From Halolamina sp. CBA1230 (GTDB lineage Archaea; Halobacteriota; Halobacteria; Halobacteriales; Haloferacaceae): a stretch of 64,000 nucleotides of DNA. A model generated the notes under the pieces. It did no database searches, was not told the origin of the DNA, and saw only the letters and a list, made by a program, of their open reading frames with translations. The translations under genes were made by a program, and so were the position numbers. The stretch's first letter is position 1, and each line of letters begins with the position of its first letter. Where the stretch lies: positions 558,001-622,000 of the forward strand of contig NZ_CP054587.1 in NCBI RefSeq assembly GCF_002025255.2. Direction: 5' to 3'. Of the stretch, positions 1 through 64,000 are shown in pieces.

Positions 1-1659
1 TACGCCCACGCCGGTCCGGGGGTGCTCCACGTCCGGCCGTTGCTCGACACGAAGAGCGAGGCCGGCGTCGACGCGCTCGCGTCCATCGCCGACGCCGTGA
101 GCGACATCGTCGTCGACCTCGGCGGCAGCGTCTCCGGCGAACACGGCGACGGCCGCGCCCGTACCCAGTGGAACCGGAAGCTGTACGGCCAGGAGCTCTG
201 GGAAGCGTTCCGCGACCTCAAGCGCGCGTTCGACCCCGACTGGCTCCTGAACCCCGGGCAGGTGTGTGGGTACGCGCCCGACGAGCGCCGGCCCGAGTGG
301 GCGCCCGAGCGCGCCGACGCCGCCGAGATGACCGAGCACCTCCGCTTCGATCCCGCGTACGAGTTCGACGCCGGCTTCGACCCCGACCTCCGCTGGCAGA
401 ACGCCAACGGGTTCCAGGGGATGGCCGAACTCTGCCACGGCTGTGGCGGCTGTCGCGGCGGGCAGGACACCACCGGCGGGGTGATGTGCCCGACCTACCG
501 CGCGGCCGAGGAGGAGATCCAGTCCACTCGCGGCCGAGCGAACCTGCTCCGACAAGCGATGAGCGGCGACCTCCCCGAAGAAGAGGTGTTCACCGAGCAG
601 TTCGCCGACGAGGTGATGGATCTCTGCATCGGCTGCAAGGGCTGTGCCCGGGACTGCCCGAGCGAGGTCGACATGGCGAAGATGAAGACCGAGATCGAAC
701 ACGAACGTCACCAGCGCGAGGGGAGCAGCCTCCGGGAGAAGCTGTTCGCCAATATCGACACGCTCTCGGCAGTCGGGAGCCGGCTCGCCCCCCTGTCGAA
801 CGCCGCCGCGAAACTCCCCGGCGCGCGCTGGGCGATGGAGAAAACCGTCGGTATCGCTTCCGATCGCACACTCCCCACGTTCCACCGCGAATCCTTCGCG
901 GACTGGATGACCGACCGCGAGCCCGCGGTCCCCGAACGGGAAGCCGATCGGAAAGCCCTGATCCTCCCCGACACGCACACGAACTACAACGCTCCCGAAC
1001 AGGGAAGAGCCGCCGTCCGCGTGCTCGAAGCCGCCGGCGTTCACGTCCGACTCGCCGAGGGCGCCGGTTCCAGTGGTCGCCCGCCGCTCTCGAAAGGGTT
1101 CGTCGACGAGGCCCGCGATCGAGCTCGCGAGAACGTCGACGCGCTCGCGCCGAGAGTCCGGGACGGCTGGGACGTGGTCGTCGTCGAACCCTCCGACGCC
1201 GTGATGCTCCAGTCGGACTACCACGACCTGCTCGCGGGCGACGACGTCGACGCCGTCTCGGCGGGAACTTACGGCGTGTTCGAGTACCTCGACGCGTTCC
1301 AACTCGACGAGAACCTCGACGCCGCGGGCGGGAGGTCGCTCGTCTACCACGGTCACTGCCACCAGAAGGCGACGAAGAAGGACCACCACGCGGTCGGCGT
1401 GCTCCGCCGCGCCGGCTTCGAGGTCGAAGCGCTCGACTCGACCTGCTGTGGGATGGCCGGAAGCTTCGGCTACGAGGCCGAGCACTACTCCATGAGCAAG
1501 GCCATCGGCCGGATCCTGTTCGATCAGGTCGACGACGCCGACGGCGAGCAGGTGGTCGCGCCGGGCGCCTCCTGTCGGACCCAACTCGGCGACAGGGAGG
1601 ACGCCGACGCGGAGCCACCACACCCGATCGAGACCCTCGCGGCCGCGATCGAGGACTGA
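1..1659 (+). CDS. FAD-linked oxidase / Fe-S oxidoreductase (D-lactate or glycolate dehydrogenase type), 5' end missing
   Basis: The frame is open from the first base, so the gene starts outside the window and about 552 C-terminal residues are visible. Bases 1-300 encode the end of a FAD-linked oxidase domain of the GlcD/D-lactate dehydrogenase type. Two cysteine clusters follow: one around 433-490 (CHGCGGC, then a later Cys-Pro) and a classic 4Fe-4S motif around 625-660 (CIGCKGCARDCP). A CCG-type heterodisulfide-reductase-like region comes last, with HGHCHQK near 1360 and a CCG motif near 1441. Family knowledge: such GlcD-GlcF fusions oxidise 2-hydroxy acids such as D-lactate or glycolate and pass electrons to the quinone pool. 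The substrate cannot be told from sequence. Confidence 0.85.
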   Translation, partial: YAHAGPGVLHVRPLLDTKSEAGVDALASIADAVSDIVVDLGGSVSGEHGDGRARTQWNRKLYGQELWEAFRDLKRAFDPDWLLNPGQVCGYAPDERRPEWAPERADAAEMTEHLRFDPAYEFDAGFDPDLRWQNANGFQGMAELCHGCGGCRGGQDTTGGVMCPTYRAAEEEIQSTRGRANLLRQAMSGDLPEEEVFTEQFADEVMDLCIGCKGCARDCPSEVDMAKMKTEIEHERHQREGSSLREKLFANIDTLSAVGSRLAPLSNAAAKLPGARWAMEKTVGIASDRTLPTFHRESFADWMTDREPAVPEREADRKALILPDTHTNYNAPEQGRAAVRVLEAAGVHVRLAEGAGSSGRPPLSKGFVDEARDRARENVDALAPRVRDGWDVVVVEPSDAVMLQSDYHDLLAGDDVDAVSAGTYGVFEYLDAFQLDENLDAAGGRSLVYHGHCHQKATKKDHHAVGVLRRAGFEVEALDSTCCGMAGSFGYEAEHYSMSKAIGRILFDQVDDADGEQVVAPGASCRTQLGDREDADAEPPHPIETLAAAIED

Positions 1660-1685
1660 CCGAGCTTTCAAGTACCAAAGCGCGA

Positions 1686-1736
1686 CCACGCTCCCCGTGA
1701 CCTGACCACCGCGGCGGGGCAGCAGCGGGAGCGTGG
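1686..1736. terminator. Inverted repeat between convergent genes
   Basis: CCACGCTCCC at 1686-1695 is matched exactly by GGGAGCGTGG at 1727-1736, with about 31 nt between the arms. It lies in the 134-nt gap between two convergent genes, so a bidirectional 3'-end structure is plausible. There is no T-tract. Confidence 0.4.
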
Positions 1737-1793
1737 CACCTGCCTCGCCGGCGACCTGCCACCTGTTCGCCAACACGCCATCGGGGTCGGTCC

Positions 1794-2876
1794 TCAGAGC
1801 CCGTCGAGAACGTCGTCGAGCGCGTCCAGCCCCGCCGCGACCTCCTCGGTTCCCCGGCCAGCGGAGATCCGCACGCCCGAGGGAAGGTCGAAGAAACGCC
1901 CCGGAACGACCAGCACCCCGGCGTCCCACGCCGCCTCGGCGAGTTCGTCCCCGTCGGCGCGCTCGTGTTCGACGTAGCCGAACGTGCAGCCGGCGGCGAT
2001 CCCCCCATCGAGATCCGACCGCTCCTCGACGAACGACGAGAGCAGTTCGTGGTTCCGCCGGAGGTGTGAGCGGGAGTCCGCGACCAGTTCGTCCCGGTGG
2101 GCGAAGAAGCGGCGGGCCAGGGCACGACTCGGTCCGGCGACCGACGGGAGATGCATGAACACCTGCCGGGCGCGCTCGACGAACGGCTCGTCGGCGATCA
2201 GCCAGCCGATCTGGAGGTCGCCGAGCCCGTGGAACTTCGTGAACGAGCCGGTCACGACCGTGTTCGGGAGCCCCGCGGCCGTGACGCCGCCGAACGCCCC
2301 GTCGGCGTCGTCCTCGGCCGTGTAGGGCCCGTACACCTCGTCGACGAGGAGTCGCGTGTTCTCGTCCGCGAGCGCGTCGGCGACCGACGCCAGTTCGGTT
2401 CGGGAGGTGAGCCGTCCCGACGGGTTGTGCCGGTTCGTGACGGTGGCCAGCGCCGTCCCGTCGGACGCGGCTGACGCGATCTCTCCCGGGAGGAGCGGGT
2501 ACCCCGACCGTGCCGGGCGCTCGAACCGTGCGACCGTCCCGCCGACGCCGGCCGGCGTGTGGACCAGCGGGTCGTAGCCAGGGTCCTCGACGAGCACTTC
2601 CCGCCCGTCGGCCAGCGACAGCGCCGCCGCGGCGGCGAGGAAGTTGGCGTGGGTCGCACCCGCGGTCACCAGTACCGACGACTCGTCGACGCCGTACTCC
2701 GCGGCGATCGACGCCGAGAGCGACGGTGGATCGGTCGGGTCCGCAAGGCCCGAGAGTGGCGGCGGAGCCACCGACCCGTCGGGGCGGTCCGTCCGGAGGT
2801 CGCTGGACCCGAGGTCGTGGTCGGCCCCCTCGGGCCGCCCCTCGATCCACTCCAGGTAGGGCATTGGTTCGAACAT
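1794..2876 (-). CDS. PLP-dependent aminotransferase, class I/II
   Basis: This 360-residue protein has the fold-type I aminotransferase signature: a glycine-rich VTAGATHAN segment for cofactor phosphate binding, NRHNPSGR with the substrate-side Asn, DEVYGPY for the pyridine-nitrogen Asp and Tyr, and GSFTKFHG carrying the Schiff-base lysine. Length fits the aspartate/aromatic aminotransferase superfamily, but the substrate is not identifiable. The ATG at 2876 is supported by a TATA-like element (attaag, 2900-2905) 24-29 nt upstream, which implies a nearly leaderless mRNA. A second Met at 2864 is less likely. The gene converges with the oxidoreductase to its left. Confidence 0.85.
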   Translation of the reverse strand: MFEPMPYLEWIEGRPEGADHDLGSSDLRTDRPDGSVAPPPLSGLADPTDPPSLSASIAAEYGVDESSVLVTAGATHANFLAAAAALSLADGREVLVEDPGYDPLVHTPAGVGGTVARFERPARSGYPLLPGEIASAASDGTALATVTNRHNPSGRLTSRTELASVADALADENTRLLVDEVYGPYTAEDDADGAFGGVTAAGLPNTVVTGSFTKFHGLGDLQIGWLIADEPFVERARQVFMHLPSVAGPSRALARRFFAHRDELVADSRSHLRRNHELLSSFVEERSDLDGGIAAGCTFGYVEHERADGDELAEAAWDAGVLVVPGRFFDLPSGVRISAGRGTEEVAAGLDALDDVLDGL

Positions 2877-2935
2877 GCCACCCGGTGGTGGTGCAGGGGA
2901 TTAAGAGCCACCGGCTTCCCGGCTGGGGTACCGGA

Positions 2936-3397
2936 TCAACGTCGATCGTGGACGCCGTCCGCTCGCTCGGCCGCGACATCGGCGTTCTCGAAGCGTGTGA
3001 GATGACTCTCGCAGTCACAGTCCGAGGCACCGAACCCCGGAACGGGGCCGTCGCCGAGTTCTCGCGCGACCGCGCACTCGCAGTCCTGCCCGCGCGTGCG
3101 TTCGACCGCGACCAGCTCGGTGTCCGAGTGGCCGCCGAAGTAGTCGACGTGCCAGTGGCGAACGTCGTGTTCGCCGGCGGCGACGCGCCGGTGCCGGTCG
3201 ATCCGGGAGAACCCGCCACTGCCGAGCGCACTCCCCGTGTAGCAGTAGCCGCCCGGCGGGAAGCGGTACTCGCCGAGCGCACTCCCCGTGTAGCAGTAGC
3301 CGCCCGGCGGGAAGCGGTACTCGCCGAGCGCACCGACCTCGATATCGGCGGCGCTGGGCAGCGAGAAGACCAGGGTGTAGGTGCCGCCGTCGGCCAT
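2936..3397 (-). CDS. DUF123 (GIY-YIG-like) protein with an internal duplication
   Basis: This 153-residue protein matches the DUF123 family, small GIY-YIG-fold proteins sometimes fused to endonuclease III; it has the core pattern PPGGYCYTGSALG followed by an Arg/His-rich stretch and a conserved WHVDYF. The core block GEYRFPPGGYCYTGSAL appears twice back to back because of a perfect 51-bp duplication (3221-3322), adding 17 residues in frame inside the putative active site. Family members normally have one copy. The C-terminal region is cysteine-containing (QDCECAV, SDCDCESH). A TATA-like element (tcaaaag, 3420-3426) precedes the ATG at 3397. Whether the protein still folds is unknown. Confidence 0.75.
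   Translation of the reverse strand: MADGGTYTLVFSLPSAADIEVGALGEYRFPPGGYCYTGSALGEYRFPPGGYCYTGSALGSGGFSRIDRHRRVAAGEHDVRHWHVDYFGGHSDTELVAVERTRGQDCECAVARELGDGPVPGFGASDCDCESHLTRFENADVAAERADGVHDRR
3221..3322. repeat. Perfect 51-bp tandem duplication inside the DUF123 gene
   Basis: Two identical 51-bp units occupy 3221-3271 and 3272-3322. The first 10 bases of a third (gccgagcgca) follow at 3323-3332. The unit is 17 codons long, so the frame is kept. Perfect identity suggests a recent event or an assembly artefact. Confidence 0.95.
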
Positions 3398-3472
3398 ACC
3401 GATACCTCGGCACGGCGGGTCAAAAGCGGCCGGGACCAGAACGGTCATGGCTCGCGGGCGCCGAGCGGGCGC

Positions 3473-5812
3473 GTGCACGACCCGCTCGACTGGCTCCGGG
3501 AGCGCCCGTACTACGAGGCGCAGGTGGCCGCCCACCGGCGGGTCCCCGCCCGTGAGCCGACGTTCGTGGATCTCGACGTCGAGTCGCGCCTCGAAAGCGC
3601 ACTCGCCGACCGCGGGATCGAGCAGCCCTTCGACCATCAGGCAGCCGCGATCGAGGCCGTCAGGGACGGCGACGACGTCGTGATCGCGACCGAGACCGCC
3701 AGCGGAAAGAGCCTCGCGTACACCGTCCCCGCGTTCGAGCGGGCGATGGACCACGGCGGCCGGACGCTGTATCTCGGCCCGCAGAACGCGCTGGTCTCCG
3801 ACCAGCTGGAGACGCTCTCGGAGCTGGCCCGGAATCTCGGGTTCGGCTCCCGTGTCTCGGTCGATCAGTACACTGGCCGCCTCTCGAAATCCGAGAAGCG
3901 CGACGTTCGGGACCGCCGGCCGACGGTACTGCTCTCGAACCCAGATATGGTCCACTACGCGCTGCTCCCCCACGCCCACCGGCTCTGGGAGTGGTTCTTC
4001 GAGTCGCTCGAACTGGTCGTGGTCGACGAGGTCCACAGCTACCGCGGCGTGTTCGGGTCACAGGTGGCGCTCCTCCTGCGACGGCTGAACCGGATCTGTG
4101 AGCGCTACGGATCGGACCCGACGTACGTCTGCTGCTCGGCGACGATCGGCAACCCCGTCGAGCACGCGGCGACGGTCACCGGCCAGGCGCCGTCGGGGTT
4201 CACGCTCGTCGACGACGACGCCTCCGCGACCGGGCCGCGGGACTGGGTGCTCTGGAACCCGCCCGAGTACGAGCAGGACCGCGATACCGGCCGGCGGCGC
4301 TCCAGCCACACCGAGTCGATGCGGCTGTTCACGGATCTCGTCGAGGCGGGCGAGCAGACGCTCGTGTTCACCCGCAGTCGCCAGACTGCGGAGCAGTACG
4401 CTGCCGAGTCCGCGAAGGAACTCCGGAGCCGCGGCGCGAACGAACTGGCGGGGAAGGTCGGCGCCTACCAGGGCTCGCTGACCGACGAACGCCGGCGCGA
4501 ACTGGAGGAGCAGCTCCACAGCGGCGAACTCCGGGGCGTCTGGAGCACGAACGCGCTCGAACTCGGCGTCGACGTCGGCGGGCTGGACGCGGTGATCGTC
4601 GACGGCTACCCCGGCACCCGGATGGCGGCGTTCCAGCAGGCCGGGCGCGCGGGCCGGGGGGAGGACCCCGCACTGGTGGTGATGGTTGCCGGCGAGGATC
4701 AGTTGGACCAGTACCTGATGCGCGACCCGGAGTCGTTCTTCGAAGGCGACCCCGAGGACGCCATCTCTGACCCGGAGAACGAGCAGATCATGCCCGACCA
4801 CGTCGCCAGCGCGGCCGTGGAGAACTGGCTCTCGCGGGAGGACGAACGCCACTTCGGCGAGCCGTTCCCGGACGTGGTCGCGGATCTGGAGGACGCCGGG
4901 GTGCTGGAACGACGCGACACCGCGCAGGGGCTCCGCTGGACCCACGACGGCGAGGGGAGCCCGCAGCACTCGATGAACCTCCGGACCATCGACGACCGGG
5001 ACGTGGATCTCCGGGACGCCCGCTCGGGCGACGTGATCGCCACGCTGGGGTTCTCGGACGCGCTCCGTGACGCTCACCCTGGCGCGATCTACCACCACCA
5101 GGGCCAGCGCTACGAGGTCGCGGAGTTGGATCTGGATCGGGACACGGCCCGCCTCCAGCCGACGTGGGCGGACTACCACACGCGAGTGCTGACCGAGAAG
5201 GACGTGACCGTCCACGAGGACCTGCGGGAGAAAGCGCTCTCTGCCCGTCCCGACACAGCGGTCCGGTTCGCGGACGTCTCCGTCACCGAGCGGATCACGG
5301 GGTTCGAACGCCGCGACGCCGCCTCCGGCGAGACGCTGGGCCGGGAGTCGCTCGACCTCCCGGAGACGACGCTCCGAACGAAGGCGCTCTACTGGACGGT
5401 CCCGGAGGACGTCGAGGTGGAGATGCGCGCGATGGCCGCCGAGGACGGCGACCCGGAGTACGGGTTCAACGGCGGCATCCACGCGGCCGAGCACGGCGTC
5501 ATCTCGCTGTTCCCGCTGTACCTGCTCTGTGACCGGGCGGACATCGGCGGGCTCTCGACGCCGTACCACGGCCACACCGACCAGTCGACGGTGTTCGTCT
5601 ACGACGGCCACCCCGGCGGCGTCGGGCTGACGAGGCGCGGCTACGACCGCATCGAGGAACTGCTGGCCCGGACCGCCCGGCTGATCGACGACTGTGACTG
5701 CGCGGACGGCTGCCCGTCCTGCGTGCAGTCACCCCACTGCGGCAACGCGAACGACCCGCTCTCGAAGCCCGAGTCGGTGTTCATGCTCGAGGAGCTCACC
5801 GGCGACGACTGA
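3473..5812 (+). CDS. DEAD/DEAH-box helicase with DUF1998 zinc domain (MrfA/YprA/Hrq1 type)
   Basis: This is an SF2 helicase of about 779 residues. Visible motifs are Walker A (ETASGKS), DEVH box (VVDEVHSYRG), motif III (CSAT), and motifs V/VI (ALELGVDVGG, QQAGRAGRG). The C-terminal part is a DUF1998 domain ending in a four-cysteine cluster (CDCADGCPSCVQSPHCG). This architecture matches bacterial MrfA/YprA and the eukaryotic Hrq1 family, which are 3'-5' DNA helicases linked to repair of crosslinked DNA. I chose the GTG at 3473 because homology begins directly after it; the open frame runs far upstream into the aminotransferase but without similarity. It is divergent from the DUF123 gene. Confidence 0.88.
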   Translation: MHDPLDWLRERPYYEAQVAAHRRVPAREPTFVDLDVESRLESALADRGIEQPFDHQAAAIEAVRDGDDVVIATETASGKSLAYTVPAFERAMDHGGRTLYLGPQNALVSDQLETLSELARNLGFGSRVSVDQYTGRLSKSEKRDVRDRRPTVLLSNPDMVHYALLPHAHRLWEWFFESLELVVVDEVHSYRGVFGSQVALLLRRLNRICERYGSDPTYVCCSATIGNPVEHAATVTGQAPSGFTLVDDDASATGPRDWVLWNPPEYEQDRDTGRRRSSHTESMRLFTDLVEAGEQTLVFTRSRQTAEQYAAESAKELRSRGANELAGKVGAYQGSLTDERRRELEEQLHSGELRGVWSTNALELGVDVGGLDAVIVDGYPGTRMAAFQQAGRAGRGEDPALVVMVAGEDQLDQYLMRDPESFFEGDPEDAISDPENEQIMPDHVASAAVENWLSREDERHFGEPFPDVVADLEDAGVLERRDTAQGLRWTHDGEGSPQHSMNLRTIDDRDVDLRDARSGDVIATLGFSDALRDAHPGAIYHHQGQRYEVAELDLDRDTARLQPTWADYHTRVLTEKDVTVHEDLREKALSARPDTAVRFADVSVTERITGFERRDAASGETLGRESLDLPETTLRTKALYWTVPEDVEVEMRAMAAEDGDPEYGFNGGIHAAEHGVISLFPLYLLCDRADIGGLSTPYHGHTDQSTVFVYDGHPGGVGLTRRGYDRIEELLARTARLIDDCDCADGCPSCVQSPHCGNANDPLSKPESVFMLEELTGDD

Positions 5813-5850
5813 GCGGATCGGGACGGGATCGCGGGGCGCTTTTGCAACGC

Positions 5851-5855
5851 TTAAA
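5851..5855 (+). promoter_or_regulatory. TATA box of grpE
   Basis: TTAAA at 5851-5855 lies 25-29 nt before the grpE ATG, preceded by a purine/C-rich BRE-like stretch. This predicts a leaderless transcript separate from the upstream helicase gene. Confidence 0.55.
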
Positions 5856-5879
5856 CCCACGGCGGCGCTCCCTTCGAAC

Positions 5880-6524
5880 ATGAGTGACGACGCCGACGCG
5901 GCAGCCGAGGAGCCGACCGACGCCGAGGACGCCGTCGACACCCCGGCGGAGAACGAGGTCGACGACGGCGGGGCCGAGGCTAACGACGGCGAGACTGAGG
6001 CTGACGCCGCGGGCGAGGAGGAGCTCGACCGATCGCCCATCGAACGCGTCGCCGAGTACGACGAGGAGCTGGCCGAGGAACTGCGGGAGGAGCGGTCCGA
6101 CTACGAGGAGCGCATCGACGACCTGGAGAGCAAGCTCACCCGCAAGCAGGCGGATTTCCAGAACTTCAAGAAACGCCAGCAGAAGAAGCTCGAACAGCAG
6201 CAGGCTCGCGCGACCGAGGACTTGGTCGAGAGCCTGCTCCCGGTCCGGGATAACCTCGCCCGCGCGCTGGAGCAGGACGGCGACGCCGACATCCGCGAGG
6301 GCGTCGAGGGGACGCTCCGCGAACTGGACCGCGTGCTCGACGACGAGGGCGTCGAACGGATCGAGCCCGAACCGGGCAAGGAGCCCGACCCCGAGCGCCA
6401 CGAGGTGCTGATGCGCGTCGAGAGCGACCGCCCCGCCGGCACCATCGAGGAGCTCTACCGTCCCGGCTACGAGATGGGCGAGAAGGTGATCCGGACCGCA
6501 CAGGTCACGGTTAGCGAGGAGTAG
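5880..6524 (+). CDS. grpE: Nucleotide exchange factor GrpE
   Basis: This 214-residue GrpE stimulates ADP release from DnaK. A very acidic, low-complexity N-terminal tail (about residues 1-60) is followed by the long dimerisation coiled coil (KLTRKQADFQNFKKRQQKK region) and the compact beta domain ending in the conserved PGYEMGEKVIRTAQVTVS. It starts at the ATG 5880, within a larger open frame. It lies 134 nt before dnaK on the same strand, and each gene has its own TATA-like element, so both shared and separate heat-shock control are possible. Confidence 0.95.
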   Translation: MSDDADAAAEEPTDAEDAVDTPAENEVDDGGAEANDGETEADAAGEEELDRSPIERVAEYDEELAEELREERSDYEERIDDLESKLTRKQADFQNFKKRQQKKLEQQQARATEDLVESLLPVRDNLARALEQDGDADIREGVEGTLRELDRVLDDEGVERIEPEPGKEPDPERHEVLMRVESDRPAGTIEELYRPGYEMGEKVIRTAQVTVSEE

Positions 6525-6624
6525 CGGTCGGACGCCGCTTCGGCATAAATCCTTTCCCACACCCTGCCACCGGCTGACATAACCGCAAGCCGGCGTAGGG
6601 ACGTTCTGCGGTCGTGAAAGCAAC

Positions 6625-6630
6625 CTTTAA
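6625..6630 (+). promoter_or_regulatory. TATA box of dnaK
   Basis: CTTTAA at 6625-6630, preceded by an A/C-rich BRE-like segment (gaaagcaac), is centred about 31 nt before the dnaK ATG. This is the usual spacing for a leaderless haloarchaeal mRNA. Confidence 0.6.
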
Positions 6631-6658
6631 CCGATTCAGCCCGGAATACACGACCAAG

Positions 6659-8566
6659 ATGGCGAGCAACAAGATCCTCGGAATCGACCTCGGGACCACC
6701 AACTCCGCCATGGCCGTCATGGAGGGTGGAGACCCCGAGATCATCGTCAACAGCGAGGGTGACCGGACCACGCCGTCGGTGGTCGCGTTCTCCGACGACG
6801 GCGAGCGCCTGGTCGGCAAGCCCGCCAAGAACCAGGCGATCCAGAACCCCGAAAACACTATCTCCTCGATCAAGCGCCACATGGGCGATGAGGAGTACAC
6901 CGTCGAGGCCGACGGCGATGAGTACACGCCCGAGCAGATCTCGGCGATGATCCTCCAGAAGCTCAAGCGCGACGCCGAGGAGTATCTCGGCGACGACGTG
7001 GAGAAGGCGGTCATCACGGTCCCGGCGTACTTCAACGACAAGCAGCGACAGGCGACCAAGGACGCCGGCGAGATCGCCGGCTTCGAGGTCGACCGCATCG
7101 TCAACGAGCCGACGGCGGCGTCGATGGCCTACGGCCTCGACGACGACTCCGACCAGACCGTCCTCGTGTACGACCTCGGGGGCGGGACGTTCGACGTCTC
7201 GATCCTCGACCTCGGCGGCGGCGTCTACGAGGTCGTCGCCACCAACGGGGACAACGAGCTCGGCGGCGACGACTGGGACCAGGCGCTGATGGACCACCTC
7301 GCCGACGAGTTCGAGAACGAGCACGGGATCGACCTCCGCGAGGACCGGCAGGCGCTCCAGCGGCTGAAAGACGCCGCCGAGGAGGCGAAGATCGAACTCT
7401 CGAACAAGAAGGAGACCACGGTCAACCTCCCCTTCATCACCGCGACGGACTCCGGCCCGGTCCACCTCGAGCAGTCGATCACCCGAGCGAAGTTCGAGTC
7501 GCTGACCGAGGACCTGATCGAGCGCACCGTCGACCCGACCGAGCAGGCGCTCGAGGACGCCGGCTACGACAAGAACGACATCGACGAGGTGATCCTCGTC
7601 GGCGGCTCGACCCGGATGCCGCAGGTCCACGAGCAGGTCGAGGAGCTGGTCGGGCAGGAGCCCAAGAAGAACGTCAACCCCGACGAGGCGGTCGCGCTGG
7701 GTGCGGCGATCCAGGGCGGCGTGCTCTCCGGCGACGTGGACGACCTCGTGCTGCTCGACGTGACCCCGCTCTCGCTGGGGATCGAGGTCAAGGGCGGCCT
7801 GTTCGAGCGCCTGATCGAGAAGAACACCACGATCCCGACGGAGGAGTCGAAGGTGTTCACCACCGCGGCGGACAACCAGACCTCCGTCCAGGTCCGCGTG
7901 TTCCAGGGCGAACGCGAGATCGCCGAAGAGAACGAACTGCTCGGTGAGTTCCAGCTGACCGGCATTCCGCCGGCGCCCGCGGGCACCCCCCAGATCGAGG
8001 TCACGTTCAACATCGACGAGAACGGGATCGTCAACGTCGAGGCCGAGGACCAGGGCTCGGGCAACGCCGAGTCGATCACCATCGAGGGCGGCGCCGGCCT
8101 CTCCGACGAGGAGATCGACCGCATGCAGGAGGAGGCCGAGCAGCACGCCGAGGAGGACCAGCAGCGCCGCGAGCGCATCGAGGCCCGCAACGAGGCCGAG
8201 GGCGCGATCCAGCGCGCCGAGACCCTCATCGAGGAGAACGAGGAGAACGTCGACGACGACGTGATCGAGGACGTCGAGGCCAAGATCGACGAGGTGGAGG
8301 AGGTTCTCGACGACGAGGACGCCACCGCCGAGGAGCTCGAGAACGCGACCGAGGAGCTCAGCGACGAACTGCAGGAGATCGGCAAGCAGATGCACCAAGA
8401 GCAGGCCGCAGCGGGCGCCGGCGGTGCCGGTGCGGGTGCCGCTGGCGGTCCCGGCGGCGCTGCAGGCGGTCCGGGCGGCATGGGCGGTGAGCCTGACGGC
8501 GACGACGACGAGTACGTCGACGCCGACTTCGAGGACGTCGACGAAGACGGCGACAAGGACGAGTAA
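6659..8566 (+). CDS. dnaK: Molecular chaperone DnaK (Hsp70)
   Basis: This 635-residue Hsp70 is complete. The nucleotide-binding domain has [11 protein letters not shown] at the N terminus, the second phosphate loop [12 protein letters not shown], and the adenosine motif VGGSTRMP. The substrate-binding domain starts after the [10 protein letters not shown] linker, followed by the helical lid. The tail is a Gly/Ala/Pro-rich stretch and an acidic end, replacing the bacterial EEVD-like terminus. It is a cytosolic ATP-dependent chaperone working with the flanking GrpE and DnaJ. The start is fixed by homology, and the ORF upstream of 6659 is not conserved. Confidence 0.97.
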
Positions 8567-8596
8567 CACGAGTCCGCGGAGCCGTCTTCGTCGATT

Positions 8597-8657
8597 CGAG
8601 GGACGAGCGGAGCGAAGTCCCTCGTGATTTCAGAAAGCGAGCGGAGCGAGCTTTCTG
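8597..8657. repeat. Two perfect hairpins with a shared 11-nt loop sequence
   Basis: Hairpin 1 has arms CGAGGGAC (8597-8604) and GTCCCTCG (8617-8624). Hairpin 2 has arms CAGAAAGC (8631-8638) and GCTTTCTG (8650-8657). Both loops contain gagcggagcga. They sit between convergent dnaK and the amidinotransferase gene, so they may act as 3'-end structures. The first stem sequence recurs at 27103-27121 inside a coding region. Confidence 0.85.
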
Positions 8658-8723
8658 AACCGTACTGGGTAGCGGGAACCACGATGCGGTCTCAGCCCGT
8701 CACGGTTTCTGCGGTTCTGCTCT

Positions 8724-9896
8724 TCACCGACGCTCCAGCGGCACGGTCATGCAGTTGATCCCGCCGGCACCGCGGGTCAGCACCCCCTCCGGGATCCCCT
8801 CGCCGTCGGGGAGCACTGTCACACCGCGTTCCTTCAGGCGCTCGATCGTGCCGTTCAGCGCCGGATCGTACTCGCCGTCCTCGTCGGTGCGGTGCATCGG
8901 CACGATCGTTCCGTCGTCGACGGTGAGGAAGTTGGCCGCCCAGCGCTCTTTCGGGCCCATCTCGACGATGTCGTACCCCCGATCGCGGAGGTAGTCGAGC
9001 GTCGATATCGAGCGGTCGAACGCGTAGCCGTCGACGGTCCGCTCGAACACGTCGACCGTCGCCTCCTTCGCGAGCGTGGTGTCGGTGACCGCCAGCCCCT
9101 CCGCGGCGAGGTTACACCAGCCCAGCAGGTGGAGCACGCGCGAACCGATCCCGTGTTGCTCACGGTGGCGCCGATCCGCCGCCAGCGGCGCGCGCACGAG
9201 GCCGACCTCGTCGAAGTCGACCGCGCCGGCGTCGAGGAACTCTCGGCCCGCGTCGTAGGTCGTTCGGATCACCTCCTCCGCGCCGTCGATCTCCGCGGAG
9301 ACGCCCATCAGGGCGAACTCGTCGGCCGGGAGGAACTCCCCGCCCTCGAGCGGGCGGGTCATCTCGTGGGTGAACTCGGCGCCCAGCCCCTCCCATGCTC
9401 GGCGGACGATCGGGAGTTCGTCCTGCCGGATCGACTCGCCCATCTCGCAGAGCACCGGCCCCTCGTCGCCGACGACGACGGTGTCGCTCTGGAACAGCGT
9501 GTTCGAGATCGGCTCCCGGAGTTCGACGCTCGTGCGGTCGTTCGCCTCCGTGAGCGTAGCCTGCGAGAGCACGAGTTCGAGCGTCTCGCGGGCGTCGAAC
9601 GCGGCGGTCGCCGACGCCGCGTCGTGTCCGTCGGGCAGGTCGACGTACTCGGCGACGAGGTCCTCGAGCGCGCCCGCGGCGGCGAGGTCGTCGGCGAGCA
9701 GGTGGACCTCGACGCCGGCGCGTTCGAGCGCGTCGGTCATGCGCTCGTGCTCCCGTGCGGCCTGCGCGGGCGGCACCGGGGCGTCGAACAGGTTCGTCTC
9801 GGGCTCGAGCGCGCCGGGCCAGAGTTCGAGGCCGGGGCGGTGGGCGCGAACGTGGGTAAGGCGATCGTACTCGGCGCGGGCGGTGAACGACGGCAT
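8724..9896 (-). CDS. Amidinotransferase-family protein (arginine deiminase-like)
   Basis: This is a 390-residue protein of the guanidino-group modifying superfamily. It has GGEF with an acidic residue, a conserved His in SRVLHLLGW, and a near-C-terminal catalytic Cys in GAGGINC followed by the short MTVPLERR tail. Family members hydrolyse arginine or related guanidines, or transfer amidino groups. Arginine deiminase is the nearest fit, but the usual HLD catalytic pattern is not clear, so the substrate is open. I chose the ATG at 9896; a Met at 9908 is possible. It is antisense between dnaK and dnaJ, splitting the usual chaperone group. Confidence 0.7.
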   Translation of the reverse strand: MPSFTARAEYDRLTHVRAHRPGLELWPGALEPETNLFDAPVPPAQAAREHERMTDALERAGVEVHLLADDLAAAGALEDLVAEYVDLPDGHDAASATAAFDARETLELVLSQATLTEANDRTSVELREPISNTLFQSDTVVVGDEGPVLCEMGESIRQDELPIVRRAWEGLGAEFTHEMTRPLEGGEFLPADEFALMGVSAEIDGAEEVIRTTYDAGREFLDAGAVDFDEVGLVRAPLAADRRHREQHGIGSRVLHLLGWCNLAAEGLAVTDTTLAKEATVDVFERTVDGYAFDRSISTLDYLRDRGYDIVEMGPKERWAANFLTVDDGTIVPMHRTDEDGEYDPALNGTIERLKERGVTVLPDGEGIPEGVLTRGAGGINCMTVPLERR

Positions 9897-9994
9897 TCGT
9901 TCACACATCAGGGCGCAACGCGTTGAACCCATCGCCGAGCTGGGCCGCGAGCCACGCGATTCAAATAGGCCGAGCCAGTTGTTCCCGATAACGA

Positions 9995-11188
9995 ATGAGC
10001 GAGGACTTCTACGAGGTGCTGGGAGTCTCGCGGGACGCCGACGAGGACGAGATCCAGCAGGCGTTCCGGAAGAAGGCATCCCAGTACCACCCCGACGTGA
10101 GCGACGACCCCGACGCCGAGGAGAAGTTCCGCAAGGCGAAGAAGGCCAAGGAGGTGCTCACCGACGAGGAGAAACGGCAGGCGTACGACCAGATGGGCCA
10201 CGAACGCTTCGAGCAGGCCGAGAAGCGCGGCGGCTTCGACGAGGGCGCCGGTGGCGGCGGTGCCGGCGGGATGGGCGGCGGCCCGTTCGGCGGCGGCATG
10301 GGCGGCGGCATGGGCGGCGGCGGTGGCGGCGGTGGCGGGTTCGAGGACATCTTCGAGCAGTTCTTCGGCGGCGGCCGCGGGGGCGGTCGCGGCGGCGGCA
10401 ACCGCCCGCAGGCCGGCCGGGACATCCGGACTGGGATGTCCATCACGCTGGAGGATGCGTACGAAGGCGTCAGCAAGGAGTTCACCATCCAGCGCCCCGA
10501 GACGTGTCCCGACTGCGACGGCTCGGGCCACCCCGCGGACGCCGACGTGGAGACGTGCCCGGAGTGTGACGGCCAAGGGCAGGTCACACAGGTCCAGCAG
10601 ACCCCGCTCGGCCGCGTCCAGCAGACCCAGACCTGTCGGCGCTGTGGCGGCGAGGGCGAACTGTACTCCGAGCAGTGTTCGACCTGTGCGGGCGACGGCG
10701 TCGTCCGACAGGAGGCCACCCTTCAGGTCGACGTGCCCGCCGGGATCCAGAGCGGGCAGAGCCTCCGGATGGAACGGGAGGGCGCGCCCGGCGAGAACGG
10801 CGGCCCGAAGGGCGACCTGCTGATCGAGGTGGAGGTCGAGGACCACCCCGAGTTCGAGCGCGACGGCGCGGATCTGGAGCATCGCCACGCCATCTCGTTC
10901 CCGCAGGCCACCTTCGGCGCGACCGTCGAGGTGCCGACGCTCGACGGCCCCGTCGAGCTCGACATCCCCGCCGGCACGCAGTCCGGCGAGCGGTTCCGCC
11001 TCCGCAGCAAGGGGATGCCCCGGCTGCGCGGTCGCGGGCAGGGCGACCTCTACGTCGACGTGCAGATCGTCACGCCGGACGACCTGAACGAGGAGCAGCG
11101 CGAGGCGCTCGAGCAGTTCGCGGAAGCCGGCGGCGAGGAGGTCGACGTGGATCGCGGGTTCTTCGAGAAGATCCGGAACTCGCTCTGA
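9995..11188 (+). CDS. dnaJ: Molecular chaperone DnaJ (Hsp40, type I)
   Basis: This 397-residue type I DnaJ is complete. The J domain (residues 1-65) contains YHPDVS with the HPD triad that triggers DnaK ATPase. A long Gly/Phe/Met-rich linker is dominated by GGG and MGG runs. The zinc domain carries four CxxCxGxG repeats (CPDCDGSG, CPECDGQG, CRRCGGEG, CSTCAGDG), and two beta-barrel client-binding domains follow. The start is at ATG 9995, with TTCAAATA at 9960-9967 as a probable TATA element. It is divergent from the amidinotransferase gene and so has its own promoter rather than read-through from dnaK. Confidence 0.96.
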   Translation: MSEDFYEVLGVSRDADEDEIQQAFRKKASQYHPDVSDDPDAEEKFRKAKKAKEVLTDEEKRQAYDQMGHERFEQAEKRGGFDEGAGGGGAGGMGGGPFGGGMGGGMGGGGGGGGGFEDIFEQFFGGGRGGGRGGGNRPQAGRDIRTGMSITLEDAYEGVSKEFTIQRPETCPDCDGSGHPADADVETCPECDGQGQVTQVQQTPLGRVQQTQTCRRCGGEGELYSEQCSTCAGDGVVRQEATLQVDVPAGIQSGQSLRMEREGAPGENGGPKGDLLIEVEVEDHPEFERDGADLEHRHAISFPQATFGATVEVPTLDGPVELDIPAGTQSGERFRLRSKGMPRLRGRGQGDLYVDVQIVTPDDLNEEQREALEQFAEAGGEEVDVDRGFFEKIRNSL

Positions 11189-11237
11189 GCACCGCCGCCG
11201 CTCGACTTTTCACGGCAGCGACCCACGACTCACCCGC

Positions 11238-11558
11238 ATGAGTCACGACACCGTCACGTACGACGATGTGGAACCGAAGGCGCCCGGGATGTACTTCCTC
11301 CGGGACGCGCTCGACTGTGAGAACCTCGGCGTCACCGTCGTCGAGGCCGACGCCGGCTGGGAGGGGATGGAGCACGCCCACGAGAGCGACGGCCAGGAGG
11401 AGGTGTACGTGCTGCTCTCCGGCACGGCGAAGCTCACCGTCGAGGACGACACCGTCGACATGGATCCCGGCGACGCCGTCCGTGTCGACCCCGAGGACTC
11501 CCGGATGCTGCTGTTCGAGGCGGACGACTCCCGGATGGTGATCGCGGGCGCGCCGTAG
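11238..11558 (+). CDS. Cupin-domain protein
   Basis: This single-domain cupin of 106 residues contains the two short motifs: an H-x-H-type first motif in MEHAHESDGQEEVYVLLSG, and PGDAVRVDPEDSR in motif 2, where the usual His is absent. It may therefore bind a metal poorly or bind a small ligand. Tools based on sequence cannot give the substrate. It lies 49 nt after dnaJ on the same strand. A T-rich element near 11204-11212 could be its own promoter. Confidence 0.75.
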   Translation: MSHDTVTYDDVEPKAPGMYFLRDALDCENLGVTVVEADAGWEGMEHAHESDGQEEVYVLLSGTAKLTVEDDTVDMDPGDAVRVDPEDSRMLLFEADDSRMVIAGAP

Positions 11559-11620
11559 ACCCCGGGATCCAGCCGTCGCCGACCGCCGGAGCCTTGCCGC
11601 TCCGCGCGACTGTTCTCAGT

Positions 11621-12394
11621 ATGGACGCCGTCGCCGACCTGCTCGCCCGCGACCGCCGCAGCGACCGCGCAGCGCTGGTGGTCGACGGACGCGAGCGGAG
11701 CTACCACGAACTGATCACGAACGCGTACAAAGCGGGCAACGTCCTGCGCTACCACGGCGTCGGCGAGGGACGAACCGTCGCCGTCGCGCCCGTCCCCGAC
11801 CTGCCGCCCGTACTCGCCTTCCTCGGTGCCGCCCAACTCGGCGCCGCCACGCGGTTCGACCCGGAAGCCGGCGCCGATGCCGGCGACCGACTGCTGCTCG
11901 TTCCCGCTGCCGAGCAGGCCACCTACGACCCCGCTCCCGGCACCAAACTCGCAGTGTTCGGCGGCGTCGACGGGCGAAGCCCGTCTGCCAATCGGACGCA
12001 GTCCGATGACGACGCCGGCGACGCCGAGACCATCGACTGGGCGGAGTCGGTCTGGAGCGAGAACCCGGCGTTCCCACCGACCGAGATCGCCCCCGAGACG
12101 CAGCTGCTCGTCGCCGGCGACCGGACGGTGAGCCACGGCGACGCGCTCGCGGCCGCGTCGGAGGTGGCCGACCGCCGCGGGCTCGACGCCGACAGTCGGG
12201 TGGTGATCCGGGCGTCGCTCGCCGAGCCGGGCGCCGTCGTCGCCGGCCTGCTCGCGCCGCTGCTCGTCGGCGGGTGTGCCGTGCTCGTGGGGCCGAGCGG
12301 GGACGACCCACGCGGTGATCTGGCGGTGACGACGGGGGCCGCCCCGGAGCCGACGGCCGTCGACCCGAACGAGATCTCCCTCTCCAGCCGCTGA
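11621..12394 (+). CDS. Truncated acyl-CoA synthetase-like protein, probably non-catalytic
   Basis: The 257 residues resemble the N-terminal part of ANL-superfamily acyl/acetyl-CoA synthetases: the opening YHELITNAYKAGNVLRYHGVGEG pattern and later GDRTVSHGDALAAASEV and GGCAVLVGPSG segments. The P-loop (SSGTTGxPK), the A4-A5 motifs and the whole C-terminal lid with the catalytic Lys are missing, so it should not form adenylates. An in-frame insert at residues 117-130 is made of two perfect hairpins (11969-12007). It may be a decayed gene, or a conserved short homologue kept for binding. The start is ATG 11621; the upstream promoter is unclear. Confidence 0.6.
   Translation: MDAVADLLARDRRSDRAALVVDGRERSYHELITNAYKAGNVLRYHGVGEGRTVAVAPVPDLPPVLAFLGAAQLGAATRFDPEAGADAGDRLLLVPAAEQATYDPAPGTKLAVFGGVDGRSPSANRTQSDDDAGDAETIDWAESVWSENPAFPPTEIAPETQLLVAGDRTVSHGDALAAASEVADRRGLDADSRVVIRASLAEPGAVVAGLLAPLLVGGCAVLVGPSGDDPRGDLAVTTGAAPEPTAVDPNEISLSSR
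11969..12007. repeat. Two chained 3-nt-loop hairpins inside a reading frame
   Basis: GACGGGC-gaa-GCCCGTC spans 11969-11985 and ATCGGAC-gca-GTCCGAT spans 11991-12007. Both have perfect 7-bp stems and 3-nt loops. The segment is 39 nt, so the frame is kept and encodes a Ser/Arg/Asp-rich loop unlike the rest of the protein. Confidence 0.85.
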
Positions 12395-12471
12395 ACGGCA
12401 ACGTAGCTAGCGGCCGTGGTCGCCGTCGTACGTTAGTTTAAGTGTCGGTGGGTGAACCGTGCAGTCGACAG

Positions 12472-13773
12472 ATGAGTACAGCTAGCACGTACTGGTCACG
12501 CTATCGGTCGGTCCCGATCGTGTATCGTATCGGCGCGGCGTTCGTCCTGGGCTCGATTGTTGGGCTCGCGGTCGGACAGCCGGCGACGCAGCTCCAGCCG
12601 CTGGGCGACCTGTTCGTCCAGCTGCTGAGCATGCTGATAATCCCCATCGTCGTGTTCACGCTGTTGATGGGGGCACGCCGGCTGACGCCGAGCAAGCTCG
12701 GCAAGATCGGGGGACAGGTCGTGGGGTTGTACGCGATCACGTCCGCGCTCGCGGTGGGGTTCGGCCTGCTCGTCGCGAACCTGATCAACCCCGGCGAGAA
12801 CCTCGAACTCACGGGCGGGGAGGCGATGGAGGCCGAGGCGCCCGACATCGTCGAAGTGATCCTGGGGATCGTCCCGACGAACTTCATCGGCTCGATGGCC
12901 GAAGGCGACATCCTGCCGGTCATCTTCTTCGTCATCGTGTTCGGCTACGCGCTGGCGGTCGTCGAGGAGTCCGACCAGGTCTCCGAACAGGTCCAGGAGG
13001 GGATCCAGAGCTTCTACAACCTCGCGGAGGCCGGCGCGGAGGCGATGTTCAAGATCGTCTGGGGCGTGATGGAGTACGGCGTGATCGGCGTGTTCGCGCT
13101 GATGGCGGCCGTGTTCGGGCAGGCGGGCGTCGACGCCATCGTCCCGTTCGCGCTGCTGATCCTGACGCTGCTGCTCGCCGTCTCGCTACACATCGCGGTG
13201 GTCCACCTCGGCGGGCTGGTGATGCTGCTGGCCGGGCAGTCGCCGATCAAGTTCCTGCGCGGCGGCCGCGACGCGCTGATCACCGCGCTGTCGATCCGCT
13301 CCTCGTCGGGGACGCTGCCCGTGACGATGAACAACGCCGACGAGAACCTGAAGATCGACGAGAGCGTCTACAGCTTCTCGCTCCCGCTGGGTGCGACGAT
13401 CAACATGGACGGCACCGCGCTGTACCAGGGAGTCGCCGCAATATTCGCCGCTAACCTGGTCGGCGTCTCGCTGTCGATCCCCGAGCAGTTCACGGTGGTC
13501 GTCGTCGCGGTGCTCGCGAGTATCGGCGCCGCGGGCGTCCCCGGCACGGGGCTGATCATGCTGACGCTCGTGCTGACCCAACTGGGACTGCCGCTGGAGG
13601 TCGTCGGCTTCGTCGCGGGCGTGGACCCGATCCTCGACCGCATGCGGACGATGACGAACATCTCCGGCGACCTGTCGGTGACGACGGTCGTCGCGAAGTG
13701 GAACAACGCGGTCGACTTCGCCAGCGGGTCCTGGGCCGGCGAGACTGGCGGCCCGTCACCCGCCGACGACTGA
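12472..13773 (+). CDS. Dicarboxylate/amino acid:cation symporter (DAACS family)
   Basis: This 433-residue membrane transporter of the GltP/DctA family has about eight hydrophobic spans. The hallmarks are present: a Ser-rich hairpin motif (RSSSGTLPVT), NMDGTALYQG for the cation site, GAAGVPGTG in the second hairpin, and DRMRTMTNISGD in the last helix with the Asp and Asn that contact substrate and sodium. It likely couples uptake of glutamate, aspartate or C4-dicarboxylates to sodium, the favourable gradient in a halophile. ATG 12472 is preceded by TTTAAG at 12437-12442, 30-35 nt away. Its stop codon falls in a 35-bp tandem repeat. Confidence 0.9.
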   Translation: MSTASTYWSRYRSVPIVYRIGAAFVLGSIVGLAVGQPATQLQPLGDLFVQLLSMLIIPIVVFTLLMGARRLTPSKLGKIGGQVVGLYAITSALAVGFGLLVANLINPGENLELTGGEAMEAEAPDIVEVILGIVPTNFIGSMAEGDILPVIFFVIVFGYALAVVEESDQVSEQVQEGIQSFYNLAEAGAEAMFKIVWGVMEYGVIGVFALMAAVFGQAGVDAIVPFALLILTLLLAVSLHIAVVHLGGLVMLLAGQSPIKFLRGGRDALITALSIRSSSGTLPVTMNNADENLKIDESVYSFSLPLGATINMDGTALYQGVAAIFAANLVGVSLSIPEQFTVVVVAVLASIGAAGVPGTGLIMLTLVLTQLGLPLEVVGFVAGVDPILDRMRTMTNISGDLSVTTVVAKWNNAVDFASGSWAGETGGPSPADD

Positions 13774-13830
13774 CGGTGTCGCCGAGGCGAACAGCCGGCG
13801 ACGACTGACGGTGTCACCGGAGCGAACAGC
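13761..13830. repeat. Imperfect 35-bp tandem duplication over a stop codon
   Basis: Units at 13761-13795 and 13796-13830 agree at 31 of 35 positions, and a partial third copy begins at 13831. The first unit contains the symporter stop codon; the next copy repeats that stop in a non-coding position. Confidence 0.85.
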
Positions 13831-13844
13831 CAGCGACGATCGAG

Positions 13845-15851
13845 CTACGACGCGTCCTTCAGCTGCTCGAACGCCTCGGGGTTCTCCATCGAGGAGAGAT
13901 CCCCCGGGTCCTCACCCTCGTAGGCGGCCTCGATCGCCCGCCGGATCACCTTCCCGGACTGCGTCTTGGGGAACTCCTCGACGAACAGCACCTCGCGGGG
14001 GCGGAACGGTTTGCCGTGCTCCTCGCCGACCAGTTCGCGGAGTTCCGCGGCAAGTTCGTCGCTCGGCTCGACGCTCTCCTCGAGGATGACGTAGGTCACG
14101 ACCGCGGTGCCGGTGGTGTCGTCGGGGACGCCGACCGCGGCGGCCTGGTTCACGTCGTCGTGCTCCACCAGCACGGCCTCGATCTCGGCGGGGCCGACCT
14201 TCCGGCCCGCGACGTTGAGCGCGTCGTCGGCGCGGCCGTGGAGGAACCAGAACCCGTCCTCGTCCTTCTGGGCGAAGTCGCCGTGGTCCCAGAGATCCTC
14301 CCAGGTCGACCAGTACTCCTCCAGGTAGCGCTCGTCGCCCGACCAGAGGCTCTTGGTCATCGACGGACAGGAGTCACGCGCGACCAGGAACCCGCGCTCG
14401 TGGTCCTCCTTCACCGAGTTTCCATCGGCGTCGACGATGTCGATATCCATCCCGAGGCCGGGGCCGCCAAGCGTCCCCGGTTTGAGATCGTTGATCGGCA
14501 GCGGCATCAGGAAGCAGCCACAAATCTCGGTGCCGCCGGAGATGTTGATGATCGGCGCCTCGCCGCCGCCGACCTCCTCGTAGAACCACATCCAGGACTC
14601 GGGGTCCCAGGGCTCGCCCGTCGAACCGAGCAGGCGGAGGCTGGAGAGGTCGTACTGCTCGACGACGTCGTCGCCGTGCTTGCGCAGCGCCCGGATCGCG
14701 GTGGGGGAGACACCGAACGTCGTGATCCCGTGCTCCTCGATCATCTCCCAGAACCGACCGGGGTGTGGGTAGTCGGGCGCACCCTCGTACATGAACGTCG
14801 TGCCCGCGAAGTGGTGGTTCCCGATCAGCGTCCACGGCCCCATCATCCAGCCGATGTCGCTGACCCAGAAGAACCGGTCGTGATCCTGCTGGTCGAAGCC
14901 GAAGTGGATCTCCTTGGCACACTGGGTCAGCACGCCGGCGTGTGTGTGGATGATCCCCTTCGGCTCGCCGGTCGTCCCCGAGGAGTACAGCAGCATCGAC
15001 TCCTGGTCCGACGGCAGCGACTTGGTGTCGTACTCGCCGTCCCGCGGCGCGACGGCGTCGGCCCACCACTCGTCGCGCTCGTCGTCCCACGGCACCTTCA
15101 CGTCCGGGTTCTCGCGGTCCCCCAGTCGGTCGAACACCACGACGTTCTCGACGTGGCCGGCCTGCTCGATCGCCTCGTCGGCGCCCGACTTCAGGCGGAC
15201 TGGGTCGCCCCGCCGGTAGAACCCGTCGCCGGTGAACAGCACTGTTGGCTCGGCATCGTCGAGGCGGGTCGCCGTCGCCTCGACGCCGAACCCCGAGAAG
15301 ATCGGCACCGCGATCGCGCCCACCTTGAAACAGCCGTAGAGGATCGAGACGACCTCCGGCACCATCGGCATGTAGAGGCCGACGGTGTCGCCGGTCTCGA
15401 CGCCGGCGTCCTCGAGGTAGTTCGCGACGCGGTTGGCCTGGCGGTAGAGGTCGTGGAACGTCCGCTCGTCGACCTCGCCGTCCTCACCCTCCCAGATGCA
15501 GGCGACCTTGTTGCGCTCGGGGGCGTCGGTCTCGGCGTAGCGGTCGAGCGTGTTGTGCGCGATGTTGATCTCGCCGCCGGGGTACCAGTCGGTGAACTGC
15601 GGGCCGTCGCTGTCGTCCCGCACCGTGTCGTACTCCTCGTAGAACTCCACGTCGAGGTAGTCGGGCATCTCGTCCCAGAACCAGTCGACGCCGGACTCGG
15701 GCTCGCCCGCGACTTCCGTCGTCGTCCGCTCGATGAGCTCCTCGTAGTCGTCGATGTCGTACGCCTGCATGAACTGCCAGACGTTGGTCGACTCCACGAA
15801 CTCACGGTCCGGCTCGTGGACCACCTCGTCGAACCCCTCGGTCGCGTCCAT
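13845..15851 (-). CDS. Acetyl-CoA synthetase-type acyl-CoA ligase (AMP-forming)
   Basis: This 668-residue ANL-family ligase has all catalytic motifs: the P-loop YSSGTTGEPKG, GSTGEPW, the NISGGTEI adenine-binding motif, WDHGDFAQKDEDGFWFLHGR for ATP and the hinge, and the C-terminal lysine in KTQSGKVIRR. The extended N terminus (FTDWYPGGEINIAHNTLDR) is that of acetyl/propionyl-CoA synthetases. It activates acetate or another short acid to acyl-CoA with ATP to AMP. The ATG at 15851 has a TATA-like agtaactt at 15879-15886. It converges with the symporter, which suggests but does not prove carboxylate uptake and activation. Confidence 0.88.
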   Translation of the reverse strand: MDATEGFDEVVHEPDREFVESTNVWQFMQAYDIDDYEELIERTTTEVAGEPESGVDWFWDEMPDYLDVEFYEEYDTVRDDSDGPQFTDWYPGGEINIAHNTLDRYAETDAPERNKVACIWEGEDGEVDERTFHDLYRQANRVANYLEDAGVETGDTVGLYMPMVPEVVSILYGCFKVGAIAVPIFSGFGVEATATRLDDAEPTVLFTGDGFYRRGDPVRLKSGADEAIEQAGHVENVVVFDRLGDRENPDVKVPWDDERDEWWADAVAPRDGEYDTKSLPSDQESMLLYSSGTTGEPKGIIHTHAGVLTQCAKEIHFGFDQQDHDRFFWVSDIGWMMGPWTLIGNHHFAGTTFMYEGAPDYPHPGRFWEMIEEHGITTFGVSPTAIRALRKHGDDVVEQYDLSSLRLLGSTGEPWDPESWMWFYEEVGGGEAPIINISGGTEICGCFLMPLPINDLKPGTLGGPGLGMDIDIVDADGNSVKEDHERGFLVARDSCPSMTKSLWSGDERYLEEYWSTWEDLWDHGDFAQKDEDGFWFLHGRADDALNVAGRKVGPAEIEAVLVEHDDVNQAAAVGVPDDTTGTAVVTYVILEESVEPSDELAAELRELVGEEHGKPFRPREVLFVEEFPKTQSGKVIRRAIEAAYEGEDPGDLSSMENPEAFEQLKDAS

Positions 15852-15895
15852 ACGTCGGGGGTTTTGGTGGAGCGGGGAAGTAACTTACTCGACGA

Positions 15896-15937
15896 CCTTT
15901 TGCTGCGCTCGCTCGTTTCACTCGCTCGCTGGCAAAA
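15896..15937. repeat. Inverted repeat upstream of the acyl-CoA ligase
   Basis: CCTTTTGC and GCAAAAG flank a loop rich in gctcgctcg/cgagcga units between the GNAT gene end and the ligase promoter. It resembles the common haloarchaeal hairpin sequences with GAGCGA-type loops and may end the incoming ligase-antisense transcripts. Confidence 0.45.
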
Positions 15938-15962
15938 GCTCGACCAAAAGCCTCGTCACTCC

Positions 15963-16559
15963 CTACGGTCGCTCCTCGGCCCGCTCGCTCACGTCCGTTC
16001 GCTCGCGGTCGGTAATCTGGTCCCCCCACCACTCCTCCCGCAACAGCCCGTAGTGGATCGTGTCGACGTACTCGCCGTCGATGAATCGACCCCGGCGCAC
16101 ACGGCCCTCCTGTTCGAACCCCAGCGATTCGAGCAACCCCCGCGACGCGTCGTTGAACGCGTACGCGATCGCGCCCACCGCCGGGTGGTCGTACGTCGCG
16201 AACGTGTAGTCGACCGCGAGGCCGACCGCCTCGCCCCCGTACCCCTCGCCGTGGAACTCGGGGGCGAGCCAGTACGACAGCTCCGGCCGGCGGTAGCTGG
16301 CGTCCTCGACGCCGACCCAGCCGACCCGGGTCAGTTCGGACTCCTCGGGCGACCCCGGGCCGGCGTCGTCCAGACAGACGAGGAACTGGTCGTCCTCCGA
16401 TTCGGCCACGTCGCCGAGTTCGCTCCGGCTCCGCAGCGGGTTCCCGATCGGCACCCGGATCTCCGGGTTGGCCGACGCCCGCTGACAGAACGCGCGGTCC
16501 TCCTCCTCGACGGTCCGGAGCGTCACCTGTTCGCCCTGACTCACGCGTGCTCCAGGCAT
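15963..16559 (-). CDS. GNAT-family N-acetyltransferase (RimJ/RimL type)
   Basis: This 198-residue protein has the RimJ-like GNAT pattern: N-terminal LRTVEEEDRAFCQRASANPEIR, a central SYWLAPEFHGEGYGGEA with the acetyl-CoA pyrophosphate-binding (Q/R-x-x-G-x-G/A equivalent) loop, and FNDASRGLLESLGFEQEGRVR near the end. It likely acetylates a protein N terminus or small amine; the substrate is unknown. The ATG at 16559 is preceded by gatagg at 16584-16589 as a TATA-like element. The C-terminal tail is charged and lies in a region rich in gctcgctc repeats, so the last residues may be poorly conserved. Confidence 0.82.
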   Translation of the reverse strand: MPGARVSQGEQVTLRTVEEEDRAFCQRASANPEIRVPIGNPLRSRSELGDVAESEDDQFLVCLDDAGPGSPEESELTRVGWVGVEDASYRRPELSYWLAPEFHGEGYGGEAVGLAVDYTFATYDHPAVGAIAYAFNDASRGLLESLGFEQEGRVRRGRFIDGEYVDTIHYGLLREEWWGDQITDRERTDVSERAEERP

Positions 16560-16619
16560 AGCGCTCCCGACCGGCGGTCACGGGATAGGCTTTGTGTGGG
16601 CGGGCGATCCGGTGGCCGC

Positions 16620-17084
16620 CTACCCCATCCACTGCGGTGCGCGGTTGATCTCCTGATCGGAGTGTTCGTGGAGGATCCCGAGCACGTCGTAGATGAACTC
16701 GGTGAGCCCCGGCGCGGTCGACGGTTCGAGCGAGATCATCGTCCCCCGGGCATCGCCCTGGAGGAAGTGGACGACGAGCGCGTCGTCGAACGCGCGGATG
16801 GAGCAGTATAGCGACCCCACCTCGTAGAGGCTCTCCTGTCTGGTCCGGGAGACGTCCTGAAGGCGGAGGTCGTCGATCACCTCCTCGATGTGGTCGTCGC
16901 TGATCGAGTTCGCGACGCTCTCGTCGACCTCGATCATCGCGGCGTCACGATCGTAGTGGGCGACCGCACGCAAGTTCTCGCCGATCGAGTCCCGGAGATA
17001 CTCGAGCAGCTCCCCGGGGACCTCGTCCGCCACGTCCTCACTGTCCGGTCTATCAGCCCCCTGATCCGAACTCTCCTCGGTCAT
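16620..17084 (-). CDS. Uncharacterised haloarchaeal protein
   Basis: I do not recognise a function. The 154-residue protein begins with a short acidic tail (MTEESSDQG...DSEDVADEVPGE). A compact alpha/beta region follows, with YLRDSIGENLRAVAHYDRD, a helix VANSISDDHIEEVIDDLRLQD, and LVVHFLQGDARGTMISLEP. It ends in NRAPQWMG. There are no membrane segments or metal motifs. I start it at the ATG 17084 rather than at the longer frame because a TATA-like element lies at the right distance, inside the palindrome GTAAACGTTTAC (17109-17120). It follows gyrA on the same strand. Confidence 0.65.
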   Translation of the reverse strand: MTEESSDQGADRPDSEDVADEVPGELLEYLRDSIGENLRAVAHYDRDAAMIEVDESVANSISDDHIEEVIDDLRLQDVSRTRQESLYEVGSLYCSIRAFDDALVVHFLQGDARGTMISLEPSTAPGLTEFIYDVLGILHEHSDQEINRAPQWMG

Positions 17085-17108
17085 CAGGCCGAGTACCAGT
17101 TCCACGGA

Positions 17109-17120
17109 GTAAACGTTTAC
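17109..17120. promoter_or_regulatory. Perfect 12-bp palindrome over a TATA region
   Basis: GTAAACGTTTAC is fully self-complementary and lies 25-36 nt before the 16620-17084 gene start, exactly where TBP would bind. It could be both the TATA element and an operator for a dimeric repressor, or just a symmetric TATA. Confidence 0.5.
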
Positions 17121-17229
17121 CCGAAAAATCACACACTCGATGAGGGGGCCGCCTGACAACTTCGAACAGTGCGGAAACTCTGAAATGTTTCGACCGCGGA
17201 CCGGTCGATCCGGGCCGACCCCAGCGGGA

Positions 17230-21945
<4,716 letters not shown>

Positions 21946-24423
21946 ATGACCTCGCAGCAGACGACACTCGGCGAGGGCGCCACCACGGCCGAGGAGTTGG
22001 CCGAGGGCCAGCGCGAGATCTCCATCGCCGAGTTCTTCGAGAAGAACAAACACATGCTCGGGTTCGACTCGGGCGCCCGGGGGCTGGTGACGGCGGTGAA
22101 GGAGGCCGTCGACAACGCCCTCGACGCGACCGAGGAGGCCGGCATCCGGCCCGACATCTACGTCGAAATCCGGGAGGTCGGGGATTACTACCGGCTCGTC
22201 GTCGAGGACAACGGGCCCGGGATCACCAGAGAGCAGCTCCCCAAAGTGTTCGGGAAGCTGCTGTACGGCTCGCGGTTCCACAAGCGCGAGCAGGCACGTG
22301 GCCAGCAGGGGATCGGGATCTCAGCCGCTGTACTGTACTCCCAGCTGACTTCCGGCAAGCCCGCGAAGATCACCTCCCGCACCGAGGGGAGTACGGAGGC
22401 GGAGTTCTTCGAACTCATCATCGACACCGACAGCAACGAGCCGGAGATCCAGACCGCCGAGACCACCTCCTGGGACCGCAGCCACGGGACGCGGATCGAA
22501 CTGGAGATGGAGGCGAACATGCGCGCCCGGAGCCAGCTCCACAACTACATCAAACACACCGCGGTCGTCAACCCCCACGCCCGGATCGAACTCCGGGAGC
22601 CGGGGCTCGACGAGCCGCTGAAGTTCGAGCGCGCGACCGACCAGCTCCCCGCGGAGACGAAGGAGATCCGCCCCCACCCCCACGGCGTCGAACTCGGGAC
22701 GCTGATCAAGATGCTCGACGCGACGGATTCGTACTCCGTCTCGGGGTTCATGCAGGAGGAGTTCACCCGCGTCGGGAAGAAGACCGCCGACAGCGTCGTG
22801 GACAGCTTCCGCGACCGCCACTTCGGCCGCGAACTCGGCTGGCCCGCCCGCAACGGCGCGCCCGCCGCAGACGTTGCGGCCGACGTCGAGAGCGCCCTCC
22901 GCGAGGCCGTCTCCAACAAGGGCGCCGACGCGACTGACACGTTCGCCGAGCGCGTCGCGAACAGCCTGACAGAACGCGAACGGACCACCTACTCCCAGTT
23001 AGTCGACATCGTCGGCACCGTCGCCGACGAGGTGGGCGCCGAGACGGGCAAGACGTTCGGCTCGACGGTCCGGGAGAACGCGGTCGGAGCCGCGTGGGCG
23101 GAGCTGGTCAGGTTCGAAGGCTCGCCGGCAACGGGAGCCGGCGAGGACGACACCGACGAGGAAGAGGGCCTCGACCGGCTCACCCCCACGCTGTACGAAC
23201 TGGTCGACGACGCCACCTCGACGCGGAAGGACGACGCCGCGGTCCACGGCCTCGCGGAGCGACTGGCCGAACGACTGGTCGGCCGCGAGGACGGGCCGAG
23301 CCGGATGCGTCTCACCCTCGACGACCTGAAAGCGCTGGTCGACGAGGCCGCCGACACCACCGAGGAGTACGACGAGGAGACGTTCGGCGACACCGCCCGC
23401 GAGAACGTCGTCGAGTCGCTCTGGTCGCGGATGGAGACCGTCCCGGACGACCCGCCGAACGTCAACGAGATCGCCGGCGACCGCGACACTGCCTCCGAAC
23501 TGCTGGAGGCGATGCGGGAGACCGACATCCTCTCGCCGCCGACGGACTGTCTCGCCCCGATCACTGACGAGCTGGTCGAGGCGGGGCTCAAGAAGGAGTA
23601 CGATGCGGACTTCTACGCCGCCTCGACGCGCGACGCCGAGGTCCACGGCGGCGACCCGTTCGTCGTCGAGGCCGGGATCGCCTACGGCGGCGATATCCCC
23701 GCCGACGGGAGCGTCGAACTGCTGCGGTTCGCCAACCGCGTGCCGCTGGTGTACCAGCGCGGGGCGTGTGCGACCACCGACGTGGTGAAACGCATCGGCT
23801 GGCGGAACTACGGGCTGGATCAGCCCGGCGGCTCGGGGATGCCCTCGGGGCCGGCGGTGATCTCGATCCACGTCGCCTCGACGAACGTCCCGTTCACCAG
23901 CGAGTCGAAGGACGCGCTGGCGAGCGTCCCGGAGATCGAGGACGAGATCGAACTCGCGATCCGGGAAGCTGCCCGCGAACTCAAATCCTACCTCAACAAG
24001 CGCCGCTCGATGGCCAAGCGCCGGGAGAAGCAGGACGTGCTCGGGCGGATCCTCCCCCAGATGGCCGAGAAGGTCGCCGAAGTCACGGGCCGCGAGCACC
24101 CAGACATCGAGGGCGCGATGGCCCGGATCATGAACAACGTCGGCATCGACCGTGAACGCGACGGGGAGACGGTGACGCTGATCGTGGAGAACCACTCCGA
24201 CCGGAACGAGAGCCTGGAGATCACCGAGATCGTCTCCGCCGAGCCCGACGGACTGCCCGACGGCGTCGACGCGATCGAGATGGACGACGAGTGGTTCGTG
24301 AACTGGAACCCCGACGTGGGGTCGGGTGAGACGGTCGAACTGGAGTACAGCCTGCCGACAGACGCCGACGCCGACGCGACCGTCGACGGCGTCGACGCCG
24401 AGAAACTCACGGTGAACGCATGA
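21946..24423 (+). CDS. top6B: DNA topoisomerase VI subunit B
   Basis: This 825-residue ATPase subunit of topoisomerase VI has GHKL motifs near the N terminus: [22 protein letters not shown] and [15 protein letters not shown]. An H2TH-like and transducer region includes a conserved KTQ-like switch lysine area, and a beta-sandwich C-terminal domain ends in [18 protein letters not shown]. It is longer than the crenarchaeal protein because of an acidic insert around residues 300-530, which is usual for haloarchaea. The stop overlaps the top6A start by 4 nt (ATGA). It forms an A2B2 complex that relaxes and decatenates DNA. Confidence 0.96.
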
Positions 24424-25517
24424 GCACGAAGGACCTGAGCGACGAGGAGGCACGGGAACGGCTGATCGACCTGGCCGCGGACTTTTATGACCAGTTCGCG
24501 GCCGGCGAGATCCCCCGGATGGAGCTCCCCACCCGGACGAAGAGCAACATCGAGTACGACCCCGAGAAGAACGTCTGGGTGTACGGCGACCGGAAATCCA
24601 CCCGCTCGGCCAACTCGGTCAGCGGGGCGCGGAAGCTGCTGAAGGCCGCCTACACCATCGAGTTCCTCGCGAACCAGTTGGACGATGACCGCTCCTCGAC
24701 GCTGCGAGAGCTCTACTACCTCTCGGAGTCGTGGGACAACGAGGAGGCCCAGTTCAACGGCCAAGACGAGTCGAACAACCTCGTCGAGGATCTGGAGATC
24801 ATCACGGGCGTCACCCGCGAGGACTTCCACATGCGCCCGGAGGAGTCGGGCGCGACCCTGATGGGGCCGCTGGAGCTCCGCGAGCAGACCCGCCGCGGCG
24901 AGCGGGAGATCCACTGCCAGCTCGACGTCGGCGAAGGCGGCTACCAGATCCCCAACAACCCGGACACGATCGAGTTCCTCGACCACGACATCGACTTCGT
25001 GCTCTGTGTCGAGACGGGTGGGATGCGGGACCGCCTGATCGAGAACGGGTTCGACGACGAGTACAACTGCCTGATCGTCCACCTCAAGGGACAGCCCGCC
25101 CGCGCGACCCGTCGGATCACCAAGCGACTCCACAACGAACTGGATCTGCCGGTCGTGGTGTTCACTGACGGCGACCCGTGGTCCTACCGGATCTACGGCT
25201 CGGTCGCGTACGGCTCGATCAAGTCCGCCCACCTCTCGGAGTACCTGGCGACGCCGGAGGCCGAGTACGTGGGGATCCGTCCGCAGGACATCGTCGACTA
25301 CGACCTGCCGACGGATCCGCTGGCGGACTCGGACGTGAACGCGCTGGAGTCCGAACTCGACGACCCGCGCTTCCAGACCGAGTTCTGGGAGGAACAGATC
25401 GAACTCCAGTTGGACATCGGGAAGAAGGCCGAACAGCAGGCGCTGGCGTCGCGGGGGCTGGACTTCGTGACTGATACGTATCTGCCCGAACGGCTGGAGA
25501 CGATGGGCGTGCTGTAA
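24420..25517 (+). CDS. top6A: DNA topoisomerase VI subunit A (Spo11-like)
   Basis: This 365-residue DNA-cleaving subunit carries the catalytic Tyr in the winged-helix (CAP-like) domain within [13 protein letters not shown], and Toprim acidic residues in [14 protein letters not shown] and [13 protein letters not shown]. It forms the transient phosphotyrosyl bond and is the ancestor of eukaryotic Spo11. Its ATG (24420) overlaps the top6B stop, giving coupled translation and the required equal stoichiometry. A T-rich 3' end follows directly. Confidence 0.96.
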
Positions 25518-25530
25518 GGGCCGCTTCCGC

Positions 25531-25543
25531 TTTTTCGTTCTTT
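25531..25543 (+). terminator. T-rich terminator after top6A
   Basis: Two T-tracts (ttttt at 25531-25535 and ttt at 25541-25543) lie about 15-25 nt after the top6A stop and are preceded by a GC-rich stretch. This fits intrinsic archaeal termination. Confidence 0.5.
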
Positions 25544-25773
25544 GCGGCGTCAGTCGGTCGTTCTCGCCCGCTTCGTCAGTAGCTTGCTCCCTCTCCCAGA
25601 CACGGGAAACGATATCGTCAATAGTGATTTACAGCATCTCTCGAGTATCGAACTGACCGTCCGAATAAGCACCAACTGAACCGGATCGTTCCTCCCAAAC
25701 ACTGCGAGGAACCTAGAACGCCACCGCCAGCGAACGACAGCCTTACGCCCTCGGTACTCGGACTCTCGTGGGT

Positions 25774-26583
25774 ATGTCCGACGCCTCCGACGAGATGCAG
25801 TACCACGTCGAACTCGAACCCGGCGACGTCGCCGACAGCGTGCTGCTCCCCGGCAACCCCGAGCGGGTCGACAAGGTCACGCCGCTCTGGGACGACCACG
25901 AGGAGGTCGCCCACCACCGCGAGTACCGCACCGCGACGGGCAGCTACGACGGCGCACCGATCTCCGTCACCTCCACCGGGATCGGTTCGCCCTCCGCCGC
26001 CATCGCCGTCGAGGAGCTGGCCCGCGTCGGCGCGGACACGTTCATCCGCGTCGGCTCCTGTGGCGCGATCCAGCCCGAAATGGACGTCGGCGACCTGGTG
26101 ATCACCCGCGGCGCCGTCCGGCAGGAGGGGACGAGCAAGGAGTACGTCCGCGAGGACTACCCCGCCGTCGCCGACGAGGAGGTCGTCTCCGCGCTGGTCG
26201 CCGCCGCCGAGCGACTGGGCCACGACTACCACGTCGGGCTCACGATGTCCGCGGACTCCTTCTACGCCGGCCAGGGCCGCGAGGGGTTCGAGGGGTTCGA
26301 AGCCGCCGGGAGCGAGGACCTCGTGGAGGACCTGCAGGAGGCGAACGTGCTGAACATCGAGATGGAGGCCGCCGCGGTCTGTACGCTCGCGAACGTCTAC
26401 GGCCTGCGGTCGGGTGCGATCTGTTCGGTGTTCGCGAACCGCACGACGGGCGAGTTCATGACCGAGGGCGAGTCCGTCGCCGCCGAGACGGCGAGCCTGG
26501 CGGTGAAGCTGCTCGCGAAGATGGACGAAGTGAAGGCGGAGGCGGGCGCGGACCGCTGGCACGCCGGGCTGAGTCTGGACTGA
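25774..26583 (+). CDS. udp: Uridine phosphorylase-type nucleoside phosphorylase
   Basis: This 269-residue PNP/UDP-family enzyme cleaves the glycosidic bond of a nucleoside with phosphate. It has the phosphate-binding LLPGNPERVDK and VTSTGIGSPSAAI motifs, the phosphate loop FIRVGSCGAI, and the ribose-binding NIEMEAAAVCTLANVYG with the Met-Glu-Met/Ala pattern. The family includes uridine phosphorylase and MTAP-like members; uridine is the best guess. The ATG at 25774 is chosen over the upstream GTG (25768) because of the TATA-like cttacg at 25742-25747. The region upstream (25544-25741) has lower GC than its surroundings and no gene I can support. Confidence 0.88.
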   Translation: MSDASDEMQYHVELEPGDVADSVLLPGNPERVDKVTPLWDDHEEVAHHREYRTATGSYDGAPISVTSTGIGSPSAAIAVEELARVGADTFIRVGSCGAIQPEMDVGDLVITRGAVRQEGTSKEYVREDYPAVADEEVVSALVAAAERLGHDYHVGLTMSADSFYAGQGREGFEGFEAAGSEDLVEDLQEANVLNIEMEAAAVCTLANVYGLRSGAICSVFANRTTGEFMTEGESVAAETASLAVKLLAKMDEVKAEAGADRWHAGLSLD

Positions 26584-27462
26584 TTAGCGCGCGATCGCCC
26601 AGAATCGGACGCTCTGGGGCACTTTCCACAGCACGTCCGGCTTATCACTCTCTTCAGGGTCGTTGTGTTCCACTTCGTGGTTGTGGTGTTCGAGCAGTCG
26701 CCGAACCTCGAAGCCGGCGTCGACGAGGCCGTTGTGGAGGTCCGCAACCGTCCGGTCGAAGACGGTCAGCGTCTCCTCGTAGTTCTCGTCGATCACGATC
26801 TCACGCGGCCCCGGATCGACGTAGCTCTCCGCGAGCGTTCCCGTCTCAGGGTCCAGCGCCTCGTTGAGCGGGTGCATCACGCTGAACACGAACACGCCGC
26901 CCTCGCGGAGGACGCGGTGGGCCTCCGCGAACGCGCGATCCACGTCTTCGACCATCTGGAACGCCGCCTCCGAGGAGGCCACGTCGAAGCGGTCGTCCGG
27001 CAGCGGGAGGTCGGTCACGTCGCCCTGCACGAACCGCGCGTCGACGTCACCAGAACGCGAAGCGTTCTGGTTGTCACCGGAAGCCGTCGGCTTCCGGTTG
27101 CCCGAGGGACGTAGTCCCTCGATGGCAGACGAGAGCCTGTGGCTCTCGTCGACGCCGTACTCGTCGCGGAGCTGTCTGGCGTACCGGAGCTGTTCGCCCG
27201 AGAAGTCCACGCCGACGACCGGATCGGCGCCCAGTTCCGCGGTGCCGACGCTCCCCTGCCCGCCGCCGCAGCCGAGTTCGACGTACGATTTCCCCTCGAC
27301 GCTCTCCAGAATCTGCGGTTGTGGGCCGCCGGGAGCGTCTTCGGCGAACGGGGAGGGTGCGGGTGGAAGCTCACCTTCGTCGGTGTCCGAGCGCCAGATC
27401 GCCTGGAAGTCGTCACTCCACTCGTCCCAGGCTCGTCGGTTCGACTGACGGAGGTCGCTCAC
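26584..27462 (-). CDS. SAM-dependent methyltransferase with a hairpin-derived insert
   Basis: This class I methyltransferase has 292 residues. Motif I is VELGCGGGQGS (about 61-71), the acidic residue after beta-2 is in VVGVDFSGEQL, and DVTDLPLPDDRFDVA and HRVLREGGVFVFSVMHPL mark the later motifs. Residues about 105-140 (ESHRLSSAIEGLRPSG... region) break the expected run between DEYGVD and ARFVQGDV. They are encoded by four consecutive perfect hairpins (27049-27150). The insert is in frame, so the protein may still be made. GTG 27462 has a TATA-like cgtaaag at 27484-27490. The substrate is unknown. Confidence 0.82.
   Translation of the reverse strand: MSDLRQSNRRAWDEWSDDFQAIWRSDTDEGELPPAPSPFAEDAPGGPQPQILESVEGKSYVELGCGGGQGSVGTAELGADPVVGVDFSGEQLRYARQLRDEYGVDESHRLSSAIEGLRPSGNRKPTASGDNQNASRSGDVDARFVQGDVTDLPLPDDRFDVASSEAAFQMVEDVDRAFAEAHRVLREGGVFVFSVMHPLNEALDPETGTLAESYVDPGPREIVIDENYEETLTVFDRTVADLHNGLVDAGFEVRRLLEHHNHEVEHNDPEESDKPDVLWKVPQSVRFWAIAR
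27049..27150. repeat. Four chained perfect hairpins with 3-nt loops inside a coding sequence
   Basis: The four hairpins are 27049-27071 (10-bp stem around CCAGAACGC, loop gaa), 27076-27098 (ACCGGAAGCC, loop gtc), 27103-27121 (CGAGGGAC, loop gta) and 27128-27150 (GACGAGAGCC, loop tgt). Spacers are 4-6 nt. The block is about 105 nt, a multiple of three, and so keeps the methyltransferase frame. Confidence 0.92.
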
Positions 27463-27502
27463 TCGCGAGGCTGTGCGGGGTGGCGTAAAGGGTCTTGTGG
27501 GC

Positions 27503-28120
27503 TCAGGAGAGATCCGACCACGCGCCCCAGAACCGCTGGAGTGCGGTCAGGTGGCCTACGACCGCAAAGAGGACGAGCAGCAGTTCGACCGCGCCGAAGC
27601 CCGCGACCAGTTCGCCGGGCAGGACGAACGCGACGACGCCGACGATCCCCACCAGTGCGAGGCGATCCGCGCGGCCGAGCAAGCCGCCGTACTCCCGGCC
27701 GAGCCCGACCGCCTGAATCTGTGTGCCGAGGTAGGACGTCAGCAGCACGCCCGTCACCGCGAGCAGACCCAGCGCGTACGCGTCGGCGCCCGCTGCGAGC
27801 CCCGCGATGATGATCACGTCCGCGTAGCGGTCGAGCACGTGGTCCAGCAGGTCGCCGCCCTTCGAGTCGGTGCCGAGGCTGCGGGCCAGCGCGCCGTCGA
27901 CGAGGTCGAGCCAGCCGTTCGCGAACACGAAGAAGCTGGCCGCGAGGTAGAGCCACGTCGGCCCCTGCCCGCCCGCGAGCGCGAACGCGCCGCCCGCGGC
28001 GCCGGCGAACACGAACGCGATCACGCTCACGCCGTCGGGAGTGAGTCCCAGCGCCTCCGCGGCGTCGACGAACGGCACGAGCAGGCGGTCCGCGATCTCG
28101 CGGTACTGATCGAGCGTCAC
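27503..28120 (-). CDS. CDP-alcohol phosphatidyltransferase family membrane enzyme
   Basis: This 205-residue integral membrane protein has about six hydrophobic spans and the family signature DGALAR...GGDLLDHVLD (D-G-x2-A-R-x8-G-x3-D-x3-D), which binds the metal and CDP headgroup. Enzymes of this family join a CDP-activated lipid to an alcohol. In archaea the likely roles are archaetidylserine, archaetidylinositol or archaetidylglycerol phosphate synthesis; I cannot pick one. The ATG at 28120 overlaps the preceding kinase stop by 4 nt, so it is the last gene of the hisC operon. Confidence 0.88.
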   Translation of the reverse strand: MTLDQYREIADRLLVPFVDAAEALGLTPDGVSVIAFVFAGAAGGAFALAGGQGPTWLYLAASFFVFANGWLDLVDGALARSLGTDSKGGDLLDHVLDRYADVIIIAGLAAGADAYALGLLAVTGVLLTSYLGTQIQAVGLGREYGGLLGRADRLALVGIVGVVAFVLPGELVAGFGAVELLLVLFAVVGHLTALQRFWGAWSDLS

Positions 28121-28653
28121 AGCGCCCCCGTGAAGTCGACCGTGCCGGCCGAGGGCTCGCGCTCGCCGCGCAGCACGGCGACCACGTCGTCGACGACGGC
28201 CTCGACCGGCCGGTCGCTGGTGTCGATCTCGTACACGTTCGCCTCCCCGTACGTCCGGACCGCCTCGCTGAGCACGATGTCCAGCGCCTCGCTCTCGACG
28301 TTCTCGGCGATCTTCGCCTCGGGTTCCTCGCGTTCGCGCAATCGCTCCTCCAGTTCGTCGGGGTGACAGCGCAGCACGATCGCCGCGTCCGCGTCGAGAT
28401 GGTGGGCGAGGTGGGAGTCGACTAGTCCGGACCAGTCGCCGAGGTACTCGTCGATCGCGTCGAGGTCGGCGACGAGCGAGCCGCGCTGTTCGTCCTCGCC
28501 CTCGTGGAGCCCCTCCTCGCGGATCAGGTCGTTGAGGTGGTGAACGTCGATATCGAGGCGTTGGCCGACCGCGTCGGCGACCGTGGTCTTGCCGGTCCCG
28601 GGCGTCCCCGTGAGCGCGACGCGGTCGAACGCGATCTCGTTGCTCCCGCTCAT
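28117..28653 (-). CDS. AK6/Fap7-type adenylate kinase-like NTPase
   Basis: This 178-residue P-loop protein has ALTGTPGTGKTTVADAVG near the N terminus, a short lid, and VLRCHPDELEERLREREEPEAKIAENVESEALDIVLSEA, the distinctive pattern of the AK6 (hCINAP/Fap7) family rather than canonical adenylate kinase. Family members have adenylate kinase/ATPase activity and act in maturation of the small ribosomal subunit. The start (28653) overlaps the hisC stop by 4 nt, and its stop overlaps the next gene by 4 nt. Confidence 0.9.
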   Translation of the reverse strand: MSGSNEIAFDRVALTGTPGTGKTTVADAVGQRLDIDVHHLNDLIREEGLHEGEDEQRGSLVADLDAIDEYLGDWSGLVDSHLAHHLDADAAIVLRCHPDELEERLREREEPEAKIAENVESEALDIVLSEAVRTYGEANVYEIDTSDRPVEAVVDDVVAVLRGEREPSAGTVDFTGAL

Positions 28654-29738
28654 GCCGTCGCCTCCAACTCGGCGAGCACGTCGTTCAGCGTCTCGACCGC
28701 CCGACGGGTCTCCGCTTCGGTCCCGCAGGAGAGCCGGATACAGCCCGGCAGGCCGAACGAGCTACAGTCCCGGACGATCACACCCTCCCGCTGTGCGGCC
28801 TCCGCGACGGCGCTCCCGTCGCCCACTTCACAGAGCACGAAGTTCCCCTCGCTGTCGAACGTCGGCGCGTCGAGATGTTCGCTGATGTGCTCGCGGGCCC
28901 ACCGCGCGCTCTCGACGGATCTCTCGACGTGTTCGTCGTCGTCCAGCGCGGCCATCGCGGCCCGCAGCGCCGCCTCGCTGGCGGCGAAGGGCGTGGAGAC
29001 CCTCGCGTACGCGTCGCCCCACGCGGCGGGGACGAGCGCGTAGCCGATCCGCAGGCCGGCCAGCCCGTACGCCTTCGAGAACGTCCGCAGGATCGCGAGG
29101 TTCTCGTAGTCGTCGAGCAGGTCCGTGGCGGAGGGTTCTTCGGAAAACTCGCCGTACGCCTCGTCGATCACGACCAGCGAGTCGTCGTCGACGCCGCCGA
29201 GGAGCGCTTCGACCTCCTCGCGGACCATCGTCGCCCCCGTGGGGTTGTGCGGCGACGTGACGAACACCATCCGCTCGCCGTCGTAGGCGTCGAGCACCGT
29301 CTCGGCAGTCATATCGAACCCGTCGGCCTTCGAGAGTTCGTAGGTGTGCACGTCGCCGTGGTGGTAGCGCGCGCTCATCCCGTAGTAGGAGAAGCCGGGG
29401 TCGGGGACGAGCACGGGATCCTCGGGGTCGAGCATCGCTCGGGAGAGATAGTCGATGGCGCCGTCGGCGCCGGGGCTGACCCAGACCTGCTCGGTGTCGA
29501 GGTCCCAGTTCTCGGCGAGGTCCGCGGTGAGGTCGGTGTGGGCGGCTTTCGGGTAGACGGAGATCTCCTCGGCCGCGCCGCGGACGGCGTCGACGGCCGC
29601 GGGGCTGGCGCCGTGTGGGTTCTCGTTCGAGGAGAGCTTCACGAGCTCGTCGGGATCGAGGCCGAGGTCGCGGGCGACCTCCTCGACCCCCCGGCCGGGG
29701 ACGTACTCGACGTGGGCGGAGAGGTCCCGTGGTTGCAT
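28650..29738 (-). CDS. hisC: Histidinol-phosphate aminotransferase
   Basis: This 362-residue fold-type I aminotransferase is of the HisC branch: KLSSNENPHGASPAA at the N terminus, SPHNPTGA, IDEAYGEF, RTFSKAYGLAGLRIGY with the PLP lysine, and the C-terminal IRLSCGTEAET. It converts imidazole-acetol phosphate to histidinol phosphate in histidine synthesis. The ATG at 29738 has a TATA-like ataag at 29764-29768. It heads a three-gene operon with a kinase and a lipid enzyme, although none of the other genes is a histidine gene. Confidence 0.93.
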   Translation of the reverse strand: MQPRDLSAHVEYVPGRGVEEVARDLGLDPDELVKLSSNENPHGASPAAVDAVRGAAEEISVYPKAAHTDLTADLAENWDLDTEQVWVSPGADGAIDYLSRAMLDPEDPVLVPDPGFSYYGMSARYHHGDVHTYELSKADGFDMTAETVLDAYDGERMVFVTSPHNPTGATMVREEVEALLGGVDDDSLVVIDEAYGEFSEEPSATDLLDDYENLAILRTFSKAYGLAGLRIGYALVPAAWGDAYARVSTPFAASEAALRAAMAALDDDEHVERSVESARWAREHISEHLDAPTFDSEGNFVLCEVGDGSAVAEAAQREGVIVRDCSSFGLPGCIRLSCGTEAETRRAVETLNDVLAELEATA

Positions 29739-29844
29739 ATCGCGACGTTCTCGGTGATGGGGGATAAGGCTCCCGCCCTCGGTCTGGACGTTGTTCTGTG
29801 TGGATTCGTCGGGCGGGTGAAAATCGGTTCAGGACTTGGCGATT

Positions 29845-30140
29845 ACCGCGACGGCAACAGCATCTCGATGCTTGACCACTTGTGACCGCAGGGTGCCGGG
29901 CACGAGGCCCGGCACGGTATGGAGTCCCCACCCCTCCCCCCGCGCTCGCGACCGTTGCGAGCGCGAGGCGTCCACCGCCACCGCACCGCCGTAGCTGTCG
30001 GCGCGAAGCGCGAGTCCCTCCGTGGACGAGCAGGCGCGAGGGACGAATGAGCGAAGCGAGTGAGTCGGCTGGGGAGGTCTGTGGGCTGTGCGGGGCGGTT
30101 GCGGTCACAAGTGGCCATGCTCACTCCGCGGTCCTGTCGG
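29845..30140. mobile_element. Non-coding hairpin-rich element with terminal inverted repeats, copy 1
   Basis: The left end (29845-29890) and right end (about 30100-30140) are imperfect inverted repeats sharing ccacttg-tgaccgca. Inside are perfect hairpins: GTGCCGGGC (29893-29901) with GCCCGGCAC (29907-29915), CGCGCTCGC (29941-29949) with GCGAGCGCG (29957-29965), and GTCCCTC (30014-30020) with GAGGGAC (30038-30044). No convincing gene is present. The copy at 50581-51006 is the same element in reverse. It is classed as mobile by inference (MITE-like) only. Confidence 0.65.
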
Positions 30141-30205
30141 TAGCTGTCTCGACGCGGTCCTGTCGGTAGCTGTCTCGACGCGGTTCTGTCGGTAGCTGTC
30201 TCGAC
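30128..30205. repeat. Three tandem 26-bp repeats at the edge of the element
   Basis: Units at 30128-30153, 30154-30179 and 30180-30205 begin gcggtcctgtcgg. The third has one change (c to t at unit position 6). The first unit overlaps the terminal inverted repeat, so this looks like local amplification of the element end. The following 30206-30279 is AT-richer and holds no gene I can support. Confidence 0.9.
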
Positions 30206-30279
30206 GAACTCGGCAAATTCGACGTACTCAACGAGAACATCCCCAAATCCGAACCAACGAAAACCGACCCAAAAAGCCG

Positions 30280-31029
30280 CTACTCCCGCCGCTCCTCGAT
30301 CAGCCGCGTCTCGACGGCCGCCTGCACGACCTCGGAGATCTCGCCCAGACTGTTGGAGCTGTTCGCCACGACGCCGTTCAGCATCGCCTCGTGGTCACGC
30401 AGGCCGGCGACGCTCAGCTCGTCCTCCTCCGGCACGTCGTACGCCTCGGCGACCGCCGCGACCACCACGTCGCCGCGGTCCTGCTCCTCGTCGGCGACGG
30501 CGTCGAGCAGCCCGCCGAAGACGTCGTCGGCCTCGACGTCGACCCGGCGCTTCAGCGTCCCCGGCGACTCCACGTCGCCGCCGAGCAGCCCCGCGAGATA
30601 CCCCTTCACGGAGCCGACGACGTACTCGTCGAGCGTCTCGTCGCTCTCCTCGGCCCGCCTCACGGCGAAGGCGCGCACGAACCGATCGAGCTCGATATCC
30701 AGCGACGAGCGGTCCTCCTCTTCACCCCCGTGGTCGTCGGTACTCGCCTCCGGGGTCACGCCCGTCTCCCGGTCGGCGTCGTCGGCCGTCGCCCCGGAGT
30801 CGTCGCTGTCGGCTTCCGGCGTGACGCCCGTCTCCCGCTCCGTCGCCGCCTCGTCGCTCCCGCGGTCGTCGTCCGCCTCCGGCGTCACGCCTGTCTCCGG
30901 TTCGGCGTCGTCGGCCTCCTCCTCGGCGGAGTCGGCCCGCCGGCCGCCAACGCCGTTGCTGCCCGTGCCGAGCGTGTTGATTCGCCCCTCGATATCCCGC
31001 CGTCGATCGTTGCCGCCGTTGTCAGTCAT
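30280..31029 (-). CDS. Acidic protein with TGVTPEA repeats, function unknown
   Basis: The 249-residue protein has two parts. The N-terminal half is highly acidic and probably disordered, with three copies of an ETGVTPEA-centred unit of about 21 residues (PETGVTPEADDD, RETGVTPEADSD, RETGVTPEASTD). The C-terminal half (from about residue 130) is a helical domain beginning SSLDIELDRFVRAFAVRRAEES and ending QAAVETRLIEERRE. I do not recognise the domain. There are no signal or membrane segments. ATG 31029 is preferred over the longer frame because composition changes there. It is downstream of hflX on the same strand. Confidence 0.6.
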   Translation of the reverse strand: MTDNGGNDRRRDIEGRINTLGTGSNGVGGRRADSAEEEADDAEPETGVTPEADDDRGSDEAATERETGVTPEADSDDSGATADDADRETGVTPEASTDDHGGEEEDRSSLDIELDRFVRAFAVRRAEESDETLDEYVVGSVKGYLAGLLGGDVESPGTLKRRVDVEADDVFGGLLDAVADEEQDRGDVVVAAVAEAYDVPEEDELSVAGLRDHEAMLNGVVANSSNSLGEISEVVQAAVETRLIEERRE

Positions 31030-31120
31030 GGTTGAGCACCGCGTGCGTGGCCGTCGGGCGCCGCCGCAACCGCGCCCGGGGCCGTGAGCCGCACACACAG
31101 CCCCCCTCGAGACAGAGTGA

Positions 31121-31126
31121 GAAAAA
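31121..31126 (-). terminator. T-tract after hflX
   Basis: On the reverse strand the sequence cgctgactttttctcac follows the hflX stop by about 25 nt, giving a five-T tract typical of archaeal transcript ends. Confidence 0.45.
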
Positions 31127-31151
31127 GTCAGCGGAGCGGTAACGGCGGCGC

Positions 31152-32510
31152 TCACCCCTCCCGGATCGCCGTCGCCCGCGACCGCGCTCGGTCGACGACC
31201 GCCGGCCGCCCCGCGAACTCGACGCGAACGCGGTCGCCGTCGTACTCCGCCGTCACGCGGCCGTGGTCGTGCGCCCAGGCGAGGAACGACTGCGTGTCAC
31301 CGATATTGGGCAGATCGAACTGAGCTGTCTCGCTCGGGAGCGCCGCGGCTACGGCGTCACGGAGGTTCTCGGCGCCGCCACCCGCCAGTGCGCTGACCGC
31401 GAGCACCTCGGCGGTACGGTCGCCCGCCACCGAGTCGACCGCGTTTCGGCGCTCCTCGAGCGCCTCGTCGTCGACGAGATCTGACTTGTTGAGCACGACC
31501 AGCAGCTCCCCCCGAGGGTCGTCGAGTTCGGCGAGCGAGACCCGGAGCTTCTCGCGCATCGTCGGCAGCGGATCGCTCGCGTCGACGACCAGCAGCGCGG
31601 CGTCGCTGTCGGCGACAGCGTCGAGCGTTGCGCTGAACGACGCCACGAGGTCGTGGGGGATCCCGTCGACGAGGCCGACGGTGTCGGTCAACAGCACGCG
31701 CCGCCCGCCGATCGTCGCCCGGCGGGTGGTGGTGTCGAGCGTTTTGAACAGCCGATCCTCGACCGCCGCGACGCCGTCGAGGTCGGCGTGGTCCGGCGCC
31801 ATCTCGTCGACCGCGAGGTCGTCCGCAAGCCGGTGCAGCAGCGTCGACTTGCCCGCGTTGGTGTACCCCGCGATCGCGACGAGATCGAACCCCTGCTCGC
31901 GGCGCTCGGCCCGGCGCTCGCTCGCCCGGTCGGTCAGTTCGTCCAGCTTGTTCTCGACGATCCGGATCCGTCGCTCGGTGTCGACCACGCGGGAGCCGGT
32001 CTCCGCGGCGCGCTGCATGTGAGTGCGCTCCTCGGTCTCGCGGAGCTTCGGAAGCTCGTACCGCAGTCTCGCGAGTTCGACTTGGAGCCGGGCGGCCTCG
32101 TCGCCGGCGCCGGTCTCGAAGATGTCGAGCACGAGCCGGTGGCGGTCGACGACGCCGGTGCCGTCCGGGAGGAGCGCGGTCAGGGAACCGTACTGCCCGG
32201 GCGTGAGTTCGAGGTCGAACAGCGCCGCGTCGGCGTCGGTCGCGACCACGCGCCGGGCGAGTTCCTCGGCTTTCCCGCGACCGACGTTGTACTGGCCGCC
32301 TTCCTCGCGTCGCTGGGTGAGGGTGTCGACGACCTCGTACCCTGCCGCGCGGGCGAGGCGCTCGATCTCGGTCGTGTCCGGCTGTTCGTCTGCGTCGCGG
32401 GCGACGACGATGGCGGTTCGGTCGGCGTCGTCGTCGCTGGTGGTCGCTCGCTGTGCATCCGTCTCGGCTGGTGGTGAGTCTTGCAACGTTAGTGAGGGTG
32501 GGTCCCCCAC
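31152..32510 (-). CDS. hflX: Ribosome-associated GTPase HflX
   Basis: This 452-residue HflX GTPase has an N-terminal HflX domain with GRGKAEELA and VFDLELTPGQ-type motifs, then a coiled linker rich in Glu and Arg. The G domain has Walker A IAGYTNAGKST, DTVGLVDGIP for G3 and NKSDLV for G4. HflX binds the 50S subunit and splits stalled or inactive ribosomes. The frame starts at a GTG (32510); no TATA-like element is seen just upstream, so the true start could be a few codons later within the acidic N-terminal tail (for example at a TTG). Confidence 0.92.
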   Translation of the reverse strand: MGDPPSLTLQDSPPAETDAQRATTSDDDADRTAIVVARDADEQPDTTEIERLARAAGYEVVDTLTQRREEGGQYNVGRGKAEELARRVVATDADAALFDLELTPGQYGSLTALLPDGTGVVDRHRLVLDIFETGAGDEAARLQVELARLRYELPKLRETEERTHMQRAAETGSRVVDTERRIRIVENKLDELTDRASERRAERREQGFDLVAIAGYTNAGKSTLLHRLADDLAVDEMAPDHADLDGVAAVEDRLFKTLDTTTRRATIGGRRVLLTDTVGLVDGIPHDLVASFSATLDAVADSDAALLVVDASDPLPTMREKLRVSLAELDDPRGELLVVLNKSDLVDDEALEERRNAVDSVAGDRTAEVLAVSALAGGGAENLRDAVAAALPSETAQFDLPNIGDTQSFLAWAHDHGRVTAEYDGDRVRVEFAGRPAVVDRARSRATAIREG

Positions 32511-32738
32511 CGGAGACGGACGGCGACGGCGGCGCCTGCCCGCGGCGAGCGGGAGACCCGAGGCTGTCGGAAAACGGTGCCACGGTCGGTCTCCCGCCGC
32601 TCACAGCGTGGTCGATGAACAACACACGCCGTCACGTGAGCCCGGCGGGCTCAGCAGAAGTCGAGCTCCATCGGCTACGCGTTAGTGGCTCGGCGTCCCG
32701 CAAAAAAGTTCGGTTGGTGTGGGAGTCGTTCGCGAGCG
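32511..32738. other. Gene-free segment with a 10-bp stem and a 3-nt-loop hairpin
   Basis: Between hflX and the FKBP gene, GCGGGAGACC (32549-32558) pairs perfectly with GGTCTCCCGC (32588-32597) around a 29-nt loop. A second hairpin TGAGCCC-ggc-GGGCTCA lies at 32637-32653. An A-run (cccgcaaaaaagttcgg, near 32701) gives reverse-strand T's after the FKBP stop, a likely terminator for that gene. No tRNA or known RNA motif was recognised. Confidence 0.5.
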
Positions 32739-33692
32739 TTACTCCTCGTCGAGCTCGTCGACGATCTCCTCGGCGTCGACGTCGGCGTCCTCGAGGTCGC
32801 CCTCGATGTCCTCGAGCTCCTCTTCGAGCTCCTCGGCGCCGCCCATGCCGCCCATCATACCGCCCATGCCGCCCATCATGCCGCCGCCGCTGCCGTCGAA
32901 GACCTCCTCGACGACCACGCGGTCGAGGTCCAGACGGTCCATCAGCTCCTGGGCGACCTGGCTCTTCTGGAACATCCACTGCTGGTTCATCTGCATCTGC
33001 TGGGTCGCCTCGATGTAGAGGGTACGCTGCTCGACCTCCTCGGTCTCGGTGGTCTCCTCGCCGTCCTCGTCCTCGACGGTGACCTCCTCCTCGACCGTCT
33101 CGGTCTCGATGCGCAGGTCCGGCTCCATCTGGAGGTACATCCCCAGCAGGCCGGCGGCCTTCTCCTCGTCGTCGTCGACGACGTCGACGATCTCGTACTC
33201 GTACTCGAGATCCTCACCCGCCAGCGGGTGGTTGAAGTCGACGCGGGCGCGCCCGCCGATCACTCGCTCGACGTACCCCTGCTCGCCGTCGATCTGGACC
33301 TGTGAGCCGGGGCGGCGGTTCTCCTCGTCCAGCTTCGAGGAGCTGACGGTGCGGACCTCCTCCTGGTCGTACTCGCCGAACCCGTCCTCGGCGTCGATCT
33401 CCACGGTGCCTTCGTCGCCGACCTCGCTGCCGATCAGCGCGTCGTCGACGCCCGGGAACACGTGGCCCTCGCCGACGACGATGATGCGCGGGGAGAAGTC
33501 GTACTCGTCGTCGTCGATGCCGGCCTCCTCGGCGACGTCCTTCCGGGTCGTGTCGACGACGCGGTCGTCGCTCACGGTGCGGACGTTGTAGTCGATACGG
33601 ACGAAGTCACCCTCCTGGATCCCGGACTGGGTCTGTTCGGACTCCTCGGCCGCCTCGGCCTCGGTCTCGGCGTCGGCTTCGTTTTCGCTCAT
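32739..33692 (-). CDS. FKBP-type peptidyl-prolyl isomerase (SlyD-like)
   Basis: This 317-residue FKBP starts with an acidic tail of about 25 residues. The split FKBP core comes next (IQEGDFVRIDYNVRT, FSPRIIVVGEGHVFPGVDDALIG), with the insert-in-flap chaperone domain (GFGEYDQEEVRTVS) and the closing ARVDFNHPLAGEDLEYEYEIVDV. A long extension contains a Gln/Met-rich region and a Gly-Met repeat (GGGMMGGMGG), and an acidic end. SlyD-like proteins speed proline isomerisation and hold unfolded chains. CTTAAG at 33717-33722 is its TATA-like element, 25-30 nt before the ATG. Confidence 0.92.
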   Translation of the reverse strand: MSENEADAETEAEAAEESEQTQSGIQEGDFVRIDYNVRTVSDDRVVDTTRKDVAEEAGIDDDEYDFSPRIIVVGEGHVFPGVDDALIGSEVGDEGTVEIDAEDGFGEYDQEEVRTVSSSKLDEENRRPGSQVQIDGEQGYVERVIGGRARVDFNHPLAGEDLEYEYEIVDVVDDDEEKAAGLLGMYLQMEPDLRIETETVEEEVTVEDEDGEETTETEEVEQRTLYIEATQQMQMNQQWMFQKSQVAQELMDRLDLDRVVVEEVFDGSGGGMMGGMGGMMGGMGGAEELEEELEDIEGDLEDADVDAEEIVDELDEE

Positions 33693-33793
33693 ACCTCTAC
33701 CGTCTCGTGTTCCACTCTTAAGGACAACGTTTCGGGGCTGGAAACCGCCGAGGATCCGGATCGAGGGACGTTCAGTTTCGCCCGTACTGAGCC

Positions 33794-33822
33794 CTCAGCG
33801 TCACGCTTTCGGCCACGCTGAG
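33794..33822. repeat. 8-bp inverted repeat in a divergent intergenic region
   Basis: CTCAGCGT (33794-33801) pairs with ACGCTGAG (33815-33822). It lies in the 240-nt gap between FKBP (reverse) and the CYTH gene (forward). A reverse-strand frame ending here (RDRWDELTDALSAWPKA then stop) might be a gene remnant, but no start was found. Confidence 0.4.
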
Positions 33823-33932
33823 AGCGCGTCGGTCAGTTCGTCCCAGCGATCGCGAGGCCGTATGCCGCCGGCGTGGAACTGCGTTGCGGCCGAGAGGCCA
33901 GCCTTTTCGCCGCCGGCGCCGATCCCCGAGCC

Positions 33933-34484
33933 ATGTACGAGGTCGAACTCAAAGTCGAAGCCGACCACGGGGCCGTCCGGGCGGCGCTCGACGACGCCGG
34001 CGCCGAACCCGTCGACCACGTCCGCCAGGTCGACACGTACTACGATGCGCCCCACCGCGAGTTCGCCGAAACCGACGAGGCGCTGCGGCTGCGCGAGGAG
34101 ACCGATCTCGACGCCGAGGAGACGACGACGGCGATGACGTACAAGGGGCCGCTCGTCGAGGCAGCGTCGAAGACCCGCGAGGAGTACGAGACCGGCGTCG
34201 ACGACGGCGACGCCGCCGCGGGCATCCTCGACGGGCTGGGGTTCGAGCCGGCCGCGACCGTCGAGAAGGAGCGCGAACGGTTCGCGCTGGACGGCTACAC
34301 CGTCACGCTCGACGCGGTCGAGGGGCTGGGGTCGTTCGTCGAGATCGAACGCGAGGCGGCCGAGTCCGACATCGAGCAGGTCCGGACGGGCGCACAGGAA
34401 CTGCTCCGGGATCTGGGACTGGACCCCGACGAGCAGATCCGCAGCTCCTACCTCGGCCTGCTGCTCGCCGATGATGCGCAGTAG
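33933..34484 (+). CDS. CYTH-domain protein (CyaB / class IV adenylate cyclase-like)
   Basis: This 183-residue triphosphate-tunnel enzyme has the opening MYEVELKVEAD, giving the ExExK signature. An Arg/Lys-rich barrel follows: DTYYDAP, EALRLREE, MTYKGP, VEKERERF and SFVEIEREA. Family members act on triphosphate substrates (thiamine triphosphate, ATP or inorganic triphosphate). Archaeal CyaB-like proteins usually lack proven cyclase activity, so the reaction is open. The ATG 33933 begins exactly at the motif. metK follows 62 nt later. Confidence 0.85.
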   Translation: MYEVELKVEADHGAVRAALDDAGAEPVDHVRQVDTYYDAPHREFAETDEALRLREETDLDAEETTTAMTYKGPLVEAASKTREEYETGVDDGDAAAGILDGLGFEPAATVEKERERFALDGYTVTLDAVEGLGSFVEIEREAAESDIEQVRTGAQELLRDLGLDPDEQIRSSYLGLLLADDAQ

Positions 34485-34546
34485 TTATTTCCTACCCCTG
34501 GATCGTTTCCGAAGGTTATAGACCCCGCCCCGCGGAAGAGCCGACA

Positions 34547-35761
34547 ATGACGCGGAACATTCAGGTCTCCGAACTCGACCGGCGCGCGGTCGAGGACCAG
34601 CAGGTCGAGATCGTCGAGCGAAAGGGGATCGGTCACCCCGACTCTATCTGCGACGGGATCGCGGAGAGCGTCTCGCGGGCGCTCTCGCAGCTCTACCTCG
34701 ACCGCGTGGGGAAGGTGCTCCACTACAACACCGACGAGACCCAGCTCGCGGCGGGGCGTGCGGCGCCGGCGTACGGCGGCGGCGAAGTGATCGAACCGAT
34801 CTACATCCTGATCGTCGGTCGCGCGACCAAGAGCTACGAACGCGACGGGGTAACCGTCGAACTCCCCGTCGACTCGACGGCGCTGGCGGCCGCCCGGGAG
34901 TACCTCGCCGAGCAGATCCCCGAACTCGAGTACGGGACGGACGTGGTCGTCGACATCCAGCTCGGCGAGGGGAGCGGCGACCTGCAGGACGTGTTCGGCG
35001 AGGAGGAGGTCCAGGTGCCGATGGCCAACGACACCTCCTACGGCGTCGGCCACGCCCCACTCACCGAAACGGAGACGATCGTCCACGAGATCGAGCGGGG
35101 GCTCAACGGCGAGTACGCCGCGGAGAACCCCGAGGTCGGCCCGGACGTGAAGGTGATGGGGAAACGCGAGGGCGACTCGATCGACGTGACCGTCGCCGTC
35201 GCGATGATCGACAAGTACGTCGAGAACCTCGAGGCGTACAAGGCCGCGGTCGAGGAGGTACGGGCCTACGCCGAGCGCGTCGCCCGCGACCACACGGACC
35301 GCGAGGTCAGCGTCGAGGTCAACACCGCCGACGATTACGAGGAGGGTTCGGTGTACCTCACCGTCACGGGTACCTCCGCCGAGCAGGGCGACGACGGCTC
35401 CGTCGGCCGTGGGAACCGCGCCAACGGCCTCATCACCCCCAACCGCCCGATGAGCATGGAGGCCACCTCCGGGAAGAACCCCGTCAACCACATCGGGAAG
35501 ATCTACAACCTCCTCTCGACGGCGACCGCGGAGGACGTGGTCGCGGAGGTCGACGGGATCCGCGATCTCCAGCTCCGCCTGCTCTCCCAGATCGGTCGCC
35601 CGATCGACGAGCCCCACGTCGCCGACGCCCAGGTCGTCACGGAGGAGGGCGTCGACGTGGCCGACATCGAGGAGGAAGTGGGCGCGATCGTCGACGACAA
35701 CCTCGCGAACGTGACCGAGATCACCCGCGAGGCGATCGAGGGCGACATCTCGACGTTCTGA
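34547..35761 (+). CDS. metK: Archaeal S-adenosylmethionine synthetase
   Basis: This 404-residue enzyme belongs to the archaeal-type methionine adenosyltransferase family, which is only distantly related to bacterial MetK. Typical segments are [40 protein letters not shown] and [20 protein letters not shown]. It makes S-adenosylmethionine from methionine and ATP. The ATG at 34547 is preceded by ggttatag at 34514-34521, 26-33 nt away. The metY, metX and several methyltransferase genes elsewhere in the window depend on the same pathway. Confidence 0.95.
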
Positions 35762-35792
35762 GCCCACGCGGTCACCCCCGGTTCCGGGGGCG

Positions 35793-36266
35793 ATGAGTGA
35801 CCACTCGACCGACGCCGACTGGGAGTTCCTCCGTCCGATCGGCGACGTCGCCGACGACCCGATCCTCGCACCGCTGGACCACCGCGGCCTCTACCTCGGC
35901 AACCGTCACGCCGCCGACCCCGAGCGCCACGGCCGTCGGTTCGCTGCCGTGGTCTCCGTCTCGACCGACGCGTATCCCCTGACTACGCACCACCGTCCGC
36001 TCACCGACGGCGAGGGGAACGACTGGAGAGCGTTCGCGGCCGCCCTCGACGCGGTCAGACGCCTCGCCCGCCGGGAGGGCGACGTGCTGGTCCACTGCAA
36101 GGCCGGCGTCAGCAGGAGCGCCACGGTGCTGGCGACGGCCGTCGCCGCCGGGTCGGGTGGATCGTTTCGCGACGGTCTCGTGACCGTCGAACGGGCTCGC
36201 CCGCAGGCGGTTCCGCACCCAGCACTGGTCGAACTCGGCGTCGTCTACCTCGCGGCGAACGGGTAG
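35793..36266 (+). CDS. Dual-specificity protein phosphatase family protein
   Basis: The 157-residue protein carries the Cys-based phosphatase loop VHCKAGVSRSAT (C-x5-R), preceded by a conserved short DxxxA-type segment (LPLTDGEGNDW region). Its size fits a single-domain DSP. It may dephosphorylate Ser/Thr/Tyr or a small molecule. The ATG is 32 nt after metK on the same strand, so co-transcription is possible. Confidence 0.82.
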   Translation: MSDHSTDADWEFLRPIGDVADDPILAPLDHRGLYLGNRHAADPERHGRRFAAVVSVSTDAYPLTTHHRPLTDGEGNDWRAFAAALDAVRRLARREGDVLVHCKAGVSRSATVLATAVAAGSGGSFRDGLVTVERARPQAVPHPALVELGVVYLAANG

Positions 36267-36311
36267 CACGAGCCACCGAGCATTTACAGCGGGCGCCCGA
36301 GAGCCACGCCC

Positions 36312-37382
36312 ATGCAGACGTTCGAACTCACGGCCAGGCTTCTCGCTGGGGTGGGGCTCATCCTCGCGAACGGGTTCTTCGTCGCGATCGAGTTCGCCCT
36401 CACCCGCGCCCGACAGTTCTCGAAGCAGGAGTTCCTCGGCGACGGCGAGAGCAGCGCGCTCCAGCGCGCCTGGGAGATGACCAACGACCTCGAACTGTAC
36501 CTCACCACCTGTCAGGTGGGGATCACCGCCTCCAGTATCGCGGTGGGTATCGTCGCCGAGCCCGCGCTGGCGGCCATCTTCGAACCGATCTTCCAGGGGA
36601 GCGCGCTAGCCGGCGTCGGCGCGGGCGCCTTCATCGCGTTCCTCATCATCAACCTCGTCCACCTCACCCACGGCGAGCAGACGCCGACGTATCTCGGCGT
36701 CGAGCGCTCCCGGCTGGTCTGTAAGTACGGCGCGACGCCGCTGTACTGGTGTAACCGTGCCATCCTCCCGATCATCAAGCTGGGCGACTGGGTCGCGAAG
36801 GGGACGCTGGGCCTGTTCGGCATCGAGATGACCGGTGCGTGGCTGGAGGCCGAGGAGGACGCCATCGAGTCCCGCGCGGACCTCCACAAGCGACTGGGGT
36901 CGGTGCTCTCGCAGGGCGAGATGTCCGAGGAGCGCCGCGAGGAGGTGCTGAACGCGCTCACGATCGGCGATCAGCAGGTCAACGACGTGATGGTGCCCAC
37001 CGAGGACGTCGTCACGCTCTCCACCGAAGTCGACACCGAGGAGAACTTCCGCCGGATGGAGGAGCACCCCCACACGCGCTACCCGCTGATCGGCGAGGAC
37101 GTGCAGGACTTCCGCGGAATCGTCTACTTCCCGATGCTCGCGCGGTACCGTGACAGCGTCGCCGACGGCGATATCGACTTCACCAACCTCTCGGCACCGC
37201 CGATGACGATATCCCACGACACGAACGTCAGCGACGCCATCGACCAGTTCCAGGTCGAGAGCCAGGAGCTCGCGTTCGTGCTGGAGGACGGCGAGGTCGT
37301 CGGGATGGTGACGGTGACGGACCTGCTCGAGTCGATCACCGGCGAGATGGAGGACCCGATCGACGGGTTGGACGACGCCTGA
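36312..37382 (+). CDS. CNNM-type (DUF21) membrane protein with CBS pair
   Basis: This 356-residue protein has a three- to four-helix DUF21 (CNNM) domain (LLAGVGLILANGFFVAIEFALTR, QVGITASSIAVGIVAE, GAFIAFLIINLVHLTHGEQTP) followed by two CBS domains from about residue 215 (VMVPTEDVVTLS, TRYPLIGE, APPMTISHDTNV, LAFVLEDGEVVGMVTVTDLLE). CNNM proteins handle magnesium or cobalt transport. The usual C-terminal CorC_HlyC domain is missing: the protein ends shortly after the second CBS motif. ATG 36312 has a TATA-like TTTACA at 36283-36288. Confidence 0.88.
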   Translation: MQTFELTARLLAGVGLILANGFFVAIEFALTRARQFSKQEFLGDGESSALQRAWEMTNDLELYLTTCQVGITASSIAVGIVAEPALAAIFEPIFQGSALAGVGAGAFIAFLIINLVHLTHGEQTPTYLGVERSRLVCKYGATPLYWCNRAILPIIKLGDWVAKGTLGLFGIEMTGAWLEAEEDAIESRADLHKRLGSVLSQGEMSEERREEVLNALTIGDQQVNDVMVPTEDVVTLSTEVDTEENFRRMEEHPHTRYPLIGEDVQDFRGIVYFPMLARYRDSVADGDIDFTNLSAPPMTISHDTNVSDAIDQFQVESQELAFVLEDGEVVGMVTVTDLLESITGEMEDPIDGLDDA

Positions 37383-37465
37383 GCACCGAGGTTCCCTCGA
37401 ATCGACGGCGTGACGAGGACGGTACGCCCGTCGGTGTCGCGCTCCGTTCGGTTATCAGGAGTTGT

Positions 37466-37766
37466 CTATTGAGTTACCTTCCAAGCCATCACAGAAGCGA
37501 GAGCGAACAGCAGAACAACCAGTCGGTCTACCGAGCCGTAGTAGACTAGTCGAACGGCGGCGAGGGCTGCGGCTATCAGCGCCCCGAGAGCCAAGGCGAG
37601 TGTGGTGATACGTGGGTCCTCCGCGTAGGTTCCGGCCCCGAACACCGTTATCGACGAACAGAACCGCGTAGCTGTAGCCGCCTGTCAGGAGGGTGTACCC
37701 GGCGCCGAGCACACCGACGGCGATCAGCCCGAGCGCCGACACGAGTGGTTTTCCGTTCCTGCTCAC
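37466..37766 (-). pseudogene. Small three-helix membrane protein split by a +1 frameshift
   Basis: From the GTG at 37766 the frame reads a membrane protein (SRNGKPLVSALGLIAVGVLG, ending ...SYAVLF) and then loses sense. Dropping one base near 37659 restores a second frame that reads SSITVFGAGTYAEDP, then hydrophobic LALALGALIAAALAAVRLVYYG and LVVLLFALASVMAW, and stops at TAG 37466-37468. The total of 301 nt is 3n+1. A TATA-like atattt (37792-37798 region) lies 26-32 nt before the GTG. It may be a true pseudogene, a sequencing error or programmed shifting. Confidence 0.7.
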
Positions 37767-37803
37767 GAAAACGTTCGGAAAGCGACCGCGGAAATATCTT
37801 GCC

Positions 37804-37930
37804 TCACGCGAGATCCCGGCTGGTGTCGACCTCGCTGCCGAGTTCGAGTTTGATCGTCTCGCCCGGCGGCTCGTGGGCGCGGAACTTCCCGCCGCGGCGT
37901 GAAACACGCCGACGCCGTCCGTCGAGAGCA
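37804..37930 (-). pseudogene. Fragment of a second decayed gene
   Basis: Reverse-strand residues SFTDTLLSTDGVGVFHA (about 37930-37890) are followed, after a one-base shift near 37890, by GGKFRAHEPPGETIKLELGS and VDTSRDLA with a stop at 37804. No start codon is seen in the first part, which is closed by a stop near 37970. The coding-like composition suggests the remains of a C-terminal gene end; the family was not recognised. Confidence 0.4.
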
Positions 37931-38046
37931 GGGTGTCGGTGAAGGAAGTGACGTCGCTGTCGGGGCCGTCGAGACACTACCTCGGGAGCGTTCTGACTCG
38001 CGACACGGAGGGAAACGCCCATGCTCGCCCGGCGACTACCCCGCCC

Positions 38047-39222
38047 GTGCAGCAGTCACCGGACCTCGCCGTCGTGCGCTACGGCGAGGCAGGCATCAAG
38101 AGCGACAAAGTTCGCGGGCAGATGCTCGACCGCCTCGCCGCGAACGTGCGGGCGATCCTCGACGACCGATCGATCTCCGGCGAGGTCGAGCGCCGCTGGT
38201 CGCGGGTGCTGATCCGCGCGCCCGAGGACGCCGATTTCGCCGCCGACGAGGCCGCCCGTGCGGCCGCCGACGCGTTCGGCGTCGTCTCGACGCGACCCGC
38301 GATCACGACCGCGCCCGAAGCCGACGCGCTCGCGGCGGCGGCGGTCGCGCTGGCCGAGGATCACCCCGAGGGCGCGACGTTCGCGGTCCGCGCGAACCGC
38401 GCCGGCCCGCCGGAGACCCACCCGTTCACGAGCCAGGAGGTCGCGAGCGAGGTCGGTGCCGCGATCGGCGAGGCGACCGGCGCCGACGTGGATCTCGACG
38501 ACCCCGACCGCGCCTACCGGCTAGACATCCGCGAGAACGAGGCGTTCGTCTCCGTCACCGAGTACGACGGCCCCGGCGGGCTCCCCGTCGGCACGCAAGG
38601 GAAGACGGTCGTGCTGTTCTCCGGCGGGCTCGACTCCCCCGTCGCGGCGTGGGAGCTGTTCAAACGCGGGCTGGAGGTGGTTCCGGTCTACCTCGATCTC
38701 GGGGATTACGGCGGCGCGGACCACCTCGCCCGCGCGGTCGAGACCGCCGAGACGGTCGCGCGCTCGGCGCCCCACGTCGACGCTCGGCTGCGGGTCGTTC
38801 CGGCGGGCGACCTCGTCGACGACCTCGTCGCGGCGACGGGAGCGACGCGGATGCTCTCGCTCCGGCGCGCGATGCTCCGGGTCGCGGAGGCGGTCGCCGA
38901 CGACGTGGACGCCCACTCGATCGCCACGGGGGAGTCGATCGGACAGAAATCCTCCCAGACCGGGCCGAACGTCCGCGTCACCGACGCCGCCGCGAACCTG
39001 CCGGTCCACCGCCCGCTGCTGACCCGGGACAAACCGGAGATCGTCGCGCAGGCCCGCGAGATCGGCACGTTCGTCGACGCGACGACCAACGTGGGCTGTG
39101 AGCGCGTCGCGCCCGACTACCCCGAGACGAACGCGACGCGCTCCGAGGTCGAGGCCGCCGAGCCCGAGGACCTGCTCGACCGCGCGGCCGCGCTCGCAGA
39201 CGAGCGCTACGTCGTCGACTGA
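38047..39222 (+). CDS. thiI: tRNA 4-thiouridine synthase ThiI
   Basis: This ThiI of about 391 residues has an N-terminal ferredoxin-like domain (VVRYGEAGIKSDKVRGQML), a THUMP domain, and the PP-loop adenylation domain with LFSGGLDSPVAAW near residue 190. It makes 4-thiouridine in tRNA. There is no rhodanese-like C-terminal domain, which is usual in archaea, where a different sulfur donor is used. The GTG at 38047 is chosen because conserved sequence starts right after it; the frame is open back to about 37930, over the decayed gene region. No TATA-like box is obvious at the expected distance. Confidence 0.9.
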   Translation: MQQSPDLAVVRYGEAGIKSDKVRGQMLDRLAANVRAILDDRSISGEVERRWSRVLIRAPEDADFAADEAARAAADAFGVVSTRPAITTAPEADALAAAAVALAEDHPEGATFAVRANRAGPPETHPFTSQEVASEVGAAIGEATGADVDLDDPDRAYRLDIRENEAFVSVTEYDGPGGLPVGTQGKTVVLFSGGLDSPVAAWELFKRGLEVVPVYLDLGDYGGADHLARAVETAETVARSAPHVDARLRVVPAGDLVDDLVAATGATRMLSLRRAMLRVAEAVADDVDAHSIATGESIGQKSSQTGPNVRVTDAAANLPVHRPLLTRDKPEIVAQAREIGTFVDATTNVGCERVAPDYPETNATRSEVEAAEPEDLLDRAAALADERYVVD

Positions 39223-39273
39223 GCCCGACGCCGGACCGCAACCCACTTCATCCGCGCCGGCGACTCCCCGACG

Positions 39274-39720
39274 ATGGCGCAGGTCTGTCTGCTGGGCGAA
39301 CTCGAGAGCGACCTCCGGTACGAACTGCTCTCCCGGGAGACCGCCCGCGAAGCGCTCTCGACGTACGCGCTGCGGGAGCCGTACGCGAACAGCCTCGCGC
39401 TCGACACCGTCTCCATCGGCGCCGCCGTCTCGCTGCTGAACGATCTGAACTGGTATCTCGTCCGCTTCGTCCGGACGCCGCTGGTACAGTCGGACTCCGT
39501 CTCCGAGACCGAGTGGCTCTCCCGCGACCTCGCAACCGCGATCCGTGACGGCGACATCGACCCCGCGGAGACCGGTGAACTCCTCCAAGTGTACGGAGTC
39601 GAGGACAGTCGCCCCCAGGACCCTGTCTTCGTCGAACGTGAGGGCGATTGGACACCCGAGCGCGAGGGGTACGACGAGGTGCTGGTGGTTCGCGTGACCG
39701 AAGACGAGTTCGACGGTTAA
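39274..39720 (+). CDS. Conserved haloarchaeal protein (DUF5804-like)
   Basis: This 148-residue protein opens with MAQVCLLGELESDLRYELLS and contains RETAREALSTYALREPYANSLALDTVSIGAAVSLLNDLNWYLVRF. The pattern fits, from memory, the small haloarchaeal family DUF5804; the match is not certain. There are no membrane spans. The function is unknown. It lies 51 nt after thiI on the same strand, and its stop codon overlaps the cysK stop in a shared TTAA (39717-39720). Confidence 0.65.
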   Translation: MAQVCLLGELESDLRYELLSRETAREALSTYALREPYANSLALDTVSIGAAVSLLNDLNWYLVRFVRTPLVQSDSVSETEWLSRDLATAIRDGDIDPAETGELLQVYGVEDSRPQDPVFVEREGDWTPEREGYDEVLVVRVTEDEFDG

Positions 39721-40655
39721 TCCTCACACTGCCACTGGCAGTCCTCGGCGTCCTCGGCCTCGAACAGCCCCGTCGACATGTAGCGCTCGCCGCCGTCGGG
39801 GAACACCGTCACCACGAGGGGGTCGTCGACACCCGCCTCAGCGAGCTGCTTGGCGGTTCGTCGGGCGGCGACGTTCGCGGCGCCGCTGGACTGCCCCACG
39901 AGGATCCCCTCCTCGCTGGCCAGACAGCGACACTCCCGCTCTGCGGTCTCCAGACCGACAGTCTCCACCGCGTCGATCAGCTCCACGTCGAGGTTCGGCG
40001 AGACGAACCCCGGCCCCATCCCCTGATACTCGTCGGCGCCGGACTCGCCCCCCGAGAGCACGGCGTTCCCCGCGGGTTCGACCGCGACGACCTCCATCGC
40101 GGGGAACGCCTCGCGGAGCCGACGGCTCGTCCCCGTCAGCGTGCCGCCGGTGCCGACGCCGGCGACGAACGCGTCGACCTCGCGGTCGACCTGGTCGAGG
40201 ATCTCCGGGCCCGTCGTCTCGTAGTGTGCGCGGGGGTTGGCGGCGTTCTCGAACTGCCGGACCTGGACGTACTCGCCGGTCGCTTCGAGTTCGTCGGCGC
40301 GGTCGCGGGCGTCGCCGATGTCGCCGTCGACCATCTCGATGTCGGCGCCGTAGGCGCGCATGATCCGCCGCCGTTCGGGCGACTTCGACTCCGGGATGAC
40401 GATCCGCACGTCGTACCCCTTCACCGCGCCGATCATCGCGAGCCCGATCCCGGTGTTGCCGCTGGTGGGCTCGACGATAGCATCGCCCTCGCCGAGTTCG
40501 CCGGACTCCTCGGCGGCCCGGATCATGTACAGCGCCGGCCGGTCCTTCGCGGAGCCGCCGGGGTTCTTCGACTCCAGTTTGGCGGCGACGGTGCCGACCG
40601 GCGACGCCACCTCGACCAGCGGCGACCCGATGGCGTCGATCACGTTCGCGTCCAT
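39717..40655 (-). CDS. cysK: Cysteine synthase family protein
   Basis: This 312-residue fold-type II PLP enzyme has the PLP lysine in NPGGSAKDRPALYMI, the substrate loop PTSGNTGIGLAMIGA, the phosphate-binding GVGTGGTLTGTSR, and a final PDGGERYMSTGLF. It makes cysteine from O-acetylserine (or an analogue) and sulfide, or belongs to the cystathionine beta-synthase branch. The end is unusual: FEAEDAEDCQWQCED carries two Cys that could bind a metal or be redox-active. TATA-like actaaagg at 40680-40687 precedes the ATG at 40655. It is divergent from the membrane gene at 40754. Confidence 0.9.
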   Translation of the reverse strand: MDANVIDAIGSPLVEVASPVGTVAAKLESKNPGGSAKDRPALYMIRAAEESGELGEGDAIVEPTSGNTGIGLAMIGAVKGYDVRIVIPESKSPERRRIMRAYGADIEMVDGDIGDARDRADELEATGEYVQVRQFENAANPRAHYETTGPEILDQVDREVDAFVAGVGTGGTLTGTSRRLREAFPAMEVVAVEPAGNAVLSGGESGADEYQGMGPGFVSPNLDVELIDAVETVGLETAERECRCLASEEGILVGQSSGAANVAARRTAKQLAEAGVDDPLVVTVFPDGGERYMSTGLFEAEDAEDCQWQCED

Positions 40656-40753
40656 CTACCTCGGCGTACCCGGGTCGGCACTAAAGGAGTAGCGACAGCG
40701 GCCCCCGAAAACGGCCGTCAGTGATTTTTACCCGCAGTCGGACCCTACATCCG

Positions 40754-41317
40754 ATGAGCACAAACAGTGTGGCCGACAGACTGCCGTTCGGTGCGGGCGC
40801 GGGTGCCGGTATCGGCGCGTACCTGCTAGGGTATCTGATCACGTACGTCTGGCAGAGCGGCTCCGTCGCGGAGCGCCTGCAGGGGTACAACCTCATCACC
40901 GAACTGCTCGGCGGCGAACCCATCGCCGTCTGGCAGGGTGTCGGGTGGCTGTTCTACAACGCCCACTTCGTCAGCGTCCGGATCGACGCCTTCGGCGGCA
41001 CGCAGTCACAGAACTTCATCGCGGGCAGCGACGGGGGCTCGCTCGCGTTGCTGTACGCGATCCCGATCGTGCTGCTGCTCGCGGCGGGGCTGCTGACCGC
41101 CCGTGTCGCCGACGCCGCCGAACCGGCCGAGGGCGCGATCGCCGGCGCCGCGATCGCGATCGGCTACGCCCCGCTGGCCGTGATCGGTCGGTTCCTCTTC
41201 TCCTACGAGGGCGCGGCCGCGCCGGATCTCGTCACCGCGATCCTGCTCGCGGGGCTGGTGTACCCGCTCGTCCTCGGCGCGATCGGGGGGACGGCCGGGA
41301 GTCTGGTCGGGAAGTGA
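40754..41317 (+). CDS. Haloarchaeal membrane protein, unknown function
   Basis: The 187-residue protein has about four hydrophobic helices (GAGAGIGAYLLGYLITYVW, LALLYAIPIVLLLAAGLL, AIAGAAIAIGYAPLAVIGRFL, AILLAGLVYPLVLGAIGG) and a loop with an amphipathic QGVGWLFYNAHFV segment. It resembles uncharacterised haloarchaeal four-helix proteins; I know no function. ATG 40754 has an atttttac TATA-like element at 40724-40731. Confidence 0.7.
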   Translation: MSTNSVADRLPFGAGAGAGIGAYLLGYLITYVWQSGSVAERLQGYNLITELLGGEPIAVWQGVGWLFYNAHFVSVRIDAFGGTQSQNFIAGSDGGSLALLYAIPIVLLLAAGLLTARVADAAEPAEGAIAGAAIAIGYAPLAVIGRFLFSYEGAAAPDLVTAILLAGLVYPLVLGAIGGTAGSLVGK

Positions 41318-41369
41318 GACCGTTCGCCACTGACGCACGATTTATCCCCGCCGGGGGCCGAGATCGAGT

Positions 41370-41759
41370 ATGAGCGAAGCCGAACCACCCGAATCGACGC
41401 TCTCGACGCTCCAGCCCGACCCGATGTGGAACACCGCGGCCCACGAGGACGTCGTCGACGCGCTCGGCGCCGACGGCCTCACGTTCCGGGTCTGGGGCGG
41501 CGACTGGTGTGGCGACTGCCGCCAGCAGCTCCCCGCGTTCGCGGCGGCGCTCGAGGCCGCGGGCGTGCCCGACGAGCGGATCCACGCCCACGCGGTCGAG
41601 CGCGTGGACGGCGAGAAAGTCGGAGAGGCCGTCGAGGAGTACGGAATCGAGCTGATCCCGACCGTGATCGTCGAGAAGGAGGGTGAGGGGATCGCCCGCT
41701 TCGTCGAGAGCGAGGACCGACCGATCGCGGCGTACCTCGCCGAGGAAATCGACGCGTAG
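41370..41759 (+). CDS. Thioredoxin-fold protein
   Basis: This 129-residue protein has the active-site motif WGGDWCGDCRQQLPAF (C-G-D-C instead of the common C-G-P-C), the usual amphipathic helix after it, and the cis-proline segment ELIPTVIVEKEG. It is likely a disulfide reductase or a low-potential thiol protein in the cytosol. It starts at ATG 41370. It is 53 nt downstream of the membrane gene, so possibly co-transcribed. Confidence 0.85.
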   Translation: MSEAEPPESTLSTLQPDPMWNTAAHEDVVDALGADGLTFRVWGGDWCGDCRQQLPAFAAALEAAGVPDERIHAHAVERVDGEKVGEAVEEYGIELIPTVIVEKEGEGIARFVESEDRPIAAYLAEEIDA

Positions 41760-41806
41760 GCGTTCTCACCCCGAGCTATTTATCGGATCGGGCCGAACCC
41801 GCGCGT

Positions 41807-42334
41807 ATGGTCCCCAGTTTCCGACGCGTCGGCCGGTTCTGCCACCAGTACGGTCCCGGGAGACTGCCCAAGGCCGACGAGCGCGCCGTCGGTGCCGGCT
41901 ACGCCGGTGCGAGCGCGGCGGTCGTGGCTGCCCTCGCTTTCGCCGTAGCAACGACGGTGGCCGGGTTCCTCGGGATGGAGTCGGCCCGCGGCCTCGCACC
42001 GTTCGGGCTCGCCGCGATCCCGCTGGTCGTGCCGGGCGCGTTCGCCGCCGGCTGGATGACGTGGCGGTATCTCCCGGCCGAAACGGCGTACTTCGGCCCG
42101 ATCGCGGGCACCGTCGCCGTCGTCCTGACCTACCTGGCCGCCATCACGCTGCTGTTGCCGGTGCTCGTCGTGGGGTTCGTGTTGTCCGACCCGCTGTTCG
42201 CCGCCCTCGAACTCAGCGTCCTGCTCGGGGTCCTGATCCTGTGGTTCGGGTTCGCCTTCACGTGCTGGCTGACGCTCCCGCTCGGTGTGGCGAGCGGGTG
42301 GATCTACGAGCGATCGCGAGCCGCGACGGCCTGA
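41807..42334 (+). CDS. Haloarchaeal four-helix membrane protein
   Basis: The 175-residue protein has a positively charged N-terminal segment (SFRRVGRFCHQYGPGRLPKADER) followed by four hydrophobic helices (ASAAVVAALAFAVATTVAG, LAAIPLVVPGAFAAGWM, TVAVVLTYLAAITLLLPVLV, SVLLGVLILWFGFAFTCWLT). No family recognised. It ends 8 nt before the convergent DUF255 gene. Confidence 0.65.
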   Translation: MVPSFRRVGRFCHQYGPGRLPKADERAVGAGYAGASAAVVAALAFAVATTVAGFLGMESARGLAPFGLAAIPLVVPGAFAAGWMTWRYLPAETAYFGPIAGTVAVVLTYLAAITLLLPVLVVGFVLSDPLFAALELSVLLGVLILWFGFAFTCWLTLPLGVASGWIYERSRAATA

Positions 42335-42341
42335 CCGCGGG

Positions 42342-44534
42342 TTAGAGGTTCTCCTCGACCCAGTCGAGCGCCGTCGCGAGATCCGTCTCCGGCGGCGAGC
42401 AGGTGAAGGAGCGACAGGCGTACACGGTCGGCTCGCCGTCGCGGGCCTCGCGGTCGGCCCAGATCGGCGGCGCCTCGTCGAGGCCGAGCTCGTCGAGCCA
42501 GTCCTGCAGTCCGGCTTCGGTCGGCGGCCGCCGGGCGACGACCGCACCCGGCAGGTAGTGGTCCGCGAGCGTCCCGCGCCACTCGTCGGGCAGTTCCTCG
42601 GCAGCGACCGTGAGTTCGAGCGACCCGCGCTCGGCCGTGTCGGCGGCCATCGCGAGCGTACCGTGCTCCACGGGGCTGGCCTCGATCCGGCCGCGGTGGG
42701 TCGCGAGCGTCTCCCGCGCCACGCTGCCGAGGTCCTCGTCGGTGAAGTGATCCAGATCGAGCAGCAGCGATACCGCAGCGCCGACACTCGAGGGCGTGGA
42801 CTGGTCGGTGAGCTCCTGCGGTCGGGCGACCAGCTCCTCGCTCTCGCTGGAGGCGAGGTAGAGCGTCCCGTCCTCCGGGTCGTAGAACGACTCCGAGATG
42901 GCTTCCGCGAGGTCGAGCGCGAACGCGAGCGGCGCCACGTCGCCGGTGGCCTGGTACAGTTCGAACGCGCCACGGCCGAGGAACGCGTAGTCCTCGAGCG
43001 CGCCGTCGATCCCTACCTGTCCGTCCTTGAACCGCCGAGAGAGATGCCCCTCGTCGGCGTCCCAGAGCTGTTCGCGGACGAACGAAAGCGCCGAGCGGGC
43101 ACGTTCGATGCGAGCGTCGTCGTCCAGTACGAACCCCGACCGAGCGAACGTCTCGATCAGCAGGCCGTTCCAGCCCGCCAGCACCTTCTCGTCCCGGGGC
43201 GGGCGCGGGCGCTCCTCGCGGGCCGCGAACAGCCGTTCGCGGGCGTCGGCGAGCAGGTCGTGGATCTCGTCCGCGTCGTCGGGCGCCTCGACCGTCTCGC
43301 CTGCCACCTCGATCTCGGCGCCGACCAGCTCCGCGACCGGGACGGTCTCGTTCAGCACGCTCGTGCCGCCCTCGAAGTTGCCGCCCGCGACGACGCCGTA
43401 GCGCCGGCAGAACAGCGTCGCCGCCGGCTCGTCGAGCAGGTCGCGGACCTCCGCGGGCGTCCAGACGTAGAACGCCCCCTCCTCGCGGTCGGGATCCTCG
43501 CCCTCATCGAGCCGTGCCTCGGGTGTCTCGCTCCGTGCGTCGAGGGTGCTGAAAAAGCCGCCCTCGGGGTGGGAGAGTTCGCGTTCGACGAAGTCGAGCG
43601 TCTCCCCCACGACGTCGGCGTAGCGCTCCCGACCCGTCGCGCTGTAGCCCGCGAGAAAGGCCGCCGGGATCGTCGCGTTGTCGTACGCCATCTTCTCGAA
43701 GTGTGGGACGGTCCAGTCCTCGTCGACGCAGTAGCGGTGGAACCCGCCGCCGAGGTGGTCGTACAGCCCGCCGCTCCCCATCGCGTTCAGCGCGTTCTCC
43801 GCGACCGTCAGCGGCTCTGGGTCGTCCGACAGCGACGCCACCCGAAGGAGGAGTTCGACCCGGCCCGGGTGGGGGAACTTCGGGCCGCCCTGGCCGAACC
43901 CGCCGTGCTGGCGGTCGGCGCCGCGGATCGCCGCCGCCGCGGCGTCGTCGAGGATGTCGGTGCTCGGCGGCGCCGATTCCCCGTCCGGTGACTCGGCGGG
44001 TTCCATGCGGTCCCGCGCCGCCGACGTCCACTGCTCGGCGCGGTTCTCCATCTCCCCGCGCTGTTCAGGGTCCGACCACGAATCGGCGATCTGCCGGCAG
44101 AGCTGTTCGAAGCCGGGGACGTTGCGCCCCGGCTGTGGTTCGGGCGGGAAGTACGTCCCGACGTAGAACGGCTTCCCCTCGGGGGTCAAGAAGGCCGAGA
44201 GCGGCCACCCGCCGCCGCCGGTCACCAGTTGGCAGACCGTCTGGTAGACGCGGTCGAGATCCGGCCGCTCCTCGCGGTCGACCTTGATCGGGACGAACTC
44301 CTCGTTCAGGACCTCCGCGACCTGCTCGTCCTCGAAGGACTCCTCGGCCATCACGTGACACCAGTGGCAGGCCGAGTAGCCCACCGAGAGGAAGATGGGG
44401 ACGTCGCGCTCGCGGGCCTCCTCGAGCGCGCTCTCGTCCCACGGCTGCCAGTTCACGGGGTTGTCGGCGTGCTGCTGGAGGTACGGGCTGGCCTCCTCGT
44501 CGAGTCGGTTCCGGCCGCTGACGGGTTCAGTCAT
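42342..44534 (-). CDS. DUF255 thioredoxin-domain protein (YyaL / spermatogenesis-associated type)
   Basis: This 730-residue protein has a DUF255 thioredoxin-like N-terminal domain: SPYLQQHADNPVNWQPW, the active SVGYSACHWCHVMAEESFED with a CxxC, and VDREERPDLDRVYQ. A six-hairpin glycosidase-like alpha-helical region follows (GGLYDHLGGGFHRYCVDEDW, FEKMAYDNA, WAG-type NGLLIETFARSG), then a long C-terminal helical domain. Family members are widespread, but their biochemical role is poorly defined. The ATG at 44534 is within the MTEPVSGRNRLDEEASPYLQ start. It lies downstream of the glycosyltransferase-like gene on the same strand. Confidence 0.85.
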   Translation of the reverse strand: MTEPVSGRNRLDEEASPYLQQHADNPVNWQPWDESALEEARERDVPIFLSVGYSACHWCHVMAEESFEDEQVAEVLNEEFVPIKVDREERPDLDRVYQTVCQLVTGGGGWPLSAFLTPEGKPFYVGTYFPPEPQPGRNVPGFEQLCRQIADSWSDPEQRGEMENRAEQWTSAARDRMEPAESPDGESAPPSTDILDDAAAAAIRGADRQHGGFGQGGPKFPHPGRVELLLRVASLSDDPEPLTVAENALNAMGSGGLYDHLGGGFHRYCVDEDWTVPHFEKMAYDNATIPAAFLAGYSATGRERYADVVGETLDFVERELSHPEGGFFSTLDARSETPEARLDEGEDPDREEGAFYVWTPAEVRDLLDEPAATLFCRRYGVVAGGNFEGGTSVLNETVPVAELVGAEIEVAGETVEAPDDADEIHDLLADARERLFAAREERPRPPRDEKVLAGWNGLLIETFARSGFVLDDDARIERARSALSFVREQLWDADEGHLSRRFKDGQVGIDGALEDYAFLGRGAFELYQATGDVAPLAFALDLAEAISESFYDPEDGTLYLASSESEELVARPQELTDQSTPSSVGAAVSLLLDLDHFTDEDLGSVARETLATHRGRIEASPVEHGTLAMAADTAERGSLELTVAAEELPDEWRGTLADHYLPGAVVARRPPTEAGLQDWLDELGLDEAPPIWADREARDGEPTVYACRSFTCSPPETDLATALDWVEENL

Positions 44535-44580
44535 TACCGGAGAAAACGCGTCGACGGGGAAGTAGCCGGTGGTCGCGGCG

Positions 44581-46113
44581 CTACGCGACCGCCCGGAACA
44601 CGACCACCCCGTCGTTCTCGTAGGCGCGCTCCCAGTCGGCCGACGCCGCGAAGGAGCGCTCCAGCGAGCCGAACGTCACCTCGGGATGGCCCCGAACCGT
44701 GTAGGACCCCTTCGGAAGGTAGACGTAGTCAGGGTCGGCGTCGACAGTCGCCATCTCGCGTTCGACGCAGTCCGCGCCGTCACAGCGGGAGACGTTCTCG
44801 AACGTCTCCAACTGCGTCTCGTACGCCTCAGGCCCGTACCACTCCACCCCCCACGGGCCGACCAGGATCGTACGGTCCGCGAGCGCCGGGAACCACTCCG
44901 CGGCGTCGCCGAGCACGACGAACGTCGCGTCAGGTCGGGTCTCGCTCTCGGCCCACGCCATCGCCTCGACGTCCGCGCCGTCGAGGAACTCGGGCGAGGA
45001 GGGGTCGCCCGTGAGCGTCATCTCGTGAGCGAGGTACGTCCCGCCGGCGACGCTCGCGAGCAGGAGACAGGCCGCCGCGGCGACCTCGCGGCGGTCCACC
45101 GACCCCAGCGACGGGAGCGAGACGCGGCCGTCGAGCGCGGGGAGCCGCCGGGCCACGTCGACGGCCGCGACGCCGGCGACGACGCTCCCGACCGTGAACG
45201 CGAACCGAGGCTGGGCGAACAGCAGCTCCGCCGCGAGCGCCCACGCCGCGAGGAACCACTCCCGGCGGACCCAGAGGAGATAGGCGGCGCCGAGCAGCGG
45301 CAGCAGCGTGGCGGAGAAGCCGATCGTCGCCAGTCCGCCGCCGACGCCGCCGTGGGTGCCTGCGGCGCCGGTGAGCACGTCGATCCCGTGGGTGCTCGTG
45401 ACCCAGAGCAGCCACGGCGAGGCGACGACTGCGCCGCCGAACCCGACCGCCGCGCCGCGGAGGAGTCCGACGAGCGAGGGGTCACGAACCGCCCACAGCA
45501 GGAGGTACGTGACGACGACGAACAGCGAGTACGTCGGATGCGTGAGCACGGTCGCGCCGAACGCCAGCGCGCCGACGGCGAGCGCGCGCCGCGAACCGTG
45601 AGCGAACGCGTGGTAGCCCGCGTAGATCGCGAGCAGCGCGTAGCAGAACGCGAACGCCCGTACCAGCCCGCCCGCGGAGACGTGCCACTGGAGCAGTTGG
45701 GGGTTGAGCGCGACCGCGACGCCGGCGGCCGCACCCGCGGGCCGCGAGCCCGCGTAGTCCCGCGCGAGCAGGTAGACGGGCACGAGCGCGGCGAGCACGC
45801 CGACCGAGGGGACGAACTGCGCCAGCGCGACCGGATCGGCACCGAGATCGAGCAACACGGCGAGCAGGAAGAACTGCAGCGGCGGGTAGGCGAACGGGAC
45901 GCCGTCGGCGGTGTACCCCGAGATCTCGGCCGGCGGCGCGTAGCCGTTGGCGGCGATCGTGTCGGCGATCTCGAGGTAGAGCCCGGCGCCGTAGGCGGGG
46001 TAGGGGTTGGTCGCGAGGTAGACGACGACCGCGAGCAGCCCCGCCGCGAGCGCCGCACCCAGCCAGGGGGCGTCGTCGCGCGTGATCGGGACGGAGTCGC
46101 TTCCTTGCGTCAT
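44581..46113 (-). CDS. GT-C type polytopic membrane protein (glycosyltransferase family 39-like)
   Basis: This 510-residue protein has about ten hydrophobic helices. It has a lumenal first loop with an acidic pair (YLEIADTIAANGY) and an aromatic turn YPPLQFFLLA, typical of lipid-sugar-using GT-C transferases. The tail (residues about 390-510) is soluble, with two Cys (SRCDGADCVE). It may add a sugar to a protein or lipid outside the cell; the substrate is not known. The ATG at 46113 overlaps the arylsulfotransferase-like stop by 4 nt, so the two proteins are made together. Confidence 0.7.
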   Translation of the reverse strand: MTQGSDSVPITRDDAPWLGAALAAGLLAVVVYLATNPYPAYGAGLYLEIADTIAANGYAPPAEISGYTADGVPFAYPPLQFFLLAVLLDLGADPVALAQFVPSVGVLAALVPVYLLARDYAGSRPAGAAAGVAVALNPQLLQWHVSAGGLVRAFAFCYALLAIYAGYHAFAHGSRRALAVGALAFGATVLTHPTYSLFVVVTYLLLWAVRDPSLVGLLRGAAVGFGGAVVASPWLLWVTSTHGIDVLTGAAGTHGGVGGGLATIGFSATLLPLLGAAYLLWVRREWFLAAWALAAELLFAQPRFAFTVGSVVAGVAAVDVARRLPALDGRVSLPSLGSVDRREVAAAACLLLASVAGGTYLAHEMTLTGDPSSPEFLDGADVEAMAWAESETRPDATFVVLGDAAEWFPALADRTILVGPWGVEWYGPEAYETQLETFENVSRCDGADCVEREMATVDADPDYVYLPKGSYTVRGHPEVTFGSLERSFAASADWERAYENDGVVVFRAVA

Positions 46114-47498
46114 TTCCGACGGATCTGGATCGGGGAGCGGACGGAGAGGGTACGGTCGAGCCAGCGGTACTCGAGCGTCCCCCAGCACAGCAGGCTGCCG
46201 ATCAGGACGAGCAGCGCCGCCCCCTCGAGCAGACCGACCCAGCGCGGGAACGCGTAGGAGATCCCGTTCTGGATCGTCGGCGGCAGCGCGTTCTGGGCGC
46301 GCTGGAGCAGCGACGCCTCGGCGGGCTCGGGCTCGTGGCTCGGGAGCCCCAGCGACGCCGCGCTCTCGCCGCCCGTGCTCTCGTCGCCGGTGCCGAGGCG
46401 CTCGGCCTCGTAGGGGAAGCCGATATCGGCCGACCAGACGACCTCACCCTCCTCGTCGACCTCGAAGACGCGGTCGCCGTTGGAGTCGGTGATCAGCGTG
46501 TGGCCGTTCGGCAGGCGGTCGGCGTCGCGGGGCCACTGCATCCGCTGGTCGGCCCACGTCCACGACTGGACCCACTCGCCGTCCTCGCGCTGGTACTCGA
46601 CGATCCGCCCGTTCTCGGAGTCGCCGACGAGCAGCGCCGGCCCGCCCCGCTCCTCGGGGATGAAGTCGGGGTTGTGCTGCTCGTACAGCGTCGCGTGGTC
46701 GCCGTCCTCGCCGAGCGTCCAGTCCTCCATGAGTTCGCCGTCCATCCCGATGAACGCCACCTGGTCCTGGTTCCGGAGGCTGACCATCACCGCCTCCTCG
46801 CCGTCGACCTCGACGTGCTCGACGTCGTTGATGTGCGTCCAGTCCTCGGGGTACGGGCCGCCGCTCTCGATATCGTAGTCGGCCTGGGCTTCCCACGACC
46901 ACTCGATCAGCCCGGTCGTGGTGTTGACGATGAACGCCCGGTCCTGTGCGATGTCGGCCACGAGCAGCCGGTCGTCGTCGACCCGATCCGCGTCGTGCCA
47001 GCGTGTGGAGTGTTTGCCGGCGGTGATGCGGCTGAACACGTCGGTGCGCTCGCCGGTCGTGAGGTTGACGCGCTCGATCCCGTTCCGGGTACAGACCGAG
47101 CCGTCACACTCGTCGGGGTCGAGGTGGTCGGCGTAGACGAACTCGACGGTGGCCTGAGTCCCCTCCACGGGGTCGACGTCCCAGTAGCGCGTGTGGTCGT
47201 TCTGGTAGTAGTAGATGCTCCCGTTCGGCGCGAACGCCGCGAGCTCCGCCTGCGCCCGCGCCGCGGACCCCTCGTCGCTGACGAACGCGTTCGAGTCCGT
47301 CGCGACGACGGTGATGTTGTCGCGCTCGCCGACGACGGCGTCGTCGCTGCCGGAGCGGAACGCCTGCTCGACGGCGGGGTCACCGGTCACCCGATCGTTC
47401 GTTCGCTCGCTCTCGACGTAGCCGACCGCGACGGTCGCAGCGGAGGCGACGACCAGCACTGCGAGCAGAAGACGGAGGGTTCGTTTCGGGAGCGCCAT
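46110..47498 (-). CDS. Arylsulfotransferase-like (ASST) beta-propeller membrane protein
   Basis: This 462-residue protein has an N-terminal membrane anchor (RLLLAVLVVASAATVAVGYVES), then a propeller-like domain with repeated His-Asn-Asp segments (HSTRWHDADRV, WTHINDVEHV, YEQHNPDF, QRMQWPRDADRL, GHTLITDSNGDRVFE). It ends in a C-terminal membrane helix (GLLEGAALLVLIGSLLCWG). This pattern matches arylsulfotransferase-domain proteins; whether it has a sulfotransferase role is not shown. A TTAAAG (47525-47530) on the reverse strand is its promoter. It is divergent from the binding-protein gene and upstream of the GT-C gene. Confidence 0.72.
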   Translation of the reverse strand: MALPKRTLRLLLAVLVVASAATVAVGYVESERTNDRVTGDPAVEQAFRSGSDDAVVGERDNITVVATDSNAFVSDEGSAARAQAELAAFAPNGSIYYYQNDHTRYWDVDPVEGTQATVEFVYADHLDPDECDGSVCTRNGIERVNLTTGERTDVFSRITAGKHSTRWHDADRVDDDRLLVADIAQDRAFIVNTTTGLIEWSWEAQADYDIESGGPYPEDWTHINDVEHVEVDGEEAVMVSLRNQDQVAFIGMDGELMEDWTLGEDGDHATLYEQHNPDFIPEERGGPALLVGDSENGRIVEYQREDGEWVQSWTWADQRMQWPRDADRLPNGHTLITDSNGDRVFEVDEEGEVVWSADIGFPYEAERLGTGDESTGGESAASLGLPSHEPEPAEASLLQRAQNALPPTIQNGISYAFPRWVGLLEGAALLVLIGSLLCWGTLEYRWLDRTLSVRSPIQIRRK

Positions 47499-47578
47499 CG
47501 GGGTGGAAAGAGTCGCGGGCTGGGTTAAAGTCTGTCTGAACGGAGCTGTATTCCGTCGCTCTGCGAGGAACAGCACAA

Positions 47579-47586
47579 TTCATATG
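47579..47586 (+). promoter_or_regulatory. TATA box of the permuted binding-protein gene
   Basis: TTCATATG lies 28-35 nt before ATG 47614. It sits in a 115-nt divergent region with the reverse-strand TTAAAG (47525-47530) of the ASST gene, so the two are likely controlled by one upstream segment. Confidence 0.5.
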
Positions 47587-47613
47587 TCTATCCGTCACCC
47601 AGTTCCGGTGATA

Positions 47614-49401
47614 ATGGGCACCGAGTCGAGCCTGCCGACGGACCGCCGCTCGGTCCTCGCGGCACTGGGCAGCGGTGCCGCGGCCCTGAGCGGCGGCTGT
47701 CTCCAGCGGGCGCGCAGCATGACGGGCTGGCGGTCGATCCAACCCATCGAGTTCCGGATCAAGACGCTCCCGGCCGACGCCGACCCGTACGCGCTCACAC
47801 TGGCACGCCGGATCGCGTCGTGGTTCCAGGCCGCCGGCATCGGCACCAACGTTCTCCCGATGTCCGAGCAGGAGCTCATGCGCCAGAGCCTGCTCCGGAC
47901 CGAGTTCGACATGTTCGTGATGCGGCTCCCCGAGAAGTTCCGGGAGCCCGACGCGCTCACGACGCTGCTGCACTCGCGGTTCGCGGACGCGCCAGGGTGG
48001 CAGAACCCGTTCGGCTACACCAACCTCAACGTCGACGCCGCGCTCGAGAGCCAGCGGCAGACCGACGGCGACCACCGACAGGAAGCGCTCCTACGGGCTC
48101 AGCGAACGGTCGCTCGGACCCAGCCGTTCACGCTGCTCACCGTGCCCGACGACATCCGGGCGGCGCGAACCGACGCCGGCCCGAACTGGCAGGACGTCGA
48201 CCTCCGCTCGCCGCTGGGGTATCTGCGGGTCGCCGCTGAGTACGGGAGTGGGAGCGACGAACGGACGCTCCGCGTGGTTGGCACCGATCGACGCGCCACG
48301 ACGAACCTGAACCCGCTCTCGGTGGAGTTCCGCCGGAGCGACGTGCTGACCGGGCTGCTGTACGATTCGCTCGCCCGCCCGATCGAGGGGGAGCTGACGC
48401 CGTGGCTCGCGGAGTCAGTCGAACTCTTGGACCGCGACACGCCGACGGCGCGTGTCACCCTCCGCGAGGACCTGACGTGGCACGACGACGAGGAACTGAC
48501 CGCCGACGACGTCGCGTTCACGTACGACCTGCTCGCGGACACGACGCTTGGGGGCGACGACGACGAGGACGCCGAGATACCGTCACCGGCGTTCCGGGGG
48601 CGGAGCAGCCTCGTCGACGAGATCTCGGTCGTCGACGACCGGCGACTCGACGTGACGTTCGTCGAGTCCGCCCCCGCCGTCGCGTCGCGGGGGCTGACAG
48701 TGCCGATCCTCCCGGAGCACGTCTGGAGCGAGCGCACCGACACCGCTGCGATCGGCGGGATCCCCGTCGGGACGGTGACCGAGGCGCTCGTCACCAACAA
48801 CATCCCGCCGGTCGGGAGCGGCCCGTTCGAGTTCGCCCGGAACACCCCCCGAGAACATCTCCGACTGGAACGCGTCGACCACTTCTCGACGCGTGAGGGA
48901 ACCGACCTCCCCGACTGGGTCGCCGACCCCAACGTCGACGCGCTCTCGGTACAGGTGGTGGGCTCCGACGTGAGCGCCGTCGACACGGTTGCCGACGGCG
49001 ACGCGGATCTGACTGGCACCACCGTCGGCGCGTCGACGGTCCCACGGATCGGCCGTGCGGAGGGGGCCGAACTGCTCGTGCGCCGCTCGGACCGACCGTA
49101 CGTCCTCGGCTACAACACCCGCCGGACGCATCTCGACAACCCGCGGTTCCGGAACACACTCGCTCGCCTGATCGACGGCGAGTCTCTCGCCGCGGAGGTG
49201 CTCGACGGCTACGCCCGACCCGCGGTCGGCCCGCTCCAGGGCACCCAGTGGTACCCCGAGGACCTCGAGTGGGACGAGGGCAACCCCGTGGTCCCGTTCC
49301 TCGGCCGGAACGGCGAACTGAACGCCGACGCCGCCCGCGAGACGTTCCGCGAGGCTGGCTACCAGTACGACGACGACACGCTCGTCGGGGGGAACCCGTG
49401 A
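47614..49401 (+). CDS. Tat-exported lipoprotein, family-5 solute-binding protein with permuted domain order
   Basis: The 595-residue protein begins with a Tat signal (DRRSVLAALGSGAAALSGGC) and a lipid-attachment Cys29, so it is membrane-anchored outside the cell. Residues about 44-185 look like the usual last part of a family-5 binding protein (FRIKTLPADADPYALTLARR, FDMFVMRL, NPFGYTNLNVDAAL, QPFTLLTVPDDIRAA). Residues about 215-545 look like the usual first part (ERTLRVVGTDRRATTNLNPL, ADDVAFTYDLLAD, SGPFEFARNTP, VLGYNTRRTHLDNPRFR). It then stops where a normal protein would continue. I infer circular permutation. The start follows a TATA at 47579-47586. Confidence 0.75.
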   Translation: MGTESSLPTDRRSVLAALGSGAAALSGGCLQRARSMTGWRSIQPIEFRIKTLPADADPYALTLARRIASWFQAAGIGTNVLPMSEQELMRQSLLRTEFDMFVMRLPEKFREPDALTTLLHSRFADAPGWQNPFGYTNLNVDAALESQRQTDGDHRQEALLRAQRTVARTQPFTLLTVPDDIRAARTDAGPNWQDVDLRSPLGYLRVAAEYGSGSDERTLRVVGTDRRATTNLNPLSVEFRRSDVLTGLLYDSLARPIEGELTPWLAESVELLDRDTPTARVTLREDLTWHDDEELTADDVAFTYDLLADTTLGGDDDEDAEIPSPAFRGRSSLVDEISVVDDRRLDVTFVESAPAVASRGLTVPILPEHVWSERTDTAAIGGIPVGTVTEALVTNNIPPVGSGPFEFARNTPREHLRLERVDHFSTREGTDLPDWVADPNVDALSVQVVGSDVSAVDTVADGDADLTGTTVGASTVPRIGRAEGAELLVRRSDRPYVLGYNTRRTHLDNPRFRNTLARLIDGESLAAEVLDGYARPAVGPLQGTQWYPEDLEWDEGNPVVPFLGRNGELNADAARETFREAGYQYDDDTLVGGNP

Positions 49402-50255
49402 GTCTGGTCGGCGTTCTGCTCCAGATCGTCGCCGTGGTGCTCGCGCTGCATCTGCTGGGACTCGGCGCCGTCCGATGGGTCATCGGCCGGGAGTTCCGGG
49501 GGAGTTCGCTCCGGGAGAACGCCCGGGCGGTCGCCCCGACCGCCGCCGTCCTCGGTGCGCTGTTGCTCGCCAACGGCACCGTTCGCGACGTCGGCGTCGG
49601 GGTCTCGTGGCTGATCGGCGTGAACGTCACGAAGGTGATCCACAGCCTGGAAGGCGCGTTCGTCGCGGACCTGCAGTCGTTCGCCACGCCGGAGCTGACC
49701 GCGTACTTCAGCTTTGTCTACGTGTTCGGCTACGTGTTCCTGCTCACGTTCCCGGTCGTGCTCTACGCGTTCCACGACGACACGCGCGCGCTATCTGCGA
49801 CGCTGGTCGCCTACACGCTGAACTACGGCATCGGCCTGCTCTGCTACGTGCTGTTCGTCGCGTACGGTCCGCGGAACTTCATGCCCGGCGCGGTGGAGTC
49901 GCTGCTGTTCAGCAACTGGCCGGAGGTCCAGCATCTCACAGCCCGGGTGAACGAGAACACCAACGTGTTCCCGTCGCTGCACACGTCGCTGTCGGTCACG
50001 GTGGCGCTACTGGCCGCCCGGTACCGCACGGCTGCGCCGGGGTGGCTCCCGGTCGCCACGACGCTCGCGGCGTCGGTGGCGGTGGCCACGATGTATCTGG
50101 GGATCCACTGGCTGACCGACGTGCTCGGCGGGATCCTGCTCGCGGCGGTCAGTGTCGCCGCCGGCGCGCGGTACGCCGAGGAGAAACACGGCGACGACGG
50201 GCCGGGGGACCGACCACCCGTCACCGGTGGAGTCACCGAGCAGTTCAGGCGGTAG
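49398..50255 (+). CDS. PAP2-superfamily membrane phosphatase
   Basis: This 285-residue protein has about six membrane helices. The PAP2 motifs are in FPSLHTSLSVTVALL (SxHT) and GIHWLTDVLGGILLA (Hx4-5D), with a first motif region in YGPRNFMPGAVES. It resembles the inositolphosphotransferase-like PAP2 branch and may act on a lipid phosphate. The GTG at 49398 overlaps the previous stop (GTGA), so translation is coupled to the binding-protein gene. The only unusual thing is the partner: a binding protein and a lipid phosphatase, with no ABC permease or ATPase nearby. Confidence 0.82.
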   Translation: MSLVGVLLQIVAVVLALHLLGLGAVRWVIGREFRGSSLRENARAVAPTAAVLGALLLANGTVRDVGVGVSWLIGVNVTKVIHSLEGAFVADLQSFATPELTAYFSFVYVFGYVFLLTFPVVLYAFHDDTRALSATLVAYTLNYGIGLLCYVLFVAYGPRNFMPGAVESLLFSNWPEVQHLTARVNENTNVFPSLHTSLSVTVALLAARYRTAAPGWLPVATTLAASVAVATMYLGIHWLTDVLGGILLAAVSVAAGARYAEEKHGDDGPGDRPPVTGGVTEQFRR

Positions 50256-50309
50256 CCGGCGGAAGTGGACGGCTGCGGGGAGAAACGGTTGCTGTACGAC
50301 GCGGAACGA

Positions 50310-50435
50310 CTACGATCCGAGCCAGCGGGCGGCCGCACCCGCGAGCAGCACGAGTGCGCCGGCGATGAACGTCCCGGGGATCGGAAGCACGAACACGAAC
50401 GCACCGAACGCGAGGACGAGTGTGGAAGCTCTCAT
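50310..50435 (-). CDS. 41-residue single-helix membrane peptide
   Basis: From the ATG at 50435 on the reverse strand the frame reads MRASTLVLAFGAFVFVLPIP, then GTFIAGALVLLAGAAARWLG and a stop at 50310. The pattern is one or two hydrophobic spans split by a PIPG turn, then a positively charged end. Composition is strictly coding-like, and small haloarchaeal membrane peptides of this pattern exist. It converges with the PAP2 gene, 54 nt away. Its promoter is unclear: only a weak catttcc near 50462-50468. It is too short for routine gene calling. Confidence 0.7.
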   Translation of the reverse strand: MRASTLVLAFGAFVFVLPIPGTFIAGALVLLAGAAARWLGS

Positions 50436-50520
50436 CGGAGACGGAAGGAGGGGAAGACTGGGGAAATGGCTTGTGGCAGGGTAGGAACCGATTGATGGTG
50501 GGTGGTAGTAGGGTTCGTTC

Positions 50521-50530
50521 TTTTTTTTTT
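50521..50530 (+). terminator. Run of ten T's
   Basis: Ten T's in a row (50521-50530), preceded by gggttcgttc, form the longest homopolymer in the window. On the forward strand this is a strong archaeal terminator, probably ending read-through from the PAP2 gene beyond the antisense small gene. Confidence 0.6.
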
Positions 50531-50580
50531 GTCGTGGAGAGGTGGTTAGCGCTCGGTGTTGTCACGGCGAACGTGGTCGA

Positions 50581-51006
50581 GGACCGCGACAGCAACAACA
50601 TCTCGAAGCATGACCACTTGCGACCGCAACCGCACCGCACAGCCCTCAGACCCCCCAGCCGACTCGTTCGCTCCCGTCTGTCGCTTACTCGCCCTCCGAG
50701 AGAGCGGAGCTCTCTCGTGCCCTCGCTCGTTCCACTCGCGAGGACCTCGCGCCTGCTCGTCCACGGAGGGTCGTGCGGGCGACCCACGTGTCGCCCGCAC
50801 TGCCAGCGGGACCTTCGGTCCCGCCCTGCTCGCGCTTCGCGCCGACAGCGACGGCGGTGCGGTGGCGGTGGACGCCTCGCGAGCGCCAATCAGGCGCTCG
50901 CGGGGGGAGGGGTGGGGGCCGTATGCTGTGCCGGGCCTCGTGCCCGGCACCCTGCAGTCGCAAGTGTCCTACGAACGAGATGCTGTTGCTGTCGCTGTTG
51001 CGATCA
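50581..51006. mobile_element. Non-coding hairpin-rich element with terminal inverted repeats, copy 2 (inverted)
   Basis: Ends at 50581-50628 and about 50953-51006 are imperfect inverted repeats (shared core cacttgcgac). Internal perfect hairpins are 50697-50717 (9 bp, loop gga), 50773-50800 (11 bp, loop ccacgt), 50806-50824 (8 bp, loop ttc), 50878-50902 (10 bp, loop aatca) and 50928-50950 (9 bp, loop ctcgt). A 52-nt block (about 50829-50880) matches copy 1 (29963-30014), reversed, with one mismatch. No gene is supported. It is longer than copy 1 by about 130 nt. Confidence 0.7.
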
Positions 51007-51171
51007 ACCAATCTCACGAGCATAACACCCGCACCATTTGCAAATTTTGGAAAGTTCAGAAATTTCAAACGCCGCGAACTCCCTACCAAGTCGAACGTCG
51101 ATCGGCGGTACCACCGTCCCAAAATCGCGACTCTCACCGAAAACCGACAGAAAGCGTTGCCGTCTACCCGC
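51007..51171. other. AT-rich gene-free segment after the element
   Basis: This stretch has a much lower GC content than the window. It holds GAAATTTC (51059-51066) and an imperfect palindrome around ccatttgcaaattttgg (51034-51050). It lies directly after the ndh stop (reverse strand), so it may also hold that gene's terminator. I see no gene. Confidence 0.4.
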
Positions 51172-52365
51172 TCACATGTCGCTCCAGGCATTCATTCCCC
51201 GCCCGAACGAGGAGATCGAGGCGATCCACCGGACTGCGGCGGCCTTCTTCAGGAACTTCGCGGGCGTCCCGCCGAACGTGTCGAACGGCAGTGCCGCGAT
51301 GTCGTGGGCGACGGCCTCGTCGCCGACCGAGAGCAGCGTCCCCTTGTCCTCGTACGTCCACGCCGAGAGCGGTCGGCCCTGCACGGCGTTGACGAGGTTC
51401 TCCCCCGCGACTTCGGCGGCGGTCCACGCCGCGACCGCGGTCGGCGGCGCGACCTCGTCCTCGCCCTGATCGATCAGGGCCGTGTCGCCGATCGCGAACA
51501 CGCGATCGTCGCTCGTCTGGAAATCCCGATCGGCGAACACCCGGCGGGAGCGGTCGTCCTTGTCGAGGTCGGTGTTCGCCAGCTCCTCCTGGCCGGTGAT
51601 ACCGCCGGTCCAGACGAGCACGTCGTACGGCATCTCCTCCGGGTCCTCGTCCTCGCCGCCGCCGAGGTACACGGTGTCGTCGTCGACCTCCGAGATGAAC
51701 TCGCCGCACTCGACGTTGACGTCGGCGGCCTCCAGTCGCTCGCGGATCGCCTGCTGGACCGAATCGTCGTTGCCGGGGAACACCTCCTCCAACCCCTCGA
51801 CGAGGTGGACGTCGATCGGGGCGTCGTGCTCGTCGCGGTACTCCGCGATCTCACCGGCGGCCTGGATCCCCGACAGTCCCGCGCCGCCGACGACCACCTG
51901 CGCCGGGTCGGCGACGGAGGCGTCCGCGGCGGCGTCCTTCACGTCCTCGTGGATCTCGCGGGCGTCCGCGAGGCTCTTGAGGGTGAGCGCGTGCTCGCGC
52001 AGGCCGTCGATGCCGAAAAAGGCGGTGGCGCTGCCGATCCCCAGGAGGAGGTAGTCGTAGTCGACGGGCTCGCTGTCGTCGAGTTCGACCGTTCGCTCGT
52101 CGGTGTCGAGGCCGACGACGCGGTCCTGCACGAACTCCCCCCAGTCGGGCAGCATCGACTCACAGGGGATGGTGATCTTCGACGCCACGCTGGGGTCGCG
52201 GATCACGCGGTGGGCCTCGTGCAGCACGAGGTGGTAGTCGTGTTCGTTGATCCAGACGAGTTCGACGTCGTCCTCGAGTCCGGCGTCCGGCACTTCCTGC
52301 TTGAGCGAGTCGACGGTGCCGGCGCCCGCGTAGCCGGCCCCGACGACGACGATGCGATCGGTCAT
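51172..52365 (-). CDS. Type II NADH dehydrogenase (Ndh-2 family)
   Basis: This 397-residue FAD-dependent oxidoreductase has a first Rossmann motif IVVVGAGYAGAGTVDSL for FAD, a second VVVGGAGLSGIQAAGEIAE for NAD(H), FAIGDTALIDQG for the second FAD contact, and a C-terminal amphipathic region (FGGTPAKFLKKAAAVRWIASI) for membrane association. It transfers electrons from NADH to quinone without pumping protons. A TATA-like taaag at 52390-52394 (reverse strand) precedes the ATG 52365. It is divergent from menD, matching enzyme and quinone synthesis. Confidence 0.88.
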   Translation of the reverse strand: MTDRIVVVGAGYAGAGTVDSLKQEVPDAGLEDDVELVWINEHDYHLVLHEAHRVIRDPSVASKITIPCESMLPDWGEFVQDRVVGLDTDERTVELDDSEPVDYDYLLLGIGSATAFFGIDGLREHALTLKSLADAREIHEDVKDAAADASVADPAQVVVGGAGLSGIQAAGEIAEYRDEHDAPIDVHLVEGLEEVFPGNDDSVQQAIRERLEAADVNVECGEFISEVDDDTVYLGGGEDEDPEEMPYDVLVWTGGITGQEELANTDLDKDDRSRRVFADRDFQTSDDRVFAIGDTALIDQGEDEVAPPTAVAAWTAAEVAGENLVNAVQGRPLSAWTYEDKGTLLSVGDEAVAHDIAALPFDTFGGTPAKFLKKAAAVRWIASISSFGRGMNAWSDM

Positions 52366-52414
52366 GGCCGGAGGTGGCACGGGCTTCGGTAAAGTCGCTA
52401 CGAAACCGCCACGA

Positions 52415-52430
52415 GGCGGGCGTTCCCGCC
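52415..52430. repeat. Hairpin in the ndh/menD intergenic region
   Basis: GGCGGG (52415-52420) and CCCGCC (52425-52430) with a 4-nt loop cgtt lie in the 127-nt divergent region, about 63 nt before the menD ATG. It may be a structural element of the menD leader or only GC-rich DNA. Confidence 0.35.
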
Positions 52431-52492
52431 CCCGTCGACAGTGGGCGACCGGGAACGCAGGAACCAACAGCCCCGGCCGCCAGGGTCCGACA

Positions 52493-54292
52493 ATGACCGC
52501 ACCGAACCGCAACACGCTCTGGGCCCGGGCGATCGTGGACGAGCTCGCCCGGGGTGGCGTCAGCGCAGCCTGCATCTCGCCGGGCTCGCGCTCGACGCCG
52601 CTGACGGTCGCGTTCGACGAACACGAGGCGATCCGGACGTTCTCCCACCTCGACGAGCGCTCCGCGGCGTACTTCGCGCTCGGCCGGGCCCGCCGCACCG
52701 GCGAGGTGACGCCGCTGGTCTGTACCTCCGGCACCGCCGCCGCGAACTACCACCCCGCGGTGATGGAGGCCGACCAGTCCCGCGTCCCGCTGCTCGCGCT
52801 CACGGCCGACCGACCGCCGGAGCTCCGGGACTCCGGCGCGAACCAGACCGCCGATCAGGAGAAGCTGTACGGCGACGCCGTCCGGTGGTACAAGGACCTC
52901 CCAGAGCCCGAGGCCGAAGCCAGGAAACTCCGCTCGCTGCGGACCACCGTCGCCCGCGCGCTCGCCGAGGCCGAGGGGACCGACGCCGGCCCCGTCCACC
53001 TCAACTGCCCGTTCCGCAAACCCCTCGAACCGACCGAGGTACCCGGCGACGTGCCGGAGGACCTCGACGCGCTGGCCGCCGAGGGACGGGCGAGCGAGGG
53101 GAGCAGCGCCGCCGCCCCCGCAGGTGTCGGTGCCGGCGATTCCGCGCCCGCGTTCGTCGAGCGAGCACAAGGGGCGCCGGAGCTCCCCGACGACGAGATC
53201 CGGCAGCTCGCGGACGACCTCGGCGTCGAGCGGGGGCTGATCGTCGCCGGCCCCGCGGACCCGACCGAGGTCGACCCCGAGGCCGTCGTCGCGCTCGCGC
53301 ACGCGACCGGGTTCCCGATCCTCGCGGACCCGCTCTCCGGCCTGCGCTTCGGCGGCCACACCCGCGTCGCGCCCGTGCTCGGCGGCTACGACGCCTACCT
53401 CGACGAGTCGGTTACCGGCGACTGGCCCGATCCCCAGGCTGTCCTGCGGATCGGCGCCTCACCCACCTCGAAGCCGCTGCGGAACTACCTCGCCCGGACC
53501 GACGCCGAGCAGTTCGTGGTCGACCCTGCCGGGAAGTGGCGCGAGGCGGAGTTCACCGCGACCGACCTCGTCGTCGCCGACCCCTCGCGGCTGGCCGAGG
53601 CGCTCTCGCGGATCGTCGCCGGTCCGGACTCCGGGGAGTGGCGTGAGCTGTGGGCCGAAGCCGAGGAGACCCACTGGGACGTTGTCGAAGCGCACGAGGG
53701 ACTGTTCGAGGGCGGGATCGTCGCCGACGCGGTCGACGCGGCGCCCGAACCGACCACGCTGTTCGTCTCGAACTCGATGCCCGTCCGGGATCTGGATCGC
53801 TTCGCGCAGCCGAGCCCTGACGCGGTGACCGCGCTGGGCAACCGCGGCGTCTCGGGGATCGACGGGGTCACCTCAGCGGCGCTGGGCGCCGGCTCCGCGA
53901 CGACGGACCACCTGACGCTCGTGATCGGCGACCTCGCGTACTACCACGACATGAACGGGCTGCTCGCGGTCGCGCGGTGTGACGTGGACGCGACGATCGT
54001 CCTCGTCAACAACGACGGCGGCGGCATCTTCCACATGCTCCCGATCGAGTCGTTCGACCCGCCGTTCACCGAGCAGTTCGAGACCCCTCACGGGATCGAT
54101 TTCGAGCCGACCAGCGACCTGTACGGCCTCGAGTACGAACGCGTGGACTCCCGCGAGGGGTTCGTCGACGCCTACAGCGAGGCGGTGGCGAGCGACGGGA
54201 GCACCGTCGTGGAGGTCGTCACCGACGCTGCCGACTCCCACGACGTCCGCGACCGCCTGCAGGAGGAGGTCGTGGACACACTCTCGCCCTGA
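52493..54292 (+). CDS. menD: 2-succinyl-5-enolpyruvyl-6-hydroxy-3-cyclohexene-1-carboxylate synthase MenD
   Basis: This 599-residue ThDP-dependent enzyme has an N-terminal Pyr domain with SPGSRSTPLTVAF and HLDERSAAYFALG (the Glu that activates ThDP) and SGTAAANYHPAVMEA. The middle domain contains ADPLSGLRFGG, and the C-terminal ThDP domain has GDLAYYHDMNGLLAV and VNNDGGGIFHMLP. It joins isochorismate and 2-oxoglutarate in menaquinone synthesis. I start it at the ATG 52493, where conserved TLWARAIVDELARGGV begins; the frame is open upstream without homology. menB follows 78 nt later. Confidence 0.95.
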   Translation: MTAPNRNTLWARAIVDELARGGVSAACISPGSRSTPLTVAFDEHEAIRTFSHLDERSAAYFALGRARRTGEVTPLVCTSGTAAANYHPAVMEADQSRVPLLALTADRPPELRDSGANQTADQEKLYGDAVRWYKDLPEPEAEARKLRSLRTTVARALAEAEGTDAGPVHLNCPFRKPLEPTEVPGDVPEDLDALAAEGRASEGSSAAAPAGVGAGDSAPAFVERAQGAPELPDDEIRQLADDLGVERGLIVAGPADPTEVDPEAVVALAHATGFPILADPLSGLRFGGHTRVAPVLGGYDAYLDESVTGDWPDPQAVLRIGASPTSKPLRNYLARTDAEQFVVDPAGKWREAEFTATDLVVADPSRLAEALSRIVAGPDSGEWRELWAEAEETHWDVVEAHEGLFEGGIVADAVDAAPEPTTLFVSNSMPVRDLDRFAQPSPDAVTALGNRGVSGIDGVTSAALGAGSATTDHLTLVIGDLAYYHDMNGLLAVARCDVDATIVLVNNDGGGIFHMLPIESFDPPFTEQFETPHGIDFEPTSDLYGLEYERVDSREGFVDAYSEAVASDGSTVVEVVTDAADSHDVRDRLQEEVVDTLSP

Positions 54293-54370
54293 GCGCCCCG
54301 CAGCCGCAGAGCGTGGGACGCGAACGCCACCGACCGCGGGCTTTTTGCGGGCCGGCGTCGCGGTTCCGAC

Positions 54371-55288
54371 ATGGTCTCAGAGCTGTTCGACCCCGACCGC
54401 TGGGAGCAGGTCGACGGCGCCGGCGAGTTCGACGACATCACCTACCATCGCGGCGTCGACTTCCCCGCAGTCCGCATCGCGTTCGACCGTCCCGACGTGC
54501 GGAACGCGTTCCGCCCCGGCACCGTCGACGAGCTCCACGCGGCGCTCGACCACGCGCGCAAGCAGGCCGACGTCGGCGCCGTCCTCCTGACGGGCAACGG
54601 CCCCTCCGAGAAGGACGGCGGCTGGGCGTTCTGTGCCGGCGGCGACCAGTCGGTCCGTGGCGGCTCGGGCTACGAGTACCGCGGCGACGACGAAGCCGCC
54701 GAGGACGACTCCGAGGCCGTCAAGCAGGCCAAGGCGGGCCGACTCCACATCCTCGAAATCCAGCGGCTGATCCGGTTCATGCCCAAACCGGTCGTCGCGG
54801 TCGTGCCGGGCTGGGCCGTCGGCGGCGGCCACTCGCTGCACGTCGTCTGTGACCTCACGCTCGCGAGCGAGGAGCACGCGAAGTTCCTCCAGACCGACCC
54901 CGACGTGGCCTCCTTCGACGGCGGGTTCGGCTCGGCGTATCTCGCGCGCCAGATCGGTCAGAAGAAGGCTCGCGAGGTGTTCTTCCTCGGGAAGACCTAC
55001 TCCGCCGAAGAGGCCGTCGACATGGGGATGGCCAACGAGGCGGTGCCCCACGAGGAACTGGAGGACACCGCCATCGACTGGGCCGAGACGATGACGAGCA
55101 AGAGCCCGACGGCGATGCGGATGCTGAAGTTCGCGTTCAACATGGCCGACGACGGGATGGTGGGCCAGCAGGTGTTCGCCGGCGAGGCGACACGGCTGGC
55201 GTACATGACCGACGAGGCGAAGGAGGGCCGGGACGCGTTCCTCGAAGGGAGGGAGCCCGATTTCTCGGGGTACCCCTGGCACTACTGA
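54371..55288 (+). CDS. menB: 1,4-dihydroxy-2-naphthoyl-CoA synthase MenB
   Basis: This 305-residue crotonase-family enzyme has the oxyanion-hole segments FCAGGDQSVRG and GWAVGGGHSLHVVCDL, with catalytic residues in ASFDGGFGSAYLARQIG and a conserved C-terminal SGYPWHY that completes a neighbour's active site. It closes the second ring from o-succinylbenzoyl-CoA. It is the next gene after menD on the same strand and is followed by a convergent Nudix gene. Confidence 0.95.
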   Translation: MVSELFDPDRWEQVDGAGEFDDITYHRGVDFPAVRIAFDRPDVRNAFRPGTVDELHAALDHARKQADVGAVLLTGNGPSEKDGGWAFCAGGDQSVRGGSGYEYRGDDEAAEDDSEAVKQAKAGRLHILEIQRLIRFMPKPVVAVVPGWAVGGGHSLHVVCDLTLASEEHAKFLQTDPDVASFDGGFGSAYLARQIGQKKAREVFFLGKTYSAEEAVDMGMANEAVPHEELEDTAIDWAETMTSKSPTAMRMLKFAFNMADDGMVGQQVFAGEATRLAYMTDEAKEGRDAFLEGREPDFSGYPWHY

Positions 55289-55292
55289 GAGG

Positions 55293-55808
55293 TCAGATCT
55301 GCGTCGCCCGCACCCGCTCGAACAGCGCTTCCGCGTGATCGCGGGCGAACAGCTCCTCGGGCAGTTCCGCGAACCACGCGGCGTCGGTGATCGTCTCGTC
55401 GTCGACGCCCAGATCGGCGCCGACGGTGGTCGTCTCGGGCGTCGCCTCGAAGCCGACGACGGTGAACGACGCCGAGCGATCGCCGTCGGTACAGGTCGCC
55501 TCGACCGCGCTGTGTGGCCGTCCCGGTTCGATCGGGACGCCCGCCTCCTCGTCGACCTCGCGTGTCACTGCTTCCGGGAGCGACTCGCCGGGCTTGACCG
55601 CGCCGCCGGGAACGACCCACGCCTTGTCGTCCTCGTCGTAGATCAACAGCATCCGCCCTTCGCTGTCCAGCACCGACGCGACCGTGACCCACCCGGTGGT
55701 GAACGGCTCCCCGTCGACCAGCTCGTCGAACCGCTCCGGCTCGACCTCGCTGGTGTTGCTCGCCTCGTAGAGGTCGTCGTAGGCGGTCCGCGGGTCGGCC
55801 CGGTCCAT
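55293..55808 (-). CDS. Nudix hydrolase
   Basis: This 171-residue protein has a complete Nudix box, GGAVKPGESLPEAVTREVDEEAGV (G-x5-E-x7-R-E-U-x-E-E-x-G-U; split here in the family sense). It cleaves a nucleoside diphosphate linked to another group; the substrate cannot be told. It sits inside the menaquinone gene group on the opposite strand, next to a CMD gene with the same direction, and starts at 55808. Confidence 0.85.
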   Translation of the reverse strand: MDRADPRTAYDDLYEASNTSEVEPERFDELVDGEPFTTGWVTVASVLDSEGRMLLIYDEDDKAWVVPGGAVKPGESLPEAVTREVDEEAGVPIEPGRPHSAVEATCTDGDRSASFTVVGFEATPETTTVGADLGVDDETITDAAWFAELPEELFARDHAEALFERVRATQI

Positions 55809-55867
55809 ACCTCGATCTCCCGCTCGCCGCCCGAAACCGTTCCGGATTCCGCGGCTGGCCGTGCGGG

Positions 55868-56413
55868 CTACGCCCGTGGGTCCCAGCCGGCGAACTCCTC
55901 GCCGTCCTCCAGCTCCACGTCGAACGCGTCGAGCACCCCTGCCAGCGAGCTGTAGCCGTTCACGAGCGACGCGACGCCGACGGCCGTCGACTCGTCGTAC
56001 GCGTCGACGATCGCCTCGTGGAGCGTGTCGTCGACGTCACGATCCAGCACGGCCTCGGCGTAGCGCAGCAACAGCCCATCGTCCCCGTCGAACCCGTCGA
56101 AGTCGCCGGCCTCGATCGCGGCCATCTCGGCTTCGGAGACGCCGGCCTCGCGACCGATCCGGACGTGCTGGTGCCACTCGTAGCGGCTCTCGTTTCCGGC
56201 CGCGGTGAGCAGGATCACCAGCTCGCGCTCGCGCTCCGAGAGGCCCGTCGACTCCCACAGCGAGGCGAGGAACGCACGCGTGCCCGCCAGCACCTCGGGG
56301 TTGTTGCCGAGCGCCGCGTAGACGTTCACCGGCTTGCCCTGTAGCTTCGAGACGACGAGATCGCTGTACTCATCGGGGATATCCTCGGGATCGACGTAAG
56401 GTACGCGTGCCAT
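55868..56413 (-). CDS. Carboxymuconolactone decarboxylase (CMD) family protein
   Basis: This 181-residue protein has the CMD/AhpD-like helical pattern with SESTGLSERERELVILLTAA, a conserved ESRYEWHQHVRIGREAG in place of the C-x-x-C motif of AhpD, and LLRYAEAVLD. Without cysteines it should not be a peroxidase and is closer to the decarboxylase or lyase types. It converges with menB through the Nudix gene. The ATG at 56413 has a gtatagc TATA-like element at 56436-56442. Confidence 0.75.
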   Translation of the reverse strand: MARVPYVDPEDIPDEYSDLVVSKLQGKPVNVYAALGNNPEVLAGTRAFLASLWESTGLSERERELVILLTAAGNESRYEWHQHVRIGREAGVSEAEMAAIEAGDFDGFDGDDGLLLRYAEAVLDRDVDDTLHEAIVDAYDESTAVGVASLVNGYSSLAGVLDAFDVELEDGEEFAGWDPRA

Positions 56414-56505
56414 ACGTCACCGTTACACGGCCCGGGTATAGCTCTCCCGCCGACCCCTCGCTCGAGAACCCACCCTTCATGCCCCGCCCGCTCCACCGCT
56501 CGACA

Positions 56506-57441
56506 ATGAGTACGGAGACCGAGATCTCTCGGCGGCGCGCGTGGGTGATGGCCGCCCGGCCGCAGACGATGCCGGCGGCGATCTCGCCGGTACTCGTCGG
56601 CGTCGGCGTCGCCGTCCACGAGGGGCTGTTCGCGCCGCTGCCCGCCGCCGCGGCGCTGCTGGGCGCGATCCTGATCCAGATCGGCACCAACTTCGCGAAC
56701 GACTACTACGACGCGATCCAGGGCGCCGACACCGAAGACCGAGAAGGGTTCACTCGCGTGACTGCTGGCGGGCTGATCGAACCCGACGCCGTCAAGCGGG
56801 CGATGTGGCTCACCTTCGCCGCCGCGATCCTCGTCGGGAGCTACCTCGTCTGGGTCGGCGGCGTGCCGATCCTCGTGATCGGCCTGCTGTCGGTCGCCTC
56901 CGGGATCGCCTACACCGGCGGGCCGTACCCGCTGGGCTACCACGGGCTCGGCGACCTGTTCGTGTTCGTCTTCTTCGGCCTCGTCGCCGTCACGGGGACC
57001 GTCTACGTGCAGGCCGCCGCGGCCGTCGCCGGCGTCCCGACCACGCTACCGCCCGGGACCGTCCCGTCGCTAGCGCTGCTTTCGAGCCTCCCGATGGCGG
57101 GGCTCACAACGAACGTCCTCGTGGTGAACAACGTCCGGGATAAAGAGGAGGACAGCAGGACCGGGAAGCGAACGCTCGCGGTCCGCTTCGGCTACGGCGT
57201 CTGCCGAGTCGAGTACGTTGCGATGCTCGCACTCGCCTACGTGGTTCCGGTGTGGCTGTTCCTCGGGGAGTTCGGACCGCCGGTCCTGCTGCCGCTGCTC
57301 TCGCTGCCCCTGGCCGGGATCGTGACCCGAACAGTGCTGACCCGAACCGACGGCGAGGCGCTCAACCCCGCGCTGGAGCGAACCGGCCAACTGCTCGCGC
57401 TGTACGCGGTGCTGTTCACCGCCGGCCTGATCCTCGGATGA
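56506..57441 (+). CDS. menA: 1,4-dihydroxy-2-naphthoate polyprenyltransferase MenA
   Basis: This 311-residue UbiA-family membrane enzyme has about nine hydrophobic helices. The two metal/prenyl motifs are GTNFANDYYDAIQGAD (N-D-x-x-D) and NNVRDKEEDSRTGKRTLAVRFG, and the N-terminal WVMAARPQTMPAAISPV is typical of MenA. It attaches the isoprenoid chain to DHNA. It starts at ATG 56506 and ends overlapping menC by 4 nt. Confidence 0.94.
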   Translation: MSTETEISRRRAWVMAARPQTMPAAISPVLVGVGVAVHEGLFAPLPAAAALLGAILIQIGTNFANDYYDAIQGADTEDREGFTRVTAGGLIEPDAVKRAMWLTFAAAILVGSYLVWVGGVPILVIGLLSVASGIAYTGGPYPLGYHGLGDLFVFVFFGLVAVTGTVYVQAAAAVAGVPTTLPPGTVPSLALLSSLPMAGLTTNVLVVNNVRDKEEDSRTGKRTLAVRFGYGVCRVEYVAMLALAYVVPVWLFLGEFGPPVLLPLLSLPLAGIVTRTVLTRTDGEALNPALERTGQLLALYAVLFTAGLILG

Positions 57442-58496
57442 GTCCGACGCTCCGCCCGTTCTCGCTCGATCTGGCACGCCCGCTGGCGACCGCCGACGGA
57501 GATATCGACGAGCGTCACGGGCTGCTCGTCGGCGTGGAGCGCTCGACCGACGCCGGGACGGTTCGCGGCGTCGGGGAAGCGACGCCGCTGCCCGGCTGGA
57601 CCGAGGAGTACGAGGCCTGCGAGGCCGCGCTCCGAGACCCGCCCGAGTCGTGGCAGCGTGTGGACGACCTCGCCGGGGAGCAGCCGCCGACGCCGGCTGC
57701 CCGGCACGGCTACCGGCTCGCAGTGCTGGACGCGGAAGCACGAGCGAGCGGGGAGTCCCTCGCGGCGCTGCTTGCCGACCGCGGCGGGTTTTCGGCGCCG
57801 AGTTCGTCGGTGCCGGTCAACGCCACAGTCGGCGACGGGAGCGTCGAGGAGACAGTCGCCGCGGCTCGTTCGGCCGTCGCGGAGGGGTTCGACTACCTCA
57901 AGCTCAAAGTCGGCGTTCGGTCACTCGAGGCCGACCTCGAACGCGTTTCGGCGGTCCGGGACGCCGTCGACGCCACTGTCCGAGTGGACGCGAACGGCGC
58001 GTGGGACCGCGAAACCGCCGCGGAGGCTGTCGACGCGTTCGCCTCGATGGGCGTCGAGTACGTCGAGCAACCGCTGCCCCCCGAAGAGCTCTCGGGACTG
58101 GCCGCGCTGCGGGGTCACGGCGTCGGGATCGCGGTCGACGAGTCGATTCGCGTGGCCGGCGTCGACGCGGTGCTCGACGCCGACGCCGCCGACGTGGCGG
58201 TGTTGAAGCCCATGGCGCTCGGCGGGCCGGACGCCGCTGTCGACGCCGCGGGGCGGCTGTCCGCGGCCGGCGTCGACCCGGTCGTGACCACGACGATCGA
58301 CGGCGCCGTCGCTCGCGCGGCTGCGGTCCACGTCGCGGCCGCGGTTCCGGGTGACCGGGCGTGCGGGCTCGCGACCGGCGGGCTGCTCGCGTCGGATCTC
58401 GGGGACGATCCGGTCCCGGTCGTCGACGGGCAGATCGCCGTCCCCGACGGGCCGGGGAACGTCGGGACGGCGCTCGACGACCTCGTGTGGGACTGA
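57438..58496 (+). CDS. menC: o-Succinylbenzoate synthase MenC
   Basis: This 352-residue enolase-superfamily protein has the catalytic Lys in YLKLKVGVRS, metal ligands in VDANGAWD, EQPLPPEEL and VDESIRV, and the second Lys in VLKPMALGG. It dehydrates the MenD/MenH product to o-succinylbenzoate. The ATG at 57438 overlaps the menA stop (ATGA). The menE and menF genes are not in this part of the window. Confidence 0.93.
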   Translation: MSPTLRPFSLDLARPLATADGDIDERHGLLVGVERSTDAGTVRGVGEATPLPGWTEEYEACEAALRDPPESWQRVDDLAGEQPPTPAARHGYRLAVLDAEARASGESLAALLADRGGFSAPSSSVPVNATVGDGSVEETVAAARSAVAEGFDYLKLKVGVRSLEADLERVSAVRDAVDATVRVDANGAWDRETAAEAVDAFASMGVEYVEQPLPPEELSGLAALRGHGVGIAVDESIRVAGVDAVLDADAADVAVLKPMALGGPDAAVDAAGRLSAAGVDPVVTTTIDGAVARAAAVHVAAAVPGDRACGLATGGLLASDLGDDPVPVVDGQIAVPDGPGNVGTALDDLVWD

Positions 58497-58538
58497 GCAG
58501 TCGCTCCCGGGGATAGCGAACAGGCGACACGATCGCTC

Positions 58539-58577
58539 GCAGGGCGGTGTGTCGCGCTCCCGCCTCGTTCGCCCTGC
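58539..58577 (+). terminator. Hairpin after menC
   Basis: GCAGGGCG (58539-58546) and CGCCCTGC (58570-58577) form an 8-bp stem 43 nt after the menC stop, with a 23-nt loop. No T-tract follows. Confidence 0.45.
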
Positions 58578-58640
58578 GGCCGTTCTCAGCGCACGCAGAG
58601 CGTGGTCGCCCTATCGGGGATAAATATCGGGGACGAAAGG

Positions 58641-58802
58641 GATCAGTCGCCCTCGCCGGCTGACAGCGTGCCTACACCAGAAATCGGAGATTTCTGGTTG
58701 GCGAACGAGAGCCGGTGGCTCTCGTTAACGGCGAGACCAGTCGTCCATCGCGGCAGACCGTCGCCGCGATGGTCAGTCGCTCCGCCCGGCTGACCGCGTG
58801 CC
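58641..58802. repeat. Three-hairpin block between 32-bp direct repeats
   Basis: Direct repeats lie at 58641-58672 and 58771-58802 (26 of 32 identical, core tcagtcgc...ggctgac). Between them are ACCAGAAATC-gga-GATTTCTGGT (58676-58698), AACGAGAGCC-ggt-GGCTCTCGTT (58704-58726) and CCATCGCGGC-(8 nt)-GCCGCGATGG (58745-58772). The second hairpin almost repeats the fourth hairpin at 27128-27150. The right repeat ends 8 nt before the nhaC stop codon. Confidence 0.85.
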
Positions 58803-58809
58803 GGGCGTA

Positions 58810-60285
58810 TCAGTCGTCCGCAACGGCTGCCTCACCCTCAGCATCGACGCCACCGCGCGGTGGGGTCGCATCGAGGCCGACGCCCGCGAGCGTCAGCACC
58901 ACCAGCACGAGCGGCGAGAGGAACGCGAAGTAGTAGTACTCTGCGTACTCGGTGAGGATGAACAGCGAGGTCCCACCTTCGAGCCCGAACACGCTGACCA
59001 TGAACACGCCGCCGGCGTGCCACGGGAGGAGCGCGCCGGTCGGGGTCCCCGCTGACTCGACCGCGCGCGAGAGGACGGAGGTGTCGAGCTCGTGCTCGTC
59101 GAACAGCTCCCGCAGCGTCATCCCGGGGACGACGATGCTCATGTACTGCTGGGCCGAGAACGCGTTGACGACGAACGCCGACGCCCCCGTCCCGATCACG
59201 AGACTGCGCTGGCCCCAGACGAGCGAGGCGAGTCGCGTCGCGAGCGTCGAGAGGATGCCGAGGTGGTCGAGCAGCCCCCCGAGGGAGAGCGCGAGCACGA
59301 CCACCGATATCGTCCACGCCGAACCCGAGAGCCCGCCGCTGACGAGCAGGTCGTTCACCAGCGTGACGCCCGTCTCCGGCGCGGTCCCGTTGAGGAACAC
59401 GTCCCAGGCGTCGGTGAACGCGGTGCCCTGTACGAGCACCGTCGTTCCCGCGCCGGCGAACACCCCGGCGACGAGGGAGGCGAGCGCGGGCACGCCCCGC
59501 ACCGCCAGCGCGAACGTCACGAGCAGCGGGACGAACACGAGCAGGCCGAGGTCGTACGTGCCCGCGAGCGCGCCGCGGATCTCGCCGACCCGACCAGCGG
59601 GGATCGCGCCGCCGGCCTGGAGGCCGAGCGCGCCGTAGAGCACGACCGAGAGCCCGAACGCGATCGCGGTCCCGAGCCGCATCGAGAGGATGTGGTCGTA
59701 CAGTTCGGTGTCCGTCACCGCCGCGGCGAGGTTCGTCGTGTCCGAGAGCGGCGACTGCTTGTCACCGGCGTAGGCGCCCGAGAGCACGGCACCCGCGGTC
59801 ATCGGGATCGGGATCCCGAGTCCGGAGCCGATCCCCGTGAAGGCGACGCCCAGTGTACCCGCGGTCGTCCACGAGGAGCCGATCGAGAAGGCGACGACCG
59901 CCGCGAGCAGCGCCGTCGCCGGCAGGAACGTCTCGGGCGTGAGGAGCCCCAGCCCGTAGTACATCAGCCCCGGGATCGTCCCCGCGGCGATCCACGTCGC
60001 GATCAGCGCGTAGATGGTGAACAGGATCAGGATCGCCTGCAGCCCCATCCGGAGGCCGTGCTCGACGCCGTCGGCGAGATCGTCGTAGCCGACGCCGATC
60101 CAGTAGCGGCCGACGATCGCCGCGAACACCACGCTCCAGAGCAGCGGCGCGTGAGGCGCCATCCCCAGCAGCCCGGAGCCGAGGCCGAGAAACACCACCA
60201 CCGCGAGCGTCGGAACGAGCGCCTGTTCCAGCGTCGGCGACACGTTCAGTGAGCTATCCGCCGTCGAACCATTCCCAGAGCTCAT
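58810..60285 (-). CDS. nhaC: Na+/H+ antiporter NhaC family protein
   Basis: This 491-residue membrane protein has about 12 hydrophobic helices. NhaC-type features include FSIGSSWTTAGTLGVAF, AGAVLSGAYAGDKQSPLSDTTNLAAA with the conserved Gly-Asp-Lys-x-Ser-Pro-Leu-Ser motif, and VVNAFSAQQYMSIVVPGMTLRE. It exchanges sodium for protons, a central task in a salt-in organism. The reverse-strand TATA-like aataaat at 60314-60320 (tttatt) is 29-35 nt before the ATG. Confidence 0.9.
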   Translation of the reverse strand: MSSGNGSTADSSLNVSPTLEQALVPTLAVVVFLGLGSGLLGMAPHAPLLWSVVFAAIVGRYWIGVGYDDLADGVEHGLRMGLQAILILFTIYALIATWIAAGTIPGLMYYGLGLLTPETFLPATALLAAVVAFSIGSSWTTAGTLGVAFTGIGSGLGIPIPMTAGAVLSGAYAGDKQSPLSDTTNLAAAVTDTELYDHILSMRLGTAIAFGLSVVLYGALGLQAGGAIPAGRVGEIRGALAGTYDLGLLVFVPLLVTFALAVRGVPALASLVAGVFAGAGTTVLVQGTAFTDAWDVFLNGTAPETGVTLVNDLLVSGGLSGSAWTISVVVLALSLGGLLDHLGILSTLATRLASLVWGQRSLVIGTGASAFVVNAFSAQQYMSIVVPGMTLRELFDEHELDTSVLSRAVESAGTPTGALLPWHAGGVFMVSVFGLEGGTSLFILTEYAEYYYFAFLSPLVLVVLTLAGVGLDATPPRGGVDAEGEAAVADD

Positions 60286-60519
60286 TTTCGTGGTTGGAGG
60301 AATTACCTTCGAGAATAAATGGCTGTCGAGACGGGAGAAGTTAGGTCAGTGGTAGCGAACAACAAAGGAGAGTCGGGGCCGCTCGCAGAAACGATACGCT
60401 CCGGTAGTCCTGCGGGCAGTTTTTCGAGATTTACCCGCGTAGCGATACCGCCGAGCAGCCGCTGCGCCGCGTCGGAAAACTACCGTGCATTTTTGTCTTT
60501 CGAGGTATGCACTACGCAC

Positions 60520-61794
60520 ATGACCCGCGGGTTCCGGAGCCGGAGTCTCCACGGCGGCTACGAGCCGAGCGCCGAGGGAGGGTCGTTCGCGCCGCCGATC
60601 CACCAGACGACGTCGTACCGCTTGGGCAGCGCCGACCGCGCCGCCGACCTCTACGCGCTGGAGGACGAGGGCGACATCTACAGCCGCATCTCGAACCCGA
60701 CCGTCCGCACGCTCGAACGCCGGCTGGCGTCGCTCTCGGGCGGCGTCGGCGCGGTCGCGACCAACGCCGGGATGGCTGCCGTCGACACGCTGACCACGGT
60801 GCTCGCGAAGGCGGGGGAGAACGTCGTCACGGCGGGCGATCTCTACGGCGGGACGACCGCGTACTTCGCCCACACCGCCAGCCGGCGGGGGATCGAGATC
60901 CGAACCGTCGACACGCTGGACTACGACGCCTACGCCGACGCCATCGACGACGACACCGCGTACGTCCACGTCGAGACGATGGCCAACCCCTCGCTGGTGA
61001 CGCCAGATTTCGAACGGCTTGCAGACATCGCCCACGAGCACGCGACGCCGCTCGTCGTGGACAACACGTTCGCCTCGCCCGCGCTCTGTCGGCCGCTCGA
61101 CCACGGCGCCGACGTGATCTGGGAGTCGACGACCAAGTGGATCCACGGCTCGGGCACCACCGTCGGCGGCGTGCTCGTCGACGGGGGGACGTTCCCGTGG
61201 GACCACCCCGAGGCCGACTACGACGAACTCTCGGGGGAGAACCCCGCCTTCGGCGTCGACTTCGCGGAGCGGTTCGGCGAGGAGGCGCTGACCCACGCGC
61301 TCCGCCACCGAGGGATCCGCCCGCTGGGCGCCCAGCAGACTCCCTTCGACGCGTGGGCTACGCTCCAAGGGCTGGAGACGCTCGACCTGCGGATGGACCG
61401 CCACAGCGAGAACGCCCGGATCGTCGCCGAACACCTCCAGGACCACCCCGAGGTCGCGTGGGTGACGTATCCAGGGCTGGACGACCACCCGACCCACGAC
61501 AACGCCGCGCGCTACCTCGACGGGTTCGGCGGCATGATCGCGTTCGGGCTGGAGGCGGGGTTCACCGGCGGGAAGCAGTTCTGTGAGGAGGTGGAGCTGG
61601 CGAGCTTCGTCGCCAACGTCGGCGACGCGAGAACGCTGGTGATCCACCCCGCGAGCACGACCCACGCGCAGTTGAGCGAGGAGGAACAGCGCGCTGCGGG
61701 CGTCTCGCCCGACCTGCTCCGGTTCTCTGTCGGACTGGAGGAGCCCGAGGACATCGTCGACGACATCGACGCCGCTATCGAGCGATCGACATGA
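60520..61794 (+). CDS. metY: O-acetylhomoserine sulfhydrylase MetY-type PLP enzyme
   Basis: This 424-residue Cys/Met-metabolism PLP enzyme has [11 protein letters not shown]-type [48 protein letters not shown] and [16 protein letters not shown] with the PLP Lys. Length and the [21 protein letters not shown] region fit the O-acetylhomoserine (thiol) lyase subgroup. It makes homocysteine from O-acetylhomoserine and sulfide. ATG 60520 has a TATA-like cattttt at 60488-60494. It overlaps metX by 4 nt, matching the supply of its substrate. Confidence 0.92.
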
Positions 61795-63068
61795 CCGGAA
61801 CGAACGGCGCGACGCCGACACACGCCGCGGACACGCGCTCCGTCGGCGCCTTCGAGTTCGAACGCGGCGGCTCGGTACCCGACCTCGAACTGGCGTACGA
61901 AACCTACGGCGAGTACGATCCCGACGGCGGCCCGAACGGCGAGGGGAACGCGGTGCTGGTCTGCCACGCGCTCACCGGGAGCCAGCACGTCGCGAGCGCG
62001 CCGGACGGCGACGGGGGCGACACCCCGGAGACGGCCGGGCAGGCCCGTGCCTGGTGGGACGACGTGGTCGGTCCCGAGCAGGCCATCGACACCACGGAGT
62101 TCTTCGTCGTCTGTGTCAACGTTCCCGGCTCCTGTTACGGCTCGACGGGGCCGGCGAGCGCCCACCCCGACGGCGGCGTCTGGGGGAGTTCGTTCCCGGC
62201 GGTCACCGTCGCGGACTGGACCCGCGCCCAGCGTCGCCTGCTCGACGAGATCGGCGTCGACCGCCTCCACGCCGTCGTCGGCGGCAGCGTCGGCGGGATG
62301 AACGTCCTCGACTGGGTACGGCAGTTCCCCGCGGACCTCGACCGGGCGATCCCCGTGGCGGCCGCCCCCCAACTCGACGCACAACTGCTCGGGCTCAACG
62401 CCGTCGCGCGGCGGGCGATCCGCGGCGACCCGGCGTGGCACGAGGGGGAGTACGCCGCCGAGGGGACCCACCCCGACCGGGGGCTCGCGCTGGCCCGCCA
62501 GCTCGGCCACCTCAGCTACCTCTCGAAGGCGTCGATGGACCGCAAGTTCGACCGTGGCGAGAGCGAGCACGACGTCGAGTCGCCGTTTCCCGCGGATCCG
62601 GCCGCGGAGTCGTTCCCCGAGCGCGAGGTGGAGACGTACCTCGACCACCAAGCGACGACGTTCGTCGATCGCTTCGACGCCAACAGCTACCTCTACCTGA
62701 CCCGCGCGATGGACGAGTTCGACCTTTCGTCCGGATACGACTCCGACGCCGACGCGCTCTCGGGGTTCGACGGCGAGACGCTGGTGCTCTCCTTCACAGG
62801 TGACTGGCATTTCCCCGCCGAGGCCGGCGGCACGCTCGCGGACGCGTTCGCGGCGACGGACACGCCCGTCACCCACCACGTCGTCGACTCCGACCACGGC
62901 CACGACGCGTTCCTCGTCGAACCGGAGCGTGTCGGGCCGCCGATCCGAGATTTCCTCGCGGCGGGCGTCGACGGCGACGCCGTCGAACACACGGACTGTG
63001 CGGACGCGGACACCGCGAGCCAGCGCCCACCGACGCCCGGAACGCCCTGCTCGGGGTTCATGGGTTGA
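61791..63068 (+). CDS. metX: Homoserine O-acetyltransferase MetX
   Basis: This 425-residue alpha/beta-hydrolase has an oxyanion-strand [13 protein letters not shown], the serine nucleophile in [14 protein letters not shown], the acid in [11 protein letters not shown] and the His in DSDHGHDAF. It acetylates homoserine with acetyl-CoA. Overlap with metY (ATGA) makes one translational unit that converts homoserine to homocysteine in two steps. The C-terminal tail (about 25 residues) is Pro/Thr-rich and lacks homology. Confidence 0.93.
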
Positions 63069-63113
63069 CGAGGAGTTGCCCGAACCAGAGCGTTTTTGGC
63101 TGACCCGACAGTT

Positions 63114-63127
63114 TGACTAACTAGTCA
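63114..63127 (+). promoter_or_regulatory. TetR-type operator
   Basis: TGACTA-AC-TAGTCA is a perfect 6+6 inverted repeat, followed by another half-site (gtcag). It lies only 7-20 nt before the TetR ATG, on the probable transcription start and downstream of the T-rich element at 63092-63097. This is a good site for repression of the TetR-MATE unit by its own product. Confidence 0.7.
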
Positions 63128-63133
63128 GTCAGT

Positions 63134-63730
63134 ATGAGTACGGAGGAGTCGACGAACGACATCACCAAGGGAACGTACCGCGCGCTCTGTAAGCACGGGT
63201 ACGCCGAGGTGACGATGGAGGATATCGCCGCGGAGACGGACAGGAGCAAGTCCGCGCTACATTACCACTACGACAGCAAGCACGATCTGCTGCTCTCTTT
63301 CTTCGACGATCTGCTCGAGAGCTTCACCGAGCGGCTCGACACCGTCGAGGGTGAGACGGCGTACGATCGCCTGCTGAACCTGATCGACACGGTGCTGTAC
63401 CCGCCGGACGACGACGCCCCCGACCGGGGGTTCCAGACGGCGGTGCTCGAGTTGAAGGCACAGGGCCCCTACGACGAGGCGTTCCGGCGACACCTCAAGC
63501 AGCACGACCGGACGCTGCGTGACCACGTCGAGGAACATCTCTCGGCCGGCGTCGAGAGCGGCGAGTTCCGGACGGACCTCGACGTCGAGGCGTCGGCGGA
63601 TTTCCTCGTGACCGTGTTCAACGGCGCCCAGACCCGGAGCGTCGCGGTCGGTCGGCCGATCGAGGAGACCCGGGAGACGCTGCGGACCCACATCGAGTCG
63701 ACCATCGTCGCCGACGGGGGTGGCGAGTGA
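63134..63730 (+). CDS. TetR/AcrR family transcriptional regulator
   Basis: This 198-residue regulator has an N-terminal helix-turn-helix (GYAEVTMEDIAAETDRSKSALHYHYDSK, with the usual TetR ending HYHY-x-SK), then a helical ligand-binding domain (FRRHLKQHDRTLRDHVEEHL). Its own operator-like palindrome is upstream at 63114-63127, and its stop overlaps a MATE pump gene (GTGA). It very likely represses the pump until a toxic compound binds. Confidence 0.9.
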   Translation: MSTEESTNDITKGTYRALCKHGYAEVTMEDIAAETDRSKSALHYHYDSKHDLLLSFFDDLLESFTERLDTVEGETAYDRLLNLIDTVLYPPDDDAPDRGFQTAVLELKAQGPYDEAFRRHLKQHDRTLRDHVEEHLSAGVESGEFRTDLDVEASADFLVTVFNGAQTRSVAVGRPIEETRETLRTHIESTIVADGGGE

Positions 63731-64000
63731 GCCTCCGCGGGAAGCTCGCGGGGGCGCGCAAGCTCTTCCACCGCGCGTTCAACCAGGAGGAGCTGGATCT
63801 GACGGAGGGCGGCATCGGGAAGCCGCTGTTCGTGCTCGCGATCCCGATCGTGATCACGAACCTGTTCCAGACCGCCTACAACCTCGCGGACACGTTCTGG
63901 GTCGGCCGATACAGCACGGAGGCGCTGGCCGCGATCAGCTTCGCGTTCCCGATGGTGTTCCTGCTGATCTCGCTGGGGCTGGGCCTCTCCGTCGCGGGCA
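63727..64000 (+). CDS. MATE family multidrug efflux protein, 3' end missing
   Basis: Only the first 91 codons are in the window. They start at a GTG (63727) that overlaps the TetR stop. The N terminus has GIGKPLFVLAIPIVITNLFQTAYNLADTFWVGRY and SFAFPMVFLLISLGLGLSVAG, the first two helices and the NxADTFWVG pattern of MATE exporters. It probably exports organic cations in exchange for sodium or protons, under control of the TetR protein. Confidence 0.85.
   Translation, partial: MSLRGKLAGARKLFHRAFNQEELDLTEGGIGKPLFVLAIPIVITNLFQTAYNLADTFWVGRYSTEALAAISFAFPMVFLLISLGLGLSVAG

Follow-up and report, generated by a model that had tools for sequence, protein, structure and literature searches.

A four-hairpin palindromic insert in a haloarchaeal methyltransferase gene and a related family of 57-nt hairpin dimers

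The methyltransferase gene and its insert

The window analysed here, a stretch of 64,000 nt from Halolamina sp. CBA1230 (NZ_CP054587.1, positions 558,001 to 622,000), includes a class I methyltransferase gene of 879 nt on the minus strand that carries four chained hairpins in its reading frame (Table 1). A preliminary description had reported four perfect stems at 27049–27150 with 3-nt loops and 4–6 nt between them, and these lie exactly as placed (10, 10, 8, and 10 bp; gaps of 4, 4, and 6 nt). The span then given is inside the open reading frame and has a length divisible by three, but at 102 nt it is shorter than the insert bounded by homologues (108 nt, 27046–27153), which on the window strand begins with GTC and ends with GAC.

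Table 1. Positions of the gene, the parts of its insert, and a further dimer copy, numbered from the first nucleotide of the window
Feature	Position	Strand	Basis
Class I SAM-dependent methyltransferase gene (Methyltransf_11/25) carrying the insert	26584–27462	-	ORF; Pfam PF08241, 4e-21
Whole insert (VDESHRLSSAIEGLRPSGNRKPTASGDNQNASRSGD), 108 nt, 36 codons	27046–27153	-	Exact gap in protein and DNA alignments, 10 homologues
CGTC tag, outer end of hairpin A	27045–27048	+	C/G/T/C at 98/83/98/97% in 116 dimers
Hairpin A, ACCAGAACGC-GAA-GCGTTCTGGT, 10 bp	27049–27071	+	
TG, left part of the outer dimer's TGGCA spacer	27072–27073	+	
Nested 51-nt element, 17 codons, two hairpins (CCGGAAGCC and CGAGGGAC types), at TG|GCA	27074–27124	+	Pattern match
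Hairpin ACCGGAAGCC-GTC-GGCTTCCGGT, 10 bp	27076–27098	+	
Hairpin CGAGGGAC-GTA-GTCCCTCG, 8 bp	27103–27121	+	
GCA, right part of the outer dimer's spacer	27125–27127	+	
Hairpin B, GACGAGAGCC-TGT-GGCTCTCGTC, 10 bp	27128–27150	+	
Second CGTC tag (GACG on the + strand), outer end of hairpin B	27151–27154	-	
Second 57-nt dimer copy, tag variant CTAC...AACG, judged non-coding	58673–58729	+	

A 116-nt region at the insert has a folding energy of −78.8 kcal/mol compared to −41.4 ± 4.0 kcal/mol for dinucleotide shuffles (z = −9.4, 0/200 shuffles), which bears out the early impression that such stems exceed what codon use would produce. Triloop hairpins with stems ≥10 bp numbered 64 in 464 kb of host DNA and 2 in third-order Markov sequence, a comparison in which the 464 kb are stretches picked around matches and hence enriched. 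About 35 residues had been expected to be missing from homologues; exactly 36 are, corresponding to a 108-nt gap in the DNA, and none of ten homologues (0/10), several of them from the host genus, has the insert. An insert conserved in distant homologues with changed codons would have spoken for an old part of the protein whose palindromy is an accident of codon usage. Such conservation was not seen among the ten and, though the insert is in frame and polar as an old protein part might be, its absence from all homologues, the folding statistic, and the repetition of the same sequence in unrelated genes leave that reading with a negligible probability.

The insert interrupts a methyltransferase, as first described, but is located between two motif blocks, the first and the one that follows, and not within an invariant block. 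It falls between a predicted helix and the following strand, near an alignment gap to the solved relative 3bkw; in class I methyltransferases the cofactor site is at the other edge of the sheet. A predicted structure of the protein (mean pLDDT 41.6) was too poor and was left out of the evidence. Copies within genes are probably tolerated as surface loops. An 8-nt direct repeat, CGTCGACG (27039–27046 and 27147–27154), was considered as a target duplication and ruled out by empty sites, which show that the repeat is formed by the element ends meeting a GTCGAC target.

The preliminary description spoke of a palindromic repeat unit inserted in frame. The in-frame palindromic insertion stands, but the chain is composite and not one four-hairpin unit: a 57-nt dimer with a second, 51-nt dimer inside its spacer (57 + 51 nt, each with two hairpins). 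The same nesting occurs at locus L037, where pattern matching places a 51-nt dimer in the spacer of another dimer at TG|CCA, and a similar 108-nt composite is present in a HAD hydrolase gene (L038). The four hairpins and 108 nt are the outcome of insertion of the 51-nt dimer into the spacer of the 57-nt one.

The 57-nt dimer, its stems, and its distribution

The layout of the common unit was read from 20 host stretches around insert-search matches and consists of CGTC, hairpin A (AYCAGAANNC, 3-nt loop), TGGCA, hairpin B (RACGAGANNC type, 3-nt loop), and RACG, with a length of 57 nt from GTC to RAC. Among 116 copies, the left end follows the profile given in Table 1, the right end is A or G followed by A (97%), C (99%), and G (91%), and the hairpin centres are mostly 27–28 nt apart. 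The CGTC tags face outward on both sides, and the family mostly occurs as dimers. A further GTC/GAC stem that would close the dimer on the outside was rejected, as its positions do not covary. The insert is very probably a small, non-autonomous mobile palindromic dimer, REPIN-like in character.

The two stems are 98–100% paired in 18 aligned copies (16 distinct), with changes on both sides of a stem in 43 cells and on one side in a single cell (shuffled mean, 16 both-side), and the covariation score was reached in 0/500 shuffles. In a larger set of 73 copies, gathered by anchors in the 5′ arm such that pairing was not required, the 730 pairs of hairpin A comprise 724 Watson-Crick, 1 G-T, and 5 other pairs, and the 730 pairs of hairpin B comprise 694 Watson-Crick, 8 G-T, and 28 other pairs. 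G-U pairs are expected in an RNA structure. The paired substitutions, together with the near-absence of G-T pairs, therefore point to palindromy kept at the level of DNA and not RNA. Hairpins acting as RNA (terminators, processing sites, or regulatory stem-loops), with the in-gene copies as by-products, would fit the strong RNA folding and the predominance of non-coding copies in the host, but would be expected to show G-U pairs and one-sided changes, and such a role is considered quite improbable.

The loops occur as reverse-complement pairs (GGA/TCC, GAA/TTC, and AAA/TTT), suggesting either inversion of the hairpin or correction from arm to arm. Both this and the perfection of the palindromes could be expected if they had formed in place, by template switching or hairpin correction during replication, with no transposition involved; the recurrence of one two-arm unit, its ends fixed, at many unrelated sites and in many genera argues against it, and formation in place is a very improbable origin. 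For a mobile dimer, correction in place may nevertheless be the reason that the stems stay perfect.

The preliminary description proposed searching the host genome for the stem-loop pattern, and a covariance model recovered about 50 related elements, of which almost all lie on the main chromosome; a smaller contig gave one weak match. A search with the insert matched 27 places, and a stricter exact pattern matched 28 copies, all chromosomal (reversed control pattern, 0). Most host copies are non-coding. Apparent coding clusters at chromosome positions 971761, 983373, and 1222643 were rejected as chance hairpins that do not contain the element sequence.

Within the Halobacteriales, 258 of 293 genomes representing 82 of 87 genera had matches; outside the order there were only three genomes, all of one genus and with weak matches. 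The element is carried on 18 plasmid records (haloarchaeal among those listed), so the family is not confined to chromosomes elsewhere, and in halophilic archaeon DL31 an annotated transposase CDS runs through a copy. A scan of viral contigs gave no match to the A-hairpin pattern. One 1.9 Mb genome from another family of Halobacteriales (G069) had 35 matches among 37 scored candidates, unusually many for its size. Separately, long chains of 5 to 9 different hairpins, partly shared between loci and non-genic, occur at G000 C1 1230977–1231180, 1631907–1632136, 2325054–2325310, and 2651858–2652006.

Target sites, proposed movement, and known palindromic elements

Empty sites, all of them comparisons between species or paralogues, bound the dimer exactly. 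An insert of exactly 57 nt in the host TruA gene is missing from all six congeners, TnpB genes that are roughly 90% identical differ in length by precisely 57 nt at TGAGAC|GGCAGAC, and one genome (G102) has a TnpB with the 57 nt and another without. The target duplication at the TnpB and TruA empty sites is 0–2 bp, with 2 bp indistinguishable from none because the flanks are C|G; the several base pairs expected of a DDE-transposon MITE were not found at these sites (≤2 bp). By our count, at least 13 host dimers are located inside a hairpin of a different, two-hairpin repeat of about 150 nt, and the dimer prefers hairpins of other repeats as its target. This companion repeat, with a CCCCACCCCTCCCCCC run between its two hairpins, is found in the window at 29874–29983 and 50860–50969, with many copies in the stretches read.

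The TnpB comparisons also bear on whether the element consists of the joined ends of an IS605/IS1341-type transposon, making it a terminal-only PATE, with the TnpB copies marking its origin. Two TnpB families in many genera do hold the dimer near the C-terminus, and terminal-only PATEs of 52 bp have been reported in Haloquadratum (PMC3119063), but the closely related TnpB genes that lack exactly the dimer indicate insertion into TnpB, and the orientation of the dimer is opposite in the two families. An origin from fused transposon ends is accordingly held to be unlikely.

Movement of the dimer is proposed to begin during replication, when an exposed strand lets the dimer fold as single-stranded DNA, after which the folded intermediate would be cut and joined by a transposase acting in trans. 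IS200/IS605-type Y1 transposases recognise hairpins and insert without duplication, and genes for them are present in the host genome, which together make them the best candidates; an IS200/IS605-type HUH (Y1) enzyme would be the most likely mobiliser, though its action in trans on the dimer is put forward as a plausible but tentative proposal. No Y1 transposase gene at, or flanked by, the elements was found in the host genome. In bacteria it is the RAYTs that act on REPs. Archaeal Y1 proteins have been reported only in the IS200 subclass, with the RAYT classes not reported in Archaea (PMC6006769). Given the possible 2-bp duplication, an IS110- or IS607-type enzyme may be responsible instead. 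Leaving the enzyme aside, the whole explanation (a family of mobile dimers, nesting, and tolerance within genes through selection on frame) is considered likely.

The likeness to Rickettsia palindromic elements, noted at the outset, extends to an outer tag and a dimer layout in common with RPE-4 and RPE-6. These R. conorii elements belong, with Neisseria dRS3, to the CGTC-tagged REPs (Di Nocera 2013, PMC3733652), and a comparison based on described layout and not consensus sequences finds that both groups have outward CGTC tags on a dimer (HH), often of two different hairpins, no linked transposase (for the dimer, host-genome Y1 genes were checked), in-frame copies of about 20–30 aa with clusters encoding more, and tRNA pseudouridine synthases among the host genes. 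The CGTC-tagged REPs are bacterial and have stems of 8–9 bp with loops of 4–5 nt (PMC3733652 Table 1), whereas the dimer is archaeal with 10 bp and 3 nt (9 bp and 5 nt only when the near-invariant closing C-G is assigned to the loop), a 5-nt TGGCA spacer, a near-fixed length of 57 nt, and mostly one reading frame. The first stem positions, complementary A and T in the CGTC-tagged REPs, are AT or AC in hairpin A and mostly GA or AA in hairpin B, and where those REPs have a CCA-type tail, the shared spacer TGGCA reads TGCCA from the B side. Because of its stem and loop the dimer is not filed as a CGTC-tagged REP, though it works like one. CGTC-tagged palindromes, RPE-4 and RPE-6 included, have been catalogued without a linked transposase, and the haloarchaeal look-alike offers exact empty sites in an order that includes genetically tractable species (e.g., Haloferax volcanii), making repeat movement and protein tolerance testable.

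REPINs (Bertels and Rainey 2011, PMC3116915) likewise replicate as inverted REP doublets found mostly outside genes, but have a linked RAYT, where no Y1 gene in the host genome is flanked by elements, and a GTAG-type in place of a CGTC tag; the spacer of the dimer is also very short. SMR-A, the small mobile repeat type of Haloquadratum walsbyi that includes HqIRS42/43/55 (Dyall-Smith 2011, PMC3119063), also from the Halobacteriales, inserts inside palindromes of other mobile elements, much as the dimer inserts into the palindromes of its companion repeat, with no target duplication and an unexplained mobilisation; at about 110 bp with inverted terminal repeats, against the 108-nt composite here, it may be the same kind of element in Haloquadratum, set beside the dimer by description and not sequence. 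An archaeal palindromic repeat with coding potential fused into protein genes is cited in PMC2229807 (Suyama et al. 2005). Repeats fused into genes are therefore not new to Archaea, this precedent being from a different lineage and compared by description only. The species concerned is reportedly Methanocaldococcus jannaschii. No earlier description of the present family in haloarchaea was found in the literature searched, which is not proof of absence; the family appears to be new, as do its spread and its frame rule, with SMR-A and the Suyama et al. repeats compared by description only.

Copies within genes

Seven coding sites were identified in the host. Two are in a HAD hydrolase, and the others are in the methyltransferase, an S9 peptidase where two dimers stand in tandem (114 nt), TruA, a PF03458 membrane protein, and the tail of a ribbon-helix-helix protein. 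All seven have lengths divisible by three and all seven share one orientation and frame. In other genomes, the five clear cases of one set (5/5) and further copies use that same frame, in hosts including an ABC transporter, DnaK tails, an antitoxin tail, and an apparent shikimate kinase, names that are mostly our reading of the sequences. These copies were found with the structure model, hence with no frame bias, and a peptide search biased towards the used frame was left out of the count. About 15 of 16 independent gene insertions share orientation and frame by our count, the exception being one TnpB lineage with the opposite orientation and another frame. Assuming independence, the chance of 15/16 in one frame is near 1e-8 (frame share 0.24 among open frames), or about 3e-4 by our arithmetic if only the two most open frames are counted.

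The used frame encodes V-DESxxxSSANQNxSRSGD and has the fewest stops (6/71), with a hydropathy of −1.19 and a net charge of −0.7, compared to other frames that are basic, more hydrophobic, or more often closed. As the used frame is the most open, and is polar and slightly acidic, the bias is explained by selection acting after insertion, with no need for directed insertion. Both units are divisible by three (57 and 51 nt), and in the used frame the 57-nt unit usually contains no stop, such that gene insertions can stay in frame; selection would then retain insertions whose added peptide is polar and weakly acidic and falls in a loop or tail. Coding cases number 0/30 for a 56-nt variant and about 10/43 for non-TnpB 57-nt copies (Fisher p about 0.004), figures that are rough hand counts with the significance inflated by related copies. 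A shortened, decaying copy at one common site of thioredoxin reductase in two genera suggests long-term tolerance.

In archaeal proteins the dimers recurrently give rise to in-frame insertions, which annotation overlooks. A stronger version, held as doubtful, is that unit length (57, 51 nt) and sequence have been shaped such that a neutral, halophile-compatible peptide is encoded in one frame out of six, with which the family repeatedly enters genes and supplies new loops and tails (TruA, DnaK, antitoxins), moved by machinery not yet described in Archaea.

At L116 (around 2939–2985) and L081 (1501–1559), two different antitoxin-like proteins have a C-terminal tail made up of the element, with the next (toxin-like) gene directly after, and in two genomes (L228, L236) a DnaK-like protein contains it within an acidic tail at the C-terminus. 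The TnpB families with the dimer near the C-terminus (L087, L088, L090, L091, L094, L095, L097, and L098; L229, L230, L235, and L244) span many genera, in opposite orientations. In TnpB-type elements the guide RNA is usually encoded near the TnpB C-terminus, and the dimer there may be part of it. The right-end hairpin of related TnpB elements (L286, L289) holds another two-hairpin insert (GTCGGGC and GAGGGAC types), apparently a further family of the same kind.
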